Of a stretch of 64,000 bases of DNA, positions 1 to 64,000 are shown in pieces. The notes under the pieces were generated by a model that ran no database searches, had not been told where the DNA came from, and saw only the letters and a list, made by a program, of their open reading frames with translations. Made by a program: the position numbers and the translations under genes. Source of the DNA: Paracoccaceae bacterium (GTDB taxonomy: Bacteria; Pseudomonadota; Alphaproteobacteria; Rhodobacterales; Rhodobacteraceae); assembly GCA_022843025.1 (NCBI GenBank), contig JALHOL010000007.1:248001-312000 (forward strand), read 5' to 3'. Positions within the stretch are counted from its first letter, which is position 1. Each line of letters opens with the position of its first letter.

Positions 1-691
1 CCATCAACCCTTGCCCGCTCGAAATCCCTTCATTCCAACTGCCCGGATAGAACAGCGACAGATAGGCCCCGCCCACCCCCGCAAAGGCCCCGCCCAGCGC
101 GGTCGCCATCGTCCGGATCACCGCAGGCCGCAGCCCCATCGCCCGCGCCGCATCGGTGCTGTCGCCCACCACCCGCAGGATCAGCCCCGGCTTGGTGGAC
201 CGCAGCCCCCAATGCAGCACCAGCGCCGCCGCGATGCCCACCAGAAACAGCACATTCACATTCAGCGCCGCCTGCACCTGCGGCACCTCCGACCACCAGC
301 CGAACGGGATCGACGGCAGGTCAGGCGCCACCGGCTGGATGAAGGGCTTGCCGAAATAGAAGGCCAGCCCCGTCCCCAGCAGCATCATCGCAATCCCGAT
401 GGCGATGTCGTTCACCTTCGCCATCGAACAGATCAGCCCATGCACCAGCCCGAACACTGCGCCCGCCAGCGCCGCCAGCACCACCCCGGCCCAAGGGTCG
501 CCCGTCACCACGGCGGTCGCATAGCCCGCCATGGCGCCAAAGACGAGCGTGCCTTCCAACCCCAGATTGATCCGCCCCGACCGCTCTGTCAGCATCTCGC
601 CCAGCGATACGAACAGGATCGGCGTCGACACCCGGATCGCCCCGCCCAGCACGGCCAGCGGCACGGCCCAAAGGCCAAGGTCATACTCCAT
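1..691 (-). CDS. BMP-type (nucleoside-like) ABC transporter permease 2, partial
   Basis: Second inner-membrane permease of a basic-membrane-protein (BMP) type ABC importer, YufQ/NupQ-like. The reverse strand reads from ATG at 691 through MEYDLGLWAVPLAVLGGAIR and the family signature around NLGLEGTLVFGAM, followed by hydrophobic helices. The C-terminus lies beyond the left edge. Its start is 4 bases after the stop of the upstream permease, so the two are cotranscribed. The family usually imports purine nucleosides; the substrate here is unknown. No ATPase gene is visible in the window and it is probably further left. Family call is secure, substrate is inference. Confidence 0.85.
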   Translation of the reverse strand, partial: MEYDLGLWAVPLAVLGGAIRVSTPILFVSLGEMLTERSGRINLGLEGTLVFGAMAGYATAVVTGDPWAGVVLAALAGAVFGLVHGLICSMAKVNDIAIGIAMMLLGTGLAFYFGKPFIQPVAPDLPSIPFGWWSEVPQVQAALNVNVLFLVGIAAALVLHWGLRSTKPGLILRVVGDSTDAARAMGLRPAVIRTMATALGGAFAGVGGAYLSLFYPGSWNEGISSGQGLM

Positions 692-695
692 CGCC

Positions 696-1775
696 CTACC
701 CCTTTGCCTTGAAGAACGCCAACCGCCCATAGGCCGCGTCCGACATCAGGATCGCCATGAACACGATCCCTTGCAGCACCTGCATCGTGGCATCGGGCAG
801 GTCCATCCGCCGCTGGATCAGGCCCGATGACGCATCAAACCCCGCAAGGAGTATTGCCACCGGAATGATCGCCATCCCGTTATGCCGCGCCAAAAAGGCG
901 ATCAGGATGCCCGTATAGCCATACCCTGCCGCCAGCGACGCATTCGCCGACCCATGCACCGCCGCCACCTCGAAGAACCCTGCAAGCCCTGCACAGGCCC
1001 CGCCCAGCGCGGTAAACCCAAGGATCAGCCGCCCCACCGGCAGGCCCTGCACCTCCGCCGCGCGCACGTTCCCGCCCGCGATCCGCGCTGCAAAGCCCCA
1101 CCGCGTCCGCTCCACCAGAACCCAGGCCACGACGCAGGCTATAGCCCCGAAAACAAGGCCCCAATGCACATCCATTCCGGGGATCATGCCCACCCGCAGC
1201 GCCTCATCCAGCGGCGCGGTCGATGGCTTGTTCAGGCTTTCAGGGTCGCGCAGCGGCCCCTCGACCAGATGGTTCATCAGCGCAATCGCGATATAGGCCA
1301 GCAGCAGGCTTGAAATCGTCTCGTTCACCCCCCGGTAATGGCGCAGCGCCCCGGCCATCCCGATCCAGACCGCGCCCACCGCCATCGCACTTGCCGCCAT
1401 CAGCGGCAGCCCGATCACCGCAGGCACCCCAGCCAGCGGCAAAGCCACCGCCCCGGCGGCCAACCCGCCCAGAACGATGGCCCCCTCGCCCCCGATCACC
1501 ACAAGGCCCAGCCGTGCGGGCAAAGCCACGCACAGCGCCGCCAGCAACAGCGGCGCCGCCCGTGACAGCGTGTTCATCCAAGAAAAGGCCGATCCAAAGG
1601 CCCCTTGCCAGACATAGCCGAAAAACGCGATGGGCGACCGGCCCTGCGTCAGCAGGAAAAGCGCAAACACCGCCAGCCCCGCCAGAAGCGCCAGAACCGG
1701 GATCACCACCGGTTCCGCACGGCGCAGGGCCGCCATGGCCCCGCCCCCTGTCACCTGCGCCTCGACCATCGCCAT
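696..1775 (-). CDS. BMP-type (nucleoside-like) ABC transporter permease 1
   Basis: First inner-membrane permease of the same importer, YufP/NupP-like, 359 aa. Visible features are the N-terminal helix (about residues 20-45), a glycine-rich stretch around VVIGGEGAIVLGGLAAG, the conserved RGVNETISSLLL segment (about 150), and the C-terminal GYGYTGILIAFLAR block. It sits 12 bases after the binding-protein stop and 4 bases before the next permease, giving the order binding protein, permease, permease. Start could alternatively be the internal Met at residue 14. Confidence 0.88.
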   Translation of the reverse strand: MAMVEAQVTGGGAMAALRRAEPVVIPVLALLAGLAVFALFLLTQGRSPIAFFGYVWQGAFGSAFSWMNTLSRAAPLLLAALCVALPARLGLVVIGGEGAIVLGGLAAGAVALPLAGVPAVIGLPLMAASAMAVGAVWIGMAGALRHYRGVNETISSLLLAYIAIALMNHLVEGPLRDPESLNKPSTAPLDEALRVGMIPGMDVHWGLVFGAIACVVAWVLVERTRWGFAARIAGGNVRAAEVQGLPVGRLILGFTALGGACAGLAGFFEVAAVHGSANASLAAGYGYTGILIAFLARHNGMAIIPVAILLAGFDASSGLIQRRMDLPDATMQVLQGIVFMAILMSDAAYGRLAFFKAKG

Positions 1776-1787
1776 CGCCCCGGCCCC

Positions 1788-2945
1788 TTACGACGTCGAC
1801 CCGATCACACCCTCGACAAGGTATCCCATGCCCTCCAGCACCGGATCCGTCTCAAGGAAGGCTTCGCCATCGGCAGCCACCACATTGCCCTGATTGTCCT
1901 TCAGCGGCCCTTTGATCACGCTGAACCCGCCCTTCTCGATCTCGGCCTTCACCGCCTCGAACTGCACGCGTCCTGCCTCCGGCACGGCCGGACCCAGTGG
2001 CGACATCTTGATGAACCCGTCCGCCAGACCGCCGCGCACGAAATTCGGGATCGCCTCACCCGCCAGCGTGGCCGTCACCATGTCCGTATAGACCTTGGCC
2101 CAGTTCCATTCCGCCCCGGTCAGATACTTCTCGGGTGCCAGCGACGACTGATCCGCGTGATAGCCGCAGACGAACGCCCCGCGCCCCGCCGCCGTCTCCA
2201 CCACAACCTTCGGCCCGTCCACATGGCAGGTGATGACGTCGCAGCCCGCATCCACCAGCGCATTCGTGGCCTCGGCCTCTTTCACCGCCAGCGACCATTC
2301 ACCGGTAAAGATCACCTGACAGGTGATCGACGGATCCACCGACCGCGCCCCCAGCAGGAAGGAGTTGATGTTCAGCAGCACCTGCGGAATGGGCTTGGCC
2401 GCGACAAAGCCGATCTTATTTGAAACCGACGCATGCCCCGCCGCGATCCCGTTCAGATACTGCCCCATCCCGATATAGCCGAAATAGCTGCCCGCATTGG
2501 CCGGATGCTTGTCAGCCGACCACAGGCCGCCGCAATGCTGGAACCGCACATCCGGGTTGTTCGGCGCCAGCGTCAGGATATGGGGGTCGAAATAGCCGAA
2601 AGACGTGGGAAACAGCAGCGTCGCCCCGTCCAGATTGATCATGGATTCCATCGACTTCTGCACATCCTGCGTCTCGGGGACATTCTCCTCCTCGACCACA
2701 GTCACGCCTTCCATCGCCTTCACCGCCGCAGCACCGATGGCATGCGACTGGTTATAGCCGAAATCATCCCGCGGGCCGACATAGATGAACCCCACAGTCA
2801 GCCCCGATTGCGCCCGCGCCGCCCCCGGCAGCGCCATGGACAGAGCGGCCATCCCGCCCAACGCAGCAGTGCCGCGCAACAGATCGCGCCGCGACAGCAA
2901 CGCAGGTGTGGCAAGGTGACGGGAGGTCAGGCGGAAATCGGTCAT
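1788..2945 (-). CDS. BMP family ABC transporter substrate-binding protein
   Basis: Periplasmic solute-binding protein of the BMP/PnrA family, 385 aa. The start at 2945 is chosen because GGAGAG lies about 5 bases upstream and the protein then opens with a twin-arginine-like signal (SRRDLLRG, followed by a hydrophobic run and AARAQ) that would deliver it folded to the periplasm. The mature domain begins TVGFIYVGPRDDFGYN and carries the GYIGMGQYLNGIAAG segment typical of the family. It is first in the operon with two permeases and is divergent from a LysR gene, which probably regulates it. Ligand not determinable; nucleosides are the usual family ligand. Confidence 0.9.
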   Translation of the reverse strand: MTDFRLTSRHLATPALLSRRDLLRGTAALGGMAALSMALPGAARAQSGLTVGFIYVGPRDDFGYNQSHAIGAAAVKAMEGVTVVEEENVPETQDVQKSMESMINLDGATLLFPTSFGYFDPHILTLAPNNPDVRFQHCGGLWSADKHPANAGSYFGYIGMGQYLNGIAAGHASVSNKIGFVAAKPIPQVLLNINSFLLGARSVDPSITCQVIFTGEWSLAVKEAEATNALVDAGCDVITCHVDGPKVVVETAAGRGAFVCGYHADQSSLAPEKYLTGAEWNWAKVYTDMVTATLAGEAIPNFVRGGLADGFIKMSPLGPAVPEAGRVQFEAVKAEIEKGGFSVIKGPLKDNQGNVVAADGEAFLETDPVLEGMGYLVEGVIGSTS

Positions 2946-3019
2946 TCGCACTCTCCATGTTGGGGTTCGGGGGCGTGCTGTCCCGGCTGTTTCCCACCGC
3001 GACTCGCCCTTTCGATTGT

Positions 3020-3034
3020 TTCTGCAATGCAGAA
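3020..3034. promoter_or_regulatory. Inverted repeat in divergent BMP/LysR promoter region
   Basis: TTCTGCA-A-TGCAGAA is a perfect 7-bp inverted repeat around one central base in the 156-bp spacer between the BMP binding-protein gene and the divergent LysR gene. A LysR autoregulatory or activation site is the simplest reading; this is inference from position and symmetry. Confidence 0.5.
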
Positions 3035-3063
3035 TGCGGAATTGCACCGATGCCGTCTTGTGC

Positions 3064-3077
3064 TAAGTTTGCACTTA
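3064..3077. promoter_or_regulatory. Second inverted repeat near LysR start
   Basis: TAAGT-N4-ACTTA, a 5-bp inverted repeat about 25 bases upstream of the LysR start codon and overlapping GTGC-N7-GCAC. It could be a second regulator half-site or overlap the LysR promoter. Confidence 0.35.
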
Positions 3078-3101
3078 ACCGCTGCAAGAAATGCATCACT
3101 C

Positions 3102-4007
3102 ATGCGCAACCTCACGCCCCATCAATTCATCGACGTGATCGCCCGCGCAGGCTCCATCCGAAAGGCGGCCGAGGCGCTGGCCATCACCTCCACCGCGCTC
3201 AACCGCCGCGTGCTGGCGCTGGAAGAGGAGCTGGGCGTTCCCATCTTCGAACGCCTGCCGCGCGGCGTGCGCCTCTCCACGGCGGGAGAGCTTCTCGTCA
3301 CCCACCTGCGCCATCAGGCATCGGATTTCGAACGCCTGCGAAGCCAGCTAGCCGATCTCGCCGGCGCGCGGCGCGGCCATGTCTCCATCGCCTGTTCGCA
3401 GGCGCTGCTGCCCTTCTTCCTGCCCGAACAGATCGGCCGCTACCGGCGCGATCATCCCGGCGTCACCTTCGCCGTCCATCTGCGCGACCGCGCCGCCGCC
3501 GAGGCGGCGCTCGTCGCCCATGACGCCGACCTCGCGCTCATCTTCGAACCCATCCGCCTGTCCGAGGTGCAGATCCTCGCCTCCGTCCGCCAGCAGATCC
3601 ACGCCGTGATGGCCGCCGATCACCCGCTTGCCACGCGCGACACTGTCCGCTTGCGCGACTGCGCAGCCTTTCCTGTGGGCCTGCCCACCGCGCAATACGG
3701 CGTGCGCGCGCTGATCGACCTCGCCCTCGTGCGCTTTTCCATCCGCCTGCGCGCGATGCTGGAATCCGACAATTTCGATTTCCTGCGCCGCTACCCCGCG
3801 CAGGAACAGCTCATCTCCTTCCAGATCCCCATCGGCCTGCCCGATGACGCCTCCGCCGAAGGCGTCACCTCCCGCCCCGTCGATACCCGCGACATTCCCG
3901 AAGGCCGCCTCTATCTGTGCCAACTGCGGGGCCGGACCCTCCCCGTCGCCGCCGCCAAATTCGCGGCCCAGGTCGAAGGCTCCCTGCAACAGCGCTACGA
4001 AGGATGA
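3102..4007 (+). CDS. LysR family transcriptional regulator (divergent from BMP transporter)
   Basis: DNA-binding regulator of 301 aa. The N-terminal winged helix-turn-helix is visible (residues about 4-60: AGSIRKAAEALAITSTALNRR, then LEEELGVPIFER and an LSTAGE motif), followed by an effector-binding domain (about 90-300). The ATG at 3102 is used because the HTH begins immediately after it. Being divergent from the BMP transporter across a spacer with palindromes, it most likely controls that operon. Effector unknown. Confidence 0.88.
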   Translation: MRNLTPHQFIDVIARAGSIRKAAEALAITSTALNRRVLALEEELGVPIFERLPRGVRLSTAGELLVTHLRHQASDFERLRSQLADLAGARRGHVSIACSQALLPFFLPEQIGRYRRDHPGVTFAVHLRDRAAAEAALVAHDADLALIFEPIRLSEVQILASVRQQIHAVMAADHPLATRDTVRLRDCAAFPVGLPTAQYGVRALIDLALVRFSIRLRAMLESDNFDFLRRYPAQEQLISFQIPIGLPDDASAEGVTSRPVDTRDIPEGRLYLCQLRGRTLPVAAAKFAAQVEGSLQQRYEG

Positions 4008-4038
4008 CACCGCGCCTCAGCCCGCGCGAACACATCCC

Positions 4039-4911
4039 TTAGCGATGCAACACCTCGGCCAGCAGGGGATTGGGAAACCGCCGCTCCTGCGTGACGGCAA
4101 AGAAGGTCTCGCTGATCCCGTCCAGCCGCGCCGCCTCGACCAGCGCGCCCGATTGCAACTCATCGCGCACCACGATCGGCGGGATGATCGCCAGCCCCGC
4201 ATCCGCCCGCGCCAACAGACGGATCATCGCCATGTCATCCACTTCCGCCGCCAGAATCGGCGTCACCTCCAGCCGCGCCGCCAGCGCGTCAAAGGCCGCG
4301 CGCAACCCCGTCTCGCGCGTCGGCGCGATCAATGGCTGCGTGGCCAGCAACTCGCGCAACCCCAAACGCTCTGCCCCCAACCGCCCCGGCGTCCCGATCA
4401 GGCTGACAGGCTGCTCGTCAATCCGGTGAACCAGCCACTGGCTCGCCGCATCCCGCGCCGGAGCAAGGTTCGTCAGCACCACATCCAGCGCCAACCCCTC
4501 CAACCCGCGCAGCAATTCATCCTGCGACCCAGACCGCAGCACCACTTCCACATCGCCCCGCCCGATCAAAGGCCGCAGGAACTGCATCTGGAAATTCCGC
4601 GACAGCGTCGCCAGCGCCCCCACCCGCAACGCCCGCCGTGCCCGCCCGGTTTCGCGCAAGGTCGCCGTCAGATCATCCACTGTGCGAAAGATCGCCTCGG
4701 CATGGTCCAGCGCGATGCGCCCCGCCTCGGTCAGCACCAACCCCCGCCCCCGCCGCTCAAACAAATCCTGCCCCAGCGACGCCTCCAGCGCGCGCAACTG
4801 CGTCGACAGAGCCGATTGCGACAGGTTCAACCCCCGCGCCGCCCCGGTCAGCGTGCCATCCCCGGCAATCGCCCGGAACAGGCGCAGATGGTGCAGGTTC
4901 AATTGGCTCAT
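4039..4911 (-). CDS. LysR family transcriptional regulator (divergent from dabBA)
   Basis: A 290-aa LysR regulator: HTH at residues 3-60 (GTLTGAARGLNLSQSALSTQ, LEASLGQDLFERRG, LTEAGR) and a periplasmic-binding-protein-like effector domain. It is divergent from the dabB-dabA pair across a short AT-rich spacer with an ATCTA-N8-TAGAT inverted repeat. The arrangement resembles LysR (CbbR/CcmR-like) genes next to inorganic-carbon systems, so control of DAB expression by a carbon-status signal is a reasonable inference. It is convergent with the LysR gene that ends at 4007. Confidence 0.88.
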   Translation of the reverse strand: MSQLNLHHLRLFRAIAGDGTLTGAARGLNLSQSALSTQLRALEASLGQDLFERRGRGLVLTEAGRIALDHAEAIFRTVDDLTATLRETGRARRALRVGALATLSRNFQMQFLRPLIGRGDVEVVLRSGSQDELLRGLEGLALDVVLTNLAPARDAASQWLVHRIDEQPVSLIGTPGRLGAERLGLRELLATQPLIAPTRETGLRAAFDALAARLEVTPILAAEVDDMAMIRLLARADAGLAIIPPIVVRDELQSGALVEAARLDGISETFFAVTQERRFPNPLLAEVLHR

Positions 4912-4960
4912 TGTTCTATCCTATCGAACGTTAAGCCATAATATATGTAATTTTATAAAT

Positions 4961-4978
4961 ATCTAGCAAGCGTTAGAT
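4961..4978. promoter_or_regulatory. Candidate LysR operator upstream of dabB
   Basis: ATCTA-N8-TAGAT, containing a T-N11-A core, 33 to 50 bases before the preferred dabB start. The rest of the spacer (4912-4960) is strikingly AT-rich for this genome, as expected for divergent promoters. Confidence 0.45.
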
Positions 4979-5010
4979 CAGGCGCCATGATCCCTGACCC
5001 GGAGCCTGCC

Positions 5011-6555
5011 ATGACCTCCCTTCCCCTCACCTCTCTCTCCCCGCTCATCTTGCTTGCGGCCGTTCTGCCCTTCCTCGCCCGTCCCGGCCGCCGCCCCGGC
5101 CACCTGCCCGCACTGGCCGAGGCCGCAACCCTTGCCGCTCTCGCACTGTCCCTTGCCGGTCTGGCGCAGCTCTGGGCCAGCGGCGCGCAGGTCCTTGCCT
5201 TGGGCGATACCGCCCTCCTGCGGCTCGACGCCATCAGCGTCACCATGGCGCTCCTTGTGTCCTTTGTCGGCTGGATCGTGGTCCGCTACGCCCGCCGCTA
5301 TCTGGATGGCGAGGCGCGCGAAGGCCGCTTTCACGGCCTCACGCTGGCCGCCATCTCCGCCGTCCTCGTGCTCGTCACCGCGGCCAGCCTGCCGGTTCTG
5401 GTGGCAAGCTTCATCGCCACCGGGCTGGTCCTGCGGCAACTCCTGCTCTTCTACCCCGACCGGGCCGAGGCGCAGCGCGCCGCCGCCAAATTCATCCGCG
5501 TCTGGGGCGCGGGTGACCTTGCCCTCATACTCGCCTCAATTCTGCTGTGGCACAGCTTCGGCACGCTCAACATCGCCGCACTCATCCAGATGGGCAGCCT
5601 TCCCGCCGCCGCGCAGCTCGCCGCAGCCCTTCTCGTCCTTGCCGCCGCGCTGAAAACCGCCGCCTTCCCCCTCCACGGCTGGCTGACCGAGGTGATGGAG
5701 GCCCCCACCCCCGTCTCTGCCCTGCTCCACGCAGGTATCATCAACTCCGGCGGCGTATTGCTAATCACCCTCGCCGGGCTCGTACAGCACAGCCCCGGCG
5801 CCATGGCGGCGCTGGTGATCATTGGCGGCTTCACCGCGCTGTTTGGCGGCCTGGTCATGCTCACACAAAGCGCGGTGAAAACGGCGCTGGCATGGTCCAC
5901 CGTGGCGCAGATGGGCTTCATGCTGCTGCAATGCGGGCTTGGCCTCTGGGCGCTGGCGCTGCTGCACATCGTGGCGCATTCGCTCTACAAGGCACATGCC
6001 TTCCTGTCCTCGGGCGGCGCGGTGCAGGCGGTAAACGCCATTCGCAAACCGGGGCCGGTCGCCGTGCCGGGACTGGCCGCCGTTGCACGCTCTTTCGCGC
6101 TGGCACTGGTGCTCTATGGGGTCGTGGCCACGGGCTTCACACTGCTGGTCGGGGATAAGTCACCGCAGGCTCTGGCGCTCGGGGCCATGCTGATCTTCGG
6201 CGTGTCCTACCTCATCGCGCAAGGTCTGGCCGATGCCGCCCCCGCCGCCCTGACGCAGCGCACCATGGCGGCGTCTGTCGCCACGGCACTGGCCTATTTC
6301 GGCTTTCAGGTCGTGGCGCAAACCATCTGGGGCGCGTCACTGCCCGCCACCCCCGTCGCCGGGGCACTGGAATGGGCTTTGATCGTGCTGGCGATCCTGA
6401 CCTTCGGTCTCGTGGCCTTTGCGCAGGCGCTGTTCCCGCTCTGGGCGCATCACCCCGCCACCGCCGGGCTGCGGGTGCATCTGGCCAACGGTCTATACCT
6501 CAACGCCCTGCTGGATCGCCTGATCGGCGGCTTCCGCACGGCCCCCAAATCCTGA
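5011..6555 (+). CDS. dabB: DabB, proton-channel-like subunit of DAB inorganic-carbon accumulation system
   Basis: Polytopic inner-membrane protein of the NuoL/MrpA antiporter-subunit family (514 aa), partner of DabA. The family core is visible: ALKTAAFPLHGWLTEVMEAPTPVSALLHAG (about residues 215-245, split by position here), then SAVKTALAWSTVAQMGFM and LHIVAHSLYKAHAFLSSG. DabB is thought to use the proton motive force to drive DabA. The start at 5011 has GGAG 6 bases upstream; an in-frame ATG at 4987 lacks a good site. The immediate downstream gene is dabA, and no other Nuo subunits are adjacent, which argues against complex I. Confidence 0.9.
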   Translation: MTSLPLTSLSPLILLAAVLPFLARPGRRPGHLPALAEAATLAALALSLAGLAQLWASGAQVLALGDTALLRLDAISVTMALLVSFVGWIVVRYARRYLDGEAREGRFHGLTLAAISAVLVLVTAASLPVLVASFIATGLVLRQLLLFYPDRAEAQRAAAKFIRVWGAGDLALILASILLWHSFGTLNIAALIQMGSLPAAAQLAAALLVLAAALKTAAFPLHGWLTEVMEAPTPVSALLHAGIINSGGVLLITLAGLVQHSPGAMAALVIIGGFTALFGGLVMLTQSAVKTALAWSTVAQMGFMLLQCGLGLWALALLHIVAHSLYKAHAFLSSGGAVQAVNAIRKPGPVAVPGLAAVARSFALALVLYGVVATGFTLLVGDKSPQALALGAMLIFGVSYLIAQGLADAAPAALTQRTMAASVATALAYFGFQVVAQTIWGASLPATPVAGALEWALIVLAILTFGLVAFAQALFPLWAHHPATAGLRVHLANGLYLNALLDRLIGGFRTAPKS

Positions 6556-6601
6556 TCCCCACATCTCTGCACCTCGGACACACCGATCAAGGAAACCCGA
6601 C

Positions 6602-8983
6602 ATGTTCCTCAAACATACCGCGATTGCCCCCTCCCTCGCCTCGCAGTTTCTCACGGCGGCAGAATCCGCCGCCCGCGCCATCCCCCCGGCTTTTCCGCTG
6701 GATGCCACCGTGGCGGTCAACCCCTTCCTCGGCCAGACCCACAGCGATCTCGCCACCGCATCTGCGCGGCTGGCGCGGGTGTCAGGCGCGCCCCTGACGC
6801 TGCCCCGGGCCGCCCTCGCCGCGCGGGTCACCGCGGGGGAGATCACCGATGACGATCTGGCCGCCGCACTGATCGCCTCCCCTTCGCCGGTCAAGCCGCG
6901 CGATCTGGCATGGCTCAAGGCCCGGATGCACCTGCCCGCCCCCCCACAGGATGCCCTGCCCACCGTCGCCGATCTGGCCGCCCGCGCCACTGGCACCGAT
7001 TGGCCCGCCATCCTCGCCCGCAGCTTCGGCCTCTGGGCGGCAGGCTATTTCGATCGCGGTCAGGCGCTCTGGACGCCGCGCTCGGGCCAAGGCGCCTTTG
7101 CCGCATGGCGGGAATGGGCCACCCATGACCTCACCCCCGAAATCGCAGGCCTGACAGGCTTCAGCGCCTTCGTGGCAGAGGCCCCCGACACCGCCGAACG
7201 CGCCGTCCTGCGCGCTGCCGAACGGCTGGGCCTCACCCTTCCCGCCGCTGAAACCGCCTTCCACCGTTTGCTCGTCGATCTGGGCGGCTGGCCGCAGCAC
7301 GCGCGCTGGCTCTTGTGGCAGGCCGAGTTGAAAGGCGGCACCGACGCCACGCTGACCGATCTTCTGGCCATCCGCCTTCTCTGGGATGAGGCGCTGCTCG
7401 CCCATGCCCCCATCGTGGCCGCCGACTGGACCGCCACCGTCGCCGCCCATGCGGCCGAGGTTGCCGCCACCCCCGATCAGGCCGTCGATGCCATCCTGCA
7501 AGACGCCGCCGAACGCGCGCATCAGCGCAAGCTGGCCGCGCTCCTGTCGGGGCCGGTCCTGCAAACAGGTCGCCCCGCCCTGCAAGCCGCTCTCTGCATC
7601 GACGTCCGGTCCGAAGTTCTGCGCCGCGCGCTGGAATCGCTCGATGGCGGCATCGAAACCCTCGGCTTCGCCGGGTTCTTCGGCCTGCCCGTCGCCCACC
7701 GCCCGCAAGGCACGGATGAGGTGCAGGCCCATCTGCCCGCCCTTCTGAACCCCGCCCTCACCTCCACCAGCCACCCCGGCGCGGCCAGCGAATCCGCCAC
7801 CCGCATCACCGCGCGGGCAAAACGTGCCTGGGGCCGGTTCCGGCAGGCCGCTGTCTCCTCCTTCGCCTTTGTCGAAGCCGCCGGTCCGCTCTACGGCGGC
7901 AAGCTTGTCCGCGATGCGCTGGGTCTGGGGGCAGACGGGCTCACCCCCGGCCCCCTGCCGCAGATCGAAGGTGGCCTGACCGCCGATCAAAAGGCGCAAA
8001 CCGCCGCCGCCGTCCTGCGCGCCATGAGCCTGACCACAGGCCATGCCCGGCTTGTCCTGCTCATCGGCCACGGCGCGCAACTGACCAACAACCCGCATGA
8101 AAGCGCCTACCACTGCGGTGCCTGCTGCGGCCAGACGGGCGAGGTGTCGGCCCGGCTTTTGGCCTGCCTCCTCAACGATCCCGAAACCCGCGCTGGCCTA
8201 CCCGCGCTGGGGCTGACCCTGCCCGCCGACACGCTTTTCGTGGCAGGCCTGCATGATACGGTGACGGACAAGGTCACGCTCTACCGCGACACCCCCGCCC
8301 CCGACCACAGCACAGATCTGGCGCAGGCCGAAAGCTGGCTCGCCACTGCGGGCCACCTCGCCCGCGCTGAACGCGCCCTGCGGCTGCCCGGTGCCACGGC
8401 GCAGAGCATCGCCAAACGCGCCGCTGACTGGGCCGAGCTGCGCCCCGAATGGGGCCTTGCCGGTTGCGCCGCCTTCATCGCCGCCCCCCGCAGCGCCACC
8501 ACCGGGCGCGATCTGGGCGGTCGCGCCTTCCTGCACAGCTATGACTGGACCACCGATCAGGGCTTCGCCACGCTGGAACTGATCCTCACCGCCCCGGTGG
8601 TTGTGGCCAGCTGGATCAGCCTGCAATATTATGGCTCCACCGTCGCGCCGCAGGTCTTTGGCGGCGGCAACAAGCTGATCCACAATGTCGTGGGCGGCAT
8701 CGGCGTGGTCGAAGGCAATGGCGGCCTCCTCCGCCCCGGCCTGCCTTTCCAGACCATCCATGATGGCAACGCCCCCGCCCATGACGCGCTGCGCCTGTCG
8801 GTGATGGTCGAAGCCCCCGCCGACGCCATCACCGCCATCCTGCGCAAGCATGACAGCCTGCGTCAGCTGTTCGATAACGGCTGGCTCCACCTCTTTGCCC
8901 TCACCGACGGGCAGATCACCGCCCGCTACCGCCCGGGGCTGGACTGGGAACCCCAGGGTCCGACGGCCAGCCTCGCCGCCTGA
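6602..8983 (+). CDS. dabA: DabA, zinc-dependent subunit of DAB inorganic-carbon system (DUF2309/UPF0753)
   Basis: Large 793-aa DUF2309 protein with a beta-carbonic-anhydrase-like zinc site. In characterised DabA the ligands are Cys, Asp, His, Cys; here they match C332 and D334 (CIDVRSE), H490 (IGHGAQLTNNP) and C505 (YHCGACCGQ), with the same 15-residue His-Cys spacing as the Halothiobacillus protein. It would hydrate CO2 to bicarbonate on the cytoplasmic side, driven through DabB. It begins 46 bases after dabB, so the two form an operon. The conserved N-terminal FPLDATVAVNPFLGQ segment is intact. Full length. Confidence 0.93.
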   Translation: MFLKHTAIAPSLASQFLTAAESAARAIPPAFPLDATVAVNPFLGQTHSDLATASARLARVSGAPLTLPRAALAARVTAGEITDDDLAAALIASPSPVKPRDLAWLKARMHLPAPPQDALPTVADLAARATGTDWPAILARSFGLWAAGYFDRGQALWTPRSGQGAFAAWREWATHDLTPEIAGLTGFSAFVAEAPDTAERAVLRAAERLGLTLPAAETAFHRLLVDLGGWPQHARWLLWQAELKGGTDATLTDLLAIRLLWDEALLAHAPIVAADWTATVAAHAAEVAATPDQAVDAILQDAAERAHQRKLAALLSGPVLQTGRPALQAALCIDVRSEVLRRALESLDGGIETLGFAGFFGLPVAHRPQGTDEVQAHLPALLNPALTSTSHPGAASESATRITARAKRAWGRFRQAAVSSFAFVEAAGPLYGGKLVRDALGLGADGLTPGPLPQIEGGLTADQKAQTAAAVLRAMSLTTGHARLVLLIGHGAQLTNNPHESAYHCGACCGQTGEVSARLLACLLNDPETRAGLPALGLTLPADTLFVAGLHDTVTDKVTLYRDTPAPDHSTDLAQAESWLATAGHLARAERALRLPGATAQSIAKRAADWAELRPEWGLAGCAAFIAAPRSATTGRDLGGRAFLHSYDWTTDQGFATLELILTAPVVVASWISLQYYGSTVAPQVFGGGNKLIHNVVGGIGVVEGNGGLLRPGLPFQTIHDGNAPAHDALRLSVMVEAPADAITAILRKHDSLRQLFDNGWLHLFALTDGQITARYRPGLDWEPQGPTASLAA

Positions 8984-9012
8984 CCCGCCATTTCCCTTCC
9001 CTGCAGCAGCAA

Positions 9013-9031
9013 GCGGCGCCCCCCGCGCCGC
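9013..9031 (+). terminator. GC-rich hairpin downstream of dabA
   Basis: GCGGCGC-CCCCC-GCGCCGC, a 7-bp perfect stem about 30 bases after the dabA stop. No T-run follows, so it may be a pause or RNA-stability structure rather than an intrinsic terminator. Confidence 0.4.
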
Positions 9032-9076
9032 CTGCAACCCACCGCCAAAAGAACCAACGCGATGGCATAAAATCGC

Positions 9077-9104
9077 TTGAACGGTTGGCCTGCCTCGGTA
9101 TGCT
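9077..9104 (+). promoter_or_regulatory. Candidate sigma-70-like promoter for the SCHIC-BLUF operon
   Basis: TTGAAC, 16-base spacer, TATGCT, about 23 bases before the start codon of the SCHIC protein; GGGGAGA ribosome-binding site follows at 9114-9120. Separates this operon from dabA. No TGT-N12-ACA (PpsR-type) site was seen in the spacer. Confidence 0.35.
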
Positions 9105-9126
9105 CAACCTCTAGGGGAGAATTGCG

Positions 9127-9948
9127 ATGGCACGACGGCAAGCGTCACTCGACCCCGAGGTATTCACGCGCACCGCGTCGCTCTTTGCGGCGAAACGCGG
9201 TGCCTTCGCCCCAGATGCAGTGGGCGCGCTGGCCACGGATATCGTGCGCCGACTGGCAGATTTCCGGTCTCAGGACCCCCTCTTCGATGCCCCCGTCATC
9301 GCCGAAGACAGCATCGCCGCCTTTTGCGACGCGCTGGTCAAACCCGGCTCCGACGCCTCGCTCCGCTTCATTCAGGATCGCCGCGACGAAGGCGTCACGC
9401 GCCAGGCCGTCTATCTTGGCTACATCACCGGGGCCGCGCGCCATCTTGGCCAAGGCTGGGAAGAAGACCGCTTCTCCTTCCTTCAGGTCACCATTGGCAC
9501 CGGCCACCTTTACGCCCTGATGCGCGCCCTGCGCGCCGAAGGGTCGGCCCAGCGTGTCCGGTTCGACATCCGCCGCTCTGCCCTTTTCGCCACCGTCCCC
9601 GGCGAAGACCACGGCATCGGGATCACCGTCGCCGCCGACATCTTCCGTGACGCGGGATGGGAGATCGACCTTCAAACCGCCACCAACCATGACGCACTCA
9701 TGGCCCATGTGGAACGCACCCATCCCCTGATCATCGGCCTCTCGCTCAGCACCGAACAGCGGCTTGATGCGCTGGTGCGGCTCGTCGTGGCCATGCGCCT
9801 TGTGGTGCCCGAGGCGATCATCGGCGTGGCCCCCTCCGCCACGGTCGACGCCAAACGCCTGCGCACCCTTGCCGATATCGACCTTATCTTCACCGATGCC
9901 CCCTCGGCCTACCGCGAACTGGATCGCCTCATCCGCCTGCGGGACTGA
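9127..9948 (+). CDS. Cobalamin/heme-binding SCHIC-like sensor protein (PpaA/AerR/AppA C-terminal type)
   Basis: A 273-aa protein whose C-terminal half is a B12-binding-like Rossmann domain as in PpaA, AerR and the SCHIC domain of AppA. The ligand motif GEDHGIG places a histidine at residue 162, where AerR/PpaA proteins use His for cobalamin or heme. The N-terminal about 135 residues form a helical region (RFIQDRRDEGVTRQAVYLGYITGAARHLGQGW) as in the B12-binding photoreceptor family. In AppA this domain is fused to BLUF; here a BLUF gene follows 62 bases later on the same strand. Likely role: soluble redox or light signal transducer acting on a PpsR/CrtJ-type or other repressor. Family call good, target inferred. 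Confidence 0.82.
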   Translation: MARRQASLDPEVFTRTASLFAAKRGAFAPDAVGALATDIVRRLADFRSQDPLFDAPVIAEDSIAAFCDALVKPGSDASLRFIQDRRDEGVTRQAVYLGYITGAARHLGQGWEEDRFSFLQVTIGTGHLYALMRALRAEGSAQRVRFDIRRSALFATVPGEDHGIGITVAADIFRDAGWEIDLQTATNHDALMAHVERTHPLIIGLSLSTEQRLDALVRLVVAMRLVVPEAIIGVAPSATVDAKRLRTLADIDLIFTDAPSAYRELDRLIRLRD

Positions 9949-10010
9949 TCCATCCTTCCCGACGCACGACCCTTCGCGCCGACCCCACCCTTTTCAAAAG
10001 AGGCGACACC

Positions 10011-10424
10011 ATGACCCTGTTCCGGGCCATCTACAGCTCGCGCCCCTTCGGCTTTGACGCCGGGGTTCTGCACGGCATCCTCGACCAGGCCCGCCGCCTG
10101 AACCAGCGCGACGGCATCACCGGCGCGCTGATCTGCCGGGCCGACATCTATCTTCAATGGCTCGAAGGCCCCGAAGAAAAGGTCCGCAACACGCTGGGCC
10201 GCATCGCCCGCGACGACCGCCACCTTGAGGTAAAGCTGCACGTGTCGGAACCGGCGCAGGACCGCCTCTTCGCCGATTGGGCCATGCTGCACGATCCCGC
10301 CGCCAGCTGGATATGGACACAGGCCGAGGTGGCCGATGACGCCATCGACCGCGCCAGCCCCGAAGTGGTCACCGACTTCTTCTTCCATCTGCGCGGTTCA
10401 GCAGACGCCCGTACCTCCGATTAA
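10011..10424 (+). CDS. BLUF-domain blue-light photoreceptor (stand-alone)
   Basis: A 137-aa flavin-based blue-light sensor. The BLUF residues that form the photoactive FAD site are all present: Y8 (AIYSS), N31 (LNQRDGITGAL), Q49 in YLQWLEG, W90 and M92 in FADWAML. These correspond to Y21, N45, Q63, W104 and M106 of AppA. The domain fills the first about 95 residues; the remaining about 40 are a short tail, so there is no output domain in the same chain. It follows a SCHIC-type gene, which suggests the two proteins together do what AppA does in one. Convergent with the FGGY kinase gene. Confidence 0.92.
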   Translation: MTLFRAIYSSRPFGFDAGVLHGILDQARRLNQRDGITGALICRADIYLQWLEGPEEKVRNTLGRIARDDRHLEVKLHVSEPAQDRLFADWAMLHDPAASWIWTQAEVADDAIDRASPEVVTDFFFHLRGSADARTSD

Positions 10425-10446
10425 TCCGGCCTTCTGCCCGCGCACT

Positions 10447-11895
10447 TCACCCCACCAAAGCATGGTTGATGGGCCGTAGCGCCCCATACATCCCGCGCCA
10501 GATCGCATAGCGCCGCTCGGCCCGCGCCGCCGCTTCCGCGCGCGGCTCGAACACCCGTTCCGTCTGCACAAGGGCGCCCGCCGCCGTCGCCAGATCCGCC
10601 ATCAGGCCGATGCCCGCCCCTGCCATCACCGCAGCCCCCACCGCGCCCGGATCGCGCCCCGCCACCCGGCACAGGGGCCGGCCGAATACATCCGCCCGCA
10701 TCTGCGCCCAAAGGTCCGACGCAAACCCGCCGCCCCCCGCCCGGATCACCTCAACCCGCGCCGCGCCGGACCGTTCCAGCGCCTCAAAGGCGAGCCGCGC
10801 CGAAAACGCCACCCCTTCCAGCACCGCCGCAACCATCTCGCCCGGCCCGGTGCCCCCACTCAGCCCGGCAAATCCCCCGCGTGAGGCCGCATCCCAGATC
10901 GGCGCACGCTCCCCCGCCAGATGCGGCAGGAACAGCGGCGCATCTTCTGCCACCTCTGCCGCTATCGCCAGCGCCGCCTCCGGCTCCTGCCCCACCATCC
11001 GCGCCACCCAGTCCAGCGATGCGCCACCCGATTGCGTCGGCCCCGCATGGAACCGCACCCCGCGCCAATCGGGAAAGACGATCACCCCCGGCTCCGCCAC
11101 CACCTGCGCCGACACCACGCCCAACACCTCGGACGTGCCCGACAGATACATACCCTCTCCTTGCCGCGCGACGCCAAGGCCGAACAGGCTCGCCCAGGCA
11201 TCCATCATCCCCAGCACAACAGGCACCCCGGCAAAAGGCCACGCCGCGCCCACCTGCCCCACGACCGTCAGCGGATCGGCCAGCGGCACCAACCGCCCCG
11301 CCGCCCCCGGCACCAGGTCGATCAGCCCCCCCGCATAGTCCAGCCCCGGCGTCACCAACCCCACCGATGACATCGGATCACAGGCCAGCACACCCGTCAG
11401 CCGCGCCACGATCCAGTCACGCGGCAACAGCACATGCGCTGTCCGCGCCCAAATCTCGGGATGCGCCGCCTGCATCCATCCCATCCGTGCCAAGGCATGG
11501 CTCGCATCAACCGGGATCGGCGCACCCAGCCAATCCACCTTCTGCGCCACGCTCACCTGCGCATCAATCGCCGCCCCTGCCGCCGCCGCCCGCCCGTCCT
11601 GCCAGACAATCGCCGGATGCAGCACCTCCAGCGCCCGGTCCACAAAGACATGCGTATTCACCTGACTGGTCACGCAGATTGCCGCCACTTCGCCGCCCGC
11701 CACCTCGGCAAACTGCGCCAGCGCCGCCTGCACCAGCCGCAGCCAATCCTGCGGGTCCTGCTCAACCCGCCCGCTACCGGGCCGCACAGTGGGATAAGGG
11801 GCCGAAAACGCGGCCAGACGCCGCCCATCCAGCCCCAGCATCACCGCCTTGACCGATGTGGTCCCCACATCAATCCCGATCACCCGATCCCGCAT
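10447..11895 (-). CDS. FGGY-family carbohydrate kinase (xylulokinase-like)
   Basis: ATP-dependent sugar kinase of 482 aa. The start at 11895 follows a G-rich ribosome-binding region and gives the N-terminal phosphate loop VIGIDVGTTSVKAV. The FGGY features IVWQDGR (about 95), GMMDAWASLFGLG (about 235-250), YLSGTSEVLGV and the C-terminal RAGGGGFASDLWAQMRADVFGRPL (given here in parts: RAGGGGFASD, then WAQMRADVFG) are visible. It is divergent from a ribose-type ABC importer, so it probably phosphorylates the imported sugar or polyol. Substrate not determinable; xylulose is the nearest family label. Confidence 0.85.
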   Translation of the reverse strand: MRDRVIGIDVGTTSVKAVMLGLDGRRLAAFSAPYPTVRPGSGRVEQDPQDWLRLVQAALAQFAEVAGGEVAAICVTSQVNTHVFVDRALEVLHPAIVWQDGRAAAAGAAIDAQVSVAQKVDWLGAPIPVDASHALARMGWMQAAHPEIWARTAHVLLPRDWIVARLTGVLACDPMSSVGLVTPGLDYAGGLIDLVPGAAGRLVPLADPLTVVGQVGAAWPFAGVPVVLGMMDAWASLFGLGVARQGEGMYLSGTSEVLGVVSAQVVAEPGVIVFPDWRGVRFHAGPTQSGGASLDWVARMVGQEPEAALAIAAEVAEDAPLFLPHLAGERAPIWDAASRGGFAGLSGGTGPGEMVAAVLEGVAFSARLAFEALERSGAARVEVIRAGGGGFASDLWAQMRADVFGRPLCRVAGRDPGAVGAAVMAGAGIGLMADLATAAGALVQTERVFEPRAEAAARAERRYAIWRGMYGALRPINHALVG

Positions 11896-11950
11896 CCCAC
11901 CCCCCGCCGAATACCACTGGACGGGGCCAGACTGGCCTGACAATCATTCC

Positions 11951-11975
11951 CCCGCAAGATCACCGCCCGCAAGAT
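11951..11975. promoter_or_regulatory. Direct repeat between sugar kinase and sugar ABC transporter
   Basis: CCCGCAAGAT occurs twice with a 15-base period in the divergent spacer. Possible tandem regulator half-sites; no regulator gene for this sugar locus is present nearby. Confidence 0.3.
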
Positions 11976-12013
11976 GAACAGACGGCCGGGACAGCCAAAG
12001 GGAGACACCACCG

Positions 12014-12952
12014 ATGACCACATCCACCGCAACCCGGCTGACCCGCAGCCTCGCCCTCGCCCTCACCCTCACGGGTTTCGCAGGCGCATCCTGGGCCGAA
12101 GGCGAAACTGTCGCCGTCATCACCCCCTACCTGTCGCAACCCGGCACCCAATTCTATGTCGAGGCTTTTGAGGCCCGCGCGGCGGAACTCGGCTGGACGG
12201 TCAACGTGATCGACACCGCCGGTGACGTGGCCGCCGTGATCTCGCGCATGGAGGATGCCGCCACGCAGGGCGTCGATGCCATCGTGCTCAACGTCGATCC
12301 CGCGCAGGTTGGCGCAGGGCTCGATGCCGCCGTCGCGGCCAATATCCCCGTCTTCGGCATGGATGCCGGGGCCGATCCGCGCATCAAGGCCAATGTCACC
12401 TCGAACGGCTATGCCATGGCGGCCGAAACCGCCGTCTATGTTGCCAACCGCATCGGCGGCACGGGCAATGTGGTGATGTTCGTCTTTGACGCCTTCCCCC
12501 CGGTGCAGGTGCGCGGCGCCATCGCCGACGCTGTGTTCAAGAACCACCCCGATATCGCGGTTCTTGACCGCGTCACCCCCGATGTTTCGGATGGCGGCAT
12601 CGCCGACAGCCGCGCCAAGATGGAGGCGATCCTCGCCGCCAATCCCGAACCCGGCAGCATCAAGGCCGTCTGGGCCGCTTGGGACCAGCCCGCCCTCGGC
12701 GCGCTGCAAGCGATCGAGGCGGCAGGACGTCAGGGTGAAGGCATCGTCATCACCGGCATCGACGCCAACCCGCAGGCCCGCGACGCCATCGCCACCGGCG
12801 GCAATTTCGAAGCCTCCGTCGCGCAGGATTTCGCAGGCATCGGCGCCACGACTGCCGATACCGTCGCCCGCGTGCTGGCCGGGGAAACCCTCAAGGCCAA
12901 CGTGATCTACGTTCCCACCAAACTGATCACCTCGGCCAACGCCGCCGAATGA
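12014..12952 (+). CDS. Ribose-type sugar ABC transporter substrate-binding protein
   Basis: Periplasmic type-I sugar-binding protein (312 aa, RbsB/Peripla_BP_4 family). A classical signal peptide is visible (SLALALTLTGFAGASWAEG, cleavage near residue 28). The mature fold starts TVAVITPYLSQPGTQFYVEAF, with ISRMEDAATQGVDAIVLNVD and VWAAWDQPALGALQAIEAAG typical of the family. The ribosome-binding site AGGGAGA is 8 bases upstream. Its stop overlaps an ATGA with a possible start of the ATPase gene. Ligand unknown; the adjacent FGGY kinase suggests a sugar or polyol. Confidence 0.9.
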   Translation: MTTSTATRLTRSLALALTLTGFAGASWAEGETVAVITPYLSQPGTQFYVEAFEARAAELGWTVNVIDTAGDVAAVISRMEDAATQGVDAIVLNVDPAQVGAGLDAAVAANIPVFGMDAGADPRIKANVTSNGYAMAAETAVYVANRIGGTGNVVMFVFDAFPPVQVRGAIADAVFKNHPDIAVLDRVTPDVSDGGIADSRAKMEAILAANPEPGSIKAVWAAWDQPALGALQAIEAAGRQGEGIVITGIDANPQARDAIATGGNFEASVAQDFAGIGATTADTVARVLAGETLKANVIYVPTKLITSANAAE

Positions 12953-13005
12953 TCCCGGGCAGACGGGGGGCCGACCGCCCCCCGTACACCCGGTCCCTGA
13001 CCGCC

Positions 13006-14499
13006 ATGCCGCACCTGTCCATCACGGGCCTTGTCAAATCCTACGGCCCCACCCGCGCCCTCACCGGGGCCGCGCTCGATCTGCGCGGGGGTGAGGTGCA
13101 CGCCCTGATGGGCGAAAACGGCGCGGGCAAAAGCACCCTGATCCGCATCCTCGCCGGGCTGGAACAGCCTGACGCCGGCACCATCCTGCTGAACGGCACC
13201 CCCCTTCCCCTCGGCACCCCAACTGCGGCCACCGCCGCAGGCTTCCGCTTCCTGCATCAGGAATTGCAGATCGTCCCCGCGCTGGACGTGGCGGAAAACA
13301 TGCACCTCGCCCGCCCCTACCCCCGCCGCCTCGGCCTCGTCCACTGGTCCGCCCTGCACCGCGCCGCCCATCAGGCCCTCACCCGCCTCGGTGTGGATCA
13401 CATCCCCACCGATACGCTGATGGCCAGCCTCGGCCCCGGCGATCAGATGCTGGTCCGCATTGCCGCAACCCTCCTGCCCGCCGACCCCGCCCCTTGGCTC
13501 TATGTCCTTGATGAACCCACCGCCGCCCTCACCGATGCCGAATCCGCCCGCCTGTTTACCGCCATCGCCACGCTCAAGGCGCAAGGGGCAGCGATCCTCT
13601 ACGTCTCCCACCGGATGGATGAGGTGATGGCGCTGGCCGATCGCATCACCACCCTGCGCGACGGCGCCCATATCGCCACCCGCCAGCGGACCGAGACCAC
13701 CCGCGACCAGATCATCCACGACATGACAGGCCGCGCCCTATCCGACCTTTTCCCCCCGCGCACAAAGCAACCCGCCACTCCCCCCATCCTCACCCTTAGC
13801 AACCTGCATGCCCCCGGCCTGCGCGGCCTGTCCCTCGACCTGTCCAAAGGCGAAATCCTTGGCATCGCGGGTCTCTCCGGCTCTGGCCGCGCCGCCCTGC
13901 TGCGCGCGCTGATCGGCGCTCTCCCCCGCACGGGCACCGCCACCCTCAACGGCCAGCCCCTGCCCACCACCCCCACCGCCGCATGGGCCGCAGGCATCGC
14001 CTATATCCCCCGCGAACGCCGGGCCGAAGGCATCATGCCCGCCCGCGCCCTGTCGGAAACCATCGCCCTGCCGCACCTGTCCCGCCTCTCCCGTGCGGGG
14101 TTCGTCAGCCGCACCGCCACCGCCACCCTCACCCGCCGCCTGTCGGATGAGGTCCGCCTCAAATCCACCGGTCCCACCCAGCCCGTGGCAGAACTGTCCG
14201 GCGGCAATCAGCAAAAGGTGCTCTTTGCCCGCGCCATGGCCGCCAATCCGCGCCTTCTTCTGCTGGATGAACCCACCCGCGGCGTCGATGTGGGCGCAAA
14301 ATTTGACATCTACACCCTGATCCGCGCCGCTGCCGCCCAAGGCACCGCCGTGATCCTCGTCTCCTCCGACCTGCCCGAACTCATCGGCCTGTCCGACCGC
14401 ATCGCCATCCTGACCGCGGGCCGGATCACCGCCACCCTACCGGCCGAGGGGCTGTCAGAGGCTGCCCTCCTCGCCGCCTGCTACGCAAAGGACACCTGA
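13006..14499 (+). CDS. Ribose-type sugar ABC transporter ATP-binding protein (two NBDs)
   Basis: Fused double ATPase of the RbsA/MglA type, 497 aa from this start. The first domain has Walker A GENGAGKST (36-44) and Walker B LYVLDEPTAAL; the second has the degenerate GLSGSGRAA loop, LSGGNQQK signature and LLLDEPTRGVDVG, exactly as in RbsA. The in-frame ATG at 12949 overlaps the upstream stop as ATGA and could couple translation, adding 19 residues; 13006 is preferred because MPHLSITGLVKSYG matches the usual N-terminus. Confidence 0.9.
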   Translation: MPHLSITGLVKSYGPTRALTGAALDLRGGEVHALMGENGAGKSTLIRILAGLEQPDAGTILLNGTPLPLGTPTAATAAGFRFLHQELQIVPALDVAENMHLARPYPRRLGLVHWSALHRAAHQALTRLGVDHIPTDTLMASLGPGDQMLVRIAATLLPADPAPWLYVLDEPTAALTDAESARLFTAIATLKAQGAAILYVSHRMDEVMALADRITTLRDGAHIATRQRTETTRDQIIHDMTGRALSDLFPPRTKQPATPPILTLSNLHAPGLRGLSLDLSKGEILGIAGLSGSGRAALLRALIGALPRTGTATLNGQPLPTTPTAAWAAGIAYIPRERRAEGIMPARALSETIALPHLSRLSRAGFVSRTATATLTRRLSDEVRLKSTGPTQPVAELSGGNQQKVLFARAMAANPRLLLLDEPTRGVDVGAKFDIYTLIRAAAAQGTAVILVSSDLPELIGLSDRIAILTAGRITATLPAEGLSEAALLAACYAKDT

Positions 14500-14501
14500 C
14501 C

Positions 14502-15473
14502 ATGGCCGCCCTTCTCAAACGCTATGGCTCGCTCCTCGGCATGGCTTCGATCATCCTCTTCTTCTGGATCGCGTTGCCCGACACCTTCATGACCGCGCGC
14601 AACTGGCTCAATATCAGCCAACAGCTTTCCATGCTCACCGTCGTCGCCGTCACCATGACCGTCGTCATGGTCATGGGCGATTTTGATCTGTCGGTCGGGG
14701 CCATGGCCTCGCTCGCAGGGGTCATCGCCGCCACCCTTTTCACGCAGGATTGGCCCATCGCCGCCGCGATAACTGCGGCGCTTCTGGCGGGCGTGATCGG
14801 CGGGCTGTTCAACGGCGTACTGGTCAGCCTGATCGGCATTCTGCCCTTTGTCGCCACACTGGCCACGCTCACCATGTTCTCCGGCGCAGCCTTCCTGATC
14901 TCTGACGGCAAAACCATCTTCGGCCGCGACATCCCCCAAGCCTTTGCCGATTTCGCGCGCGGCGGCCTGCCCATCGGCACGCTGGACGAAAAACCCCTGA
15001 TCCTGCCCGCGCTCACGCTGCTGGCGGCGCTCATCACGCTCATCATCTGGGTGATCCTCGAACACACCACCTATGGCCGCCGCCTCTATGCCATCGGCGG
15101 CAATGCCGAGGCCGCGCGTCTGGCCGGTGTCCGTACCCGCGCCCTGCGCCTGTCGGCCTTTGCCATCACAGGGCTGGGCGCGGCCATCGCCGGGCTGATG
15201 TATGCCGCCCGCGTCGCCTCGGCCAATCCGGTGCAGGGCGACGGACTGATGCTCACCGCCATCGCCGCCGTTTTCCTTGGCATGACCGTCACCCGCGATG
15301 GCCAACCGCATGTGCTGGCCACCGTGGCGGGCGTCATCACCCTTGGCGTGCTCGACAACGGCCTGACGCAGTTGCAAGTCGACAGCTACATCCGTCAGGT
15401 TCTGGTGGGCGCAATCATTCTGATTGCCGTCTCGGTCAGCGCGATCGGCCGCCGCGCGCTGCGCCTGCGCTGA
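14502..15473 (+). CDS. Ribose-type sugar ABC transporter permease
   Basis: Inner-membrane permease of the RbsC/BPD_transp_2 family, 323 aa, starting 2 bases after the ATPase stop. Family features: MVMGDFDLSVGAMASLAGV (about 60-80), the cytoplasmic coupling segment TTYGRRLYAIGGNAEAARLAGV (here in parts, about 190-210) and a C-terminal helix. Last gene of a three-gene importer operon with a single permease, which would act as a homodimer. Confidence 0.9.
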   Translation: MAALLKRYGSLLGMASIILFFWIALPDTFMTARNWLNISQQLSMLTVVAVTMTVVMVMGDFDLSVGAMASLAGVIAATLFTQDWPIAAAITAALLAGVIGGLFNGVLVSLIGILPFVATLATLTMFSGAAFLISDGKTIFGRDIPQAFADFARGGLPIGTLDEKPLILPALTLLAALITLIIWVILEHTTYGRRLYAIGGNAEAARLAGVRTRALRLSAFAITGLGAAIAGLMYAARVASANPVQGDGLMLTAIAAVFLGMTVTRDGQPHVLATVAGVITLGVLDNGLTQLQVDSYIRQVLVGAIILIAVSVSAIGRRALRLR

Positions 15474-15503
15474 CAAAGTCAGCGCCGACGGGGCCAGCGC
15501 TGA

Positions 15504-16235
15504 TCACCGCAGCGCCATCGTCCCCGCCCAGACCAGCCCGATCAGCACGGGCTGATGGGCCAGATAGATCAGCAACGAATGCCGCCCCGGCCAGGCCAGC
15601 CGCCGCAACCACGGCCCGGCCTGCACAGCCCGCGCCCGATCCCAAAGCCCCGCCGCCCCGGCCAGTTTACCCACCCCCATCCCGGCCAGCACAGCGCCCA
15701 GCCACGGAAAGACCGGCACAAAATCCACCGCCCAGGGGTTCACGCCGTTCAGCCCCGTCCAGGCCAGCCAGCGCGTGTTGAACGCCTCCAGCATCACCGT
15801 GCGGTCCACCACAACCACCGCCACGGCCAGCCCCAGCAACACCACCCCCGGCAGCCGGATCAGCGCCAGCCCGATCAGGCTGCACAGCGCGATAGAATGC
15901 AGGATGCCGAAGAACACAAAGGCCTGCGGAAAGGCGATATAGGTCGCCCCTGTGACCAGCGCTGCCGCCGCCGCCAGCTTGGCCAACCGTCGCCACACCC
16001 CCGGCCAGCGAATCGCGCCGCGATGCGCCAGCACCAGACTCACCCCCGACAGAAACAGGAAAGACCCCGCCACCAACCGCGCAAACACCGCCCAGCCGCC
16101 ACTGACCGTGGTGCCCGGTGCCAGATACCCGAACAGTTCCAGATCGAACGCAAAGTGAAACACCGCCATGCCCACCAGCGCCACCGTCCGCGCAACATCT
16201 ATTAACGCCAGACGTTCCCCCGAAATTTCCGCCAT
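15504..16235 (-). CDS. DUF1624 / heparan-alpha-glucosaminide N-acetyltransferase-like membrane protein
   Basis: Polytopic membrane protein of about 243 aa starting MAEISGERLALIDVARTVAL. The N-terminal RLALIDVARTVALVGMAVFHF and the HSLLIYLAHQPVLIG segment at the C-terminus are hallmarks of the DUF1624/acyltransferase-3-like family. The family is related to lysosomal N-acetyltransferase, but bacterial members are uncharacterised; function not assigned. A GTG at 16256 would add 7 residues. Convergent with the sugar permease gene. Confidence 0.8.
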   Translation of the reverse strand: MAEISGERLALIDVARTVALVGMAVFHFAFDLELFGYLAPGTTVSGGWAVFARLVAGSFLFLSGVSLVLAHRGAIRWPGVWRRLAKLAAAAALVTGATYIAFPQAFVFFGILHSIALCSLIGLALIRLPGVVLLGLAVAVVVVDRTVMLEAFNTRWLAWTGLNGVNPWAVDFVPVFPWLGAVLAGMGVGKLAGAAGLWDRARAVQAGPWLRRLAWPGRHSLLIYLAHQPVLIGLVWAGTMALR

Positions 16236-16349
16236 ATCCGCCCCCGCGCGCCGCACCTGTGCCGCCCCTTTCTGGGTCCAAACGCCGCCCCCCGCAAGGC
16301 GGCCCGCACGCCCCCGGCGGGCATTCCCGGATTGACTTCCAACCCCGCC

Positions 16350-16367
16350 TGTGTCCCCATTATGACA
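16350..16367. promoter_or_regulatory. Candidate PpsR/CrtJ-type box (TGT-N12-ACA)
   Basis: CCTGT-N12-ACAGG (16348-16369) is a perfect 5-bp inverted repeat containing TGT-N12-ACA, the consensus of the photosynthesis repressor PpsR/CrtJ. It lies about 42 bases before the start of the second SCHIC/B12-type gene, with TTGACT just upstream (16333-16338) as a possible -35 element. Assignment is by motif and context only. Confidence 0.5.
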
Positions 16368-16408
16368 GGGAACCGGAGAGGGGCGTCTTACAGCCCCCGA
16401 TAATCAGA

Positions 16409-17212
16409 ATGCCATCCGAATACGACGACCAGAACCTTGCCAGGACTCTGACAGAACAAAGTTCTGGCAAGAAACGCCACGGCGACTCGCGCGGTCACGT
16501 CACCTCGCTGGCGGCCGAGGTTCTGCAACGCGTGGCCCGCCGCGCCGCCGAACTGCGCGAAGCCCGCGAGTTGGAGGCCGTCAAATCCGCCGCCCTTGTC
16601 CTGACCTCCGGGTCCGAGGCCGACGCCTTTTCCGCGCTCGAAGCACTGGACGATCCGCTGCGCGAGCTTGACTGGTTCCTGTCCGAACGTCTCGGCCCCA
16701 TCGCCCGCGAAATCGGCGCGCTGTGGAACGCTGGCACCGTCACCTATCAGGCCGCCACCACCGGGGCATCGCGCATCTATTCCTTCCTGCGCTACCGCCG
16801 CCGCCCCGCCGCCATGCCCGATCATGGCCTGCGCAAATCGGCCACCTTCGCCCTCGTGCCGGGCGATATGCACACCCTTGCCATCTCTGCTGCCGCCGAT
16901 GTCTTCCGTGCCCGCGGCTGGGACATCACGCTTCTCATCGGCTACACCAACGAAGAGCTTTGCGAACATTTCAAAGGCTCCACCGACCGCATCTTCGGCT
17001 TTGCCGCAGGCTCCTCGCAATCGCTGGAACAGCTTGGACGCCTCGTCGTCTCCGTCACCGACGCCCGCCCCGAAGCCTCGGTCTTCGTCGCAGGCCAGAT
17101 CACCGATGATCCCTCCACCGTGCTGGTCCTGCCGGGGATCGACTTCCGCGATGTCGAACTCGAGGCCACCTGCAACTGGTTCGAGGCGCACACGCCCCCC
17201 ACCTCCACCTGA
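16409..17212 (+). CDS. Cobalamin-binding SCHIC-like regulator (PpaA/AerR-like), second copy
   Basis: A 267-aa protein with a C-terminal B12-binding-like domain (about 140-265). The ligand histidine falls in GDMHTLA (H155), followed by AADVFRARGWDITLLIGYT, as in PpaA/AerR. The N-terminal region is charged, then helical (LREARELEAVKSAALVLTSG). It shares family with the protein at 9127 but has a longer polar N-terminus and a different ligand-loop context. PpaA/AerR proteins antagonise PpsR/CrtJ in Rhodobacter. The PpsR-like box in its promoter suggests a feedback loop. No ppsR gene is in the window. Confidence 0.82.
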   Translation: MPSEYDDQNLARTLTEQSSGKKRHGDSRGHVTSLAAEVLQRVARRAAELREARELEAVKSAALVLTSGSEADAFSALEALDDPLRELDWFLSERLGPIAREIGALWNAGTVTYQAATTGASRIYSFLRYRRRPAAMPDHGLRKSATFALVPGDMHTLAISAAADVFRARGWDITLLIGYTNEELCEHFKGSTDRIFGFAAGSSQSLEQLGRLVVSVTDARPEASVFVAGQITDDPSTVLVLPGIDFRDVELEATCNWFEAHTPPTST

Positions 17213-17224
17213 CCGCGCCGCCGC

Positions 17225-18250
17225 TCAGGCCACCGCCCCACCATGCCGGCTCGACAGCCGACGGGGCGACACGCCATAGCGCTGCCGGAACGCCTTGGTA
17301 AACGTGTTCGTCGCATTGAACCCGCAGCCATAGGCCACTTCCGCCACAGGCATATCCGTCTCCGTCAACAGCGCCCGCGCCCGCTCCAGCCGCAACCCGT
17401 TCAGGTATTGCTTGGGCGACATGCCGACATACCGCTGAAACAAGCGCTCCACCTGCCGCCGCGACACACCCAGCGATGCCGCCAGCGCCTCGATCTCCAC
17501 CCCCTGCTCCAGGTTTTCCTCGAACTGCCGGATCACCTCGACCAACACCGGGTTGCGAATACCCAGCGTCGATGACAACGACATACGCTGCCGCAGATCG
17601 GCAGGCCGCTGCTGCCCGTGCAGGCACATCTTCAGCACCGCATCCGCCAGCTTGTCCCCGTAATTCTTCGCCACGATCTCGATGAACAGATCCGTCGCCG
17701 CCGCGCCCCCCGCACTGGTCAGGATACGCCCGTCGATGCAGTAAAGCTGCTCCAAAGGCCGCAGATGGGCGAAGGTTTCCATGAACGGCGGCAGGTTCTC
17801 CCAATGCAGGGTGAAACTGCGCCCCTCCAGTATCCCCGCCTTGGCCAACGCATAGGCCCCGGTGCACAGCCCCCCCACTGTCCGCCCCTGCCGCCATTGC
17901 CCGCGCAGCCAATCCGCCACCTTGCGGCTGGCCGATTTCTCCGGCTCCACCCCCGCACAAACGAACACCATCGCCTTGGGCCGCGTCTCTCCCAGCGCCC
18001 CGTCCACCTGCAACTTCACCCCGTTGGAACAGGCCACCGGCAACCCCGTCTCCGACACCACCTCCCATTCAAACAGCACCTGCCCGGCAAGCTGATTGGC
18101 GATCCTCAGCGGCTCGATGGCCGAAGAAAACGCGATCAGCGAGAAATTCGGCAACAGCACAAAGGTCATCCGCAGCGGGTCCCCCGCCTTGGCCACCGCC
18201 ACATGGGCCACGCCCTTGGGTATGAAATTCGCGGTCACGCTGTTCTCCAT
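17225..18250 (-). CDS. GlxA-family transcriptional regulator (GATase1-like + AraC HTH)
   Basis: Regulator of 341 aa. N-terminal DJ-1/PfpI-like amidotransferase fold without assigned enzyme activity (about 25-190: RMTFVLLPNFSLIAFSSAIEP, GGLCTGAYALAKAGIL, LTSAGGAAATDLFIEIVA) followed by an AraC-type double HTH (about 240-335: ALAASLGVSRRQVERLFQRY, AEVAYGCGFNATNTFTKAFR). Such proteins control choline, carnitine, arginine or creatine-type catabolism. It starts 4 bases after the LysR stop, forming a two-regulator operon divergent from the creatinase gene, its likely target. Confidence 0.87.
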   Translation of the reverse strand: MENSVTANFIPKGVAHVAVAKAGDPLRMTFVLLPNFSLIAFSSAIEPLRIANQLAGQVLFEWEVVSETGLPVACSNGVKLQVDGALGETRPKAMVFVCAGVEPEKSASRKVADWLRGQWRQGRTVGGLCTGAYALAKAGILEGRSFTLHWENLPPFMETFAHLRPLEQLYCIDGRILTSAGGAAATDLFIEIVAKNYGDKLADAVLKMCLHGQQRPADLRQRMSLSSTLGIRNPVLVEVIRQFEENLEQGVEIEALAASLGVSRRQVERLFQRYVGMSPKQYLNGLRLERARALLTETDMPVAEVAYGCGFNATNTFTKAFRQRYGVSPRRLSSRHGGAVA

Positions 18251-18254
18251 CGCC

Positions 18255-19157
18255 TTACCCTGTCGCCCCGTCCCGCGCCGCAAAGGCCCAATCGCGAAAG
18301 GCCCGGATGCGCGCATCCGCGCCCATCGACCCCGTCACCAGATGATAGCCATGATCCTCCAGCACTGACACATCCGACAATTGCACCAATCGTCCCGCCT
18401 CAAGATCCGGGCGGATCATCGCCAGCGGGCACAATGCCACCCCTTGCCCCGCCAGCGCCGCCGCGCGCAGCAGGTTGAAATCCTCAAACACCGCCGCGCC
18501 CTTGCGGCTTGAATCCGTCATCGGCAGCGGCACCCCCGCCCGCCGGAACCACGCCGCCCATCCGCTCAGGTCGGTGTCATGCAGCAACCCCAACGCCAGC
18601 ACCTCTGACGGCAGATATCCCGCCTCCCGCCCTGCCCGCGCGCCGCTCAGCAGGGCCGGGCTGCACACCGGCACGCTCACCCCCGGCAGAAAAGCCTCCG
18701 CCTCCCCCTCCGGCTTGCCCTTGGCAAAGACAAAGGCCAGATGCACATCGCGAAAATCCATGTCCCGCCCGTGCATCGCATAGATCACCCGTATCTCCAC
18801 CTCGGGATGCGCCGCCCGAAACCCCGCCAAACGCGGGATCAACCAACACACCGCCACCGACGGTATCGCCGCAATCACCAGCGGCCCCACCCGCCGCCCG
18901 TCGCGCACCCGGTTGCAGGCCGCCTCCATCTCGGCCAACGACAGGCTCACCGCCCGCGCCAGTTCCGCCCCCTCGGGCCGCAATCTTGGCCGCCCGCCCT
19001 CGCGGTCAAACAACGGCCCACCCAGCCACTCCTCCAGATGCCGCACCTGATGGCTGACCGCCGATTGCGTGACAAAAAGTAACTCCGCCGCCGCTTTGAA
19101 CGATCCCGTCCGCGCCACTGCCTCAAACGCACGCAAGGAATTCAGGGGAATCTGCAT
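18255..19157 (-). CDS. LysR family regulator (GcvA-like), divergent from creatinase
   Basis: A 300-aa LysR regulator: HTH at residues 1-60 (LNSLRAFEAVARTGSFKAAA, FVTQSAVSHQVRHLEEWLG) then an effector domain including SGWAAWFRRAGVPLP and DFNLLRAAALAGQGVALCP, typical of the GcvA subgroup. The start at 19157 is chosen because MQIPLNSLRAFEAV begins the HTH and AAGGGCG is upstream. Cotranscribed with the GlxA-type regulator and divergent from the creatinase-family gene. Confidence 0.88.
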   Translation of the reverse strand: MQIPLNSLRAFEAVARTGSFKAAAELLFVTQSAVSHQVRHLEEWLGGPLFDREGGRPRLRPEGAELARAVSLSLAEMEAACNRVRDGRRVGPLVIAAIPSVAVCWLIPRLAGFRAAHPEVEIRVIYAMHGRDMDFRDVHLAFVFAKGKPEGEAEAFLPGVSVPVCSPALLSGARAGREAGYLPSEVLALGLLHDTDLSGWAAWFRRAGVPLPMTDSSRKGAAVFEDFNLLRAAALAGQGVALCPLAMIRPDLEAGRLVQLSDVSVLEDHGYHLVTGSMGADARIRAFRDWAFAARDGATG

Positions 19158-19274
19158 GAAACACGCCCTTCGGTCGAATGAGAATTTCTCACACATCGCA
19201 TGAGAAACCCTCTTTTGACAATCGCCCCTTTTGCCCTGACCCTGCGCCGCAACCCGACACGAAAAGGAAACGCC

Positions 19275-20516
19275 ATGCAGCGCGAAAGACTTCAGGATTA
19301 CACCGGCAACGGCACCCGGCCCACGCCGACATTCAGCGATTCAGAAATGCAGCGCCGCCTCGATGCCGTCCGCGGCGTCATGTCAGGCCTCAACATCGAC
19401 GCCGCCCTTTTCACCAGCTACCACAACATCAACTACTATTCCGATTTCATGTTCTGCCAGTTTGGCCGCCGCTACGGCCTGCTGGTCGATCACACGATCT
19501 CCACCTCCATCTCGGCGGGCATTGATGGCGGCCAGCCGTGGCGGCGCACCTTCGGCGGCAAGAACGTCACCTATACCGATTGGCAAAAGGACAACTATTT
19601 CCACGCCATCCGCCAACTGACGGGCGGGGTCAAACGGCTGGGGATCGAATACGATCACATCACGATCGACACGCTGGCCCTGCTGAAGCACGAATTCCCC
19701 CATATGGAATTCGTCGACATCGCCGCCCCCGCCATGCGCCTGCGGATGATCAAATCGGCCGAGGAAATCGTCCATATCGAAAAGATGACCCGCATCGCCG
19801 ATATCGGCGGCGCCGCCTGCGTCGAGGCGGCACAGGTGGGCGTTCCGGAACATGAGGTGGCGCTGCATTCCACCGCCACCATGGTCCGCGAGATCGCCAA
19901 AGTCTGGCCCGAGGGCGAACTCATGGACACCTGGACCTGGTTCCAATCCGGCATCAACACCGACGGCGCGCACAACCCCGTCACCTCGCGCCGCATCGAA
20001 CGCGGCGATATCCTCTCGCTCAACTGCTTCCCGATGGTGGCAGGCTATTACGTCGCGCTGGAGCGCACGCTCTTTGCAGAGACCGCCACGGACGAACACA
20101 TCCGGCTCTGGGAAATCAACTGCAAGGTCCATGATCGCGGCAAGGAACTGCTGGTCCCCGGCAACCGCTGCTCGGACATCGCAAAAGAGTTGAACGAAAT
20201 GTACGCGGCGGAAAACCTGCTCCAGTATCGCAGCTTCGGCTACGGTCACAGCTTCGGGGTTCTCTGCCACTACTATGGCCGCGAAGCCGGTCTCGAACTG
20301 CGCGAAGATTGCGACACCGTGCTGGAACCCGGCATGGTCGTGTCGATGGAACCGATGATCACCATCCCCAACCACCTTCCCGGCGCAGGCGGCTACCGCG
20401 AACATGACATCCTCGTCATCACCGACGACAACAACAAGGGCAACCGCAACATCACGGGCTTCCCCTACGGCCCCGATCACCTGATCGTCGCCAACCGCAC
20501 CAAAGCCGCCCAGTGA
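19275..20516 (+). CDS. Creatinase (creatine amidinohydrolase), M24-fold
   Basis: A 413-aa pita-bread-fold hydrolase most similar in layout to creatinase, which splits creatine to sarcosine and urea in the cytoplasm. The N-terminal domain has TSYHNINYYSDFMFCQFGR; the catalytic domain carries GYGHSFGVLCHYYGREAG and VVSMEPMI, holding conserved active-site His and Glu of the family. The start at 19275 has AAGGAA upstream. A related M24 amidinohydrolase on another guanidino compound cannot be excluded. A strong terminator follows. Confidence 0.85.
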   Translation: MQRERLQDYTGNGTRPTPTFSDSEMQRRLDAVRGVMSGLNIDAALFTSYHNINYYSDFMFCQFGRRYGLLVDHTISTSISAGIDGGQPWRRTFGGKNVTYTDWQKDNYFHAIRQLTGGVKRLGIEYDHITIDTLALLKHEFPHMEFVDIAAPAMRLRMIKSAEEIVHIEKMTRIADIGGAACVEAAQVGVPEHEVALHSTATMVREIAKVWPEGELMDTWTWFQSGINTDGAHNPVTSRRIERGDILSLNCFPMVAGYYVALERTLFAETATDEHIRLWEINCKVHDRGKELLVPGNRCSDIAKELNEMYAAENLLQYRSFGYGHSFGVLCHYYGREAGLELREDCDTVLEPGMVVSMEPMITIPNHLPGAGGYREHDILVITDDNNKGNRNITGFPYGPDHLIVANRTKAAQ

Positions 20517-20535
20517 TCCACGCCCCGATCTAACG

Positions 20536-20562
20536 AAAAGGCCGCCCTCAGGGCGGCCTTTT
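20536..20562 (+). terminator. Intrinsic terminator of the creatinase gene
   Basis: AAAAGGCCGCCC-TCA-GGGCGGCCTTTT, a perfect 12-bp stem ending in T residues, 20 bases after the stop codon. Works in both directions. Confidence 0.9.
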
Positions 20563-20590
20563 CGCGGTCTGCGACCCGACTCACGCCATG

Positions 20591-20649
20591 GTTAACGCCT
20601 TCTGGCAGCACCGTGCGTATGCACAGCCGTCTGCACCACGCGCTGCACC
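20591..20649. repeat. Copy C of a composite dispersed repeat (GTTAAC + CTGCAC units)
   Basis: GTTAAC at 20591 followed by GTGCGTATGCAC and repeated CTGCAC units. The 29 bases at 20621-20649 are identical to 58385-58413. The element lies in the spacer between the creatinase terminator and tRNA-Thr. Confidence 0.6.
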
Positions 20650-20778
20650 ACCAGCGGCACCGCCCTTTGGCCGAAATCCCAAGAATTAACCCAGCGCCCG
20701 CAAAGACTTAGGCGCAAAACCTAAATCACCGCCGGAACCGCAGGCGCTTCGTCGATATGCACAGGAAATGGGATGATA

Positions 20779-20854
20779 TGGTGCCCCCAGAGGGACTCGA
20801 ACCCCCGACCCCCTGATTACAAATCAGGTGCTCTACCAGCTGAGCTATAGAGGC
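20779..20854 (-). tRNA. tRNA-Thr (anticodon TGT)
   Basis: The reverse complement folds as a 76-nt cloverleaf: acceptor GCCTCTA pairing with TGGGGGC, D-loop AGCTCAGCTGGTAGAGC, anticodon arm CTGATTTGTAATCAG with TGT in the loop, T-arm GGGGGTTCGAGTCCC, and encoded ACCA 3' end. Reads threonine ACA codons. Confidence 0.97.
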
Positions 20855-20911
20855 ACACCGTCGCCCGATTACCGCGTTTTTTCGCCCCACGCAAGGCTGC
20901 GGCGACGCGTG

Positions 20912-22573
20912 TCACACCCGGTTCGCGCGCGCCAGCAGACCGACCGCCAGCAGCCCCACCGCCATCACCACCAGCGCCGCAGGGGCCGCTTCGCCCAGCC
21001 GCTCAAGGCTCGCCAGCTCATAAACTCGCGTCGACAAGGTATTGAAATTGAACGGCCTTAACAGCAGCGTCGCCGGCAGTTCCTTGACGCAATCGACAAA
21101 CACCACCAACAACGCCGTCGCCACCGACCCCCGCATCATCGGCAGATAGACCGCCCCCAGCGTGCCGCCCGCCGTCCGGCCCAAGGATCGCGCAGCCATC
21201 GGCAGGTTGGGCGACACCCGCCCCAGCGCCGCATCCGCTGCGCCCTGCGCAATGCCAAAGAACCGCACCACATAGGCCAGAATGATCGCCGCCGATTTCC
21301 CCGTCATGATCAGCCCCGGATCATGCCCGGTCACCGCTAGAACCGCATCCGCCACCCGATTGTCCAATGCGGCCAATGGGATAAGCAGCCCCAGCGCCAG
21401 CACCGCCCCCGGCGCGGCATAGCCCAGCGTCGTCAACGGCAGCACCACCCGCGCCACGCCGCCCCCCGCCATCCGCACCGCGTAAACCAGAAACAGCGCC
21501 GCCCCTACCGTCAACCCCGCCGCGACCCCGCCAACCACCAGCGTATTGGCCAAGGCCGCCAAAAGGCCCGGCGCAATCCACACCTCGGGATTGGCCAGCG
21601 AATGATCCAGCATCACCGCCACCGGCAGCACAAAGCCCATGCCGAACGGCACAAGGCACAGCCCCGTCGCCACCCAACCCTTTGCCACACTTAACTTTTC
21701 CCGCTCCACCGGGCGGCCGGACCGGCCCATCCGATGAAACCGCGCATTGCGCCGCCCGGTCCGCTCCAGCGCCACCAAAAGCAGGATCAGCATCAGGATC
21801 ACCCCGGCAATCTGGGCCGCACCCCCGGCATTGTTCCCGCTCAACCAGGTGGAAAACACCCCCGTGGTCAGGGTCTGCACCCCGAAATGCGCCACCGTCC
21901 CGAAATCCGCGACCGTCTCCATCAGTGCCAGCGCCACGCCTGTCGCAATCGCAGGCCGCGCCAACGGCAACCCCACCCGCAGGAACAGCCCCCAAGGCCC
22001 TACCCCCAGCGCCCGCGCCACCTCATAAGCGCAGCCCGACGTTTCCCGAAACGCCGCCCGCGCCAGCAGATAAACGTATGGATACAAGGCCGAAGCCAGC
22101 ACCAGCACCGCCATCTCGCGCGACCGCACCTCGGGAAACCAATAGTCCCGCGCGCTTTGCCAGCCCATCATCGCCCGCAGCCCGCCCTGCACCGGCCCGG
22201 AATACTGCAGGAAATCCACCAACGCATAGGCGCCGACATAGGCCGGTATCGCCAAGGGAAACAGCAGCGCATAATCCAGCCAGCGCGACCCCGGAAAACG
22301 GTACATCGCCACCAGCCACGCCGCCCCCGTCCCCATCAGCGCCGTCAGCAGCCCGACCCCCGCCATCAGATACAAGGTCGTGCCGAAATAGCGCGGCAAC
22401 ACGGTGGCAAGGAGATGCGGCCAGATATTCTCGGTCGGGTGAAAGGCGATCCACACCACAGCCAACATCGGCGCCAGCACCACGCCTGCAATCAACACCG
22501 CCCCGATCGACCAGATGTCAGGCCGCAGCCCGCCCCAGCGCATCGGAATCCGACTGTTTTGCTTGGTCATCAT
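20912..22573 (-). CDS. Fe(3+)-type ABC transporter permease (FbpB/SfuB-like, fused double permease)
   Basis: Inner-membrane protein of about 553 aa with two tandem binding-protein-dependent permease domains, as in FbpB/HitB. The first EAA-like loop is AYEVARALGVGPWGLFLRVGLPLARPA (in parts; about 190) and the second is MAARSLGRTAGGTLGAVYLPMMRG (in parts; about 480). No binding-protein or ATPase gene is adjacent, so the partners must be elsewhere. Start: ATG at 22573 or 22570; GGAATG just upstream. Divergent from the orphan gene at 22662. Iron is the family-typical cargo, not shown here. Confidence 0.85.
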   Translation of the reverse strand: MMTKQNSRIPMRWGGLRPDIWSIGAVLIAGVVLAPMLAVVWIAFHPTENIWPHLLATVLPRYFGTTLYLMAGVGLLTALMGTGAAWLVAMYRFPGSRWLDYALLFPLAIPAYVGAYALVDFLQYSGPVQGGLRAMMGWQSARDYWFPEVRSREMAVLVLASALYPYVYLLARAAFRETSGCAYEVARALGVGPWGLFLRVGLPLARPAIATGVALALMETVADFGTVAHFGVQTLTTGVFSTWLSGNNAGGAAQIAGVILMLILLLVALERTGRRNARFHRMGRSGRPVEREKLSVAKGWVATGLCLVPFGMGFVLPVAVMLDHSLANPEVWIAPGLLAALANTLVVGGVAAGLTVGAALFLVYAVRMAGGGVARVVLPLTTLGYAAPGAVLALGLLIPLAALDNRVADAVLAVTGHDPGLIMTGKSAAIILAYVVRFFGIAQGAADAALGRVSPNLPMAARSLGRTAGGTLGAVYLPMMRGSVATALLVVFVDCVKELPATLLLRPFNFNTLSTRVYELASLERLGEAAPAALVVMAVGLLAVGLLARANRV

Positions 22574-22661
22574 TCCATGGCGGATAATCGAAACCGGTTC
22601 CCCTGTCCAGAAAAGCCCGTATAGTTGGCGTGAAAAGACGGCAGAGAGCAGTACAGTCCCC

Positions 22662-23537
22662 ATGCGTATCGTTTACCACCTCGGCGCTCATTGCACAGAT
22701 GACGAGCGGCTGATCCGGTGCCTCTGGAAGAACCGCGAAACCCTTTCCGGACAAGGCATTATCGTTCCAGCTCCCACCCGCTACCGGTCGCTTCTGCGCG
22801 ACACGGCCGTCACGCTGAAAGGCCGCGCCGCCAGCCGTGACACCCAGGCCGTGGTCCTTGACCAGATCATGCAAGAGGAACACGCCGAACGCCTTGTCCT
22901 GTCCTGGGACAACTTCCTCAGCTATCCGCAATGGGCCATCCGTTCGCACCGGCTCTATCCGGCCGCCGCCGAACGCATCCGCGCCTTCACCCAGATCTTC
23001 CCGGAAATCGAAGCCGAATTTCACATGGCGATCCGCAGCCCCGCCAGCTTTCTGCCCGCGCTCTATCACAAGATGAACGGCAAACCGATGGATGAGGTGA
23101 TGGGCGGCGCCGACCCGCGCGAACTCAGCTGGTTCCGCCTGGTGGAAGAGGTGCGCACCCTCAACCCCAATGCCAGCCTGACGATCTGGTGCGATGAAGA
23201 CACGCCCATGATCTGGCCCGAGGTGCTTCAGGCCGTCTCCGGCCATGCGCCCGGCACACCCCTCATCGAATCCGAAGACCTGTTATCAGACCTGATGTCG
23301 GCCGACGGGATGGAACGGATGCGCGCCTACATGACCGCCAATCCGCCCGCAAACGTGACGCAGCGCCGCCGCATCGTATCGGCCTTCCTCGACAAATTCG
23401 CCCTGTCCGACCAGATCGACATGGAGCTTGATCTGCCAGGCTGGGACGAAGACTTGATCGACACGCTCACCGAAAACTACAGCCATGATATCGCCCGCAT
23501 CCGCGCGATTCCCGGCGTAACCTTTCTGGACCCCTGA
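22662..23537 (+). CDS. Uncharacterised protein, degenerate sulfotransferase-like
   Basis: A 291-aa soluble protein not assigned to a characterised family. Its opening, IVYHLGAHCTDDERLIRCLW and then KNRETLSGQGIIVPAP, follows the pattern of Rhodobacterales sulfotransferase-like proteins (H.G.HKTGTT...L..NR..L...GI), but the PAPS-binding P-loop KTGTT is replaced by CTDDE. Enzymatic sulfotransfer is therefore unlikely unless another loop substitutes. Transcribed divergently from the iron-type permease; convergent with gapR across a strong hairpin. Confidence 0.7.
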   Translation: MRIVYHLGAHCTDDERLIRCLWKNRETLSGQGIIVPAPTRYRSLLRDTAVTLKGRAASRDTQAVVLDQIMQEEHAERLVLSWDNFLSYPQWAIRSHRLYPAAAERIRAFTQIFPEIEAEFHMAIRSPASFLPALYHKMNGKPMDEVMGGADPRELSWFRLVEEVRTLNPNASLTIWCDEDTPMIWPEVLQAVSGHAPGTPLIESEDLLSDLMSADGMERMRAYMTANPPANVTQRRRIVSAFLDKFALSDQIDMELDLPGWDEDLIDTLTENYSHDIARIRAIPGVTFLDP

Positions 23538-23551
23538 TCACAGGCTCCGAT

Positions 23552-23582
23552 CCGCGCGCCCGCCACGACGGCGGGCGCGCGG
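23552..23582. terminator. Bidirectional GC hairpin between convergent genes
   Basis: CCGCGCGCCCGCC-ACGAC-GGCGGGCGCGCGG, a perfect 13-bp stem between the stop at 23537 and the gapR stop at 23589. No T-run; probably terminates or blocks convergent transcription. Confidence 0.6.
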
Positions 23583-23588
23583 AAGGCA

Positions 23589-23843
23589 TCAGCTCATGCC
23601 CAATGCGGCCTTGTACATTTCCAGCACGGCCTCTTCCTCGGCAATGTCGTCTGGCTTGCGCTTGCGCAGCGCCACCACCTTGCGCAGCACCTTGGTGTCA
23701 TAGCCGCGCCCCTTGGCCTCGGCCATCAGCTCTTTCTGCTGCTCGGCCACGTCTTTCTTTTCCGATTCAAGCTGCTCAAAGCGCTCGATGAACTGCCGCA
23801 GTTCTTCGGCGGTGACGTTATAGGCGTCGGTCGGGTCGCTCAT
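23589..23843 (-). CDS. gapR: GapR-family DNA-binding protein (DUF2312)
   Basis: A small 84-aa nucleoid-associated protein. The sequence is a long charged coiled helix (TAEELRQFIERFEQLESEKK, DVAEQQKELMAEAKGRGYDT) ending VLRKVVALRKRKPDDIAEEE, which is the DUF2312/GapR fold. In Caulobacter GapR encircles overtwisted DNA ahead of forks and RNA polymerase and helps chromosome segregation. Start at 23843 chosen as the usual MSDP-type N-terminus of the family. Confidence 0.92.
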   Translation of the reverse strand: MSDPTDAYNVTAEELRQFIERFEQLESEKKDVAEQQKELMAEAKGRGYDTKVLRKVVALRKRKPDDIAEEEAVLEMYKAALGMS

Positions 23844-23993
23844 CCTGGCCTCATGATGCAAAGGGAAACTGTGGCCCTCTCCCTACCCCGCCTTTCCCCC
23901 CGGGTTCAAGCGCATGCTGACCGTCCAGCCATGGCTTGCCTGCCGTGCCCGCGCAGGTTACCACCCCGGCAGATGACCAGCGGGGCAAAGACG

Positions 23994-24209
23994 ATGGATT
24001 ACGTGATCTGGGGCGGGGCGGCGCTGTCGATGATCGGCATTCTGGGGCTGGTCTGGTGCATCGTTCTGGCGCTGCGGGCCAAACGCTCCGGCCTGCCCGA
24101 TGATCAGATCAAGGCCCGGTTGCAGCAGGTTGTGGCGCTGAACCTCGGCGCATTGGCAATCTCCGCGCTGGGTCTGATGATGGTGATTGCGGGCATCATT
24201 CTGGCCTAA
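23994..24209 (+). CDS. Small two-helix membrane protein, hypothetical
   Basis: A 71-aa protein with two hydrophobic segments (about residues 5-27 and 48-70) joined by a basic, polar loop (RAKRSGLPDDQIKARLQQVV). Unrecognised beyond conserved-hypothetical appearance. An upstream in-frame ATG at 23973 would add 7 residues. Its stop codon overlaps by 4 bases the stop of the convergent FadJ-like gene. Confidence 0.65.
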   Translation: MDYVIWGGAALSMIGILGLVWCIVLALRAKRSGLPDDQIKARLQQVVALNLGALAISALGLMMVIAGIILA

Positions 24210-26008
24210 TGGCCTGAAATGCCCCGCCCTTCCGTGATCCGCCGGTCAAACAGCGGCGACGGCGTGAACAGGCCGGGCGCGTCATGCGCCCAAAGCCGCA
24301 GGTCGCGGCGCAACACCATCAACCCGCGCTGATCGGCCTGATGCATCGGCCCGCCGGTCCAGCGCGCCACGATCCCCGCCGCAATCGCCACGGCATCCAC
24401 CGTATCGCCATCCCGCGCCGTGCCCGCCTCGATCAGCCGCGCCCCGGCATTGGCCAGCGCCCCGAAACAGCGCCGCGCCACCGCCTCTTCGGCCGGTTTC
24501 GCCACACCCGCGCGCCCCTCGCCCGCAATTCCGGCCAAGGCCAACGCCTGCGCAATCATCGCCCGTGTCACGCCGCGCCCTTCCAGAAAAGTCACCGTCT
24601 CGGCCAGCGCCGTGGCCAGGGCCACCGCCACTGGCCCACCCGGCCCCACCGGCACCACCGACCATCCCAACCGCCGCCCAAAGGCCACCGCCTGCGCCGC
24701 CCGTGCCGGCGTTGACGCCCCTTCCAGCACCATCTCGGCCAAAGGTTCGGCCTGCTGCACCAGGGAAACCGCCACCGCCCCCTTTGGCGCATCCATGCCA
24801 AGCGCCAGCACGACACGCGGCGCCGGCAGCACCAGATCGGGCCGCGTGGTGATCACCACCTCAGCCTCGGCCAACCGCTCCTGCCCCACCAGCGGCACCA
24901 GCCGCGCCCAATCGGCATCGCGCGCCTCGGGCGTCATCCGCCCGGCCTTCACCTCGGCCTCCTGCGCGGCGGCGATGGCCTCCAGCGCAGAAACCAGCCC
25001 CGCCTTGGACGGATCGGCCAGATGCACCGACATCCCGGCCTGCATCGCCTGCCGCGCGATGGTGGCCCCATCCCCGCCCGCGCCCCAGATCGCCAACCGC
25101 TGCGGCACCGCCACAGGCTCCTGCGCCACCACCACGGCTGGCAGCCGCCATGCCGCGCGCTCGGCCCGATAGGCATGACGCAACCCCTGCGATTGCGGCG
25201 TCACGCTCAGATCATCAAAGGCCGCTGCCTCGAAGGCCAAACCCTGCTCAAAGGGCAGCAAAAGCGCCGCCTCCACGCAATCCACGATCCGCCCCGGCGC
25301 AGGCAGGCGCGATCCGCGCTGCCCCTCGCGCGCAGCGGCCAGCGCCGCGCGATAGGCCGCCACGTTCCGAAACCCCGTGCGCAGCGAATCGGTCCGCCGC
25401 CAACCGCCACCCTGTGCCCGCGCCGCGGCCAGTTCACGCGCCGCCGACCGCCCGGCCGCCTGCGCATCCCCCGTCACCACCTGATCAATCATCCCAATGG
25501 CCAGCGCCTCGGCCACTCCAACCACCCGCCCGCTCAGCATCAGGTCAAGCGCGACCGCCCCCCCCACCAGCCGCGGCAGGCGTTGCGTGCCGCCCGCCCC
25601 GGACAACAGGCCAAAGGCCACATCCGGCAGGGCAATTTGCACCGTCTCATCCGCCAGCCGCAGATGCGCCGCCAGTGCCAGTTCCGCCGCGCCGCCCAGC
25701 ACCGGGCCTTGCAACAGCACCACCACCGGGCAGGTCAATTCCTCGATCTTGCGGCACAGATCGCGCAACAACGGGGCCTGTCCCGCGCCGGTCTCGGCGG
25801 CTCCAAGGTCAAGCCCGGCCGAAAACACCCCGGCATCGCCCCGGATCAGCACCGCGCCGCAATCTGTCACCAGTGCCAGATCCAGCGCCTCTGCCAAAGC
25901 AGCCCGCAACGCCGCCCCCAGCAGGTTCAACGGCGGATCGGCCAAGGCAATGTCCAGCACCGGGCCAACACGCCCGATCCGCAGCAACTGCCCCCCATTC
26001 TCCGCCAT
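24206..26008 (-). CDS. FadJ-like enoyl-CoA hydratase / 3-hydroxyacyl-CoA dehydrogenase fusion with altered active sites
   Basis: A 600-aa fusion in the order crotonase domain (about 1-190), linker, then 3-hydroxyacyl-CoA dehydrogenase-like domain (about 290-590), the layout of FadB/FadJ. The crotonase oxyanion region VLGGAAELALAAHLRLAD and LSGAGGTQRLPRLVG are present, but the second catalytic Glu position reads LPDV instead of LPEV. In the dehydrogenase half the dinucleotide loop is degraded (WGAGGDGATI) and the catalytic HFF motif is replaced by SLVQQAEP. Probably a paralogue with lost or changed dehydrogenase activity; may be regulatory or act on unusual acyl-CoAs. Confidence 0.8.
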   Translation of the reverse strand: MAENGGQLLRIGRVGPVLDIALADPPLNLLGAALRAALAEALDLALVTDCGAVLIRGDAGVFSAGLDLGAAETGAGQAPLLRDLCRKIEELTCPVVVLLQGPVLGGAAELALAAHLRLADETVQIALPDVAFGLLSGAGGTQRLPRLVGGAVALDLMLSGRVVGVAEALAIGMIDQVVTGDAQAAGRSAARELAAARAQGGGWRRTDSLRTGFRNVAAYRAALAAAREGQRGSRLPAPGRIVDCVEAALLLPFEQGLAFEAAAFDDLSVTPQSQGLRHAYRAERAAWRLPAVVVAQEPVAVPQRLAIWGAGGDGATIARQAMQAGMSVHLADPSKAGLVSALEAIAAAQEAEVKAGRMTPEARDADWARLVPLVGQERLAEAEVVITTRPDLVLPAPRVVLALGMDAPKGAVAVSLVQQAEPLAEMVLEGASTPARAAQAVAFGRRLGWSVVPVGPGGPVAVALATALAETVTFLEGRGVTRAMIAQALALAGIAGEGRAGVAKPAEEAVARRCFGALANAGARLIEAGTARDGDTVDAVAIAAGIVARWTGGPMHQADQRGLMVLRRDLRLWAHDAPGLFTPSPLFDRRITEGRGISGH

Positions 26009-26094
26009 GCCTGCCCGCGCCCCGCTGTGTTTTGGCGTATTAAGCTTGCAGTCGGCGGGCTTGGCAATGGTGCGCCTGCGCCGGGGTGGCGCAA

Positions 26095-26319
26095 TCACAC
26101 CGGCATGTTATCGAAACCGTCCTCCTGCGCCGCCTCTTCCGCCAGCCGCCGCTGCGCGGCTTCGGCCTCGGTTTCCCCCGGCACATCACCCGGCATCACC
26201 TGCGTCAGCGCCTCCATCTCCGCCTTCAACAGCGCAAGCCCCATGGCCTGCCCCGCCGCCATCGCCTCGACCGCCTCACCCATCAGCGCGGCCATGTCCG
26301 TCAATCCGGTCTTGGGCAT
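26095..26319 (-). CDS. Small hypothetical acidic helical protein
   Basis: A 74-aa protein starting MPKTGLTDMAALMGEAVEAM, helical and acidic with many Ala, Met and Glu. A strong GGGAGGAT ribosome-binding site precedes the start. It lies 11 bases after the DksA/TraR-like gene and is probably cotranscribed. Not recognised. Confidence 0.65.
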   Translation of the reverse strand: MPKTGLTDMAALMGEAVEAMAAGQAMGLALLKAEMEALTQVMPGDVPGETEAEAAQRRLAEEAAQEDGFDNMPV

Positions 26320-26330
26320 CTTATCCTCCC

Positions 26331-26648
26331 TCACGCCGCGCAATCGCGGCAAAACGGCGTATAGGGCAGCACATCCAGACGGGCCGCCCCGATCTCTGCC
26401 CCGCATTTCGTGCAGATGCCGTACTCGCCATCCGCAATCCGCCCCAGCGCCGCCGTGATCATCCGGCTTTCCTGCTGCGCGCTCAGCCCCATGCCTTCCA
26501 GCACCTCATCGCCTTCGCGCTCTGTCGCCAGTTCTTCCCAATCGGCGGACTGGTGCGATTCCAGTTCCGTCTCAATCCCCGCCATGCGGGCGTTAAGATC
26601 GGCCAGCCGGGCCTCCAGCTGGGCCTTCCGGGCGGTAAGCGATATCAT
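26331..26648 (-). CDS. DksA/TraR-family C4 zinc-finger protein
   Basis: A 105-aa protein with an N-terminal coiled coil (LTARKAQLEARLADLNARMA) and a C-terminal four-cysteine zinc finger (ICTKCGAEIGAARLDVLPYT, then FCRDC). Family members bind the RNA polymerase secondary channel or act as small regulators. Between coil and finger it carries RIADGEYGICTKCG, the family hallmark. First gene of a two-gene operon. Full-length DksA is longer (about 150 aa), so this is a short paralogue. Confidence 0.88.
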   Translation of the reverse strand: MISLTARKAQLEARLADLNARMAGIETELESHQSADWEELATEREGDEVLEGMGLSAQQESRMITAALGRIADGEYGICTKCGAEIGAARLDVLPYTPFCRDCAA

Positions 26649-26813
26649 CCTGCGTTCTCCCTATCTGCGATGCCCGCCATCCTGCACCACCCGCCCTTCA
26701 CCCGGCCTTGACCTTGATCAATCCACCTGCGGTTTTGATATATTCAGAACTTGTGATACATTTTCCGCACCCCATATTCTGGGCAGACCACAGCGAGGAA
26801 AGGACGCCGCCCG

Positions 26814-27689
26814 ATGCAAAGCCCCGTTCAGGCATCCGTGCAGCCCTTCTTTGACGAGGCGACGAACACCCTCACCTACCTTGTGCAGGAACCTCAGGGC
26901 CGCGCCTGCGCCGTGATCGATTCCGTGCTGGATTTCGACTATGCCTCAGGCCGCACAGATACCCGGTCGGCCGATGCCGTGATCGCCCATATCCGCGACC
27001 ATGATCTTGATCTGCAATGGATTCTGGAAACCCATGTCCATGCCGACCACCTCTCTGCCGCGCCTTATATCCAGGAACGGCTGGGTGGGCGCATCGGGAT
27101 TGGGGAACAGATCACCGTGGTGCAGGAAACCTTTGGCAAGATCTTCAACGAAGGCACCCGGTTTCAGCGCGACGGGTCGCAATTCGACCGGCTGTTTTGC
27201 GATGGCGACAGCGTGATGATCGGCCAACTGCGCGGCGACGTGATGCACACGCCTGGCCACACTCCGGCCTGCCTTACCTATATCTTCGGGGATGCGGCCT
27301 TTGTGGGCGACACGCTTTTCATGCCCGATTTCGGCACAGCGCGCTGCGATTTTCCCGGCGGCTCTGCGGCGGTGATGTATGACAGCGTCCAGCGCATCCT
27401 GTCCCTGCCCGATGACACCCGCATCTTCGTAGGCCATGATTACAAGGCCCCGGGACGCGAGGACTATGCTTGGGAAACCACCGTCGGCGCGCAAAAGGCG
27501 CTGAACGTCCATATCGGCGCGGGTCGCAGCCGGGATGACTTTATCGCCATGCGTCAGGCCCGCGACGCCACACTGGCGATGCCGCGGCTGATCATCCCTT
27601 CGCTTCAGGTCAACATGCGCGCCGGGCAAATGCCCGAACCCGAAGACAATGGCACAAGCTATCTGAAGGTGCCCATAAACGGGCTCTAG
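26814..27689 (+). CDS. blh: MBL-fold persulfide dioxygenase-like hydrolase (Blh/ETHE1-like)
   Basis: A 291-aa metallo-beta-lactamase-fold enzyme. Metal motif THVHADHLSAAPY (HxHxDH), HTPGHTPACLTY, VGDTLFMPD and IFVGHDY supply the expected His/Asp ligands. Together with two YeeE/YedE-type genes and a DUF442 gene this is the bigR-blh-pmpAB type locus, in which Blh oxidises glutathione persulfide to sulfite in H2S detoxification. In Xylella/Agrobacterium Blh carries DUF442 fused in the same chain; here DUF442 is a separate gene. No adjacent BigR repressor gene is present. Confidence 0.88.
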   Translation: MQSPVQASVQPFFDEATNTLTYLVQEPQGRACAVIDSVLDFDYASGRTDTRSADAVIAHIRDHDLDLQWILETHVHADHLSAAPYIQERLGGRIGIGEQITVVQETFGKIFNEGTRFQRDGSQFDRLFCDGDSVMIGQLRGDVMHTPGHTPACLTYIFGDAAFVGDTLFMPDFGTARCDFPGGSAAVMYDSVQRILSLPDDTRIFVGHDYKAPGREDYAWETTVGAQKALNVHIGAGRSRDDFIAMRQARDATLAMPRLIIPSLQVNMRAGQMPEPEDNGTSYLKVPINGL

Positions 27690-27809
27690 CGGCGGCGCTC
27701 CAGCCCCGCAGATCGGTTCCCTTCCAAGATCCCCGGGCGGCCCGGTTCGCCCCTTCCCGAAACACCACATCAACGCCGCAGCACCAGCGGCAGACAGGCA
27801 GGATGGACG

Positions 27810-28238
27810 ATGTTCGATATCGCATGGCTATGGGGCCTCGCAGGCGGGCTGCTGATCGGCGGCGCGGCGGCCCTTTTCCTTCTGGTCAATGGCCGCGTCA
27901 TGGGCGCCTCTGGCATTGTCGGCGGTCTGGTCGATGGCACCGGCCGAGACAACCTGATGGAACGGCTGCCCTTCCTTGGCGGCCTGATCCTCGCGCCCGC
28001 CCTGCTTGCAGCGCTGTTCGGCGGAGCAGAGACGCACCTGACCGGCAACTGGACCGTGATCATCATCAGCGGCTTGCTCGTGGGGCTGGGCACGCGGCTG
28101 GCCAATGGCTGCACCTCGGGCCATGGCGTCTGCGGAATTTCGCGCCTGTCGCTGCGCAGCATCGTGGCCACCGTCTTCTACATCCTTGCGGGGGGCATCG
28201 TCATGGTGCTGGCCCGCCACTTGCTGGGCTGGATCTGA
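27810..28238 (+). CDS. pmpA: YeeE/YedE-family sulfur transport protein, subunit A
   Basis: A 142-aa membrane protein with helices separated by short loops and the family signature LANGCTSGHGVCGISRLSLRS (GCTSGHG core). YeeE/YedE proteins import thiosulfate or related sulfur species; PmpA/PmpB are half-length forms. It starts 120 bases after blh and 2 bases before pmpB. Likely supplies or relieves persulfide-type sulfur. Confidence 0.86.
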   Translation: MFDIAWLWGLAGGLLIGGAAALFLLVNGRVMGASGIVGGLVDGTGRDNLMERLPFLGGLILAPALLAALFGGAETHLTGNWTVIIISGLLVGLGTRLANGCTSGHGVCGISRLSLRSIVATVFYILAGGIVMVLARHLLGWI

Positions 28239-28240
28239 CC

Positions 28241-28681
28241 ATGAAACAAAACCTGTTCTCTGCCCTCGCCGGGGCGATCTTCGGCATCGGCCTGCTGATT
28301 TCCGGCATGACAGACACCACCCGCGTGCAGGGTTGGCTGGATGTGTTCGGCGATTGGGATCCCACGCTCGCCTTCGTTCTGGGCGGTGCCCTGATCCCCA
28401 TGGCCATCGCCTGGCGCGTGGCCGCACGTCGGCGCATCGCGGTTCTGGGGCGGACCATCCCGCTCCATCCCGGCGGCAGCACCACCGATGCGCCGCTGGT
28501 CATCGGCTCTACGCTCTTCGGCGCAGGCTGGGCCCTGTCGGGCCTTTGCCCCGGCCCGGCCATGGCCTCGCTCGGCTGGGGCGGCACAGGCGGTCTGGTC
28601 TTCCTTATCGCCATGCTCGCGGGTATGGTCGCCGCACCCGCCGCCCGAACGCGGCTCGACCGGCTGGCGGCCGCACCCTGA
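28241..28681 (+). CDS. pmpB: YeeE/YedE-family sulfur transport protein, subunit B
   Basis: A 146-aa membrane protein, the second half of the YeeE/YedE pair. It contains GLLISGMTDTTRVQGWLDVF and the GWALSGLCPGPAMASLGWGG core with the conserved CPGPA cysteine. It starts 2 bases after the pmpA stop and is followed by the DUF442 gene, consistent with one operon. Confidence 0.87.
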   Translation: MKQNLFSALAGAIFGIGLLISGMTDTTRVQGWLDVFGDWDPTLAFVLGGALIPMAIAWRVAARRRIAVLGRTIPLHPGGSTTDAPLVIGSTLFGAGWALSGLCPGPAMASLGWGGTGGLVFLIAMLAGMVAAPAARTRLDRLAAAP

Positions 28682-28710
28682 GCGCCGCCACACAGACCGA
28701 GGAGTTGAGA

Positions 28711-29139
28711 ATGGATATCCGCGCCCTGACGCCCAGCTATGCCGTGTCGCCCCAGATCGACCCTGCCGATCTGCCCGCGATCAAGGCGGCCGGATACACC
28801 ACCATCATCGACAACCGCCCTGATGGCGAGATTCCGCCCGACCTGCACACCGATGTGATACGCAGCGCGGCCGAGGCGCTGGGTTTGGCCTTCGTCGCCA
28901 ATCCGGTGATCGGCGGGGCGATGACGATGGACAATGTCACCGCCCAGCGTGCCGCCATTCAGGCCGCCTCCGGCCCGGTCTTTGCCTATTGTGCCAGCGG
29001 CAACCGCTCGTCGGTGGTCTGGGCGCTGGCCCATGCGGGCCAGATGCCTGCGGATGATCTGATCGGCATTCCGGCCCGCTTCGGCTATCAGCTGGATCAT
29101 CTGCGCCCCACGCTGGAAAGCCTTGCCCAGCAAGGCTGA
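28711..29139 (+). CDS. DUF442 / TIGR01244 sulfur-transferase-like phosphatase-fold protein
   Basis: A 142-aa protein with a tyrosine-phosphatase/rhodanese-like active loop YCASGNRSSVVW. DUF442 domains are found alone or fused to persulfide dioxygenases and are thought to move sulfane sulfur. The opening TPSYAVSPQIDPADLPAIKA is the family N-terminus. Strong GAGGAG ribosome-binding site 6 bases upstream. Last gene of the blh-pmpA-pmpB operon, so a role in persulfide handling is likely. Confidence 0.86.
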   Translation: MDIRALTPSYAVSPQIDPADLPAIKAAGYTTIIDNRPDGEIPPDLHTDVIRSAAEALGLAFVANPVIGGAMTMDNVTAQRAAIQAASGPVFAYCASGNRSSVVWALAHAGQMPADDLIGIPARFGYQLDHLRPTLESLAQQG

Positions 29140-29165
29140 CACCGCTGCGCCAAACCGCCCCCGCG

Positions 29166-30083
29166 TCATGATCGCCGCTCTGCCAGTGCGGCGGTCTGCG
29201 CAGGCGGGGCCGTCTCCGCCGCCTCAGCCGCCAGCCGCACCGCCCGCAGGTTTCCCTGTCGGCCCAGTTTGCCCGACCCGACCTTGCGGCCATCCATCCC
29301 TTCCAGGGCGATCCGTCCGATTTCGGCCCGGGGCAGCGCGATCTCCTGCCCCACCTGCAACCCCATCACTGCACCCAAAGGCAGCGACAGCCGCGACAGC
29401 ACCGCCACCAGCCGCGCCTCGGCCCCGGCCACCTGCGCGACCAGCGCCTCGGTAAACCGCCCATCCTGCGCGGGCGGCAAGGCCAGCCCCCCCACCGCGC
29501 GCCCTTCCGGAATGGCCAGCATCATGGGGCCGCCCCGTGCACCAAGGGCAAGGTCAACCTCTGCCACCAAAAGCCGATAGGGCACATCCTCCAGCAGCAG
29601 CGACAGGCCGCGCCCGCCATCCACCGTGGCCGCAAAGCGAAACCCCCGCGCCCATTCAGAAAGGCCGGTCTCGCTGGCCCCCGCCTCCAGCCCGGCCAGC
29701 GCCCGGTCCAGCACCGGGGCCAGCAGCGCCGCATCCGTGCGCGTCGGGCGCCGCGCCGCCGCGCGCTCTGCCGCGCGATCCACCGCCGTGACAGCCCCGG
29801 TCGTCATCGCCTCGACCATCCCGGCCATCAACCCGGCATCCAGCACCGCAACCCCCGTCGCCTCCCCCGCCCCTTCATCCAAGGCACAGATCAGCGCGGG
29901 TTCGGGCAGCATCTCCACCAGTTCGGCCAGACTGCGCCGCTCCACGCGAAAGCCAGACAGGCGCAGCGGAACCCCCATCTCTTCCTGCGCGGCCCGCGCC
30001 AACGCCAGCGACCACAGCCGGGACAATGCCCCGCTGTCTTCTGCCGCAGCGCCACCTGCGCGCTTCATCCGCACCAAAGCCAT
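29166..30083 (-). CDS. FliM/FliN-family (SpoA-domain) protein, orphan
   Basis: A 305-aa protein with a C-terminal SpoA/FliN-like domain (about 215-290: SLPLGAVMGLQVGQEIALPR, EIGRIALEGMDGRKVGSGKL), as in flagellar switch proteins. The N-terminal region resembles a weak FliM middle domain. No other flagellar genes are within the window, and it sits next to a symporter-linked histidine kinase. Could be a stand-alone motor-switch component or a repurposed protein. An upstream GTG at 30098 is an alternative start. Confidence 0.75.
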   Translation of the reverse strand: MALVRMKRAGGAAAEDSGALSRLWSLALARAAQEEMGVPLRLSGFRVERRSLAELVEMLPEPALICALDEGAGEATGVAVLDAGLMAGMVEAMTTGAVTAVDRAAERAAARRPTRTDAALLAPVLDRALAGLEAGASETGLSEWARGFRFAATVDGGRGLSLLLEDVPYRLLVAEVDLALGARGGPMMLAIPEGRAVGGLALPPAQDGRFTEALVAQVAGAEARLVAVLSRLSLPLGAVMGLQVGQEIALPRAEIGRIALEGMDGRKVGSGKLGRQGNLRAVRLAAEAAETAPPAQTAALAERRS

Positions 30084-30137
30084 CCGCCGATCCCGCACCT
30101 GTTTGGCGCAGGATGCCCGGAATCTGCCAAGAAAGGG

Positions 30138-32825
30138 TTAAGCCGCCTGCTGTTCCAGCCGCAGCGGCAGCGTCACCCGAAACGCCGCCCCGCCCTGCCC
30201 GGGCAAATAGCCAATGGTCCCGCCCAGATTGGCCATCACCTCGCGGCAGATCGCCAATCCCAGCCCCGCCCCCCCGGCCCGGGTCTGGTCCGTCAGCCGG
30301 GCGAACTTCTCGAAGATAATCCCCTGGCTCTGTTTCGGGATGCCCGATCCGTTATCCACGAAATCCACCGACACCCGCCCTGCCCGTTGCCGCACTGTGA
30401 TCTTCAACTCCGGCGCATCCGCGTCGCAATACTTCCGGGCGTTGGAAATCAGGTTGATGAACACCTGCACCAACCGGTCCGCATCCGTGCGGACAAACAG
30501 GTTTTCGCTCGGCAAATCGCGGTGGATCTCGAACACCCGCTCGGGCCGCGTATGGCTGGCCGATGCAAGCGCCCGGTCGATCAGTTGCTGGATATTGGCA
30601 AGGCTCAGGTTCAACTGCACCGATCCATTTTCCAGCACGCTCAGATCCAGCAGGTCATCCAGCAGCCGCGTCAGCCGGATCGCCTCTTCATGGATGATCC
30701 GCCCGTAATTCGCCACCATCTCGGGGGGAAGGTCGCCTTCGGTCAATATCTCGGAAAAGGCGCGGATGGATGTCATCGGCGTGCGCAATTCATGGCTGAT
30801 CTGGCTCAGAAACGCGTCTTTTTGCACGGAAAGCTGCGTCAGCTTTTCATTCGCCTCGCGCAATTGCCGCGCGGTGCGGGTCAACTCCTCGCGCTGGCTT
30901 TCCAACTCGGCCGAATATTCCATGATCTGCGCGGTCTCATTGGCCACCGCCATCAGATCCTCGACCGAAACCGTCGCACGCCCGACAATCTGGCTGATCA
31001 TCGCATGCGCCGTCGCCGCCCCCACGGACCCCGCCAACCGCCGTTCCAGCCCCGCCACGAAATCCGGCGTCGCATCGGGCAGGTATCCGTCCTTGCCCTG
31101 CCACCGCGCCTCGGCGGCGAACACCGCCAACGCCGCCTCCTTGCCCAGAATCCGTTGCGTCATCACCAGCAGCGCCTCCGGTTCCGCCCGCCCGCGTGCC
31201 CATCCCTGCGGCCCCGACGCCTCCGCATCGAACACGTTCACAAAGGCCGCGCCCTGCATCCGCTCCACCGGCCCCGGAAAGGTGAACAGCGACACCCCGC
31301 AGAACGCCACAGTGTTCAGCACCATCGACCAGAACAGCGCATGAAGAAGATGGTCCATCCCTTCCACCCCGAACAGCGCTTGCGGCCGCAGCCAGCCGAT
31401 CCCGCCCAGACCCTGTTCGAACACCGCAACCGACAGGGCCGCCCCCGGCCCAAAGGACGGCAGGTACAGCGTATAGGCCCAGACGGCAAAACCCGTTACC
31501 AGCCCCGCCACCGCCCCCATCCGTGTGGCCCCACGCCAGTAAAGCCCCCCGATCAGAACAGGCAACACCTGCGCCACGCCGACAAAGGCGATCAACCCGA
31601 TCGCCGCCAGCGCCGCCGACCCGCCCGACAGGCGGTAATACATGTATCCCAGCGTCAGCACCGCCACGATCGCCAGCCGCCGCGACAGGATCACGATCCG
31701 CCGCACATCCCCCGACATCGCCGCCTTGGGCCGCAGCTTCAGCCAGATCGGCATCACCACATGGTTCGAAACCATGGTCGCCAGCGCGATGCTCTCCACG
31801 ATCACCATGGATGTGGCGCTGGAAAACCCGCCCAGAAAGGCCAGCATCGCCAGCGTTCCCTGCCCTTCGGCCAGCGGCAGGGTCAGCATGAACATGTCGG
31901 GGTTGGAACCCGCAGGCATCCGCTCCAGCCCCATCACCGCGATGGGCACGATGAACAGGCTCATCAACAGCAGATAAAGCGGAAAGGCCCAGCTTGCCCG
32001 CGCCATGTGGCGCTCCTCGCCATCTTCAACGATCATCACCTGAAACATACGCGGCAGACAGATCACCGCCGCCCCGGACACAAAGATCAGCCCGGCCCAC
32101 CGCCCCGGCTGCAAGTCCCAATCCGCAATGGATGAGGCATCGATCCGCTCGATCATCTCTGCCGGCCCCCCGGCCAGCCCCCAGACCACGAATATCCCCA
32201 CCGCCAGCAGCGCCACCAGCTTGACCACCGCCTCCACCGCGATGGCCAGCACCACGCCGTGATGCTGTTCCTTGGCGTCCAGATTCCGCGTCCCGAACAG
32301 GATGGTGAACAAGGCCAGCCCCCCCGCCACCCAGATGGCGGTGGAATCCCGGTCCGGCAGCGCCCAGCCTTCCGGCGTCTCACTGGCAAAGACGCCAAAA
32401 GACAGCGTCACCGATTGCAGTTGCAACGCGATATAAGGCGTCGCCGCCACCACAGCGAGCAGCGTCACCACCACCCCCAGCAGGTTCGATTTGCCAAACC
32501 GCGATGAAATCAGGTCGGCAATCGACGTCACCCTTTGCTGCCGCCCGATCACCACCAGCTTGCGCAACAAAAGCCACCAGCCCACGAAAACCAGCGTCGG
32601 CCCAAGATAGATGGTCACAAACTCCAGCCCTGACCGCGCCGCATAGCCCACCGCGCCATAAAACGTCCACGCCGTGCAATAGATCGACAGCGACAGGGTG
32701 TAGATCATTGGTGACCGCAACCACCCGATCCGCCCCATCGCTGCCCGCCGCTCGGCCAGAAAGGCCACAAGGAACAGAAAGGCCACATAGGCCAGGCAGG
32801 ACAGCACAAGGATGTTAAAGGGCAT
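30138..32825 (-). CDS. Sodium/solute symporter-domain sensor histidine kinase (CbrA/PutP-like)
   Basis: An 895-aa membrane sensor. The first about 500 residues form a PutP-type sodium:solute symporter domain (YTLSLSIYCTAWTFYGAVGY, VTSIADLISSRFGKS, FLGGFSSATSMVIVESIALA). A linker and coiled coil (about 635-670) lead to a HisKA/HATPase kinase core: SQISHELRTPMTSIRAFSEI with the phospho-accepting His, N-box NLISNARKYCD, G-boxes DNGSGIPK and GGAGLGLAI. Such CbrA-like kinases couple nutrient uptake or sensing to gene control. It is the third gene of an operon after a receiver protein and a small membrane protein, which fits a sensor with a stand-alone response regulator. Confidence 0.9.
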   Translation of the reverse strand: MPFNILVLSCLAYVAFLFLVAFLAERRAAMGRIGWLRSPMIYTLSLSIYCTAWTFYGAVGYAARSGLEFVTIYLGPTLVFVGWWLLLRKLVVIGRQQRVTSIADLISSRFGKSNLLGVVVTLLAVVAATPYIALQLQSVTLSFGVFASETPEGWALPDRDSTAIWVAGGLALFTILFGTRNLDAKEQHHGVVLAIAVEAVVKLVALLAVGIFVVWGLAGGPAEMIERIDASSIADWDLQPGRWAGLIFVSGAAVICLPRMFQVMIVEDGEERHMARASWAFPLYLLLMSLFIVPIAVMGLERMPAGSNPDMFMLTLPLAEGQGTLAMLAFLGGFSSATSMVIVESIALATMVSNHVVMPIWLKLRPKAAMSGDVRRIVILSRRLAIVAVLTLGYMYYRLSGGSAALAAIGLIAFVGVAQVLPVLIGGLYWRGATRMGAVAGLVTGFAVWAYTLYLPSFGPGAALSVAVFEQGLGGIGWLRPQALFGVEGMDHLLHALFWSMVLNTVAFCGVSLFTFPGPVERMQGAAFVNVFDAEASGPQGWARGRAEPEALLVMTQRILGKEAALAVFAAEARWQGKDGYLPDATPDFVAGLERRLAGSVGAATAHAMISQIVGRATVSVEDLMAVANETAQIMEYSAELESQREELTRTARQLREANEKLTQLSVQKDAFLSQISHELRTPMTSIRAFSEILTEGDLPPEMVANYGRIIHEEAIRLTRLLDDLLDLSVLENGSVQLNLSLANIQQLIDRALASASHTRPERVFEIHRDLPSENLFVRTDADRLVQVFINLISNARKYCDADAPELKITVRQRAGRVSVDFVDNGSGIPKQSQGIIFEKFARLTDQTRAGGAGLGLAICREVMANLGGTIGYLPGQGGAAFRVTLPLRLEQQAA

Positions 32826-32827
32826 GG

Positions 32828-33094
32828 CTAACGCTCCTCGCCCTCATCCTCGGCGCTTTCCTCGGCCAGCCCCGGCGCCATCAGCGCCGCCACCAGCACC
32901 AGCCCGAACCAGACCGCGAACAGATAGATGCCGTCCCGCGCCGTATCGGCCTGCGCCGTATCACCCGGCGACCACAGGATCGGCACCAGAAGCAACAGCG
33001 CCCCAAGGATGGGCAACATCCGGGCCCCATCGCGCAGCCGCCGCTTGCGATAGCTTCCGCGCTTTAGGAACAAAGGCGCGCGCGGCCGCCTCAT
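32828..33094 (-). CDS. Small membrane protein in the symporter-kinase operon
   Basis: An 88-aa protein with a very basic N-terminus (about residues 1-25, RRPRAPLFLKRGSYRKRRLR) and two hydrophobic segments (about 27-43 and 57-73), ending in an acidic tail. Its start overlaps the stop of the response-regulator gene (ATGA at 33091-33094) and its stop lies 2 bases before the kinase start. The tight coupling suggests it works with the kinase, perhaps as a small accessory subunit. Not recognised. Confidence 0.75.
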   Translation of the reverse strand: MRRPRAPLFLKRGSYRKRRLRDGARMLPILGALLLLVPILWSPGDTAQADTARDGIYLFAVWFGLVLVAALMAPGLAEESAEDEGEER

Positions 33095-33459
33095 CGCGCC
33101 ACCAATTCCCGAACCGATGCAAGGATTTCGGCATTGGAAAAGGGCTTGGTCATGAACCGGCTCACCCCGGCGCGTTCCGCGGCCTCACGGTCGCGCCCCT
33201 GCCCCTTGGCCGTCAGCATCAGCACCGGCACCGCCTCTGTCGCCGGATCGGCCCGGATCGCCTCCAGCACCTCCAGCCCCGAACAGCTTGGCAGCATCAG
33301 ATCGAGGATCACCAGATCATGGCGCGCGGCCCGCACGGCCTCGGCCGCGCCGATCCCGTCCGTCATGGTCGACACCTGCCAACCATCCCGGCTCAGGATG
33401 AACCGGATCGCCTCGGCAATATTCGGCTCGTCCTCGATCAGCAGAACATGGCTCGCCAT
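33091..33459 (-). CDS. Single-domain response regulator (CheY-like receiver)
   Basis: A 122-aa receiver domain with no output domain. Acidic pocket IEDE (9-11), phospho-acceptor D53 in VILDLMLP, and conserved Thr/Lys in MLTAKG and FMTKPF are all present. First gene of an operon with the small membrane protein and the symporter-linked histidine kinase, so the kinase probably phosphorylates it. Signals must be passed on by protein contact. The start at 33459 has GGGGGAGAG upstream. Confidence 0.9.
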   Translation of the reverse strand: MASHVLLIEDEPNIAEAIRFILSRDGWQVSTMTDGIGAAEAVRAARHDLVILDLMLPSCSGLEVLEAIRADPATEAVPVLMLTAKGQGRDREAAERAGVSRFMTKPFSNAEILASVRELVAR

Positions 33460-33579
33460 TCCGCTCTCTCCCCCTGTTCGGCCATGGCGCATCTGCTGCG
33501 CGCCTCATCCTCCGGCCTGTGGTGACGATGCGCAATTCCGCGCCCTGTGTCAAAAGCCATTCACCCCGGCGCGGGCCAA

Positions 33580-34887
33580 TCACTCCGCCTCGCCCATGAT
33601 CGAAGGCTCCCGCCGCGCCGGACAGTCCGTCCGCGCACAGACCCGGCAACTCGTCCCCACCTGCTGCGCCGCCACGCCCGTCGCAGCCCCCTCCAGCGGC
33701 CAGATCAGCATCGCCGCCTCGCGCAACTCCACCCCGCCAAGCCCCTCGGGATGGCGCAGATCGCACCAGGCCAGCGCCCGGAACCGCCGCGCGCCGCGCC
33801 CCACCGTCACCAGATCGGCCAGCACCGGGCTGCCCGGCCGCCCCAGTGCCGCGAAGATCGGCCAAAGCGGGCAGGCCGCCCCAAAGCGCGGCACGGCGAA
33901 TCCCTCGGCTGGTTTGCGAAACGTCATCGTCCCCGATCCGTCACAGACCACCAACCCCGCCGTCGCCCTAGGTCGCAACGCCATCCGTCGCATGACCGCC
34001 ACCACGGACAGCCCCGTCATCTGCGCAATCCGCAGCGGATCGCGCCCCGCATCGCCCGCCTGCGCCCCTTCCGCCTCCAGCATCTCCAAAGGCAGCGCCG
34101 CCGCCTCTGCCGCCGCCCGCGCAACCCAGTCGCGCGCCAGAACCCGCGCCCCCCCCGACACCAGCCCCGCCACCTCGTGCAGCACCGCCTCCGGCCCCGT
34201 GCCACCCGGCTCCAGTTCCGGCACATGCCAGCCCCGGCCCGCCAGCCAGGCCTCAAGCTCCTCTTGCGGCGCAGCGATCCCTTGCACCCCCGCCTGCTCG
34301 GACCCGTCCAGATAGGCCACCAGCGCCTCCGACCCCGCCGCCAACCGCTCGCTGTCGGCAAACAGGTTGCGCAGGAACCGCTCGCGCCATTCGGGGGCAA
34401 TCTCGCCCGGCTCGGCCAGAATCTCCGCCGTCGACCGCACCGATGACACTGCCGACAGCATTTCATGCAGCGATGCCGACAAATGCGGATCATGCGTCAT
34501 GCGGTCGTTCAGCGCCTCCACCGCCCGCTCCAGCCCCGCCGCCCGCCGCTCCAGCGCAATAAGCGCCGCCGCCCAGCCCGGAAACCGCCCGGCAAATTCC
34601 TCGACCCGATCCAGTTCCGCCCCCGTCCCCTCACCCGCCGCCGCCGCCGCCCCGCGCAGATCCTCCAGAAGCGTGCCGCCCGCACCCTCGCGCAGCGCCG
34701 CCAACGGCATGCCCAACACACCGGCCAGCGCTTCCAGCACCTCTGCCGTCACCCGCCGTCGGTTATGTTCGATCAGGTTCAGATAGGATGCAGAAACCCC
34801 CGCCTCGCGGGCCACATCGGCCTGCCGCAGCCCCAGCGCCAGCCGCCGCTCCCGCAACCGCGTCCCTGTCAGCGCCGACATTGGCAT
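33580..34887 (-). CDS. ScfR-family (short-chain fatty acyl-CoA) transcriptional regulator, XRE HTH + DUF2083
   Basis: A 435-aa regulator with an N-terminal XRE helix-turn-helix (RLRERRLALGLRQADVAREA, GVSASYLNLIEHNRRRVTAE) and a long C-terminal DUF2083-type domain ending in cysteines (CRVCARTDCPARREPS). Relatives include PccR of R. sphaeroides and PrpR/RamB, which respond to propionyl-CoA or acetyl-CoA and control acyl-CoA assimilation. Start at 34887 has GGAGG 8 bases upstream. Its nearness to a symporter-linked kinase suggests carboxylate sensing, but that is inference. Confidence 0.86.
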   Translation of the reverse strand: MPMSALTGTRLRERRLALGLRQADVAREAGVSASYLNLIEHNRRRVTAEVLEALAGVLGMPLAALREGAGGTLLEDLRGAAAAAGEGTGAELDRVEEFAGRFPGWAAALIALERRAAGLERAVEALNDRMTHDPHLSASLHEMLSAVSSVRSTAEILAEPGEIAPEWRERFLRNLFADSERLAAGSEALVAYLDGSEQAGVQGIAAPQEELEAWLAGRGWHVPELEPGGTGPEAVLHEVAGLVSGGARVLARDWVARAAAEAAALPLEMLEAEGAQAGDAGRDPLRIAQMTGLSVVAVMRRMALRPRATAGLVVCDGSGTMTFRKPAEGFAVPRFGAACPLWPIFAALGRPGSPVLADLVTVGRGARRFRALAWCDLRHPEGLGGVELREAAMLIWPLEGAATGVAAQQVGTSCRVCARTDCPARREPSIMGEAE

Positions 34888-34951
34888 CGCTTGGCCCTCC
34901 CCCGGCAAGGGCACCAGATTTACAAGGCCCTGAAAACTTTACAACCGCCGC

Positions 34952-34974
34952 TTCACCTTGGCCCAAATACCCAA
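34952..34974 (-). repeat. Dispersed intergenic repeat, copy 1
   Basis: Reverse strand reads GGGTATTTGGGCCAAGGTGA. Lies downstream of the ABC binding-protein gene that ends at 35059. Member of a seven-copy family in this window. Confidence 0.75.
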
Positions 34975-35058
34975 TTCCACCGCCGCCACCCCGCAAACCA
35001 TAAGAAAAGGCGCGCGCAGGTCTCCCCGCACGCGCCCCATTCAGCCGTCAGACGATGC

Positions 35059-36054
35059 TTATTGCAGCGCCTTGTCCGTGATCGCCGTGGTAAAGGCCGC
35101 CGCATCCGGGGCCTTGGTGATGGCCGGGTTGTCCGGGCTCACCGCCGCCAGCAGCGCCTCGACCGTCGCGTTGAAATCGGCCGGGTCCAGCGCCCCGTTC
35201 GACCCAGCGGTCAGTTTGGCGACCTCGCCCATCATATAGGTCTGGTGCTCCAGCGTCTGCAAACCGGTCTGGTCGGCATCCACCACGATCTGCGCCGCCT
35301 CGGCCGGATTGGCCTCGGCATATTTCCAGCCCTTCATCGAAGCGCGCAGGAACCGCACCATCTTCTCTTCAAAGGCCGGGTCGGCCAGCGCGGATTCCAT
35401 GACATACAGGCCGTCTTCCATCACCTTCACGCCCTGATCGCCATAGCTGAAGAACGTCAGCTGTTCCGGCGTCAGCCCGGCATCGAGAACCTGACCATAT
35501 TCGTTATAGGTCATCACGCTGATACAGGCCGCCTGCCCGTTCAGCAGTGCTTCCACGTCGAAGGCCTGCTTCAGAACGGTCACGCCACCTTCGCTGCCAT
35601 CGGTCGCCAGGCCCAGCTTCGCCATCCACGCATAGAAGGGATATTCGTTTCCGAAGAACCAAACGCCCAGCGTCTTGCCCGGGAAATCGGCCGTGGTTTC
35701 CACGCCCATATCCTTGCGGCAGACAAAGGACAGCCCTTGATTCTTGAACGGCTGCGCGATGTTCACCAGCGGCACGCCCCGCTCGCGCGCGGCCAGCGCA
35801 GCAGGCATCCAGGTGGTGATGACATCCGCGCCACCGCCTGCAATCACCTGCTCGGGCGCGATATCCGGCCCGCCGGGCAGGATCGACACGTCGAGGTTCT
35901 CTTCGTCATAGAACCCCTTCGCCTCGGCCACATAGTAACCGGCGAACTGCGCCTGCGTCACCCATTTCAGCTGCAACCGCACCTGATCCTGGGCCTGGGC
36001 TGCGCCTGCGGCAAACACCGCCATCAGCGCACCCGTCAAAAGTCCTTTCATCAT
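35059..36054 (-). CDS. NMT1/THI5-type ABC substrate-binding protein, probable pyrimidine transporter
   Basis: Periplasmic binding protein of 331 aa with a signal peptide (LLTGALMAVFAAGAAQAQDQ) and the NMT1/SsuA-type fold (RLQLKWVTQAQFAGYYVAEA, GFYDEENLDVSILPGGPDI, WMPAALAARERGVPLVNIAQ). It is last of an operon with an ATPase, a small drug-transporter-like protein and two permeases. The cluster sits beside dihydropyrimidinase and RutR-type regulators, so uracil, thymine or a related pyrimidine is the likely cargo; hydroxymethylpyrimidine-type ligands are an alternative. Strong AAGGAGG ribosome-binding site. Confidence 0.85.
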   Translation of the reverse strand: MMKGLLTGALMAVFAAGAAQAQDQVRLQLKWVTQAQFAGYYVAEAKGFYDEENLDVSILPGGPDIAPEQVIAGGGADVITTWMPAALAARERGVPLVNIAQPFKNQGLSFVCRKDMGVETTADFPGKTLGVWFFGNEYPFYAWMAKLGLATDGSEGGVTVLKQAFDVEALLNGQAACISVMTYNEYGQVLDAGLTPEQLTFFSYGDQGVKVMEDGLYVMESALADPAFEEKMVRFLRASMKGWKYAEANPAEAAQIVVDADQTGLQTLEHQTYMMGEVAKLTAGSNGALDPADFNATVEALLAAVSPDNPAITKAPDAAAFTTAITDKALQ

Positions 36055-36075
36055 GCCAACCTCCTTGTTGTCATC

Positions 36076-36921
36076 TTATCCCCGCACTCTCTGCGACGGG
36101 TGCCAGAACGTGACCCGGCGTTCCACCAGTGCCACGAACCCATAGAACGTGGTGCCCGCTAGGGCCGCCACGAAAATCTGCGCCCAGACCATGGGCAGCG
36201 CAAGCGATCCGACGGCGGTCGAGATGCGAAACCCCATCCCCCGCGTCGGAGAGCCAAAAAACTCGGCAACGATCGCCCCGATAACCGCCAGGGTTGTGGC
36301 AATCTTCAACCCGTTAAAGATGAAGGGCATCGCCGCCGGCAACCGCAGCTTCAACAGCGTCGGCCCATAGCCCGCGCCATAGGTCCGCATCAGGTCGCGG
36401 TGCATGCGGTCACTGGCCGCCAGCCCCGCCACAGCGTTCACCAGCACGGGAAAGAACACCATCGCAAAGACGACTGCCGCCTTCGACTGCCAGCCAAACC
36501 CGAACCAAGTCACCATGATCGGGGCCACGCCCACGATGGGCAGCGCTGCCACAAAATTCCCTACCGGCAGCAGGCCCCGTGTCAGCAGTTGCGACCGGTC
36601 CACCAGCACCGCCACCACCAGCGCCGCGCCACAGCCCATGACATAGCCGGAAAAGGCACCTTTCACGATGGTCTGCACGAAGTCCGACCACAGCAATCCA
36701 AGGTTCCCCCCCACCGTCGCCGCCACCACCGATGGCGCGGGCAAAATCACCTCCGGCACTGCCAGCGCGCGCACTGCCCCCTCCCACAGAACCAGCACAG
36801 CCAGCCCGAACAGCCCCGGCGGCAGCAACCGCAGCGGGCCTGCCTTCACCCGCCCCGCAATCCAGACATTCACCGCCCAGGCCACCAGCCAGAACAGGAT
36901 GGCCCCCCACAGCACCATCAT
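36076..36921 (-). CDS. ABC transporter permease (pyrimidine-type cluster), second
   Basis: Inner-membrane permease of the SsuC/ThiX (BPD_transp_1) family, about 281 aa, starting MMVLWGAILFWLVAW. The EAA-like cytoplasmic loop MRTYGAGYGPTLLKLRLPAA is present at about residues 180-200. Its start overlaps the stop of the first permease, giving translational coupling, and the binding-protein gene follows 21 bases later. The two permeases are probably a heterodimer. Confidence 0.87.
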   Translation of the reverse strand: MMVLWGAILFWLVAWAVNVWIAGRVKAGPLRLLPPGLFGLAVLVLWEGAVRALAVPEVILPAPSVVAATVGGNLGLLWSDFVQTIVKGAFSGYVMGCGAALVVAVLVDRSQLLTRGLLPVGNFVAALPIVGVAPIMVTWFGFGWQSKAAVVFAMVFFPVLVNAVAGLAASDRMHRDLMRTYGAGYGPTLLKLRLPAAMPFIFNGLKIATTLAVIGAIVAEFFGSPTRGMGFRISTAVGSLALPMVWAQIFVAALAGTTFYGFVALVERRVTFWHPSQRVRG

Positions 36922-37805
36922 GGCCGCACCCCCATCACCCGGTCTGCCCCGCGCTGCACCGCACCGACGGCCAAAATCAGCATCCCCGCCACCAGCGCCG
37001 CCGCAAACAGCGACGCCCACATCAGCAGGGGCTGGCCAAACTGGCTCGCCACCAGCATCCGCGCGCCAATGCCCTCAACCGCCCCGGTCGGCAATTCCCC
37101 GACGATCGCCCCCACCAGCGCCGCCGCAATCGCCACCTTCAGCGAGGCAAAGAAATAGGGCATCGAAGACGGCAGGCGCAGATACAGAAAGCTTTGCCAG
37201 CCATTCGCATTCCACGTTGCCAACTGGTCCAACTGCATCGCATCAGGCGACCGCAACCCCTTCACCATCCCCACCAGCACCGGGAAAAAGCTCAGATAAG
37301 CACTGATGATGGTCTTTGATACCAACCGGTTCTCCAACCCCAACGCCTCGCCCAGCGACAGGGTGTTGGACAGCACCACGATCATTGGCGCCAGCGCCAC
37401 GATGGGGATGGTCTGGCTGATCACCGCCCAAGGCATGACCGTCGCCTCCATCACCCGGAAATAAACGATCCCGATGGCCAGCGACACGCCCAGCAGAATG
37501 CCCATGGCAAAACCCGCCAGCGTCGCCTCCATCGTCACCCAACCATGATAGACAAGGCTGCGCTTGCTGGTGATGGCCTGCCCCGTGATCCCGTCCCACA
37601 GCGCCACCGCCACCTGATGCGGCGCGGGCAGCAACGGCCGCTCCAGCGCCATCGTGGCCCGCACCACCTCGCCAAATCCCGGCGTGGTCCCTGCGCGCCC
37701 GGCCTGATCATAGACCCAGGTGGAATTCATCCATACCGCCGCCACATACCAGATCACCACGATGATCCCCAGCACGGCCAGCACGGGCAAGGTTTTCCCC
37801 TTCAT
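36918..37805 (-). CDS. ABC transporter permease (pyrimidine-type cluster), first
   Basis: A 295-aa permease of the same family with a longer periplasmic N-terminal segment (about 25-75) and EAA-like loop QLATWNANGWQSFLYLRLPS (about 195-215). Its start overlaps the stop of the preceding small membrane protein (ATGA at 37802-37805) and its stop overlaps the next permease. All signs point to a single transcript. Confidence 0.87.
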   Translation of the reverse strand: MKGKTLPVLAVLGIIVVIWYVAAVWMNSTWVYDQAGRAGTTPGFGEVVRATMALERPLLPAPHQVAVALWDGITGQAITSKRSLVYHGWVTMEATLAGFAMGILLGVSLAIGIVYFRVMEATVMPWAVISQTIPIVALAPMIVVLSNTLSLGEALGLENRLVSKTIISAYLSFFPVLVGMVKGLRSPDAMQLDQLATWNANGWQSFLYLRLPSSMPYFFASLKVAIAAALVGAIVGELPTGAVEGIGARMLVASQFGQPLLMWASLFAAALVAGMLILAVGAVQRGADRVMGVRP

Positions 37806-38137
37806 CCCCGCGCCCCCTGCGGCCAGGCAATCAGGGCCACCGCCACGATCCCCAACACCACCCCAGCCGTCTGCATCCCCGTCAGCCGCTCACCGAACCA
37901 AAGCACTCCGATCAGCGCCAGCGCCACCAGTTGCACCACCGACGATATCGCCACCGCCAGCGCCAACCCACTTTCCCGCATCAGCCGCACCATCATCAGG
38001 TTGCCCACCAGAAAACAGCCCAAGGCCAGCGCCAGCGTGGGCCACGCCCCCGATCCCGCATAGGCCCGCAGCACCGCATTGGCGGCCACAAAAGCCGCCA
38101 TCGCGCCGCCCAGCCACAGCATCAGGCCGGCGCTCAT
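37802..38137 (-). CDS. Small EamA/SMR-like four-helix transporter protein
   Basis: A 111-aa protein with four hydrophobic helices and a family-like ending TAGVVLGIVAVALIAWPQ, resembling half of an EamA/DMT exporter or a small multidrug resistance protein. It is embedded in the ABC operon, overlapping the downstream permease start by 4 bases. It may be an accessory exporter or permease component. Function not assigned. Confidence 0.75.
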   Translation of the reverse strand: MSAGLMLWLGGAMAAFVAANAVLRAYAGSGAWPTLALALGCFLVGNLMMVRLMRESGLALAVAISSVVQLVALALIGVLWFGERLTGMQTAGVVLGIVAVALIAWPQGARG

Positions 38138-38151
38138 GCGGCACCCCCGGC

Positions 38152-38175
38152 TTCATCTTGGCCCAAATACCCAAA
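38152..38175 (-). repeat. Dispersed intergenic repeat, copy 2
   Basis: Reverse strand reads GGGTATTTGGGCCAAGATGA, located between the ATPase gene and the small EamA-like gene, ending 14 bases before the latter's start. Confidence 0.78.
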
Positions 38176-38263
38176 TGCACCGCCCAGCACGGGCGAAACG
38201 CCAACAAAACCGCCACACCCTCCCCCCGCACGGGGGATGGTCGGGGTCACAGGGCGCGCGACC

Positions 38264-39064
38264 TCAAACCTCATCGCCATGCCCCGCCCGCAACCCATCC
38301 CGCACCCGATGGGCAATCTCGATGAACTCGCGGCTGTCGCGAATGTCCAAAGGCCGCTCTTTCGGCAAAGGGCTCTCGATCACATCCGTGATCCGCCCCG
38401 GTCGCGGGCTCATCACCACGATCTTCGTGGACAGATACACCGCCTCGGGGATGGAATGGGTCACAAACCCGATGGTCTTGCCCGTCGCCGCCCACAGCTT
38501 CAGCAATTCCTCGTTCAACCGATCCCGCACGATCTCATCCAGCGCGCCGAACGGCTCGTCCATCAGCAGGATATCGGCATCAAAGGCCAGCGCGCGCGCG
38601 ATGCTCGCCCGTTGCTGCATCCCTCCCGAAAGCTGCCACGGGAACTTCTTCCCGAACCCGCCCAATTCCACCAGATCCAGCACCCGCGCGATCCGCTCGG
38701 CCTGTTCCGCCTTGGAAAACCCCATGATCTCCAAAGGAAGCGCAATATTCCCCGCAATCGTCCGCCACGGATACAGCCCCGCCGCCTGAAACACATAGCC
38801 ATAGGCCCGCTTCATCCGCGCCTCGTCCGGGGTCATCCCGTTCACCGTCAGCGTCCCGCCGGTAGGGTGTTCCAGCGCCGCCACGCAGCGCAGAAAGGTG
38901 GTCTTGCCGCAGCCCGACGGCCCGATAAAGGACACGAACTCCCCCCGGTTCACTGTCAGGTTCACATCCTTCAGCGCATGCACCGGCCCATCGCCAGTTT
39001 CGAACGTCAGGTTCAACCCCTTCGCCTCGATTACCGCCGCGCTTGTGTTCAGCGTATCCTTCAT
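38264..39064 (-). CDS. ABC transporter ATP-binding protein (pyrimidine-type cluster)
   Basis: A 266-aa ATPase of the SsuB/TauB (nitrate/taurine) family: Walker A GPSGCGKTT (about 49-57), Q-loop GYVFQAAGLYPWRT, signature LSGGMQQR, Walker B ILLMDEPFGALDE, and switch THSIPEAVYLS. First gene of the importer operon, with AAAGG before the start. A 126-base gap containing a dispersed repeat separates it from the next gene. Neighbouring pyrimidine-degradation genes suggest the cargo. Confidence 0.88.
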   Translation of the reverse strand: MKDTLNTSAAVIEAKGLNLTFETGDGPVHALKDVNLTVNRGEFVSFIGPSGCGKTTFLRCVAALEHPTGGTLTVNGMTPDEARMKRAYGYVFQAAGLYPWRTIAGNIALPLEIMGFSKAEQAERIARVLDLVELGGFGKKFPWQLSGGMQQRASIARALAFDADILLMDEPFGALDEIVRDRLNEELLKLWAATGKTIGFVTHSIPEAVYLSTKIVVMSPRPGRITDVIESPLPKERPLDIRDSREFIEIAHRVRDGLRAGHGDEV

Positions 39065-39160
39065 TCCACCTTTTCCCCGGCCCGTCCCCGCGCGCCGTCA
39101 TCAAATCTTTGCACCGTCCCGGCATGGTCTGCCCGTCGCGCTGACAGGAAAGACACCCCC

Positions 39161-39280
39161 ATGCCCGGAACCCTCGCCTTCGCCCCCACGCAGGATGATC
39201 TGGAAGACGATCTCTTCACCGTCCCCGTCCTCACCTTCGCGCCCCCGCCACAGCCTGCGGATGAGACAGAAGAAGGCTGA
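39161..39280 (+). CDS. Possible small acidic protein (39 aa)
   Basis: A 39-aa reading frame starting MPGTLAFAPTQDDLEDDLFT, rich in Asp, Glu and Pro, with ACAGGAAAG 8-16 bases before the ATG. It precedes the cupin gene on the same strand by 56 bases. Too short to be sure; conservation would decide. Confidence 0.4.
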   Translation: MPGTLAFAPTQDDLEDDLFTVPVLTFAPPPQPADETEEG

Positions 39281-39336
39281 CGCCCCCCACCTTCCCATGG
39301 CACAGTGGCGCGACAAACCTGCCGGAGCCTCTTACC

Positions 39337-39765
39337 ATGACCCGTAACGTGACCAGTACGCCGCGTCCCCCCTGCCGCAAACTGCGCCCCTCTGCCGACC
39401 AGACCTATGCCGGCAAACAGGGCTTTTCCTATTTCGAAGGCATCGCCCGCGAAACCACCGGCGCGCAGGCCATCTGCATGCACCTGCTCACCATCCCGCC
39501 CGGTGGCCGCGCCAAGGCGCACAAGCACACCACCCACGAAACCGCCATCTTCATGCTCGACGGCGTCACCACCATGTTCTGGGGCGATGCGCTTGAGAAC
39601 CGGATGGAAGTAGAGGCCGGCGATCTGCTCTACATCCCCGCCGACATGCCGCACCTGCCCTTCAACCCCGGCCCCACCCCCGCACGCGCCGTCATCGCGC
39701 GGACCGACCCGCACGAACAGGAAAGCGTCGTCTTGCTGCCGGAACTGGAGCATCTGGTGCCTTAA
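39337..39765 (+). CDS. Cupin-domain protein
   Basis: A 142-aa single-cupin protein: HLLTIPPGGRAKAHKHTTHE and GVTTMFWGDALENRMEVEAG give the two cupin motifs with metal-binding His/Glu, then PHLPFNPGPTPARAVIARTD. Function unknown; small cupins near pyrimidine or purine catabolism genes often bind metal and act on ring or ureido intermediates. Its stop overlaps by 4 bases the stop of the convergent dihydropyrimidinase gene. Confidence 0.8.
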   Translation: MTRNVTSTPRPPCRKLRPSADQTYAGKQGFSYFEGIARETTGAQAICMHLLTIPPGGRAKAHKHTTHETAIFMLDGVTTMFWGDALENRMEVEAGDLLYIPADMPHLPFNPGPTPARAVIARTDPHEQESVVLLPELEHLVP

Positions 39766-41216
39766 ACCCCCGTCGCGGGAACACCCGTCCGCACCACCGG
39801 GCGCGGCGCGGTCAGGTCTTTCCACTGGCTCAGCGCGCGGTTCACCGCAGGCCGCGCCTCGCGGCCGACGAATTGCCCGTGGCCTTCCTGCGTCTTGACC
39901 GCCCCGTCGTCGATGGCGACCTGCCCGCGCGTCAGCACGAAACGCGGCAGACCCTTCACCTTCTGGCCTTCGAACACGTTGTAATCGATGGCCGATTGCT
40001 GCGACTTGGCGGAGATGACCTTTTCCTTTTCGGGGTCCAGCACCACCAGATCGGCATCCGCCCCCACCAGCACCGCCCCCTTCTTGGGATACAGGTTAAG
40101 GATCTTGGCGATATTGGTTGACGTCACCGCCACAAACTCATTCGGCGTCAGCCGCCCCGTCCCCACCCCATGCGTCCACAGCATCGGAAGACGATCCTCC
40201 AGCCCCCCGGTCCCGTTCGGGATCTTGGCGAAATTCCCCAAGCCAAACCGCTTCTGCTCGGTGGTAAAGGCGCAATGGTCGGTCGCAACACAGGACAGCG
40301 ACCCCGACATCAGCCCCGCCCAAAGGCTCGCCTGATGTTCCTTGTTGCGGAAGGGGGGCGACATCACACGCCGCGCCGCATGGTCCCAGTCGGAATGGAA
40401 ATACTCGCTCTCGTCCAGCGTCAGGTGCTGGATCAGGGGTTCCCCCCACACCCGCTTGCCCGCCGCCCGCGCGCGCCGGATCGCCTCATGCGCATCCTCG
40501 CAGGACACATGGACGACGTACAAAGGCACCCCCGCCATATCGGCGATCATGATGGCGCGGTTCGTCGCCTCCCCCTCCACCTGCGGCGGGCGGGAATAGG
40601 CATGGCCCTCGGGTCCCGTATTCCCCTCGGCCAGCAGCTTCGCCGTCAACTCCGCCACCACATCGCCATTCTCGGCATGGACCATGGCCAGCCCGCCCAG
40701 ATCGCCGACGCGCCGGAAGGACGAGAACAACTCGTCATCATTCACCATCAAGGCGCCCTTGTAGGCCATGAAATGCTTGAAGGAGGTGATCCCCGCCTTC
40801 ACGCTCTCCTCCATGCCTTCCCAGACCTTCTCGCCCCACCAGGTCACGGCCATGTGGTAGGAATAGTCGCAATTCGCGCGGCCCGATTTGTTGTGCCACA
40901 TCTGGGCTGCATCCATCAGCCCCTGCCCCTGCCCCGGCAGCACGAAATCCACCACCATCGTGGTCCCGCCCGACAGCGCCGCCCGCGTGCCACTCTCGAA
41001 ATCATCCGCGCTGTAGGTGCCCATGAAAGGCATCTCCAGATGCGTATGCGGATCGATCCCGCCGGGCATCACATAGCAGCCCGTCGCATCCAGCTCCGTC
41101 CCACCCTTCAGCCCCTGCCCGATCTCGGTGATCTTCCCCCCCTCGATCCGCACATCAGCCTTGTAGGACAGGTCCGCCGTCACCACCGTCCCGTTCTTGA
41201 TGATCGTCGCGCTCAT
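39762..41216 (-). CDS. hydA: Dihydropyrimidinase (D-hydantoinase)
   Basis: Cytoplasmic amidohydrolase of 484 aa that opens dihydrouracil or dihydrothymine to N-carbamoyl-beta-amino acids. Zinc-site motif GGIDPHTHLEMPFMGT (about 56-71) and the carbamylated-lysine region TSFKHFMAYKG (about 145-155) are intact, as are YVVHVSCEDAHEAIRRAR and SGSLSCVATDHCAF. Start at 41216 follows AGGAG. It is downstream of the amidohydrolase gene on the same strand and part of the reductive pyrimidine pathway with preT/preA. Confidence 0.92.
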   Translation of the reverse strand: MSATIIKNGTVVTADLSYKADVRIEGGKITEIGQGLKGGTELDATGCYVMPGGIDPHTHLEMPFMGTYSADDFESGTRAALSGGTTMVVDFVLPGQGQGLMDAAQMWHNKSGRANCDYSYHMAVTWWGEKVWEGMEESVKAGITSFKHFMAYKGALMVNDDELFSSFRRVGDLGGLAMVHAENGDVVAELTAKLLAEGNTGPEGHAYSRPPQVEGEATNRAIMIADMAGVPLYVVHVSCEDAHEAIRRARAAGKRVWGEPLIQHLTLDESEYFHSDWDHAARRVMSPPFRNKEHQASLWAGLMSGSLSCVATDHCAFTTEQKRFGLGNFAKIPNGTGGLEDRLPMLWTHGVGTGRLTPNEFVAVTSTNIAKILNLYPKKGAVLVGADADLVVLDPEKEKVISAKSQQSAIDYNVFEGQKVKGLPRFVLTRGQVAIDDGAVKTQEGHGQFVGREARPAVNRALSQWKDLTAPRPVVRTGVPATGV

Positions 41217-41254
41217 CAGCTCATCTCCTATGAAACGCCCGTGCCATTCTTCTC

Positions 41255-41270
41255 TGCCCAAGTATCCTGC
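41255..41270 (-). repeat. Dispersed intergenic repeat, diverged copy
   Basis: Reverse strand reads GGATACTTGGGCAGAGAAGA, a diverged relative of GGGTATTTGGGCCAAGATGA, directly after the hairpin at 41277-41297 and before the dihydropyrimidinase start. Confidence 0.5.
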
Positions 41271-41276
41271 GGGGGT

Positions 41277-41297
41277 CCGGGGGTGCAAAACCCCCGG
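41277..41297 (-). terminator. GC hairpin after the carbamoyl-amino-acid hydrolase gene
   Basis: Reverse strand CCGGGGG-TTTTGCA-CCCCCGG, 7-bp perfect stem just after the stop at 41306. No clear T-run follows; it may attenuate rather than end transcription into the dihydropyrimidinase gene. Confidence 0.5.
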
Positions 41298-41305
41298 GGC
41301 ATCCG

Positions 41306-42556
41306 TCAGGAAACCACCTCGGCCACCTCAAGCGCCGCATGCAGCAGCACATCCGTCCCCGCCGCCGCCCATTCCGGGGAAATCGCCTCCGCCTCATTAT
41401 GCGAAAGCCCATCCACACAAGGGCACATGATCATTACCGTCGGCGCCACGCGGTTGATCCAGCAGGCGTCATGGCCCGCGCCCGACACGATATCCATGTG
41501 GGAATAGCCCAACCGCTCCGCCGCGCCGCGCACCACGGTCACCAGACCGGGATCAAAGGTCACGGGGTCGAAATGCCCCACATCCTCGATTTCGCAGCCC
41601 AGACCCAGTTCCTTCGCCACCGCATGGGCCGCCCGCATCACCTCGGCCTTCATCGCATCCAGCTTGCCCTGCTCGGGCGACCGGATATCGACGGTGAAAA
41701 CCACCTTCCCCGGAATGACGTTCCGCGAATTGGGGAACACCTTCACCTGCCCCACCGCGCCCACGGCATTGGGCTGATGGCTCATGGCAATCTGATGCAC
41801 GCGCTCGGTGATCCGCGCCATGCCCAGCCCTGCATTCACCCGCATGTTCATCGGCGTGCTGCCCGTATGCGCGTCCTTCCCGGTCAGCGTGATCTCCAGC
41901 CACCACAGGCCCTGCCCATGCGTCACCACGCCGATCGTCTTGCCCTCGGCCTCCAGGATCGGCCCCTGCTCGATATGCAATTCCAGCATCGCATGCATCT
42001 TGCGCGCGCCGACCTTTTCATCCCCGACCCAGCCGATGCGTTCCAATTCCTCGCCAAAGACCTTGCCGTCCAGATCGCGGCGGCCCTTGGCGTAGTCCTC
42101 CGTGTGGATCCCCGCGAACACGCCCGACGCCAGCATCGCCGGCGCGAACCGCGCACCCTCTTCGTTGGTCCAGTTCGTCACGACGATTGGGCGCTTCGTC
42201 GTTACCCCCATGTCATTCATCGTGCGCACCACTTCCAGCGCGCCCAGAACCCCCAGCACACCATCATATTTCCCGCCCGTCGGCTGGGTATCCAGATGGC
42301 TGCCCATGTACACCGGCAGCGCTTCCGGGTCCGTCCCAGCCCGCGTGGCAAACATGTTGCCCATGCTGTCCACGCCCATGGTCATGCCCGCCGCCTTGCA
42401 CCAGCCCGCGAACAGATGCCGCCCCTCGCTGTCGGCATCGGTCAGCGTCTGGCGGTTGCAGCCCCCTGCGACGCCCGGCCCGATCAGGGCCATCTCCTCA
42501 AGGCTGTCCCACAGCCGCGCGGAATTGATCCTCAGGTTTTCCCCGGGTGCTGGCAT
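41306..42556 (-). CDS. Zn-dependent beta-ureidopropionase / N-carbamoyl-amino-acid hydrolase
   Basis: M20-family amidohydrolase of 416 aa, the third enzyme of reductive pyrimidine degradation: N-carbamoyl-beta-alanine to beta-alanine, CO2 and NH3. Motifs: GSHLDTQPTGGKYDGVLGVL (metal-binding His/Asp), TNWTNEEGARFAPAM (metal and catalytic Glu), ELHIEQGPILEAEG, GKDAHTGSTPMNMR and SGAGHDACWI. The start at 42556 has GGGAGAG upstream. Allantoate amidohydrolase is the closest alternative, but the neighbouring dihydropyrimidinase and preTA favour the ureido substrate. Confidence 0.88.
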   Translation of the reverse strand: MPAPGENLRINSARLWDSLEEMALIGPGVAGGCNRQTLTDADSEGRHLFAGWCKAAGMTMGVDSMGNMFATRAGTDPEALPVYMGSHLDTQPTGGKYDGVLGVLGALEVVRTMNDMGVTTKRPIVVTNWTNEEGARFAPAMLASGVFAGIHTEDYAKGRRDLDGKVFGEELERIGWVGDEKVGARKMHAMLELHIEQGPILEAEGKTIGVVTHGQGLWWLEITLTGKDAHTGSTPMNMRVNAGLGMARITERVHQIAMSHQPNAVGAVGQVKVFPNSRNVIPGKVVFTVDIRSPEQGKLDAMKAEVMRAAHAVAKELGLGCEIEDVGHFDPVTFDPGLVTVVRGAAERLGYSHMDIVSGAGHDACWINRVAPTVMIMCPCVDGLSHNEAEAISPEWAAAGTDVLLHAALEVAEVVS

Positions 42557-42624
42557 TGGCTGGCTCTCCCTGTGGTGGGGGCGTCTGTCGGCCCCTGTCC
42601 CACGAACGTTGATCGACTCGTTTC

Positions 42625-42640
42625 CTGACCGTATGGTCAA
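42625..42640. promoter_or_regulatory. RutR-type operator 1
   Basis: CTGACCGTATGGTCAA matches the RutR consensus TTGACCA-NN-TGGTCAA at most positions. It lies in the divergent spacer between the carbamoyl-amino-acid hydrolase gene and a TetR gene. Confidence 0.7.
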
Positions 42641-42658
42641 TATGAAACGCATCACAAC

Positions 42659-42674
42659 CTGACCATCCGGTCAA
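42659..42674. promoter_or_regulatory. RutR-type operator 2
   Basis: CTGACCATCCGGTCAA, a second RutR-like 7-2-7 site 34 bases from the first and about 18 bases before the TetR start codon, placed to repress both divergent promoters. Confidence 0.7.
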
Positions 42675-42692
42675 CGAGAATCACGGTCACCC

Positions 42693-43340
42693 ATGCCTGA
42701 ACCTGCCCGCATTTCACGCATCCGCTCTGGCCGTCGCACAGATATCCGGCGCGAAAATGAACGCCTCATCCTCGACGCCGCCGAACGGGTCTTCGCCGAG
42801 GCAGGCTTCGGCGGGGCCACGATGCAACTCATCGCCGATATGGCAGGACTGCCCAAGGCCAACTTGCACTATTACTTCCCCACCAAAGAGGCGCTTTATC
42901 GCCGCGTGGTGCAGAACATTTTTGAAATCTGGCTCGACGCCGCCTCCAGCTTCGATGATGCCGCAGGCCCCGTCGAAGGCATCGGCGCCTATGTCGAGGC
43001 GAAGATGCAGATCTCCCGCCGCCACCCCCATGGCTCCAAAGTCTGGGCGGCCGAGGTGATGCACGGCGCGCCGGTTATCCAGGACTATCTGGAAACCACC
43101 CTGCGCGACTGGACCAATGGCCGCATCGCAGTGATCCAGCGCTGGATAGATCAGGGTCAGATGGCCCCCATCGACCCCCGCCACCTGCTCTACATGCTCT
43201 GGGCCACCACCCAGCACTATGCCGATTTCGGCCACCAGATCGAAACGCTGAACGCAGGCCACCCGCTGACCGACAGGCAATGGCGCGACGCAACCGACAG
43301 CGTCAAACAGATCATCCTGCGCGGCATCGGTGCGATCTGA
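42693..43340 (+). CDS. RutR-like TetR family regulator 1
   Basis: A 215-aa TetR regulator. HTH: ILDAAERVFAEAGFGGATMQ and LIADMAGLPKANLHYYFPTK (about 25-65). The C-terminal domain is RutR/YcdC-like, ending PIDPRHLLYMLWATTQHYAD and a hydrophobic dimer helix. The two RutR-like operators immediately upstream argue for autoregulation and control of the divergent hydrolase-dihydropyrimidinase operon. Probable ligand is uracil, by analogy with RutR. A second RutR-type protein is encoded at 44464. Confidence 0.86.
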   Translation: MPEPARISRIRSGRRTDIRRENERLILDAAERVFAEAGFGGATMQLIADMAGLPKANLHYYFPTKEALYRRVVQNIFEIWLDAASSFDDAAGPVEGIGAYVEAKMQISRRHPHGSKVWAAEVMHGAPVIQDYLETTLRDWTNGRIAVIQRWIDQGQMAPIDPRHLLYMLWATTQHYADFGHQIETLNAGHPLTDRQWRDATDSVKQIILRGIGAI

Positions 43341-43408
43341 CGCCGCCACCTTGCCATTTCCCGCCCGCTCCGCTCTGCTCACCCGGCCAACGCCAAAAGG
43401 ACATCACC

Positions 43409-43864
43409 ATGGACATCGCCGAGCTTGAGGCCGAGGCCGCCCGCCTCATCCTGTCGGACTTCACCGAGGAAACCGCCCTGCGCCTTGGCCTGACAATGAT
43501 GAACATGGCCAAACTCGACCGCCTGCCCGTGGTCATCAATATCCGCACCAATGACCGCACGCTGTTCCACCTCGCCATGCCGGGGGCTGCCCCGATCAAT
43601 GACCGCTGGGCGCGGCGCAAATCCAACACCGCGCTGCATTTCCACCTCGCCTCGCTGCATGTGGGGCGCAACATGGCGGCCAAGGGCGAAACGCTGGCCA
43701 TGCACGGCCTGTCGGAAACCGAATTTGCCATCCACGGCGGTGCGGTGCCGGTCTGCGTCGCGGGCGCGGGCCTTGTGGCCTGTGCCACCGTATCCGGCCT
43801 GCCGCAGCTGGAAGATCACCGCCTCGTCACCCGCGCGCTGGAAACCCTGCTGCCGGGGCGATGA
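43409..43864 (+). CDS. UPF0303-family heme-degrading-domain (GlcG/HbpS-like) protein
   Basis: A 151-aa protein starting MDIAELEAEAARLILSDFTE, with the UPF0303/GlcG-like sequence (VVINIRTNDRTLFHLAMPGA, WARRKSNTALHFHLASLHVG, IHGGAVPVCVAGAGLVACAT). The family is structurally related to HbpS-type heme- or metal-binding proteins but largely uncharacterised. It follows the TetR gene by 68 bases on the same strand and may belong to the regulon. Confidence 0.82.
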   Translation: MDIAELEAEAARLILSDFTEETALRLGLTMMNMAKLDRLPVVINIRTNDRTLFHLAMPGAAPINDRWARRKSNTALHFHLASLHVGRNMAAKGETLAMHGLSETEFAIHGGAVPVCVAGAGLVACATVSGLPQLEDHRLVTRALETLLPGR

Positions 43865-43955
43865 CGCGCCGCGCGGAAACTCCGCCCCGCGGGCTTTGAA
43901 ATCGCAAGACGCATCCTATCTCTCCTGAGGAAAACAAAGCACCAAGAGGGACAAG

Positions 43956-44045
43956 ATGAAATTCCACGGACTGACGCGCGCACTTGCCATCATCACCGCC
44001 ATGCTGGTCGGCGTGCCCTATCTGATGATCCTCGCCGTCGAATGA
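43956..44045 (+). CDS. Tiny 29-aa single-helix membrane protein
   Basis: A 29-aa frame beginning MKFHGLTRALAIITAMLVGV and ending with a single acidic residue. It is one hydrophobic helix (about residues 7-27) with a basic N-terminus. GAGGGACAAG before the ATG is a convincing ribosome-binding site, which argues for a real small-protein gene. Function unknown. Confidence 0.55.
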   Translation: MKFHGLTRALAIITAMLVGVPYLMILAVE

Positions 44046-44081
44046 CAGCGCAGGCGCGGGGCGGCTCCGCCTCCCCGCGCC

Positions 44082-44366
44082 TTACAGCAGTTCCACCTCG
44101 ACAAAGCGCATCTCCTCGCTGCCTGCGTTGATGACATTGTGCTCCACCCCCGCCATGCGCCGATAGGCGCTGCCTGCGGGCACAAGCACCCGCCGCCGCC
44201 CGCCATCCGGGTCTTCCAGTTCCATATGACAATCCGTCAGCGCGGTGATCACGTAATCATGCCCGTGCCGATGCCAGCCGGTTTCCGCCCCCGGCGCGAA
44301 ATCGAACCGCGTCACCCGCACCTGCGCATCCTCAACCAGCAGCGTGGCCACACATGTCCGCCGCAT
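44082..44366 (-). CDS. Cupin-domain protein
   Basis: A 94-aa single cupin: VEDAQVRVTRFDFAPGAETG, WHRHGHDYVITALTDCHMEL and VLVPAGSAYRRMAGVEHNVI give the canonical metal-binding histidines. Upstream in-frame ATGs at 44381 and 44399 would add 5 or 11 residues; GGGGGGCAAGGGG lies before 44366. Divergent from the RutR gene (98 bases apart). Substrate unknown. Confidence 0.75.
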   Translation of the reverse strand: MRRTCVATLLVEDAQVRVTRFDFAPGAETGWHRHGHDYVITALTDCHMELEDPDGGRRRVLVPAGSAYRRMAGVEHNVINAGSEEMRFVEVELL

Positions 44367-44463
44367 CCCCTTGCCCCCCATGCCGTTAACGCTTTGCATC
44401 CCCCGCAGAATTGCGCCAAGGTCAGCCCAGCGGTAGTTTTTCACAAGAACAAAGTCCCGAACG

Positions 44464-45069
44464 ATGACAAGACCCCGCACGCGCATCCAGCAGAAGAATT
44501 CGGAAACCATCCTCGAAGCGGCGCTTGATGTCTTTTCCACCTACGGCTTTCGCGGTGCGACGCTGGATCAGATCGCCGAAGTGGCGGGCCTGTCAAAACC
44601 AAACCTGCTCTACTATTTCCCCTCGAAAGAGGCGATGCATCAGGCCCTGCTGACACGGCTTCTCGACACATGGCTCGATCCTCTGCGCGAGATGGACGAA
44701 GACGGCGATCCGGTGGCAGAAATCCTTGGCTACGTGCGCCGCAAGATCGAACTGAGCCGCGATTTCCCCCGCGAAAGCCGCCTTTTCGCCAATGAAATCC
44801 TGCAAGGCGCGCCCCGGATGCAGGATGCGATCGAAGGCGATCTCAAACAGCTGGTGGATCAGAAAAGCATCATCCTCACCCGCTGGATGGATCAGGGCCG
44901 CATCGCCCGCCTGCCGCCGCAACATCTGCTCTTTTCGATCTGGGCGCTGACCCAGCATTACGCAGATTTCGACATGCAGGTCCGCGCCGTCCTCGGCCCC
45001 GGCCATGATCCCTTTGCCGAGGCAGGCGATTACCTCGAAACCCTGTTCCGCAAACTGCTGGCCCCTTAA
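44464..45069 (+). CDS. rutR: RutR, TetR family pyrimidine-responsive regulator 2
   Basis: A 201-aa TetR protein closest in sequence to E. coli RutR: HTH ILEAALDVFSTYGFRGATLD and QIAEVAGLSKPNLLYYFPSK, then ELSRDFPRESRLFANEILQG and PPQHLLFSIWALTQHYADFD. RutR is a uracil-responsive repressor of pyrimidine degradation. Two RutR-type paralogues in one cluster suggest division of labour; the palindrome upstream of preT may be the second target type. Confidence 0.85.
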   Translation: MTRPRTRIQQKNSETILEAALDVFSTYGFRGATLDQIAEVAGLSKPNLLYYFPSKEAMHQALLTRLLDTWLDPLREMDEDGDPVAEILGYVRRKIELSRDFPRESRLFANEILQGAPRMQDAIEGDLKQLVDQKSIILTRWMDQGRIARLPPQHLLFSIWALTQHYADFDMQVRAVLGPGHDPFAEAGDYLETLFRKLLAP

Positions 45070-45083
45070 AGGAAGCCCTGCCG

Positions 45084-45107
45084 CTTCATCTTGGCCCAAA
45101 TACCCAA
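45084..45107 (-). repeat. Dispersed intergenic repeat, copy 3
   Basis: Reverse strand reads GGGTATTTGGGCCAAGATGA between the convergent rutR-like gene (stop 45069) and the interrupted monooxygenase gene (stop 45144). Confidence 0.78.
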
Positions 45108-45143
45108 AGAAACGCAGACCCGAGCGCCAACCCGCCGGTTGGG

Positions 45144-46149
<1,006 letters not shown>

Positions 46150-46191
46150 CCAGCAAAGATAGGCAGCCACGCCCGCAGGGGCAATGCAGGA

Positions 46192-46206
46192 TTAACCCAG
46201 CCTTAA
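46192..46206. promoter_or_regulatory. Candidate CtrA box (TTAA-N7-TTAA)
   Basis: TTAA-CCCAGCC-TTAACC matches the CtrA consensus TTAA-N7-TTAAC. It lies 24 bases before the start of the small gene at 46230 and about 43 bases from the start of the divergent monooxygenase gene. Confidence 0.5.
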
Positions 46207-46229
46207 CCCGACTCGGTCAAAGTTTCGGC

Positions 46230-46460
46230 ATGGCACAGGTTATGACATTTTCCAGACGGCCCAAATGGGCAGACAGCATGTTCGCCGCCAAGGCCGCGGT
46301 GAATGGCGGCGTGATCCGCCGTGCGATCCGTGATGTCGACCGCGACATCGGCCGCGCCGCCTTTGAGCTTGAGGTGCGGCGCAGGGGCTTTCACCTGATC
46401 GAATGCGACAACCAGTATATCGTCATCTGCAATGCGGGCAGGATCAACGTCATCTGCTGA
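46230..46460 (+). CDS. Small conserved hypothetical protein (Rhodobacterales type)
   Basis: A 76-aa basic protein (ADSMFAAKAAVNGGVIRRAI, then RRRGFHLIECDNQYIVICN). This type is often mislabelled as phosphoribosylanthranilate isomerase in Rhodobacterales because it sits near trpF, but it is far too short for that enzyme. An in-frame ATG at 46242 is an alternative start. A CtrA-like box precedes it, and three hairpins follow its stop. Confidence 0.75.
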   Translation: MAQVMTFSRRPKWADSMFAAKAAVNGGVIRRAIRDVDRDIGRAAFELEVRRRGFHLIECDNQYIVICNAGRINVIC

Positions 46461-46474
46461 TGATCGCATCAAGC

Positions 46475-46579
46475 GGCTGAAAGTTTTTTCAAAAACTTTC
46501 AGCCAGCCCCACCCCAAAATTTTCCACTGGAAAATTTCGGGGTCCGCGTCCGGAAATCTTTTACAAAAGATTTCCGGAC
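46475..46579. terminator. Cluster of three tandem hairpins between convergent genes
   Basis: Hairpin 1: GGCTGAAAGTTTTT / AAAAACTTTCAGCC (46475-46504), 14-bp perfect. Hairpin 2: CCCCAAAATTTTCC / GGAAAATTTCGGGG (46512-46542), one mismatch. Hairpin 3: GTCCGGAAATCTTTT / AAAAGATTTCCGGAC (46548-46579), 15-bp perfect. They separate the small gene at 46230 from preA and all contain A/T-rich centres. Confidence 0.75.
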
Positions 46580-46591
46580 GGCTGTCTCACT

Positions 46592-47893
46592 TCACTCAGC
46601 CGCTTTTGCCATCGGGTTGTTCGGATGGCTCGTCCAGTTGCCGTAATCGGTCACCACACGCCCCGTGCGCGGGTCGGTCGCGCCTCTCGGCATCTCGACC
46701 ATGGTGATGCAATTCTCCACCGGGCAGACGTTGACGCACAGGTTGCAGGCCACGCATTCATCGTCCTTCACGGTGAACACCCGGCTCGGGCTCATGTCGA
46801 TGGCCTGATGGCTGGTGTCCTCGCAGGCGGCATAGCAGCGCCCGCATTTGATGCAGGCATCCTGGTCGATATGGGCCTTTGTGACGTAGTTCAGGTTCAG
46901 ATACTGCCAATCGGTCACATTCGGCACCGCCCGCCCGATGATCTCATCGATGCTCGCGAACCCCTTCTCGTCCATATATTGCGACAGGCCCGAGATCATC
47001 TCCTGCACGATCTTGAACCCATAGGTCATCGCCGCCGTGCAAACCTGCACGTTCGACGCCCCCAGCGCCATGAACTCCACTGCATCGCGCCAGGTCGTCA
47101 CCCCGCCGATGCCGGAGATCGGCAAGCCACGCGTCTCTGCCGACCGCGCAATCTCGGCCACCATGTTCAGCGCGATCGGCTTCACCGCCGGCCCGCAATA
47201 GCCGCCATGGGTGCCTTTCCCGTCGATCATCGGCTCGGGCGAGAAGGTATCAAGGTTCACCGCCGTGATCGAATTGATCGTGTTGATCAGCGACACCGCA
47301 TCCGCCCCACCCCGCTTGGCCGCTTCGGCAGGTTTGCGGATATCGGCGATATTGGGCGTCAGCTTCACGATGCAGGGCAGCGCGGAATAGTGCTTCACCC
47401 ATTCGGTGACCATCTGGATGTATTCCGGCACCTGCCCCACGGCAGATCCCATCCCGCGCTCGGCCATCCCATGCGGGCACCCAAAGTTAAGCTCCACCCC
47501 ATCCGCCCCGGTATCCTCGATCCGGTGCAGGATGGTCTTCCAGCTTTCCTCGTCGCAGGGCACCATCAGGCTGATGATCATGGCCCGATCCGGATAGTCT
47601 TTCTTGACGCGCCGGATTTCATCCAGGTTGGTCTGCAACGGCCGGTCAGTGATCAACTCGATGTTGTTCAAGCCGAGAAGCCGCCGGTCCGCGCCCCAGA
47701 TCGCGCCATAGCGCGGCCCGTTGACGTTCACCACCGGCGGCCCTTCGCTGCCCAGCGTCTTCCACACCACACCGCCCCAGCCCGCCTCAAAAGCGCGGCG
47801 GACGTTATACTCCTTGTCCGTCGGCGGCGCCGAGGCCAGCCAGAACGGGTTGGGCGAACGAATCCCAAGGAAATTCGAAGTCAGGTCAGCCAT
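46592..47893 (-). CDS. preA: PreA, dihydropyrimidine dehydrogenase (NAD+) catalytic subunit
   Basis: A 433-aa FMN-binding TIM-barrel plus ferredoxin domain that reduces uracil and thymine at the expense of NADH, working with PreT. Features: SPNPFWLASAPPTDK near the N-terminus, NFGCPHGMAERGMGSAVGQ (in parts), TPNIADIRKPAEAAKRGGAD, QVCTAAMTYGFKIVQEM, and two 4Fe-4S sites CIKCGRCYAACEDT and CVACNLCVNVCPVENC. Start at 47893. It is downstream of preT and the dedA gene on the same strand. Confidence 0.93.
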   Translation of the reverse strand: MADLTSNFLGIRSPNPFWLASAPPTDKEYNVRRAFEAGWGGVVWKTLGSEGPPVVNVNGPRYGAIWGADRRLLGLNNIELITDRPLQTNLDEIRRVKKDYPDRAMIISLMVPCDEESWKTILHRIEDTGADGVELNFGCPHGMAERGMGSAVGQVPEYIQMVTEWVKHYSALPCIVKLTPNIADIRKPAEAAKRGGADAVSLINTINSITAVNLDTFSPEPMIDGKGTHGGYCGPAVKPIALNMVAEIARSAETRGLPISGIGGVTTWRDAVEFMALGASNVQVCTAAMTYGFKIVQEMISGLSQYMDEKGFASIDEIIGRAVPNVTDWQYLNLNYVTKAHIDQDACIKCGRCYAACEDTSHQAIDMSPSRVFTVKDDECVACNLCVNVCPVENCITMVEMPRGATDPRTGRVVTDYGNWTSHPNNPMAKAAE

Positions 47894-47968
47894 GAAAGCC
47901 TCCATATTGGCGTGCGGAAGCGTCGCCCAAAGGCGCGCCCGTCGTTTTGCTATGTGTGAAGGAAGGGG

Positions 47969-48505
47969 TCAGAACCCCAGCAGATTCCAGAACCAGCCGA
48001 TGATGATCCCGCCGATCTCGCCGAATTTCGGGATGACATAGGCCCAGGCCAGCGCGGCGATCACGTTCACGGCCATGAACAGCGGAAAGGCCATGCGCGT
48101 CATGCCCGCGAACAGAAAGATCACCGGGCGCAGCGGCCCGAAGAAATGGCCCAGAAACACCGCGCCCACGCCCCATTTGCGAAAGGCTTCGCTCGCCTGT
48201 TCCACCAGATCGGGATGGTCGCGCAGCGGCCACATGCCCAAAATGCGCCCGCCGAACCGCAGCCCCAGCCAATAGCTGAAGGTGGAGCCGATCACCGCCC
48301 CCAACGCCGCCCCGGCCCAGATCGGAAAGAACGGCACCGCCCCGGTCGCCACCATCGCGCCGACGCCCACCAGAATGGCGGTCGACGGCACGGCGATGGA
48401 CAGAAAGGCTGTCGTCTCTGCCGCGGCAAAAACCAGCGCCAGCCAGAACGACCATTCCTGATGCCGTTCGATGAAGGCGATCGCCGCCTCGGTCCACGAT
48501 TCCAT
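47969..48505 (-). CDS. DedA-family membrane protein
   Basis: A 178-aa inner-membrane protein with helices and the DedA core (GSTFSYWLGLRFGGRILGMW, AFRKWGVGAVFLGHFFGPLR, PVIFLFAGMTRMAFPLFMAV). DedA proteins act in lipid or C55 carrier flipping and membrane homeostasis. It lies between preT and preA on the same strand with gaps of 69 and 75 bases, so it probably shares their transcript although a pyrimidine role is not expected. Confidence 0.85.
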   Translation of the reverse strand: MESWTEAAIAFIERHQEWSFWLALVFAAAETTAFLSIAVPSTAILVGVGAMVATGAVPFFPIWAGAALGAVIGSTFSYWLGLRFGGRILGMWPLRDHPDLVEQASEAFRKWGVGAVFLGHFFGPLRPVIFLFAGMTRMAFPLFMAVNVIAALAWAYVIPKFGEIGGIIIGWFWNLLGF

Positions 48506-48574
48506 GCGGCGCCTCCTCTAACGGCACCGCAGATGGGGCTTTTCCGCGCCCCGGTAAAGGGGGGCTGGCGAAAA

Positions 48575-49918
48575 TCATGTCCGCGCCGCCATCAGCGTGG
48601 CATGGATGTCCGCGGCCGCGTCGCGGCCTTCGGCCACCGCAGTCACCGTCAGGTCGTCCCCGCCCGCCGCACAATCGCCCCCGGCCCAGATCCCGTTCAC
48701 CGACGTGCGCCCGGCCCCGGTCACGGCGATCTTGCCGCCGGCCAGAGCAATCCCTTCGGGCGCGCCAGTCAGCGTCTGGCCGATGGCCTTGTACAACTGA
48801 TCCGCCTTCAGCCGGAACGTCTCGCCTGTGGTCTTCAACCCATCCGGTCCCTCAGAGGTATAGGCGAATTCCACCTCGGCCACGGCGCCATTGCCATGCA
48901 CGGCCACCGGGGTGGCGTTGCAGATGATCCGCACGCCCGCACTGGTGGCATGTTCCTGCTCATATCCGCTGGCGCTCATCTTCGCCTGATCCCGGCGATA
49001 GACGATGGTCACGTTCTCCGCGCCCAGCAGCCGCGATTGCACGGCCGCATCCACCGCCGTCATCCCGCCGCCGATCACCACCACATCACGGCCCACCGGC
49101 AGCACCGACTTGTCTGCCGCCTGCCGCAACTCGGCGATGAAATCCACCGCGTTGCGCACATTGCCCCGGTCCTCGCCGGGCGCGCGCAGGGCATTCACCC
49201 CCGCCAGCCCCATGCCCAGGAACACCGCGTCAAAATCGCCCTGCAACTGCGCAAGCGATACATCCCGCCCCAGCGCCATCCCGGTCTTGATGGTGATTCC
49301 GCCGATCTTCAGCAGCCACTCCACCTCATCCTGCGCGAAATCGCCCACAGCCTTATACTGCGCGATCCCGTATTCGTTCAGACCGCCCGCCTTGGCGCGC
49401 GCGTCATAGATCACGACGTCATGCCCTTTCATCGCCAGCCGATGCGCACAGGCCAGCCCCGCCGGCCCCGCCCCGACCACCGCGATCTTGCGCCCCGTCG
49501 CCGCGGCGCGCGCAAAGGGATGCACCCCCTTGGCCATCAGCGTATCCGTGGCGAACCGCTGCAACCGCCCGATCTCCACCGGTTTGCCCTCCGCCACTTC
49601 GCGAACGCAGACCTCTTCACACAGCGTCTCGGTTGGGCAGACGCGGGCGCACATGCCGCCCAGAATATTCTGTGAAAGGATCGTCCGCGCCGCCGCATCC
49701 GGTGTGCCGGTAGCGATCTGGCGGATGAACAGCGGAATGTCGATGCTCGTGGGACAGGCCGTCATGCAGGGCGCATCATGGCAGAAATAGCAGCGATCAG
49801 CCGCCACCCGCGCCTCATGTCCGTCCAGCGGCGGCTCATGATCGGTGAAGTTTCCGGCAAGCACATCGGCTGGCAGACGCCCCGGCACGACACCGGGCGT
49901 TAGCGGGCTGTTGGACAA
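48575..49918 (-). CDS. preT: PreT, dihydropyrimidine dehydrogenase NAD-linked subunit
   Basis: A 447-aa glutamate-synthase-beta-like electron-transfer subunit that passes electrons from NAD(P)H to PreA. N-terminal Cys clusters (ADRCYFCHDAPCMTACPTSI, GGMCARVCPTETLCEEVCVR), FAD motif IAVVGAGPAGLACAHRLAMK, and NAD motif VVVIGGGMTAVDAAVQSRLL are visible. A TTG at 49918 with AGGGAGAG upstream is the best start; another TTG at 49984 adjoins an operator palindrome and is less likely. First gene of the preT-dedA-preA operon. Confidence 0.9.
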   Translation of the reverse strand: MSNSPLTPGVVPGRLPADVLAGNFTDHEPPLDGHEARVAADRCYFCHDAPCMTACPTSIDIPLFIRQIATGTPDAAARTILSQNILGGMCARVCPTETLCEEVCVREVAEGKPVEIGRLQRFATDTLMAKGVHPFARAAATGRKIAVVGAGPAGLACAHRLAMKGHDVVIYDARAKAGGLNEYGIAQYKAVGDFAQDEVEWLLKIGGITIKTGMALGRDVSLAQLQGDFDAVFLGMGLAGVNALRAPGEDRGNVRNAVDFIAELRQAADKSVLPVGRDVVVIGGGMTAVDAAVQSRLLGAENVTIVYRRDQAKMSASGYEQEHATSAGVRIICNATPVAVHGNGAVAEVEFAYTSEGPDGLKTTGETFRLKADQLYKAIGQTLTGAPEGIALAGGKIAVTGAGRTSVNGIWAGGDCAAGGDDLTVTAVAEGRDAAADIHATLMAART

Positions 49919-49984
49919 GGCAATCTCTCCCTGTTTGCTGTTCTTTGTTAAGGAAAGGCTGCCATAGGGTCTGTTTTTTATCAA

Positions 49985-50000
49985 ACGGTAAAATTACCGT
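49985..50000. promoter_or_regulatory. 7-2-7 palindrome upstream of preT (TetR-type operator candidate)
   Basis: ACGGTAA-AA-TTACCGT, perfect 7-bp arms with 2-base centre, same geometry as the RutR sites at 42625 and 42659 but a different sequence. About 67 bases upstream of the preT start. Confidence 0.6.
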
Positions 50001-50198
50001 CAGGGCAGAATTTTCCCCCTCCCGGCCCCAATCCGCTTTGGATGCCTGAAAATCAGGCGAGCCCGCCCTGCACATCGCCGCTTTTCACCCCCGGCAGGGT
50101 GGCGTATAAGCACGCGATCCCTGGCGCTGCCCCTCTGGCATCCCCAGATGGACAGGCAGAAATGAACCCCGGCGCAACGTCGCCAGCAGAGGACCGGC

Positions 50199-50693
50199 AT
50201 GAGCAAGCACACTTCCGAAGCCGATGTCGCCTTTATCCAGGCGCTCGCGGAACTTCTGAACAAGAACGAACTGACGGAATTGTCGGTCAAACGCGAATAT
50301 GGCGAAGATGACAGCCTCGAAGTGCGCGTCGTCAAACAGTCCAACGTCGTCACCATGACCGCCGCCGCGCCCGCCCCGGTCTATGCCGCAGCCCCTGCTG
50401 CCACCGCCGCCGCTGCGCCCGCAGGCGCCCCGGCCGCACCGGAAGATCCGGCACAGCATCCCGGCGCCGTGACCTCGCCCATGGTCGGCACCTGCTATCT
50501 GGCCTCCGAACCCGGTGCCACGCCCTTCATCACCGTCGGCGCCACCGTGGCCGAGGGCCAGACCGTCCTCATCATCGAAGCGATGAAGACGATGAACCAG
50601 ATCCCCGCGCCCAAGGCCGGTGTCGTCAAGCGCATCCTCGTCGAAGACGGCACGCCGGTCGAATACGGCGCACCGCTCCTGATCATCGAATAA
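50199..50693 (+). CDS. accB: Acetyl-CoA carboxylase biotin carboxyl carrier protein
   Basis: A 164-aa BCCP. Biotin-attachment Lys 130 is in EAMKTMN; the N-terminal helical domain (about 1-45) is followed by an Ala/Pro-rich flexible linker (about 55-90) and the biotinyl domain ([20 protein letters not shown]). Carries CO2 for fatty-acid synthesis. It is 10 bases before accC. Confidence 0.95.
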
Positions 50694-50703
50694 GGGCCGC
50701 GCC

Positions 50704-52053
50704 ATGTTCGAAAAGATCCTGATCGCCAACCGGGGCGAAATCGCATTGCGCGTCATCCGCGCCGCCCGGGAAATGGGGATCAAGTCGGTCGCCGTGCATT
50801 CCACCGCCGATGCCGATGCGATGCATGTCCGCATGGCCGATGAATCGGTCTGCATCGGCCCGGCCTCGTCCACCTCCTCTTATCTCAACAAGGCCGCAAT
50901 CATCTCGGCCTGTGAGATCACGGGCGCGCAGGCCGTCCATCCCGGCTATGGCTTCCTGTCGGAAAACGCCGCCTTCGCGCAGGCGCTGGAAGATCACGGC
51001 ATCACCTTCATCGGCCCCTCGGCGGAACATATCCGCATCATGGGCGACAAGATCACCGCCAAGGAAACCGCCAAGGCGCTGGGTATCCCGGTCGTCCCCG
51101 GTTCTGAAGGGGGCGTCGCTGATTTCGAATCCGCCATCGGCGTGGCCGCAGGTATCGGCTTTCCGGTCATCATCAAGGCCACCGCCGGCGGCGGCGGTCG
51201 CGGCATGAAAGTCGCCCGCAACGCCGAAGAGTTGGAAGTCGCCTTCCGCACCGCGCGTTCGGAATCCAAGGCCGCCTTCGGCAATGACGAAGTCTATATC
51301 GAGAAATACCTCCAAAAGCCCCGCCACATCGAAATTCAGGTCTTCGGTGACGGCAAGGGCAACGCCGTACATCTGGGCGAACGCGACTGCTCGCTTCAGC
51401 GCCGCCACCAGAAAGTGTTCGAAGAGGCACCCGGCCCCTCCATCACCCCCAAAATGCGCGCCGAAATTGGCAAAATCTGCGCCGAGGCCGTGGCCAAGAT
51501 CAATTACATCGGCGCTGGCACCGTCGAGTTCCTCTATGAAGACGGCAACTTCTACTTCATCGAGATGAACACCCGCCTTCAGGTCGAACATCCGGTGACC
51601 GAGGCGATCTTCGGCGTCGACCTTGTCCGCGAACAGATCCGCGTCGCCGCTGGCCTGCCCATGTCCTTCAAGCAAGAAGACCTGGAAATCAACGGCCACG
51701 CGATCGAGGTGCGGATCAACGCGGAAAAGCTCCCCAACTTCGCCCCCTGCCCTGGCAAGGTGCGCGTGTTCCACGCGCCGGGCGGTCTGGGCGTGCGCAT
51801 GGACAGCGCGCTTTACGGCGGCTACTCCATCCCGCCCTATTACGACAGCCTGATCGGCAAGCTCATCGTCCACGGCCGCGACCGGCCCGAAGCGCTGGCC
51901 CGCCTGCGCCGCGCGTTGGGGGAATTGATCGTCGACGGGATCGACACCACGGTTCCGCTGTTCGATGCGCTGCTGGCCGAACCCGATATCCAGTCGGGCG
52001 AATACAATATCCACTGGCTGGAAAAATGGCTCGCCGCCCAGTTCGGCGAATAA
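50704..52053 (+). CDS. accC: Acetyl-CoA carboxylase biotin carboxylase subunit
   Basis: A 449-aa ATP-grasp biotin carboxylase. Visible: [87 protein letters not shown]. Carboxylates biotin on AccB. Directly after accB, classic accBC operon. Confidence 0.96.
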
Positions 52054-52063
52054 TATGAACACG

Positions 52064-52105
52064 CGGCGCCCCCTTGGCGCCGCGACAAATTCCTTTCAGG
52101 GAATT
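52064..52105 (+). terminator. Two hairpins between accC and aat
   Basis: CGGCGCC-CCCTT-GGCGCCG (52064-52082) and CAAATTCC-TTTCAG-GGAATTTG (52084-52105), both perfect, in the 68-base gap between accC and aat. No T-run, so this may be a processing or attenuation site rather than a full terminator. Confidence 0.5.
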
Positions 52106-52121
52106 TGCTTCTGGCGGCCCC

Positions 52122-52772
52122 ATGAACCTTCCGGCCATCACCCCTGACATCCTGCTGCGCGCCTATGCGGCGGGCATCTTTCCGATGGCAGAAAGCCGCG
52201 ACGATCCGCAGATCCATTGGGTCGATCCGCGCCGCCGGGGCATCCTGCCGCTGGACGGGTTCCACATCTCGCGTTCACTGCGCAGCCGCCTGCTGCGCGC
52301 CGACTGGCGCGTCACCGCCGACACCGCCTTTGCCGAAACCGTGCAGGCCTGCGCCGACCGCGATGAAACCTGGATCAACGCGACGATCTTTTCCAATTAC
52401 GTTGCCCTCCACCACACAGGCCATGCCCATTCGATTGAGGTATGGGAAAACGACGAACTCATCGGCGGCGTCTATGGCGTCACGCTCGGCAGCGCCTTCT
52501 TCGGGGAAAGCATGTTCTCGCGCCGCACCGATGCGTCAAAGCTCGCGCTGGCCTACACCGTGCATCGCCTGCGCGCAGGCGGCTTCACCCTGTTTGATAC
52601 CCAATTCCTGACGCCGCATCTGGCCAGCCTTGGCGGTCTGGAAATCCCGCGCGGCGATTACCACCGCCGCCTCGCACGCGCCCTGACGGAAACAGCCAGC
52701 TTTCACCCGCCGGGCTATTCGCCCTCGCCCTCGGATGTCGCCTCATCCGGCACGGGTGCCACTTCCGGATAA
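52122..52772 (+). CDS. aat: Leucyl/phenylalanyl-tRNA-protein transferase
   Basis: A 216-aa enzyme that adds Leu or Phe to N-terminal Lys or Arg of proteins, marking them for the ClpAPS N-degron pathway. Motifs: RAYAAGIFPMAESRDDPQIH, WVDPRRRGILPL, GVTLGSAFFGESMFSR, TLFDTQFLTPHLASLGG. Its 3' end overlaps the convergent DUF2155 gene by 58 bases. Confidence 0.93.
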   Translation: MNLPAITPDILLRAYAAGIFPMAESRDDPQIHWVDPRRRGILPLDGFHISRSLRSRLLRADWRVTADTAFAETVQACADRDETWINATIFSNYVALHHTGHAHSIEVWENDELIGGVYGVTLGSAFFGESMFSRRTDASKLALAYTVHRLRAGGFTLFDTQFLTPHLASLGGLEIPRGDYHRRLARALTETASFHPPGYSPSPSDVASSGTGATSG

Positions 52773-53146
52773 TCGCAGCGCAGCACCCAAACGTCATAGC
52801 GCGGATGATCCAGCGCCGACAGCGCGGGCGATGACGCCACCATCCACCCTTCGAATACAGGCGTTGCCACGCCCGTCGCCGCCGCAGTGCCCGTATCCAT
52901 AATGGTCAGATGCGCCTGTGCGTCCGACGCTGGGTTATCCGCCGGATAGCGGCAGGCATCCAGCCGGATCGTCAACCGCCCCGACACCGCCTCTTGCCCC
53001 AGCGCCAATTCGATATCGGCCGTTTCTCCGGTCAGCTTGTCCAGCCAGCGCAGAATGCCCGCCTCACTCTCGCCATACTGCTGCGCGGCCAAAGGCCCCG
53101 CCAACAGGCCCAGCATGGCCAGCGACCCCAGCGCGCGGGCGATCAT
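52715..53146 (-). CDS. DUF2155-domain periplasmic protein
   Basis: A 143-aa protein with a signal peptide (ARALGSLAMLGLLAGPLAAQ) and the DUF2155 core (VFEGWMVASSPALSALDHPR, YDVWVLRC). Role unknown; it belongs to the conserved accBC-aat-DUF2155-mlaD-NDUFA12 block of alphaproteobacteria. Its start overlaps the mlaD stop by 4 bases. Confidence 0.86.
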   Translation of the reverse strand: MIARALGSLAMLGLLAGPLAAQQYGESEAGILRWLDKLTGETADIELALGQEAVSGRLTIRLDACRYPADNPASDAQAHLTIMDTGTAAATGVATPVFEGWMVASSPALSALDHPRYDVWVLRCDYPEVAPVPDEATSEGEGE

Positions 53147-53619
53147 TCGACCGCACCACCTTCTGGTGCCGCCGCCTCATCGCCGCCCCCGGCGAATTTC
53201 ATCATCAGCGAAATCACCGACACCGCGCCTTGCGTATCCTCGATCTCCGCCCCGGCCTCCAGATTGTCCAACGACCCACCCGGCACCAGTTCCACGAAAT
53301 TCCCGCCCAGCAACCCCTCGGACGAAATCAGCGCCGCCGAGTCATCCGGCAACAGCACGTTCTGCTGCACATTCAACCGCGCATCGGCAAAGAATGTCTC
53401 GGGGTTCAGTTCCAGCCCCGTCACCGTGCCGACCTTCACCCCCGCCAGCCGCACATCCGTACCGACCCGGATCCCCTCGACCGACCGGAACGATGCCACC
53501 AGCTCATAGCTGCCCGATGCTTGTGACGTCACACCCGTCTGCTGACCAGCATAGACCAGAAAGCCGATCGCGGCCGCCAGAACCGCCGCCCCGGCCAGAA
53601 CTTCCGCACGATTCTCCAT
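53143..53619 (-). CDS. mlaD: MlaD-like MCE-domain lipid transport protein
   Basis: A 158-aa protein with an N-terminal membrane anchor (VLAGAAVLAAAIGFLVYAGQ) and an MCE domain (ELVASFRSVEGIRVGTDVRL, AGVKVGTVTGLELNPETFFA, GLLGGNFVELVPGGSLDNL). MlaD forms the periplasmic hexamer of the phospholipid-trafficking Mla system. Its start overlaps the stop of the NDUFA12 gene (TGATG). Confidence 0.9.
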   Translation of the reverse strand: MENRAEVLAGAAVLAAAIGFLVYAGQQTGVTSQASGSYELVASFRSVEGIRVGTDVRLAGVKVGTVTGLELNPETFFADARLNVQQNVLLPDDSAALISSEGLLGGNFVELVPGGSLDNLEAGAEIEDTQGAVSVISLMMKFAGGGDEAAAPEGGAVE

Positions 53620-53993
53620 CACTTCGGCTGCCACGCCTCATAATCCTGCCGCGCCGCAGGGGCGCTGCGCCGGATCGAACCGGCCGGAGCATAGGCGGCA
53701 TCCGTTCCCGTCAGGTTTTCCTGATGCGGCTTTTCCCACGCCTTGTGCTTCAGCGGCGCCTTGGTCGGCGGCTCGTCCCAGGTGTGGTGCAGCCAGCCAT
53801 GCCAATCCGCATTCACCCGGCTCGCCTCGGCCTCACCGTTGAAGATCACCCAGCGCCGTTTGGCATCGCGCGTCTCGTAATAGATGTTGCCCTGGTCGTC
53901 CTCACCCACCTTCACCCCCTTGCGCGAGGTATAAAGCTGCGTGCCCAACGTCTGACCGTTCCACCACGTCACGAGCCGCTTGAGGAAATCCAT
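53619..53993 (-). CDS. NADH:ubiquinone oxidoreductase accessory subunit NDUFA12/B17.2-like
   Basis: A 124-aa protein typical of alphaproteobacterial complex I accessory subunits: [72 protein letters not shown]. Helps assemble or stabilise complex I. First gene of the minus-strand block with mlaD and DUF2155. Confidence 0.92.
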
Positions 53994-54203
53994 AACACCC
54001 TCCGGGAAACCTTTGCCCTCATATGGCCGAACGGGCGAAAAAGGTCCAGCGTCAAGCCACCCTTGCAGCGGGAAAGTGACCGCCCGCCGCCGCCCGCTCA
54101 GCCCGCACGGCTTACCCGTTCCCACCCAAATCGCGCCCAATCACACCAGACCGGCGCACAGCGCCCATTGTCTTGTCGCAGAACAGCAATCCCTGAAACG
54201 CAA

Positions 54204-54229
54204 AGGGGCGGACCGATCGGTCCGCCCCT
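54204..54229 (-). terminator. clpX terminator
   Basis: AGGGGCGGACCGA / TCGGTCCGCCCCT, a perfect 26-base palindrome 26 bases beyond the clpX stop, followed on the minus strand by TTTGCGTTT. Confidence 0.8.
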
Positions 54230-54254
54230 GCCAAATTTCGTCCAGCAAACGGCC

Positions 54255-55526
54255 TCAGCCTGCCGTTGCCGGTTCCTTCTTCTTCTTGGCTTCGGTGTAA
54301 ACCAGCATCGGCTTCGCCTCGGGCGAGTTCACCGCTTCCTCGTTCACCACCACCTCTTCCACACTGTCCATGCCCGGCAGTTCGAACATGGTATCCAGCA
54401 GGATGTCCTCCATGATCGACCGCAGCCCCCGCGCGCCCGTCTTGCGCTTGATCGCGCGCTTGGCGATGGCGGTCAAAGCATCCGGCGTGAAGGTCAGCTT
54501 CGTGCCCTCGATCTCGAACAGGCGCTGATACTGCTTCACCAGCGCGTTCTTGGGTTCGGTCAGGATGGTAACCAAGGCCCCTTCGTCCAGATCGTTCAGC
54601 GTGGCGATCACCGGCAGACGGCCCACGAATTCCGGGATCAGCCCGAATTTCAACAGATCCTCGGGTTCCAGCTCCTTGAACAGTTCACCCACGCCGCGCG
54701 AATCCGGGTCCTTCACATCGGCACCAAAGCCGATGCCCGATCCCTTGTTGCGCTGCGCGATGATCTTTTCCAGCCCGGCAAAGGCCCCGCCACAGATGAA
54801 CAGGATATTCGTCGTATCCACCTGCAGGAATTCCTGCTGCGGATGCTTGCGCCCGCCCTGCGGCGGCACGCTTGCCACGGTGCCTTCCATGATCTTCAGC
54901 AGCGCCTGCTGCACGCCCTCGCCCGACACGTCCCGCGTGATGCTGGGATTGTCCGACTTGCGGGTGATCTTGTCGACCTCGTCGATATAGACGATCCCGC
55001 GCTGCGCCCGCTCGACATTGTATTCGCTGGCCTGCAACAGCTTCAGGATGATGTTCTCCACATCCTCGCCGACATAGCCCGCTTCCGTCAGCGTCGTCGC
55101 ATCCGCCATGGTGAAGGGCACATCCAGAATCCGGGCCAGCGTCTGCGCCAGCAGCGTCTTGCCGCAACCGGTCGGCCCGATCAGCAGGATGTTCGACTTG
55201 GACAATTCAATGTCGGTCTTCGACGAATTGTTCAGCCGTTTGTAATGGTTGTGCACCGCGACCGACAACACCCGCTTGGCATGGATCTGGCCGATCACGT
55301 AATCGTCCAGCACCTTGCAGATCTCGCGCGGTGTCGGCACCCCTTCGCTGGATTTCAGACCGGTGGTCTTCGTCTCCTCGCGGATGATGTCCATGCAAAG
55401 CTCGACGCATTCGTCACAGATGAACACCGTCGGACCTGCAATCAGCTTGCGCACCTCATGCTGGCTCTTGCCACAGAACGAGCAGTAAAGCGTGTTCTTG
55501 CTGTCGCTGCCGGAGTTGTTCGCCAT
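54255..55526 (-). CDS. clpX: ATP-dependent Clp protease ATP-binding subunit ClpX
   Basis: A 423-aa AAA+ unfoldase. N-terminal C4 zinc domain ([22 protein letters not shown]), Walker [12 protein letters not shown], Walker [31 protein letters not shown] pore-2/sensor region and the ClpP-binding IGFGADVKD loop are all present. Unfolds substrates for ClpP. Full length; downstream of clpP with its own spacer and terminator. Confidence 0.97.
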
Positions 55527-55605
55527 TCGGTCGTCCTCTGCCAGATCCCGGCCCTTGGGTCGGTTTACCGCGGAAGTCTAGGCCAAGGCCCGCGCCCCCA
55601 CAATG

Positions 55606-55641
55606 CCAAAAAGCCCCCGCCCTTTTCACAGCGGCGGGGGC
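55606..55641 (-). terminator. clpP terminator
   Basis: GCCCCCGCC / GGCGGGGGC stem (55613-55641) 6 bases after the clpP stop, followed on the minus strand by CTTTTT. Separates clpP from clpX. Confidence 0.8.
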
Positions 55642-55647
55642 CCGTTC

Positions 55648-56280
55648 TCACTTCGACGTGTCGTCCATCTTGCCACGGTCGGCGACGATGTCGTCGATCA
55701 ATCCCCAGGCCTTTGCATCCTCGGCCGACATGAAATTGTCCCGCTCCAGCGCCGCCTCGACCGTGTCGTAATCATTGCCGGTATGCTTGACATAGATCTC
55801 GTTCAACCGGCGCTTCAGCTTTTCGGTTTCGCGCGCATGGATCATGATATCCGTGGCCTGCCCCTGATAACCGCCGCTCGGCTGGTGCACCATCACGCGG
55901 CTGTTCGGCAGCGAAAAGCGCATCCCCTTATGCCCCGCCGTCAGCAGCAGCGACCCCATGGACGCCGCCTGCCCGATCACGAGCGTGGAGACCTTGGGTT
56001 TGATGTACTGCATCGTGTCATAGATCGACAGACCCGACGTCACCACGCCACCGGGCGAGTTGATGTACATGCTGATTTCCTTCGACGGATTTTCCGCCTC
56101 AAGGAACAGAAGCTGCGCACAGATCAGCGACGACATGCCGTCATGCACCGGGCCGGACAGGAAGATGATCCGCTCCTTCAGCATCCGCGAAAAGATGTCA
56201 TAGGCGCGCTCGCCCCGGCTGGTCTGTTCGACGACCATCGGGACAAGGGTGTTCATGTAGTGATCGACGGGATCGCGCAT
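55648..56280 (-). CDS. clpP: ATP-dependent Clp protease proteolytic subunit
   Basis: A 210-aa serine protease subunit. Catalytic Ser107 (GQAASMGS), His132 ([10 protein letters not shown]) and the C-terminal Asp are in place, with IYINSPGG-like [10 protein letters not shown]. Forms the double-heptamer barrel that works with ClpX. Transcribed before clpX. Confidence 0.97.
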
Positions 56281-56430
56281 CCGGGCTGCCTCTTCATCTC
56301 ACAATGGTCAATCGGGGGTCATAACGACATTCTCTTGCCAGAGTCTTAGTTGTGTGGGCGGGGGGCTGCAAGGGCAGCCCCGTCGATTGCCAGCGCCCCC
56401 CTTTGCCGCAGCCCCCCTTGATCCGCGTCG

Positions 56431-56454
56431 CATGGGTATTTTTGCCAAGATGAA
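56431..56454 (+). repeat. Dispersed intergenic repeat, copy 4
   Basis: GGGTATTTTTGCCAAGATGA on the plus strand, in the spacer between clpP and the photolyase-like gene. Confidence 0.75.
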
Positions 56455-56531
56455 GCCCGCAGGGCAGAGAAGGCTTTTTGTCGCTGCGCCGCCGCCTTGT
56501 CCCCCGTTCCGCTCCGCCTAGCTTGCGCAGC

Positions 56532-57716
56532 ATGACCGGATTGCCGCTTCCCCTTCCCGCCACACGCGCTGCCGCCACCGCACGCCTTGCGGCCTTTCTT
56601 CCCCGCGCGGGCCTGCCCTATGCCGCGCGCCGGAATGAGGATCTGCCGGGCCATCCCCATGTCTCGGGCCTGTCCCCCTATCTTCGCCACCGTCTGCTGA
56701 CAGAAGCCGAAGTGATCGACGCCACCCTGCGCGCCCATCCACAGGGGGCCGATAAATTCCTGGCCGAGGTCTGGTGGCGCACCTACTGGAAGGGCTGGCT
56801 GGAACGTCGCCCCGGCATCTGGGCCGCCTATCGCCAAGGCCTGACCGCCGCGCTGAACCGCGTGCAGACGGAATCCGGGTTGCGCCAGCAATGGGAGGCG
56901 GCCTGTTCCGGCACCACCGGGATCGACGGGTTCGACCATTGGGCACAGGAACTTGTGGCCACAGGCTATCTGCACAACCACGCGCGGATGTGGTTCGCCT
57001 CGATCTGGATCTTCACCCTGCGCCTGCCCTGGGAACTGGGGGCGGATTTCTTCCTGCGGCATCTGATAGATGGCGATCCCGCGTCAAACACCCTGTCCTG
57101 GCGTTGGGTCGGCGGGCTGCACACGCCGGGCAAGACCTATGCCGCCACCGCAGACAACATCGCCAAGAACACCCATGGCCGCTTTCGCCCCACCGGCCTT
57201 GCGCGAAACTGCCCGCCCCTGCCCATGCAGCCCCACCCCGCCCCGCGCGCCATGCCCACAGGCGACGCGCTGCATCCGGGCCTGCCCACCGCGCTTTTGC
57301 TGCATGAAGATGACCTTGCTGGTGATGCCCCTCCGACGCTGGCCGATGCCGGGCCGCTGATGTTTCTTACCACCACCACCCGCCGCTCGACCCTTGCGGT
57401 GAACCCGATCGTCACCGCCTTTGTCGACGATGCCCTGACCGACACCGCCCACCGCCGGGGCCAGCCTGACGCCCCGCGCTTCACCGATGCCACGCTGGAG
57501 CCGCTTGCCGATCACCTCGCCGCGCAGGGCATTGCCCAACTGGCCACCCCCTATGCCCCCATCGGCCCCACCGCCGCCGCCCTGCAACGCCTAGCCCCCC
57601 TGCTGGAGGAACGCGGCATCCGCCTTGCCCGCCTGCTGCGCGATCACGACGCCGCCGCATGGCCCCACGCCACCCACGGCTTCTTTCGCTTCCGCGAGGC
57701 AGTGATGGGCGTCTGA
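56532..57716 (+). CDS. Photolyase/cryptochrome-like FAD-binding protein with unusual domain order
   Basis: A 394-aa protein beginning with the helical FAD-binding domain of the photolyase family (about 10-230): PHVSGLSPYLRHRLLTEAEV, FLAEVWWRTYWKGWLERRPG, TGYLHNHARMWFASIWIFTL and LIDGDPASNTLSWRWVGGLH are the recognisable FAD-site segments. The usual N-terminal alpha/beta antenna domain is missing at the front; instead about 150 residues follow the FAD domain with an alternating alpha/beta look (TALLLHEDD, GPLMFLTTT, IAQLATPYAPIGPTAAALQR, GIRLARLLRDHDA, GFFRFREAV). This may be a circular permutation. A light-dependent DNA-repair or photoreceptor role is likely. Confidence 0.78.
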   Translation: MTGLPLPLPATRAAATARLAAFLPRAGLPYAARRNEDLPGHPHVSGLSPYLRHRLLTEAEVIDATLRAHPQGADKFLAEVWWRTYWKGWLERRPGIWAAYRQGLTAALNRVQTESGLRQQWEAACSGTTGIDGFDHWAQELVATGYLHNHARMWFASIWIFTLRLPWELGADFFLRHLIDGDPASNTLSWRWVGGLHTPGKTYAATADNIAKNTHGRFRPTGLARNCPPLPMQPHPAPRAMPTGDALHPGLPTALLLHEDDLAGDAPPTLADAGPLMFLTTTTRRSTLAVNPIVTAFVDDALTDTAHRRGQPDAPRFTDATLEPLADHLAAQGIAQLATPYAPIGPTAAALQRLAPLLEERGIRLARLLRDHDAAAWPHATHGFFRFREAVMGV

Positions 57717-58331
57717 TCGCCCTCCTGCCAACGGCCACGCCGCCCTCCACGTCAGACGCGCGCAGCCCCACATTAGCCGGGCAAGGACAGCCTCGCCGGA
57801 CCGCATCCACCCCCCCTGACCGACAACGCGCCGCTGACAGCGCCCAACAGACAGTGCTCAAAACACTGCGCATATCCGCCTGCAACCATTCGCCTTCGCC
57901 CAAATGATTAGGCTCACCCAGAAACACCCAGCAAAAATCCTTCGCCAAAAACGCTGCACATCCGGTTCCCTCGGGCAGCGCCTCTTCGACGGTCCAATCT
58001 CGCGCCGACTTCTGATCGGCTCATGGCTCAGCGGCCGATCTCGCCTACACCGTTAACCCGAACCGTCTATGAACAACCCGCAAGTGATCTGCCAACCCGG
58101 GGCGAGCCACACTCGAATTCACACGCAGCACTTCATTCAGACCCGCACTCTCCCCAGCCCCCGCACAGCGTCCGAGACCACGCTCCCCCCCCAACACCCG
58201 CCACTGCAACCGGAACCACGCCCTCCCCAGCACCCGACGCAGCGTCCGCGGTCTCTCCCGCACTCGCTCCCCCACACGCGACCACGTACCAAGACCCCGA
58301 CGAGGCTCCTTTCTCCCGCCTCGCCCCCCGC

Positions 58332-58413
58332 GTTAACCTTAATCGTCCATGAACCCGCCGGCCTCTGCGTGCATACGCCCGTCTGCACAGCCGTCTGCAC
58401 CACGCGCTGCACC
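58332..58413. repeat. Composite repeat copy A
   Basis: GTTAACCTTAA at 58332, then GTGCATACGCCCGTCTGCAC at 58369-58388 and further CTGCAC units. Spacing from GTTAAC to GTGCATACG is 37 bases, identical in copy B. Confidence 0.7.
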
Positions 58414-58447
58414 GGGACAGCCCCCGCCTTCCACCTTCCGCCGCGAC

Positions 58448-58524
58448 GTTAACCTTAACGGATCTTCACCACTCCGCCCGCGCCGTGCATACGCCCGTCT
58501 GCACCGCCATCTGCACCACGTGCT
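58448..58524. repeat. Composite repeat copy B
   Basis: GTTAACCTTAACG at 58448, then GTGCATACGCCCGTCTGCAC at 58485-58504, followed by CGCCATCTGCACCACGTGCT. Same 37-base spacing as copy A; just upstream of the 3' end of the CDP-alcohol transferase gene. Confidence 0.7.
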
Positions 58525-58530
58525 GAACGC

Positions 58531-59139
58531 TCAGCGAAAGGTCCGCGCCGCCAGCCAGACCCGCGCCCCGGCTGTCACGAAACACAAAGCCCCGAACACC
58601 CAGGCCAGCGGCGCAAAGCCCGCGGGCCACAAGCAAAGCAGCACGAAAAACACAATCGTTTCCGTGCCTTCCAGCAAACCCGCCGTGAAATACAGCGACT
58701 TTTCACCCCGTGCCCGCGTCTGCATCCCCCGCTTTTCGGCCAGCACCGCATAGCCCAGAAAACTCGCCCCGTTCACATAGAACGAGGCCAGCAGAAACGC
58801 CCCCGCCACCCCGTTTTCCCCCGGATCACGCAGCACAAAAGCCAGCGGAATGGCCGCGTAGAACAGAAAATCCGCAACGATATCAAGGTAACCGCCGAAG
58901 TCCGTCTTGGCCGTCGCCCGCGCCACCGCCCCGTCCAGCCCATCCGCCACCCGCCCGGCCAGAAGCAGCAGCAGCGCCGCCCATCCCGGCCCGCCAAACG
59001 CAAGGATCGCCGCCGCCACCATCCCCAGCGCCAACCCCGCCAGCGTCACACCATTGGCCGTAACCCCTTGTGCCGCAAGCTTTTTCCCGGCCCGGTCCAG
59101 CGGCGCATCAATCACCCGCCGCATCATCCCGTCCAGCAT
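58531..59139 (-). CDS. CDP-alcohol phosphatidyltransferase family protein
   Basis: A 202-aa inner-membrane enzyme of phospholipid headgroup transfer. The signature region DGLDGAVARATAKTDFGGYL with following DIVAD supplies the Mg-binding aspartates. The helices that follow (FLFYAAIPLAF, FVNGASFLGYA-like segments) fit the family. Start at 59139 has AAGG upstream. Headgroup acceptor not determinable. Divergent from the YnjB-like gene. Confidence 0.85.
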   Translation of the reverse strand: MLDGMMRRVIDAPLDRAGKKLAAQGVTANGVTLAGLALGMVAAAILAFGGPGWAALLLLLAGRVADGLDGAVARATAKTDFGGYLDIVADFLFYAAIPLAFVLRDPGENGVAGAFLLASFYVNGASFLGYAVLAEKRGMQTRARGEKSLYFTAGLLEGTETIVFFVLLCLWPAGFAPLAWVFGALCFVTAGARVWLAARTFR

Positions 59140-59260
59140 CGCATTCACCTTTCCGTATGCGGCGACAAATGCCTGTTGCCAGCCATCCCCTGCCCTAGCT
59201 ATCCCGGTCAGACCGCGCCCGACAAGCCGTAGATACGGGCGCCAGATCCAAGGATACCAG

Positions 59261-60472
59261 ATGCAAAGACGCGACGCCCTCCGCCTTCTCGCCAGCTTGC
59301 CCGTCTTTGCGGGGCTTTCGACAAAAGCCCTTGCTGCAGAATGGGATAGCATCCTGGAACAGGCCAAGGGGCAGACGGTCTACTGGCACGCCTGGGGCGG
59401 CGATCCCAAGATCAACGATTTCATAACCTGGATCGGCGACACCGCGATGGAACGCCATGGGGTCAGCCTCGAACATGTCAAACTTGCCTCCACCGCCGAT
59501 GCTGTCGCCCGCGTTCTGGCGGAACAGCAGGCCGGGCAAACCACGGGCGGTGCGGTCGATCTCATCTGGATCAACGGCGAAAACTTCGCCGCGATGAAGG
59601 CGCAGGGTCTTCTCTTCGGTCCCTTCGCGGAAAGCCTGCCGAACTGGCCGCTGGTCGATACAGAGGGCAAACCCGCCACGGTGACCGATTTCACCCTGCC
59701 GACGGGGGGATATGAATCCCCCTGGGCCATGGCGCAACTGGTGTTCGAATACGATACCGCCCGCCTTGCCAGCCCGCCCAAAACCCTTGCCGCGCTGGCC
59801 GATTGGGCCATCGCCAACCCCGGCCGCTTCACCTATCCCCAACCGCCCGATTACCTCGGCACCACCTTCCTCAAGCAGGTCGCCTATGGCGTGATGGCCG
59901 ATCCCACCCTCCTGCAATCCCCGGTGGATGAGGCGGCCTATGACACCCAGACCGCGCCGCTTTGGGCCTTTCTCGACCGTCTCCACCCGGCGCTCTGGCG
60001 CGAGGCAAAGGCCTTCCCGCAGAACGAACCCGCCCTCGGCCAGTTGTTGGCAGATGGCGAGGTCGACATCGCCTTCGCCTTCAACCCCGGCCGCGCCAGT
60101 GCTGAGATCGCCGCCGGAACCCTGCCCGACACGGTCCGCACCTTCGTGCTCGATGGGGGCACCATCGGCAACGCCTCCTTCGTCGCCATCCCCTTCAACG
60201 CCGCGCATCAGGCGGGGGCCATGGTCATCGCCAATCTGATCCTCGATCCCGAAGTGCAGGCCCGGGCGCAGGATCCCGCGATCCTCGGCTTCCAGACGGT
60301 GCTGAACATCCCGGCCCTCGCCACTGAGGACCGCGCCCGGTTCGACGCGCTGGAACTTGGCATCGCAACCCTCTCGCCTGCCGATCTCGGCCCTGTCCTG
60401 CTGGAACCGCATGCCAGTTGGATGACACGCATCGCGCAGGATTGGGCCGCGCGCTACGGGGTTGCCCAGTGA
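59261..60472 (+). CDS. YnjB-like ABC transporter substrate-binding protein
   Basis: A 403-aa periplasmic binding protein with a signal peptide (RDALRLLASLPVFAGLSTKA, cleaved near LAAEW). The pattern QTVYWHAWGGDPKINDFITW, GAVDLIWINGENFAAMK and LPTGGYESPWAMAQLVFEYD matches the YnjB group of spermidine/thiamine-like binding proteins. Its stop overlaps the next start (GTGA). Substrate unknown; the family has been linked to thiamine-like or metal cargo. Confidence 0.87.
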   Translation: MQRRDALRLLASLPVFAGLSTKALAAEWDSILEQAKGQTVYWHAWGGDPKINDFITWIGDTAMERHGVSLEHVKLASTADAVARVLAEQQAGQTTGGAVDLIWINGENFAAMKAQGLLFGPFAESLPNWPLVDTEGKPATVTDFTLPTGGYESPWAMAQLVFEYDTARLASPPKTLAALADWAIANPGRFTYPQPPDYLGTTFLKQVAYGVMADPTLLQSPVDEAAYDTQTAPLWAFLDRLHPALWREAKAFPQNEPALGQLLADGEVDIAFAFNPGRASAEIAAGTLPDTVRTFVLDGGTIGNASFVAIPFNAAHQAGAMVIANLILDPEVQARAQDPAILGFQTVLNIPALATEDRARFDALELGIATLSPADLGPVLLEPHASWMTRIAQDWAARYGVAQ

Positions 60473-62151
60473 CAGCCGCAGGGTCACGGGGCTGGCTGCG
60501 GCTGGCCCCGCCCCTGACGCTTGGCCTCATGGCCGCCCCGGTCGCTGCCGGGCTGGCAGGAACTGCCCTACCTGCCCTGCGCGACGGCGCCGCCGCCTTC
60601 ACCACAATGGCCGAATGGCCCGGCCTTCCCCGCGCGGCGGCCCTGTCCATCGGCACCGGCCTTGCCTCCACCTTCATCTCTCTCGTCCTCACCCTGCTCA
60701 TCCTTGCGGCCTTTGCGGGCACCCCCACCTTCGCCCGCATCCGCCGGATGATCGCGCCGCTCCTGTCCGTGCCCCATGCCGCCGCAGCGCTGGGTCTGGC
60801 CTTCCTGATCGCGCCTTCAGGCTGGATCGCCCGCAGCCTCTCACCCTGGCTCACCGGCTGGGATCAGCCCCCCAACCTCTTGATCCTGAACGATCCTTAC
60901 GGCATCTCCCTGACGCTTGGCCTGATCGCCAAGGAATTGCCCTTCCTCCTTCTGATGGCCCTCGCCGCCTTGCCACAGATCGACGCCGACCGCCGCCTCG
61001 CCACCGCGGCCACGCTGGGATATGGCCGCCTCGCGGGCTTTGCCCTCACCACCCTGCCCGCGCTCTATGCCCAGCTGCGCCTGCCGGTCTATGCGGTGCT
61101 CGCCTATGGCATGACTGTGGTCGACATGGCGATGATCCTCGGCCCCTCACTGCCCCCCACCCTCTCCACCCAGATTGTGCTCTGGATGGCCGAGGCCAGC
61201 CTGATGCAGCGCGACACCGCCGCCGCCGCCGCGCTGCTACAATGCGCGTTGGTGCTGGCGGCCCTCGGCTTCTGGCGGCTGGCAGAGATCGCAGGTCGCC
61301 GCCTGCTCATCGCCATGGCCTTCCACGGCCAGCGCCACGAAGGCCTAGACCGCCCCGCCGCCGCTGCCGCGCTCACCGCCACCCTTGTCACCGCAGGCAG
61401 CCTGACCCTTGGCCTAGCGGGCCTTGCCCTGTGGTCCGTCGCCGGGTTGTGGCAGTTCCCCGACGCCCTTCCTGCCAGCCTGACGCTGCGCAACTGGGCC
61501 ACCGCCCTGCCCTCGCTCAGCACCACCTTCAGCACGACCCTTGCGATCGCGACCATCGCCACGCTGATCGCCCTCGCCCTCACCCTCGCCTGCCTTCAGG
61601 CCGAGGCGCAGCTGCGCCTCACCCCCACCACCCGCGCGCTGACCCTGCTCTATCTGCCGCTTCTGGTGCCGCAGGTGGCCTTCCTGCCCGGCCTGCAAGT
61701 CATCGCCTTCTCCACCGGGGTAGAGGGGCATCTTCCCGCCGTCGCCGCCGCGCATCTGATCTTCGTGCTGCCTTACGTCTTTCTCTCCCTCGCCGGGCCC
61801 TTCCGCGCTTGGGATACCCGCATCGCCATCAGCGCCGCCACCATGGGCGCAACGGAATCCCGCATCTTCTGGCGTCTGCGCCTGCCCATGCTGCTCGCCC
61901 CGGTGCTGACGGCCTGTGCGGTGGGCATCGCCGTCTCTGTCGGGCAATACCTGCCGACGCTGCTGATCGGTGGCGGCCGCATCGAAACCCTCACGACCGA
62001 GGCGGTGGCCCTCTCCTCCGGCGGCAATCGCCGCCTGATCGGGGCCTATGCGATGCTGCAACTGGCAGTGCCCGCATTGGCCTTTGCTGCAGCCCTCGCC
62101 TTGCCCGCCCTCATCTGGCGCAACCGCCGCGCCATGCGGGGGCTGGCATGA
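60469..62151 (+). CDS. YnjC-like ABC transporter permease (double permease)
   Basis: A 560-aa fused permease with two BPD_transp_1 domains, as in YnjC/FbpB. First EAA-like loop ATAATLGYGRLAGFALTTLP (about 180-200), second ATMGATESRIFWRLRLPMLL (about 455-475). Start is a GTG overlapping the binding-protein stop (GTGA) and the ATPase start overlaps its own stop (ATGA), so translation is coupled across all three genes. Confidence 0.88.
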   Translation: MTAAGSRGWLRLAPPLTLGLMAAPVAAGLAGTALPALRDGAAAFTTMAEWPGLPRAAALSIGTGLASTFISLVLTLLILAAFAGTPTFARIRRMIAPLLSVPHAAAALGLAFLIAPSGWIARSLSPWLTGWDQPPNLLILNDPYGISLTLGLIAKELPFLLLMALAALPQIDADRRLATAATLGYGRLAGFALTTLPALYAQLRLPVYAVLAYGMTVVDMAMILGPSLPPTLSTQIVLWMAEASLMQRDTAAAAALLQCALVLAALGFWRLAEIAGRRLLIAMAFHGQRHEGLDRPAAAAALTATLVTAGSLTLGLAGLALWSVAGLWQFPDALPASLTLRNWATALPSLSTTFSTTLAIATIATLIALALTLACLQAEAQLRLTPTTRALTLLYLPLLVPQVAFLPGLQVIAFSTGVEGHLPAVAAAHLIFVLPYVFLSLAGPFRAWDTRIAISAATMGATESRIFWRLRLPMLLAPVLTACAVGIAVSVGQYLPTLLIGGGRIETLTTEAVALSSGGNRRLIGAYAMLQLAVPALAFAAALALPALIWRNRRAMRGLA

Positions 62152-62801
62152 CAGGCACGCTCGATCTGCAAAACCTTAAGATCACCTTGGGCGACCGCAC
62201 GCTGGTCGACCTGACCCTCGCCATCCCGGCAGGCCAGATCGTCACCATCATGGGGCCATCCGGCGCGGGCAAGTCCACAGCGCTGGCCGCCATCACCGGA
62301 ACGCTTGCCCCCGGCTTTCGCATGTCGGGCCGTATCATGCTGAATGAAAAAGACATTTCTGCCCTACCCACCCGCGCCCGCAGCATCGGCCTGCTGTTTC
62401 AGGATGCGGTCCTGTTCCCCCATCTGTCGGTCGGCCAGAACCTTGCCTTCGCCCTGCCCGCCCCGATCCGGGGTCGCGCGAACCGGCAGGCGCGCGTCGA
62501 TGACGCGCTCGCCTCGGCGGGGCTGGCAGGCTTTGCCAACCGCGACCCGGCCACCCTATCCGGCGGCCAAAAGGCCCGCGTCGCCCTCCTGCGCACCTTG
62601 CTCGCTGAACCCTGCGCGCTGCTGCTGGATGAACCCTTCTCCCGCCTTGATGCCGACCTGCGCGCCCAGATCCGCAGCTTTGTCTTTGAACGCGCCGCAC
62701 AGGCGGGCATCCCCACCCTGCTTGTCACCCATGATATCGAAGACGCCCGCGCCGCAGGCGGCCCCGTCGTCGATACCTTCGGCAACCCGCTGCCGCCATG
62801 A
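62148..62801 (+). CDS. YnjD-like ABC transporter ATP-binding protein
   Basis: A 217-aa ATPase: Walker A GPSGAGKST (about 37-45), Q-loop GLLFQDAVLFPHLS, signature LSGGQKAR, Walker B LLLDEPFSRLD, switch LVTHDIEDA. Short form as typical of YnjD. Completes a YnjBCD-like importer. Confidence 0.9.
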   Translation: MTGTLDLQNLKITLGDRTLVDLTLAIPAGQIVTIMGPSGAGKSTALAAITGTLAPGFRMSGRIMLNEKDISALPTRARSIGLLFQDAVLFPHLSVGQNLAFALPAPIRGRANRQARVDDALASAGLAGFANRDPATLSGGQKARVALLRTLLAEPCALLLDEPFSRLDADLRAQIRSFVFERAAQAGIPTLLVTHDIEDARAAGGPVVDTFGNPLPP

Positions 62802-62871
62802 CGTGCGCCCCCTCCCACAACCCTGCCTCGCGCGCTAGACTGTAGGCTGTCCCCCCTGTTCAGGTGCACCC

Positions 62872-63342
62872 ATGTCCCGCCTTCCGCTGATCCTGACCCT
62901 GCTCCTCGCCCTCGGCCCCGCACAGGCCATGGCTTGCCGCCAACCCGACGGCGCGGCACGCATGGCAGACGTGACCCTCTCTGCCATCAATGCCGAACGT
63001 GAGCAGCGCGGCATGGCCCCCCTCAGCCCCGATCCACGCCTGACCGACGCCGCCCTCGCCCATGCCTGTGACAGCGCCGCGCGCAACCGGATGAGCCATG
63101 ACGGCAGCGATGGCAGCGATCTCGGCGACCGGGTAAAGCGGGAAGGCTACCGCTACCGCACCATCGCCGAAAACGTCGCCGCAGGCTACCGGTCGCCCGG
63201 TTCCGTGGTGCAAGGCTGGATGAACTCCAGCGGCCACCGCCGCAACATCCTTACCAGCAACGCCCGCGACGTAGGCCTCGGCATCGCCACTGCCGGCGAT
63301 GGAACCCTGCATTGGGTGCTGAACCTCGGCACCGAACGCTAG
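62872..63342 (+). CDS. CAP/SCP-domain secreted protein
   Basis: A 156-aa protein with a signal peptide (RLPLILTLLLALGPAQAMAC) and a CAP domain: ALAHACDSAARNRMSHDGSD, GYRYRTIAENVAAGYRSPGS, VVQGWMNSSGHRRNIL. Bacterial CAP proteins are extracytoplasmic and of mostly unknown function. The AENVA and SSGHR motifs are intact. Confidence 0.9.
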   Translation: MSRLPLILTLLLALGPAQAMACRQPDGAARMADVTLSAINAEREQRGMAPLSPDPRLTDAALAHACDSAARNRMSHDGSDGSDLGDRVKREGYRYRTIAENVAAGYRSPGSVVQGWMNSSGHRRNILTSNARDVGLGIATAGDGTLHWVLNLGTER

Positions 63343-63357
63343 GAAAACCCATGCCAA

Positions 63358-63380
63358 CTCACCTTGGCTCAAATACCCAA
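63358..63380 (-). repeat. Dispersed intergenic repeat, copy 5 (left arm)
   Basis: Reverse strand GGGTATTTGAGCCAAGGTGA, after the CAP gene and facing copy 6. Confidence 0.75.
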
Positions 63381-63434
63381 TTCTGCCCGCTCAACCCGCG
63401 CGACCTTGCGGCGCCTGCGCCTCTGAAACGCGTC

Positions 63435-63458
63435 GCATGGGTATTTTTGCCAAGGTGA
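63435..63458 (+). repeat. Dispersed intergenic repeat, copy 6 (right arm)
   Basis: GGGTATTTTTGCCAAGGTGA on the plus strand. Together with copy 5 it forms a long inverted repeat between two convergent genes, possibly a bidirectional transcription end. Confidence 0.75.
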
Positions 63459-63477
63459 AACGGCAAAGGCACGCCCG

Positions 63478-64000
63478 CTAACGGGCCAGAAGCAATTCCG
63501 CCTTCAGCCCGCCCAAAGCCTCACTCCGGCCCAGCCGCAATTCGCCGCCATGGCTGCGGGCGATGTCTGCCGCGATCGACAGGCCAAGCCCCACCCCACC
63601 CCCCCGGTTCGGATCGCGCGCCGCGTCCAGCCGGCTAAAAGGCACCACCGCCTCGGCCCGCCGCGCCGCAGGAATGCCCGGCCCGTCATCCTCTACCGTA
63701 AAGCGCAGCCAGTTCGTCCCCATCTCCAGCGTCACCTGCGCCTGCTTGCCATAGCGCAACGCGTTGTAGACAAGGTTTTCCAGCGCCCGCGTCACCGCCT
63801 GCGGACGCAGCGGCACAGCCTGCACGCGCCCCGGCTGGCGAAACTCCACCCGCCCGCCGATCCGCACCGCATTCTCCACCACCCGCTGCGCCAGCGCCGC
63901 CGGATCCACAGGCTCCACCGCCTCGGTCGCATCCCCACGGGCAAAGGACAGGAACTCATCCACCAGCCGCTCCATCTCGGCCACGTCCCCCAAAAGGGCC
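63478..64000 (-). CDS. Sensor histidine kinase, C-terminal part (EnvZ-like), partial
   Basis: At least 174 codons of a histidine kinase running off the right edge. The dimerisation-region remnant EMERLVDEFLSFARG, N-box LVYNALRY, G1 DDGPGIPAARR and G2 GGVGLGLSIA are visible. The phospho-accepting His and sensor domain lie outside the window, so input and partner are unknown. Confidence 0.85.
   Translation of the reverse strand, partial: ALLGDVAEMERLVDEFLSFARGDATEAVEPVDPAALAQRVVENAVRIGGRVEFRQPGRVQAVPLRPQAVTRALENLVYNALRYGKQAQVTLEMGTNWLRFTVEDDGPGIPAARRAEAVVPFSRLDAARDPNRGGGVGLGLSIAADIARSHGGELRLGRSEALGGLKAELLLAR

Follow-up and report, generated by a model that had tools for sequence, protein, structure and literature searches.

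The locus studied here raises the question of whether two adjacent genes, one for an AerR/SCHIC-type protein and one for a stand-alone BLUF protein, are a split form of AppA, as was first proposed, or a module of another origin. In the window, i.e. the whole 64,000-nucleotide stretch of DNA that was analysed, SCHIC1, an AerR/PpaA-type B12-domain protein of 273 residues assigned by ORF analysis, Pfam and sequence and fold searches, is encoded at 9127..9948 on the + strand. The gene of a short BLUF blue-light sensor of 137 residues (10011..10424, +; Pfam, alignment, tree and fold search) follows it on the same strand after a gap of 62 nt (9949..10010, +, from the ORF coordinates), and both ORFs were confirmed where the original prediction had placed them. 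It was also right to put dabBA directly upstream: dabB (4987..6555, +) and dabA (6602..8983, +) were identified by ORF and Pfam analysis (814.5 bits for DabA, 125.3 bits for the proton-antiporter domain), and the dabA stop lies 143 nt before SCHIC1 (gap 8984..9126, +, from the ORF coordinates). Both dab genes are judged to be neighbours lying outside the module.

No PpsR-type TGT-N12-ACA site was found in the dabA-SCHIC1 gap (8984-9126) or in the stretch 9930-10030. The dabA-SCHIC1 gap contains no sigma-70-like match (9 of 12) and no + strand terminator-like site, and neither kind of site was found in the SCHIC1-BLUF gap. Since the gaps are free of such sites, co-transcription of SCHIC1 with the BLUF gene is plausible, and a dabA-SCHIC1-BLUF transcript is likewise a plausible prediction from these scans. 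The single operon proposed at the outset is not a conserved arrangement: the SCHIC and BLUF genes are tail-to-tail in G348 and G313, and dabBA lies near the pair in the window, in a genome of the same species (G404) and at a locus of the same genus (L012) only. The carbon-uptake role suggested for the pair is not supported and was rejected, the dab adjacency being local. Light-dependent control of dabBA, and of inorganic-carbon uptake, by the pair is very improbable: the pair is co-directional with dabA and the dabBA-SCHIC1-BLUF order recurs in L012 and G404, but of the SCHIC or BLUF loci surveyed, 83 in number, one had DabA/DabB homologues (L012; several loci end at contig borders), and a LysR-type gene divergent from dabB is, from what is generally known of LysR regulators, the likelier regulator. 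From the surveyed loci, the dabBA neighbourhood is better explained by shared descent than by function.

The product of the ORF 10011-10424 scores 86.9 bits against the BLUF model (cut-off 25), and its residues Y8, N31, Q49, W90 and M92 are invariant in 31 aligned clade members, in agreement with the predicted stand-alone BLUF protein with a complete set of photocycle residues. With the photocycle Tyr, Asn, Gln, Trp and Met and a short C-terminal tail, it is by sequence of the short PixD/BlrB type, and the fold search matched Slr1694/PixD and TePixD. FAD binding and a red-shifted photocycle would be expected of a protein of this type.

SCHIC1 consists of a helical N-terminal part followed by a B12-type Rossmann domain with the motif G-E-D-H162-G-I-G. 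Its score against the Pfam B12-binding model (36.8 bits, cut-off 32.1) confirms the predicted SCHIC-type protein with His162 in GEDHGIG, and its score against AppA_SCHIC (PF21966; 16.5 bits) is under the curated cut-off of 28.6. By sequence, the nearest solved structures are AerR 7te2 (E 1.9e-9) and then AppA 4heh (9.6e-5); the fold search with the SCHIC1 model also placed AerR 7te2 first (E 1.3e-10). The SCHIC1 and BLUF models have a pLDDT of only 61.3 and of 54.6, respectively, were built from 3 and 2 alignment rows and serve as fold support only. SCHIC1 matches no listed HTH family, and the CarH model gives 21.6 bits against a cut-off of 400.

The relationship of each protein to AppA was analysed in trees. 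In the SCHIC tree, made of 80 B12-domain proteins and including 58 of the 71 genomes with the SCHIC family, ten AerR/PpaA-group rows form one group (SH-aLRT 99), two of the ten having been checked as lying beside ppsR (own genome and G240). SCHIC1 falls outside this group, in a set of 65 rows (88) and, inside it, in a clade of 12 rows (100). Five AppA-like SCHIC domains stand apart from the other rows (92), on long branches flagged by the tree program. Among 68 BLUF proteins, the window BLUF belongs to a clade of 31 rows (100/100) made of the window, L012 and 29 of 43 other genomes; this clade has a long stem and lies away from the confirmed AppA BLUFs, in a tree whose bootstrap is not fully settled. 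Seven long-frame BLUF proteins entered the BLUF tree labelled AppA-like, and five of them carry this label in the SCHIC tree as well. The AppA_SCHIC cut-off was passed by L094, L096 and L097 and failed by L095 and L098-L100. The BLUF proteins of L095:2845-4080 and L100:2878-4059 have a C-terminal half weakly like the SCHIC domain of AppA or AerR (AppA_SCHIC model: no match in L095, 24.4 bits and under the cut-off in L100), and they are possible divergent AppA-like fusions.

The pocket of SCHIC1 was compared by alignment with the AerR residues His145, Trp94, Phe101 and Gly220, taken with those of AppA from the structural work of PMC9144470. His162 (9610..9612, +) is the equivalent of AerR His145, the lower axial cobalamin ligand, and this histidine of the ExHxxG motif is found in 65/65 SCHIC-family rows and in 10/10 AerR-group rows. 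The segment from W111 to F118 (9457..9480, +) matches the Trp94/Phe101 cap over cobalamin described for AerR (PMC9144470), F118 being the Phe101 equivalent; the cap tryptophan is shared by 10/10 AerR-group rows and by 64 of 65 family rows, the last one having a gap, and is found in 0/3 confirmed AppA rows. At each of the H145, W94 and F101 columns SCHIC1 matches AerR, and the three confirmed AppAs, to which the AppA residue counts are limited, all differ. The heme-type SCHIC pocket that the original prediction had left open was disfavoured, by sequence comparison only, since the AppA letters are missing at the cap and axial columns and the AerR W94, F101 and H145 equivalents are present. At the Gly220 column, where AerR contacts the cobalamin base, SCHIC1 has Pro236 (9832..9834, +). 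Proline occupies this column in 11 of the 12 rows of the SCHIC1 subclade (the other has T), and glycine is found in the remaining 53/53 SCHIC-family rows and in 9/10 AerR-group rows; as far as the aligned rows tell, the exchange is specific to the SCHIC1 subclade, and it may weaken cobalamin binding. Because the AerR pocket residues are kept but Gly220 is lost, corrinoid binding by SCHIC1 is predicted to be likely but not certain.

The PpsR/CrtJ contact is made through the fourth helix of the helical cap in AppA and, by modelling, in AerR (PMC9144470). Within the SCHIC1 subclade the sequence of this helix (VT..+G.LYAL.RA) is strongly conserved, as judged on 10 of the 12 rows, with the truncated G381 and partial G006 sequences omitted. 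Two of the three residues proposed for the CrtJ contact of AerR differ in SCHIC1 (S109 to G and Q112 to Y), and T105 is kept.

The source genome, that of a photosynthetic bacterium resembling Rhodobacter (3.9 Mb, 99.99% complete), carries two Photo_RC (pufLM-type) reaction-centre genes and its own PpsR (TIGR02040, 533.9 bits, cut-off 275.4), whose gene adjoins that of a 267-residue AerR/PpaA-type protein. These two genes are on contig C3 and SCHIC1 is on contig C7, i.e. not beside ppsR. Since the genome has its own ppsR-linked AerR-type gene, SCHIC1 is an additional AerR-type protein and not the usual one. A full-length AppA elsewhere in the genome, which would do the job of the pair, was searched for with profiles and none was found: there is one BLUF match, of 137 residues, and no AppA_SCHIC match over the cut-off. 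As a positive control, the same models recovered fused AppA, complete in its three domains, in three relatives (L094, L096 and L097). The window also contains a second AerR/SCHIC-type gene (16409-17212, +; 267 residues, motif PGDMHTLA) 6.5 kb downstream of SCHIC1. Its product scores 31.8 bits against the B12-binding model, just under the cut-off of 32.1, is 29% identical to SCHIC1 and has a relative about 63% identical in G104, of the same genus.

A true split AppA, arisen by fission of an AppA-like BLUF-SCHIC gene, is hardly credible: the same two domain types adjoin and no AppA was found in the genome, but SCHIC1 lies outside the AppA-like as well as the AerR group, the BLUF clade is remote from the AppA BLUFs, the AppA pocket letters are not common to SCHIC1, and the gene order, SCHIC then BLUF, is the reverse of that in AppA. 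Fission is disfavoured by both trees and by the pocket residues, with the long AppA branches as a caveat. What stands of the "split AppA" is a complete BLUF gene adjoining an AerR/SCHIC-type gene in a genome where no AppA was found; descent of the two halves from AppA is not supported.

The link of both genes to phototrophy was analysed in 394 genomes of the taxonomic family (393 genera, drawn evenly from a larger group), a phototroph being a genome with a reaction-centre match over the cut-off (G323, whose match is under it, was counted as a non-phototroph). Phototrophs make up 166 of the 394 genomes. SCHIC matches were listed down to about E 7e-12; at E<=1e-25, the SCHIC family, with a few members nearer to SCHIC2 among them, is carried by 71 genomes, and 69 of the 71 are phototrophs (Fisher p 5e-28, genomes treated as independent). 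The BLUF clade (E<=1e-30) is carried by 42 genomes, including 39 phototrophs (p 4e-13, genomes treated as independent); these are 42 of 44 matching genomes from a complete listing, the weak matches of the non-phototrophs G282 and G354 being placed in neither BLUF set. Among the BLUF matches listed, genomes having other BLUFs only are not enriched in phototrophs (42/93, p 0.29). The photosynthesis link suggested by the original prediction is strong. In G240 (PpsR confirmed with 385.7 bits), G370 and G123, a SCHIC-family gene of one SCHIC subclade is tail-to-tail with ppsR and an AerR-type gene occupies the other side of ppsR, so that two AerR-superfamily genes flank one ppsR in three genomes (L086, L227 and L236). 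No BLUF-clade gene was found beside ppsR in the 41 loci surveyed.

Only two carriers of the SCHIC family, G006 and G151, are non-phototrophs. The SCHIC1 relative of G006 (L020 / L079) matches residues 7-240 only, has a weak coding score and is accompanied by an extra fragment in a different frame; it is perhaps decaying after loss of phototrophy. The SCHIC gene of G151 has no such signs of decay.

The SCHIC and BLUF genes are adjacent in 4 of the 22 surveyed genomes that have both families, namely the window genome (G000), G381, G348 and G313, and L012 is a fifth case. They are in tandem in the window, L012 and G381 and tail-to-tail in the other two. In G313, the SCHIC partner comes from a subclade other than that of SCHIC1 and the BLUF protein is among the closest to the window BLUF, suggesting repeated pairing or an old linkage with rearrangement. 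The naive random-placement probability of at least 4/22 adjacent pairs is about 3e-9. This value, framed after seeing the data, treats the genomes as independent and as 4 Mb long, each with a single SCHIC gene placed at random. Two looser associations were found in G281, where an AerR-like gene lies 2.2 kb from the BLUF gene, and in G235, where a SCHIC relative of 261 residues with a confirmed B12 domain lies about 6.0 kb from it. An open frame near the G235 BLUF gene was wrongly assigned to bchE; the gene prediction has this 261-residue protein at that place.

Among phototrophs, 22 have both families, 47 SCHIC only, 17 BLUF only and 80 neither; co-occurrence is weak (p = 0.025, genomes treated as independent), and there is no association of the SCHIC family with any BLUF (p = 0.64, among the BLUF matches listed). 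Within the genus, of which 19 genomes were covered, G394 and G400 encode relatives of SCHIC1 (54 and 51% identity, respectively) and lack this BLUF. Five of the nine BLUFs of the closest subclade are beside a SCHIC gene and four are not. Moreover, 35 of the 41 BLUF-clade loci have no SCHIC- or AerR-type match in the stretch examined, and several of them share other stable contexts. An obligate pair was rejected on the weak co-occurrence and on the genus members with a SCHIC1 relative alone; since, in addition, most BLUF loci show no nearby SCHIC gene, the partnership is optional and lineage-specific.

Two side observations were made at these loci. The SCHIC1 orthologue beside the BLUF gene in G381 (L083:5812-6441) lacks residues 40-126 in frame, which removes the greater part of the helical cap and spares the Rossmann domain; it may be a natural cap-less form, a product of decay or an assembly fault. 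A Crp/Fnr-type gene adjoins SCHIC1 in two genomes, G118 and G400, and in G233 such a gene lies at 1.2 kb from the BLUF gene (L082:5882-6610, L213:5024-5773, L137:7635-8363). The best NCBIfam matches of the G233 copy, the sole one compared, are FnrL and FixK, both under the cut-off. As Crp/Fnr genes are common, this recurrence was not counted as evidence.

The adjacency could be an accident of neighbourhood, two often-moving genes being close in a few lineages and having no joint function. We consider this improbable: it agrees with the many BLUF loci that have no nearby SCHIC/AerR-type gene and with the 18 of 22 genomes having both families in which the listed genes are not adjacent, but the chance value above, even if naive, and the existence of both tandem and tail-to-tail forms with two SCHIC subclades argue against it.

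The reading that we prefer, and that we advance tentatively, is that SCHIC1 would be a further AerR-type protein co-regulating PpsR, paired at this locus with a short BLUF protein of the phototroph-linked clade, the two giving an AppA-like function in trans. It starts from the gene content, phylogeny, pocket residues, phototrophy link and recurrent adjacency, as observed. Encoded away from ppsR, SCHIC1 would tune the photosynthesis repressor PpsR; its helical cap and Rossmann domain would enclose a corrinoid or a related tetrapyrrole, and the protein would dock on PpsR via its fourth helix, as seen for AppA and proposed for AerR. This co-regulator role is suggested because AppA and AerR use this helix and because it is conserved in the SCHIC1 subclade. 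The BLUF protein would most likely pass blue-light status to SCHIC1, or to a SCHIC1-PpsR complex, by a light-dependent contact; separate flavin sensors have precedents in PmSB-LOV and LdaP, which is why BLUF is taken as the blue-light input. The outcome would be an AppA-like integration of light and of a tetrapyrrole or redox cue by two proteins joined independently and not by fission of AppA. Beyond the observations, we infer the identity of the ligand, the PpsR contact, the BLUF-SCHIC1 contact and the sign of the output. The two exchanged CrtJ-contact residues, the weak co-occurrence and the Gly220 to Pro exchange were counted against this reading. An extended form, in which the phototroph-linked short BLUF clade of phototrophic Rhodobacteraceae would have been recruited more than once by AerR-type PpsR co-regulators, the Gly to Pro exchange retuning the corrinoid pocket and light sensing passing from cobalamin to flavin, is on the unlikely side; if true, it could explain blue-light control in phototrophs without AppA.

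In our analysis, direct contact of BLUF with SCHIC1 is the favoured route and direct action of BLUF on PpsR its main rival. According to the latter, the BLUF protein would act alone, in the manner of LdaP, on PpsR or on another photosynthesis regulator; SCHIC1 would be a separate B12-type PpsR co-regulator, and the locus would be common to one regulon with no mutual binding of the two proteins. This possibility is doubtful but has to be taken seriously. It fits the 17 phototrophs with the BLUF clade and no SCHIC-family match and the 47 with the reverse. In the model published for Dinoroseobacter shibae, PpsR is the target of LdaP as well as of PpaA (PMC10890935), and Spring et al. (2009), who noted a BLUF gene near ppsR in Congregibacter litoralis, speculated on an interaction between a single-domain BLUF protein and PpsR (PMC2654016). 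Against it are the immediate SCHIC adjacency, which recurs in different arrangements and with two SCHIC subclades, and the 0/41 BLUF-clade loci with the BLUF gene beside ppsR. The published precedents bear on the choice. PmSB-LOV binds the adjacently encoded class II LitR in the light only, via the HTH part (PMC9758184), and in the D. shibae data given in the text of PMC10890935, LdaP has an interaction signal with PpsR and none with PpaA. Because both place the contact off the B12-type domain, our preferred reading of a BLUF-SCHIC1 contact is made less sure and direct action on PpsR gains.

Blue-light sensing in phototrophs without AppA is a long-standing question, raised in Spring et al. 2009 (PMC2654016), and BLUF genes upstream of photosynthesis clusters are described in the NOR5/OM60 clade (PMC3176799). 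In the literature searched, which was mostly outside subscription journals, we found no description of adjacent stand-alone BLUF and AerR-type genes, and none of a phototroph-linked short-BLUF clade or of a phototroph-linked extra AerR-type family with a pocket change confined to one subclade. Defined here, within one bacterial family, are a BLUF clade almost confined to phototrophs and a widespread additional phototroph-linked AerR-type family.

Several known systems resemble the pair in part. SCHIC1 differs from CarH/LitR by having no N-terminal MerR-type HTH fused to its B12 domain. In E. coli BluF/BluR (YcgF/YcgE), a BLUF protein likewise acts on a separate partner, of the MerR type. BluF carries an EAL domain in addition, BluR contains an HTH, and the system does not serve photosynthesis. 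The adjacent genes of PmSB-LOV and of the class II LitR PmlR2 in Pseudomonas mendocina code for a short flavin photoreceptor, as in the pair, and for an effector of the LitR/CarH family; the sensor is however a LOV and not a BLUF protein, and PmlR2 binds DNA via its HTH, the LOV-contacted part being absent from SCHIC1 (PMC9758184). LdaP and PpaA of D. shibae offer a separate blue-light sensor and a B12-dependent antirepressor for one repressor, PpsR, whereas LdaP is a LOV sensor which contacts PpsR directly and whose gene is, by locus tag, far from the photosynthesis cluster (PMC10890935). With AerR/PpaA (Rhodobacter capsulatus AerR, 7te2), SCHIC1 shares the B12-domain architecture, the His145, Trp94 and Phe101 equivalents and the top sequence and fold match; as members of the AerR/PpaA family do, it would bind cobalamin and PpsR/CrtJ. 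It is unlike AerR/PpaA in its location away from ppsR, its separate clade, its proline at the Gly220 position and its two changed CrtJ-contact residues out of three.

Both protein types are already known, and AppA (Cereibacter/Rhodobacter sphaeroides), which serves photosynthesis control, joins them in one chain. The pair has the same BLUF and SCHIC/B12-type folds, but it is encoded by two genes in the order SCHIC-BLUF, neither half falls in the AppA groups, the pocket letters are AerR-like, and there is no AppA-type Cys-rich tail, the sequence having a single Cys. Being genetically simple, the window pair is suited to asking whether the two inputs of AppA can function when housed in separate proteins; in that case, the AppA-type fusion would be one of several wirings of the same fold pair.
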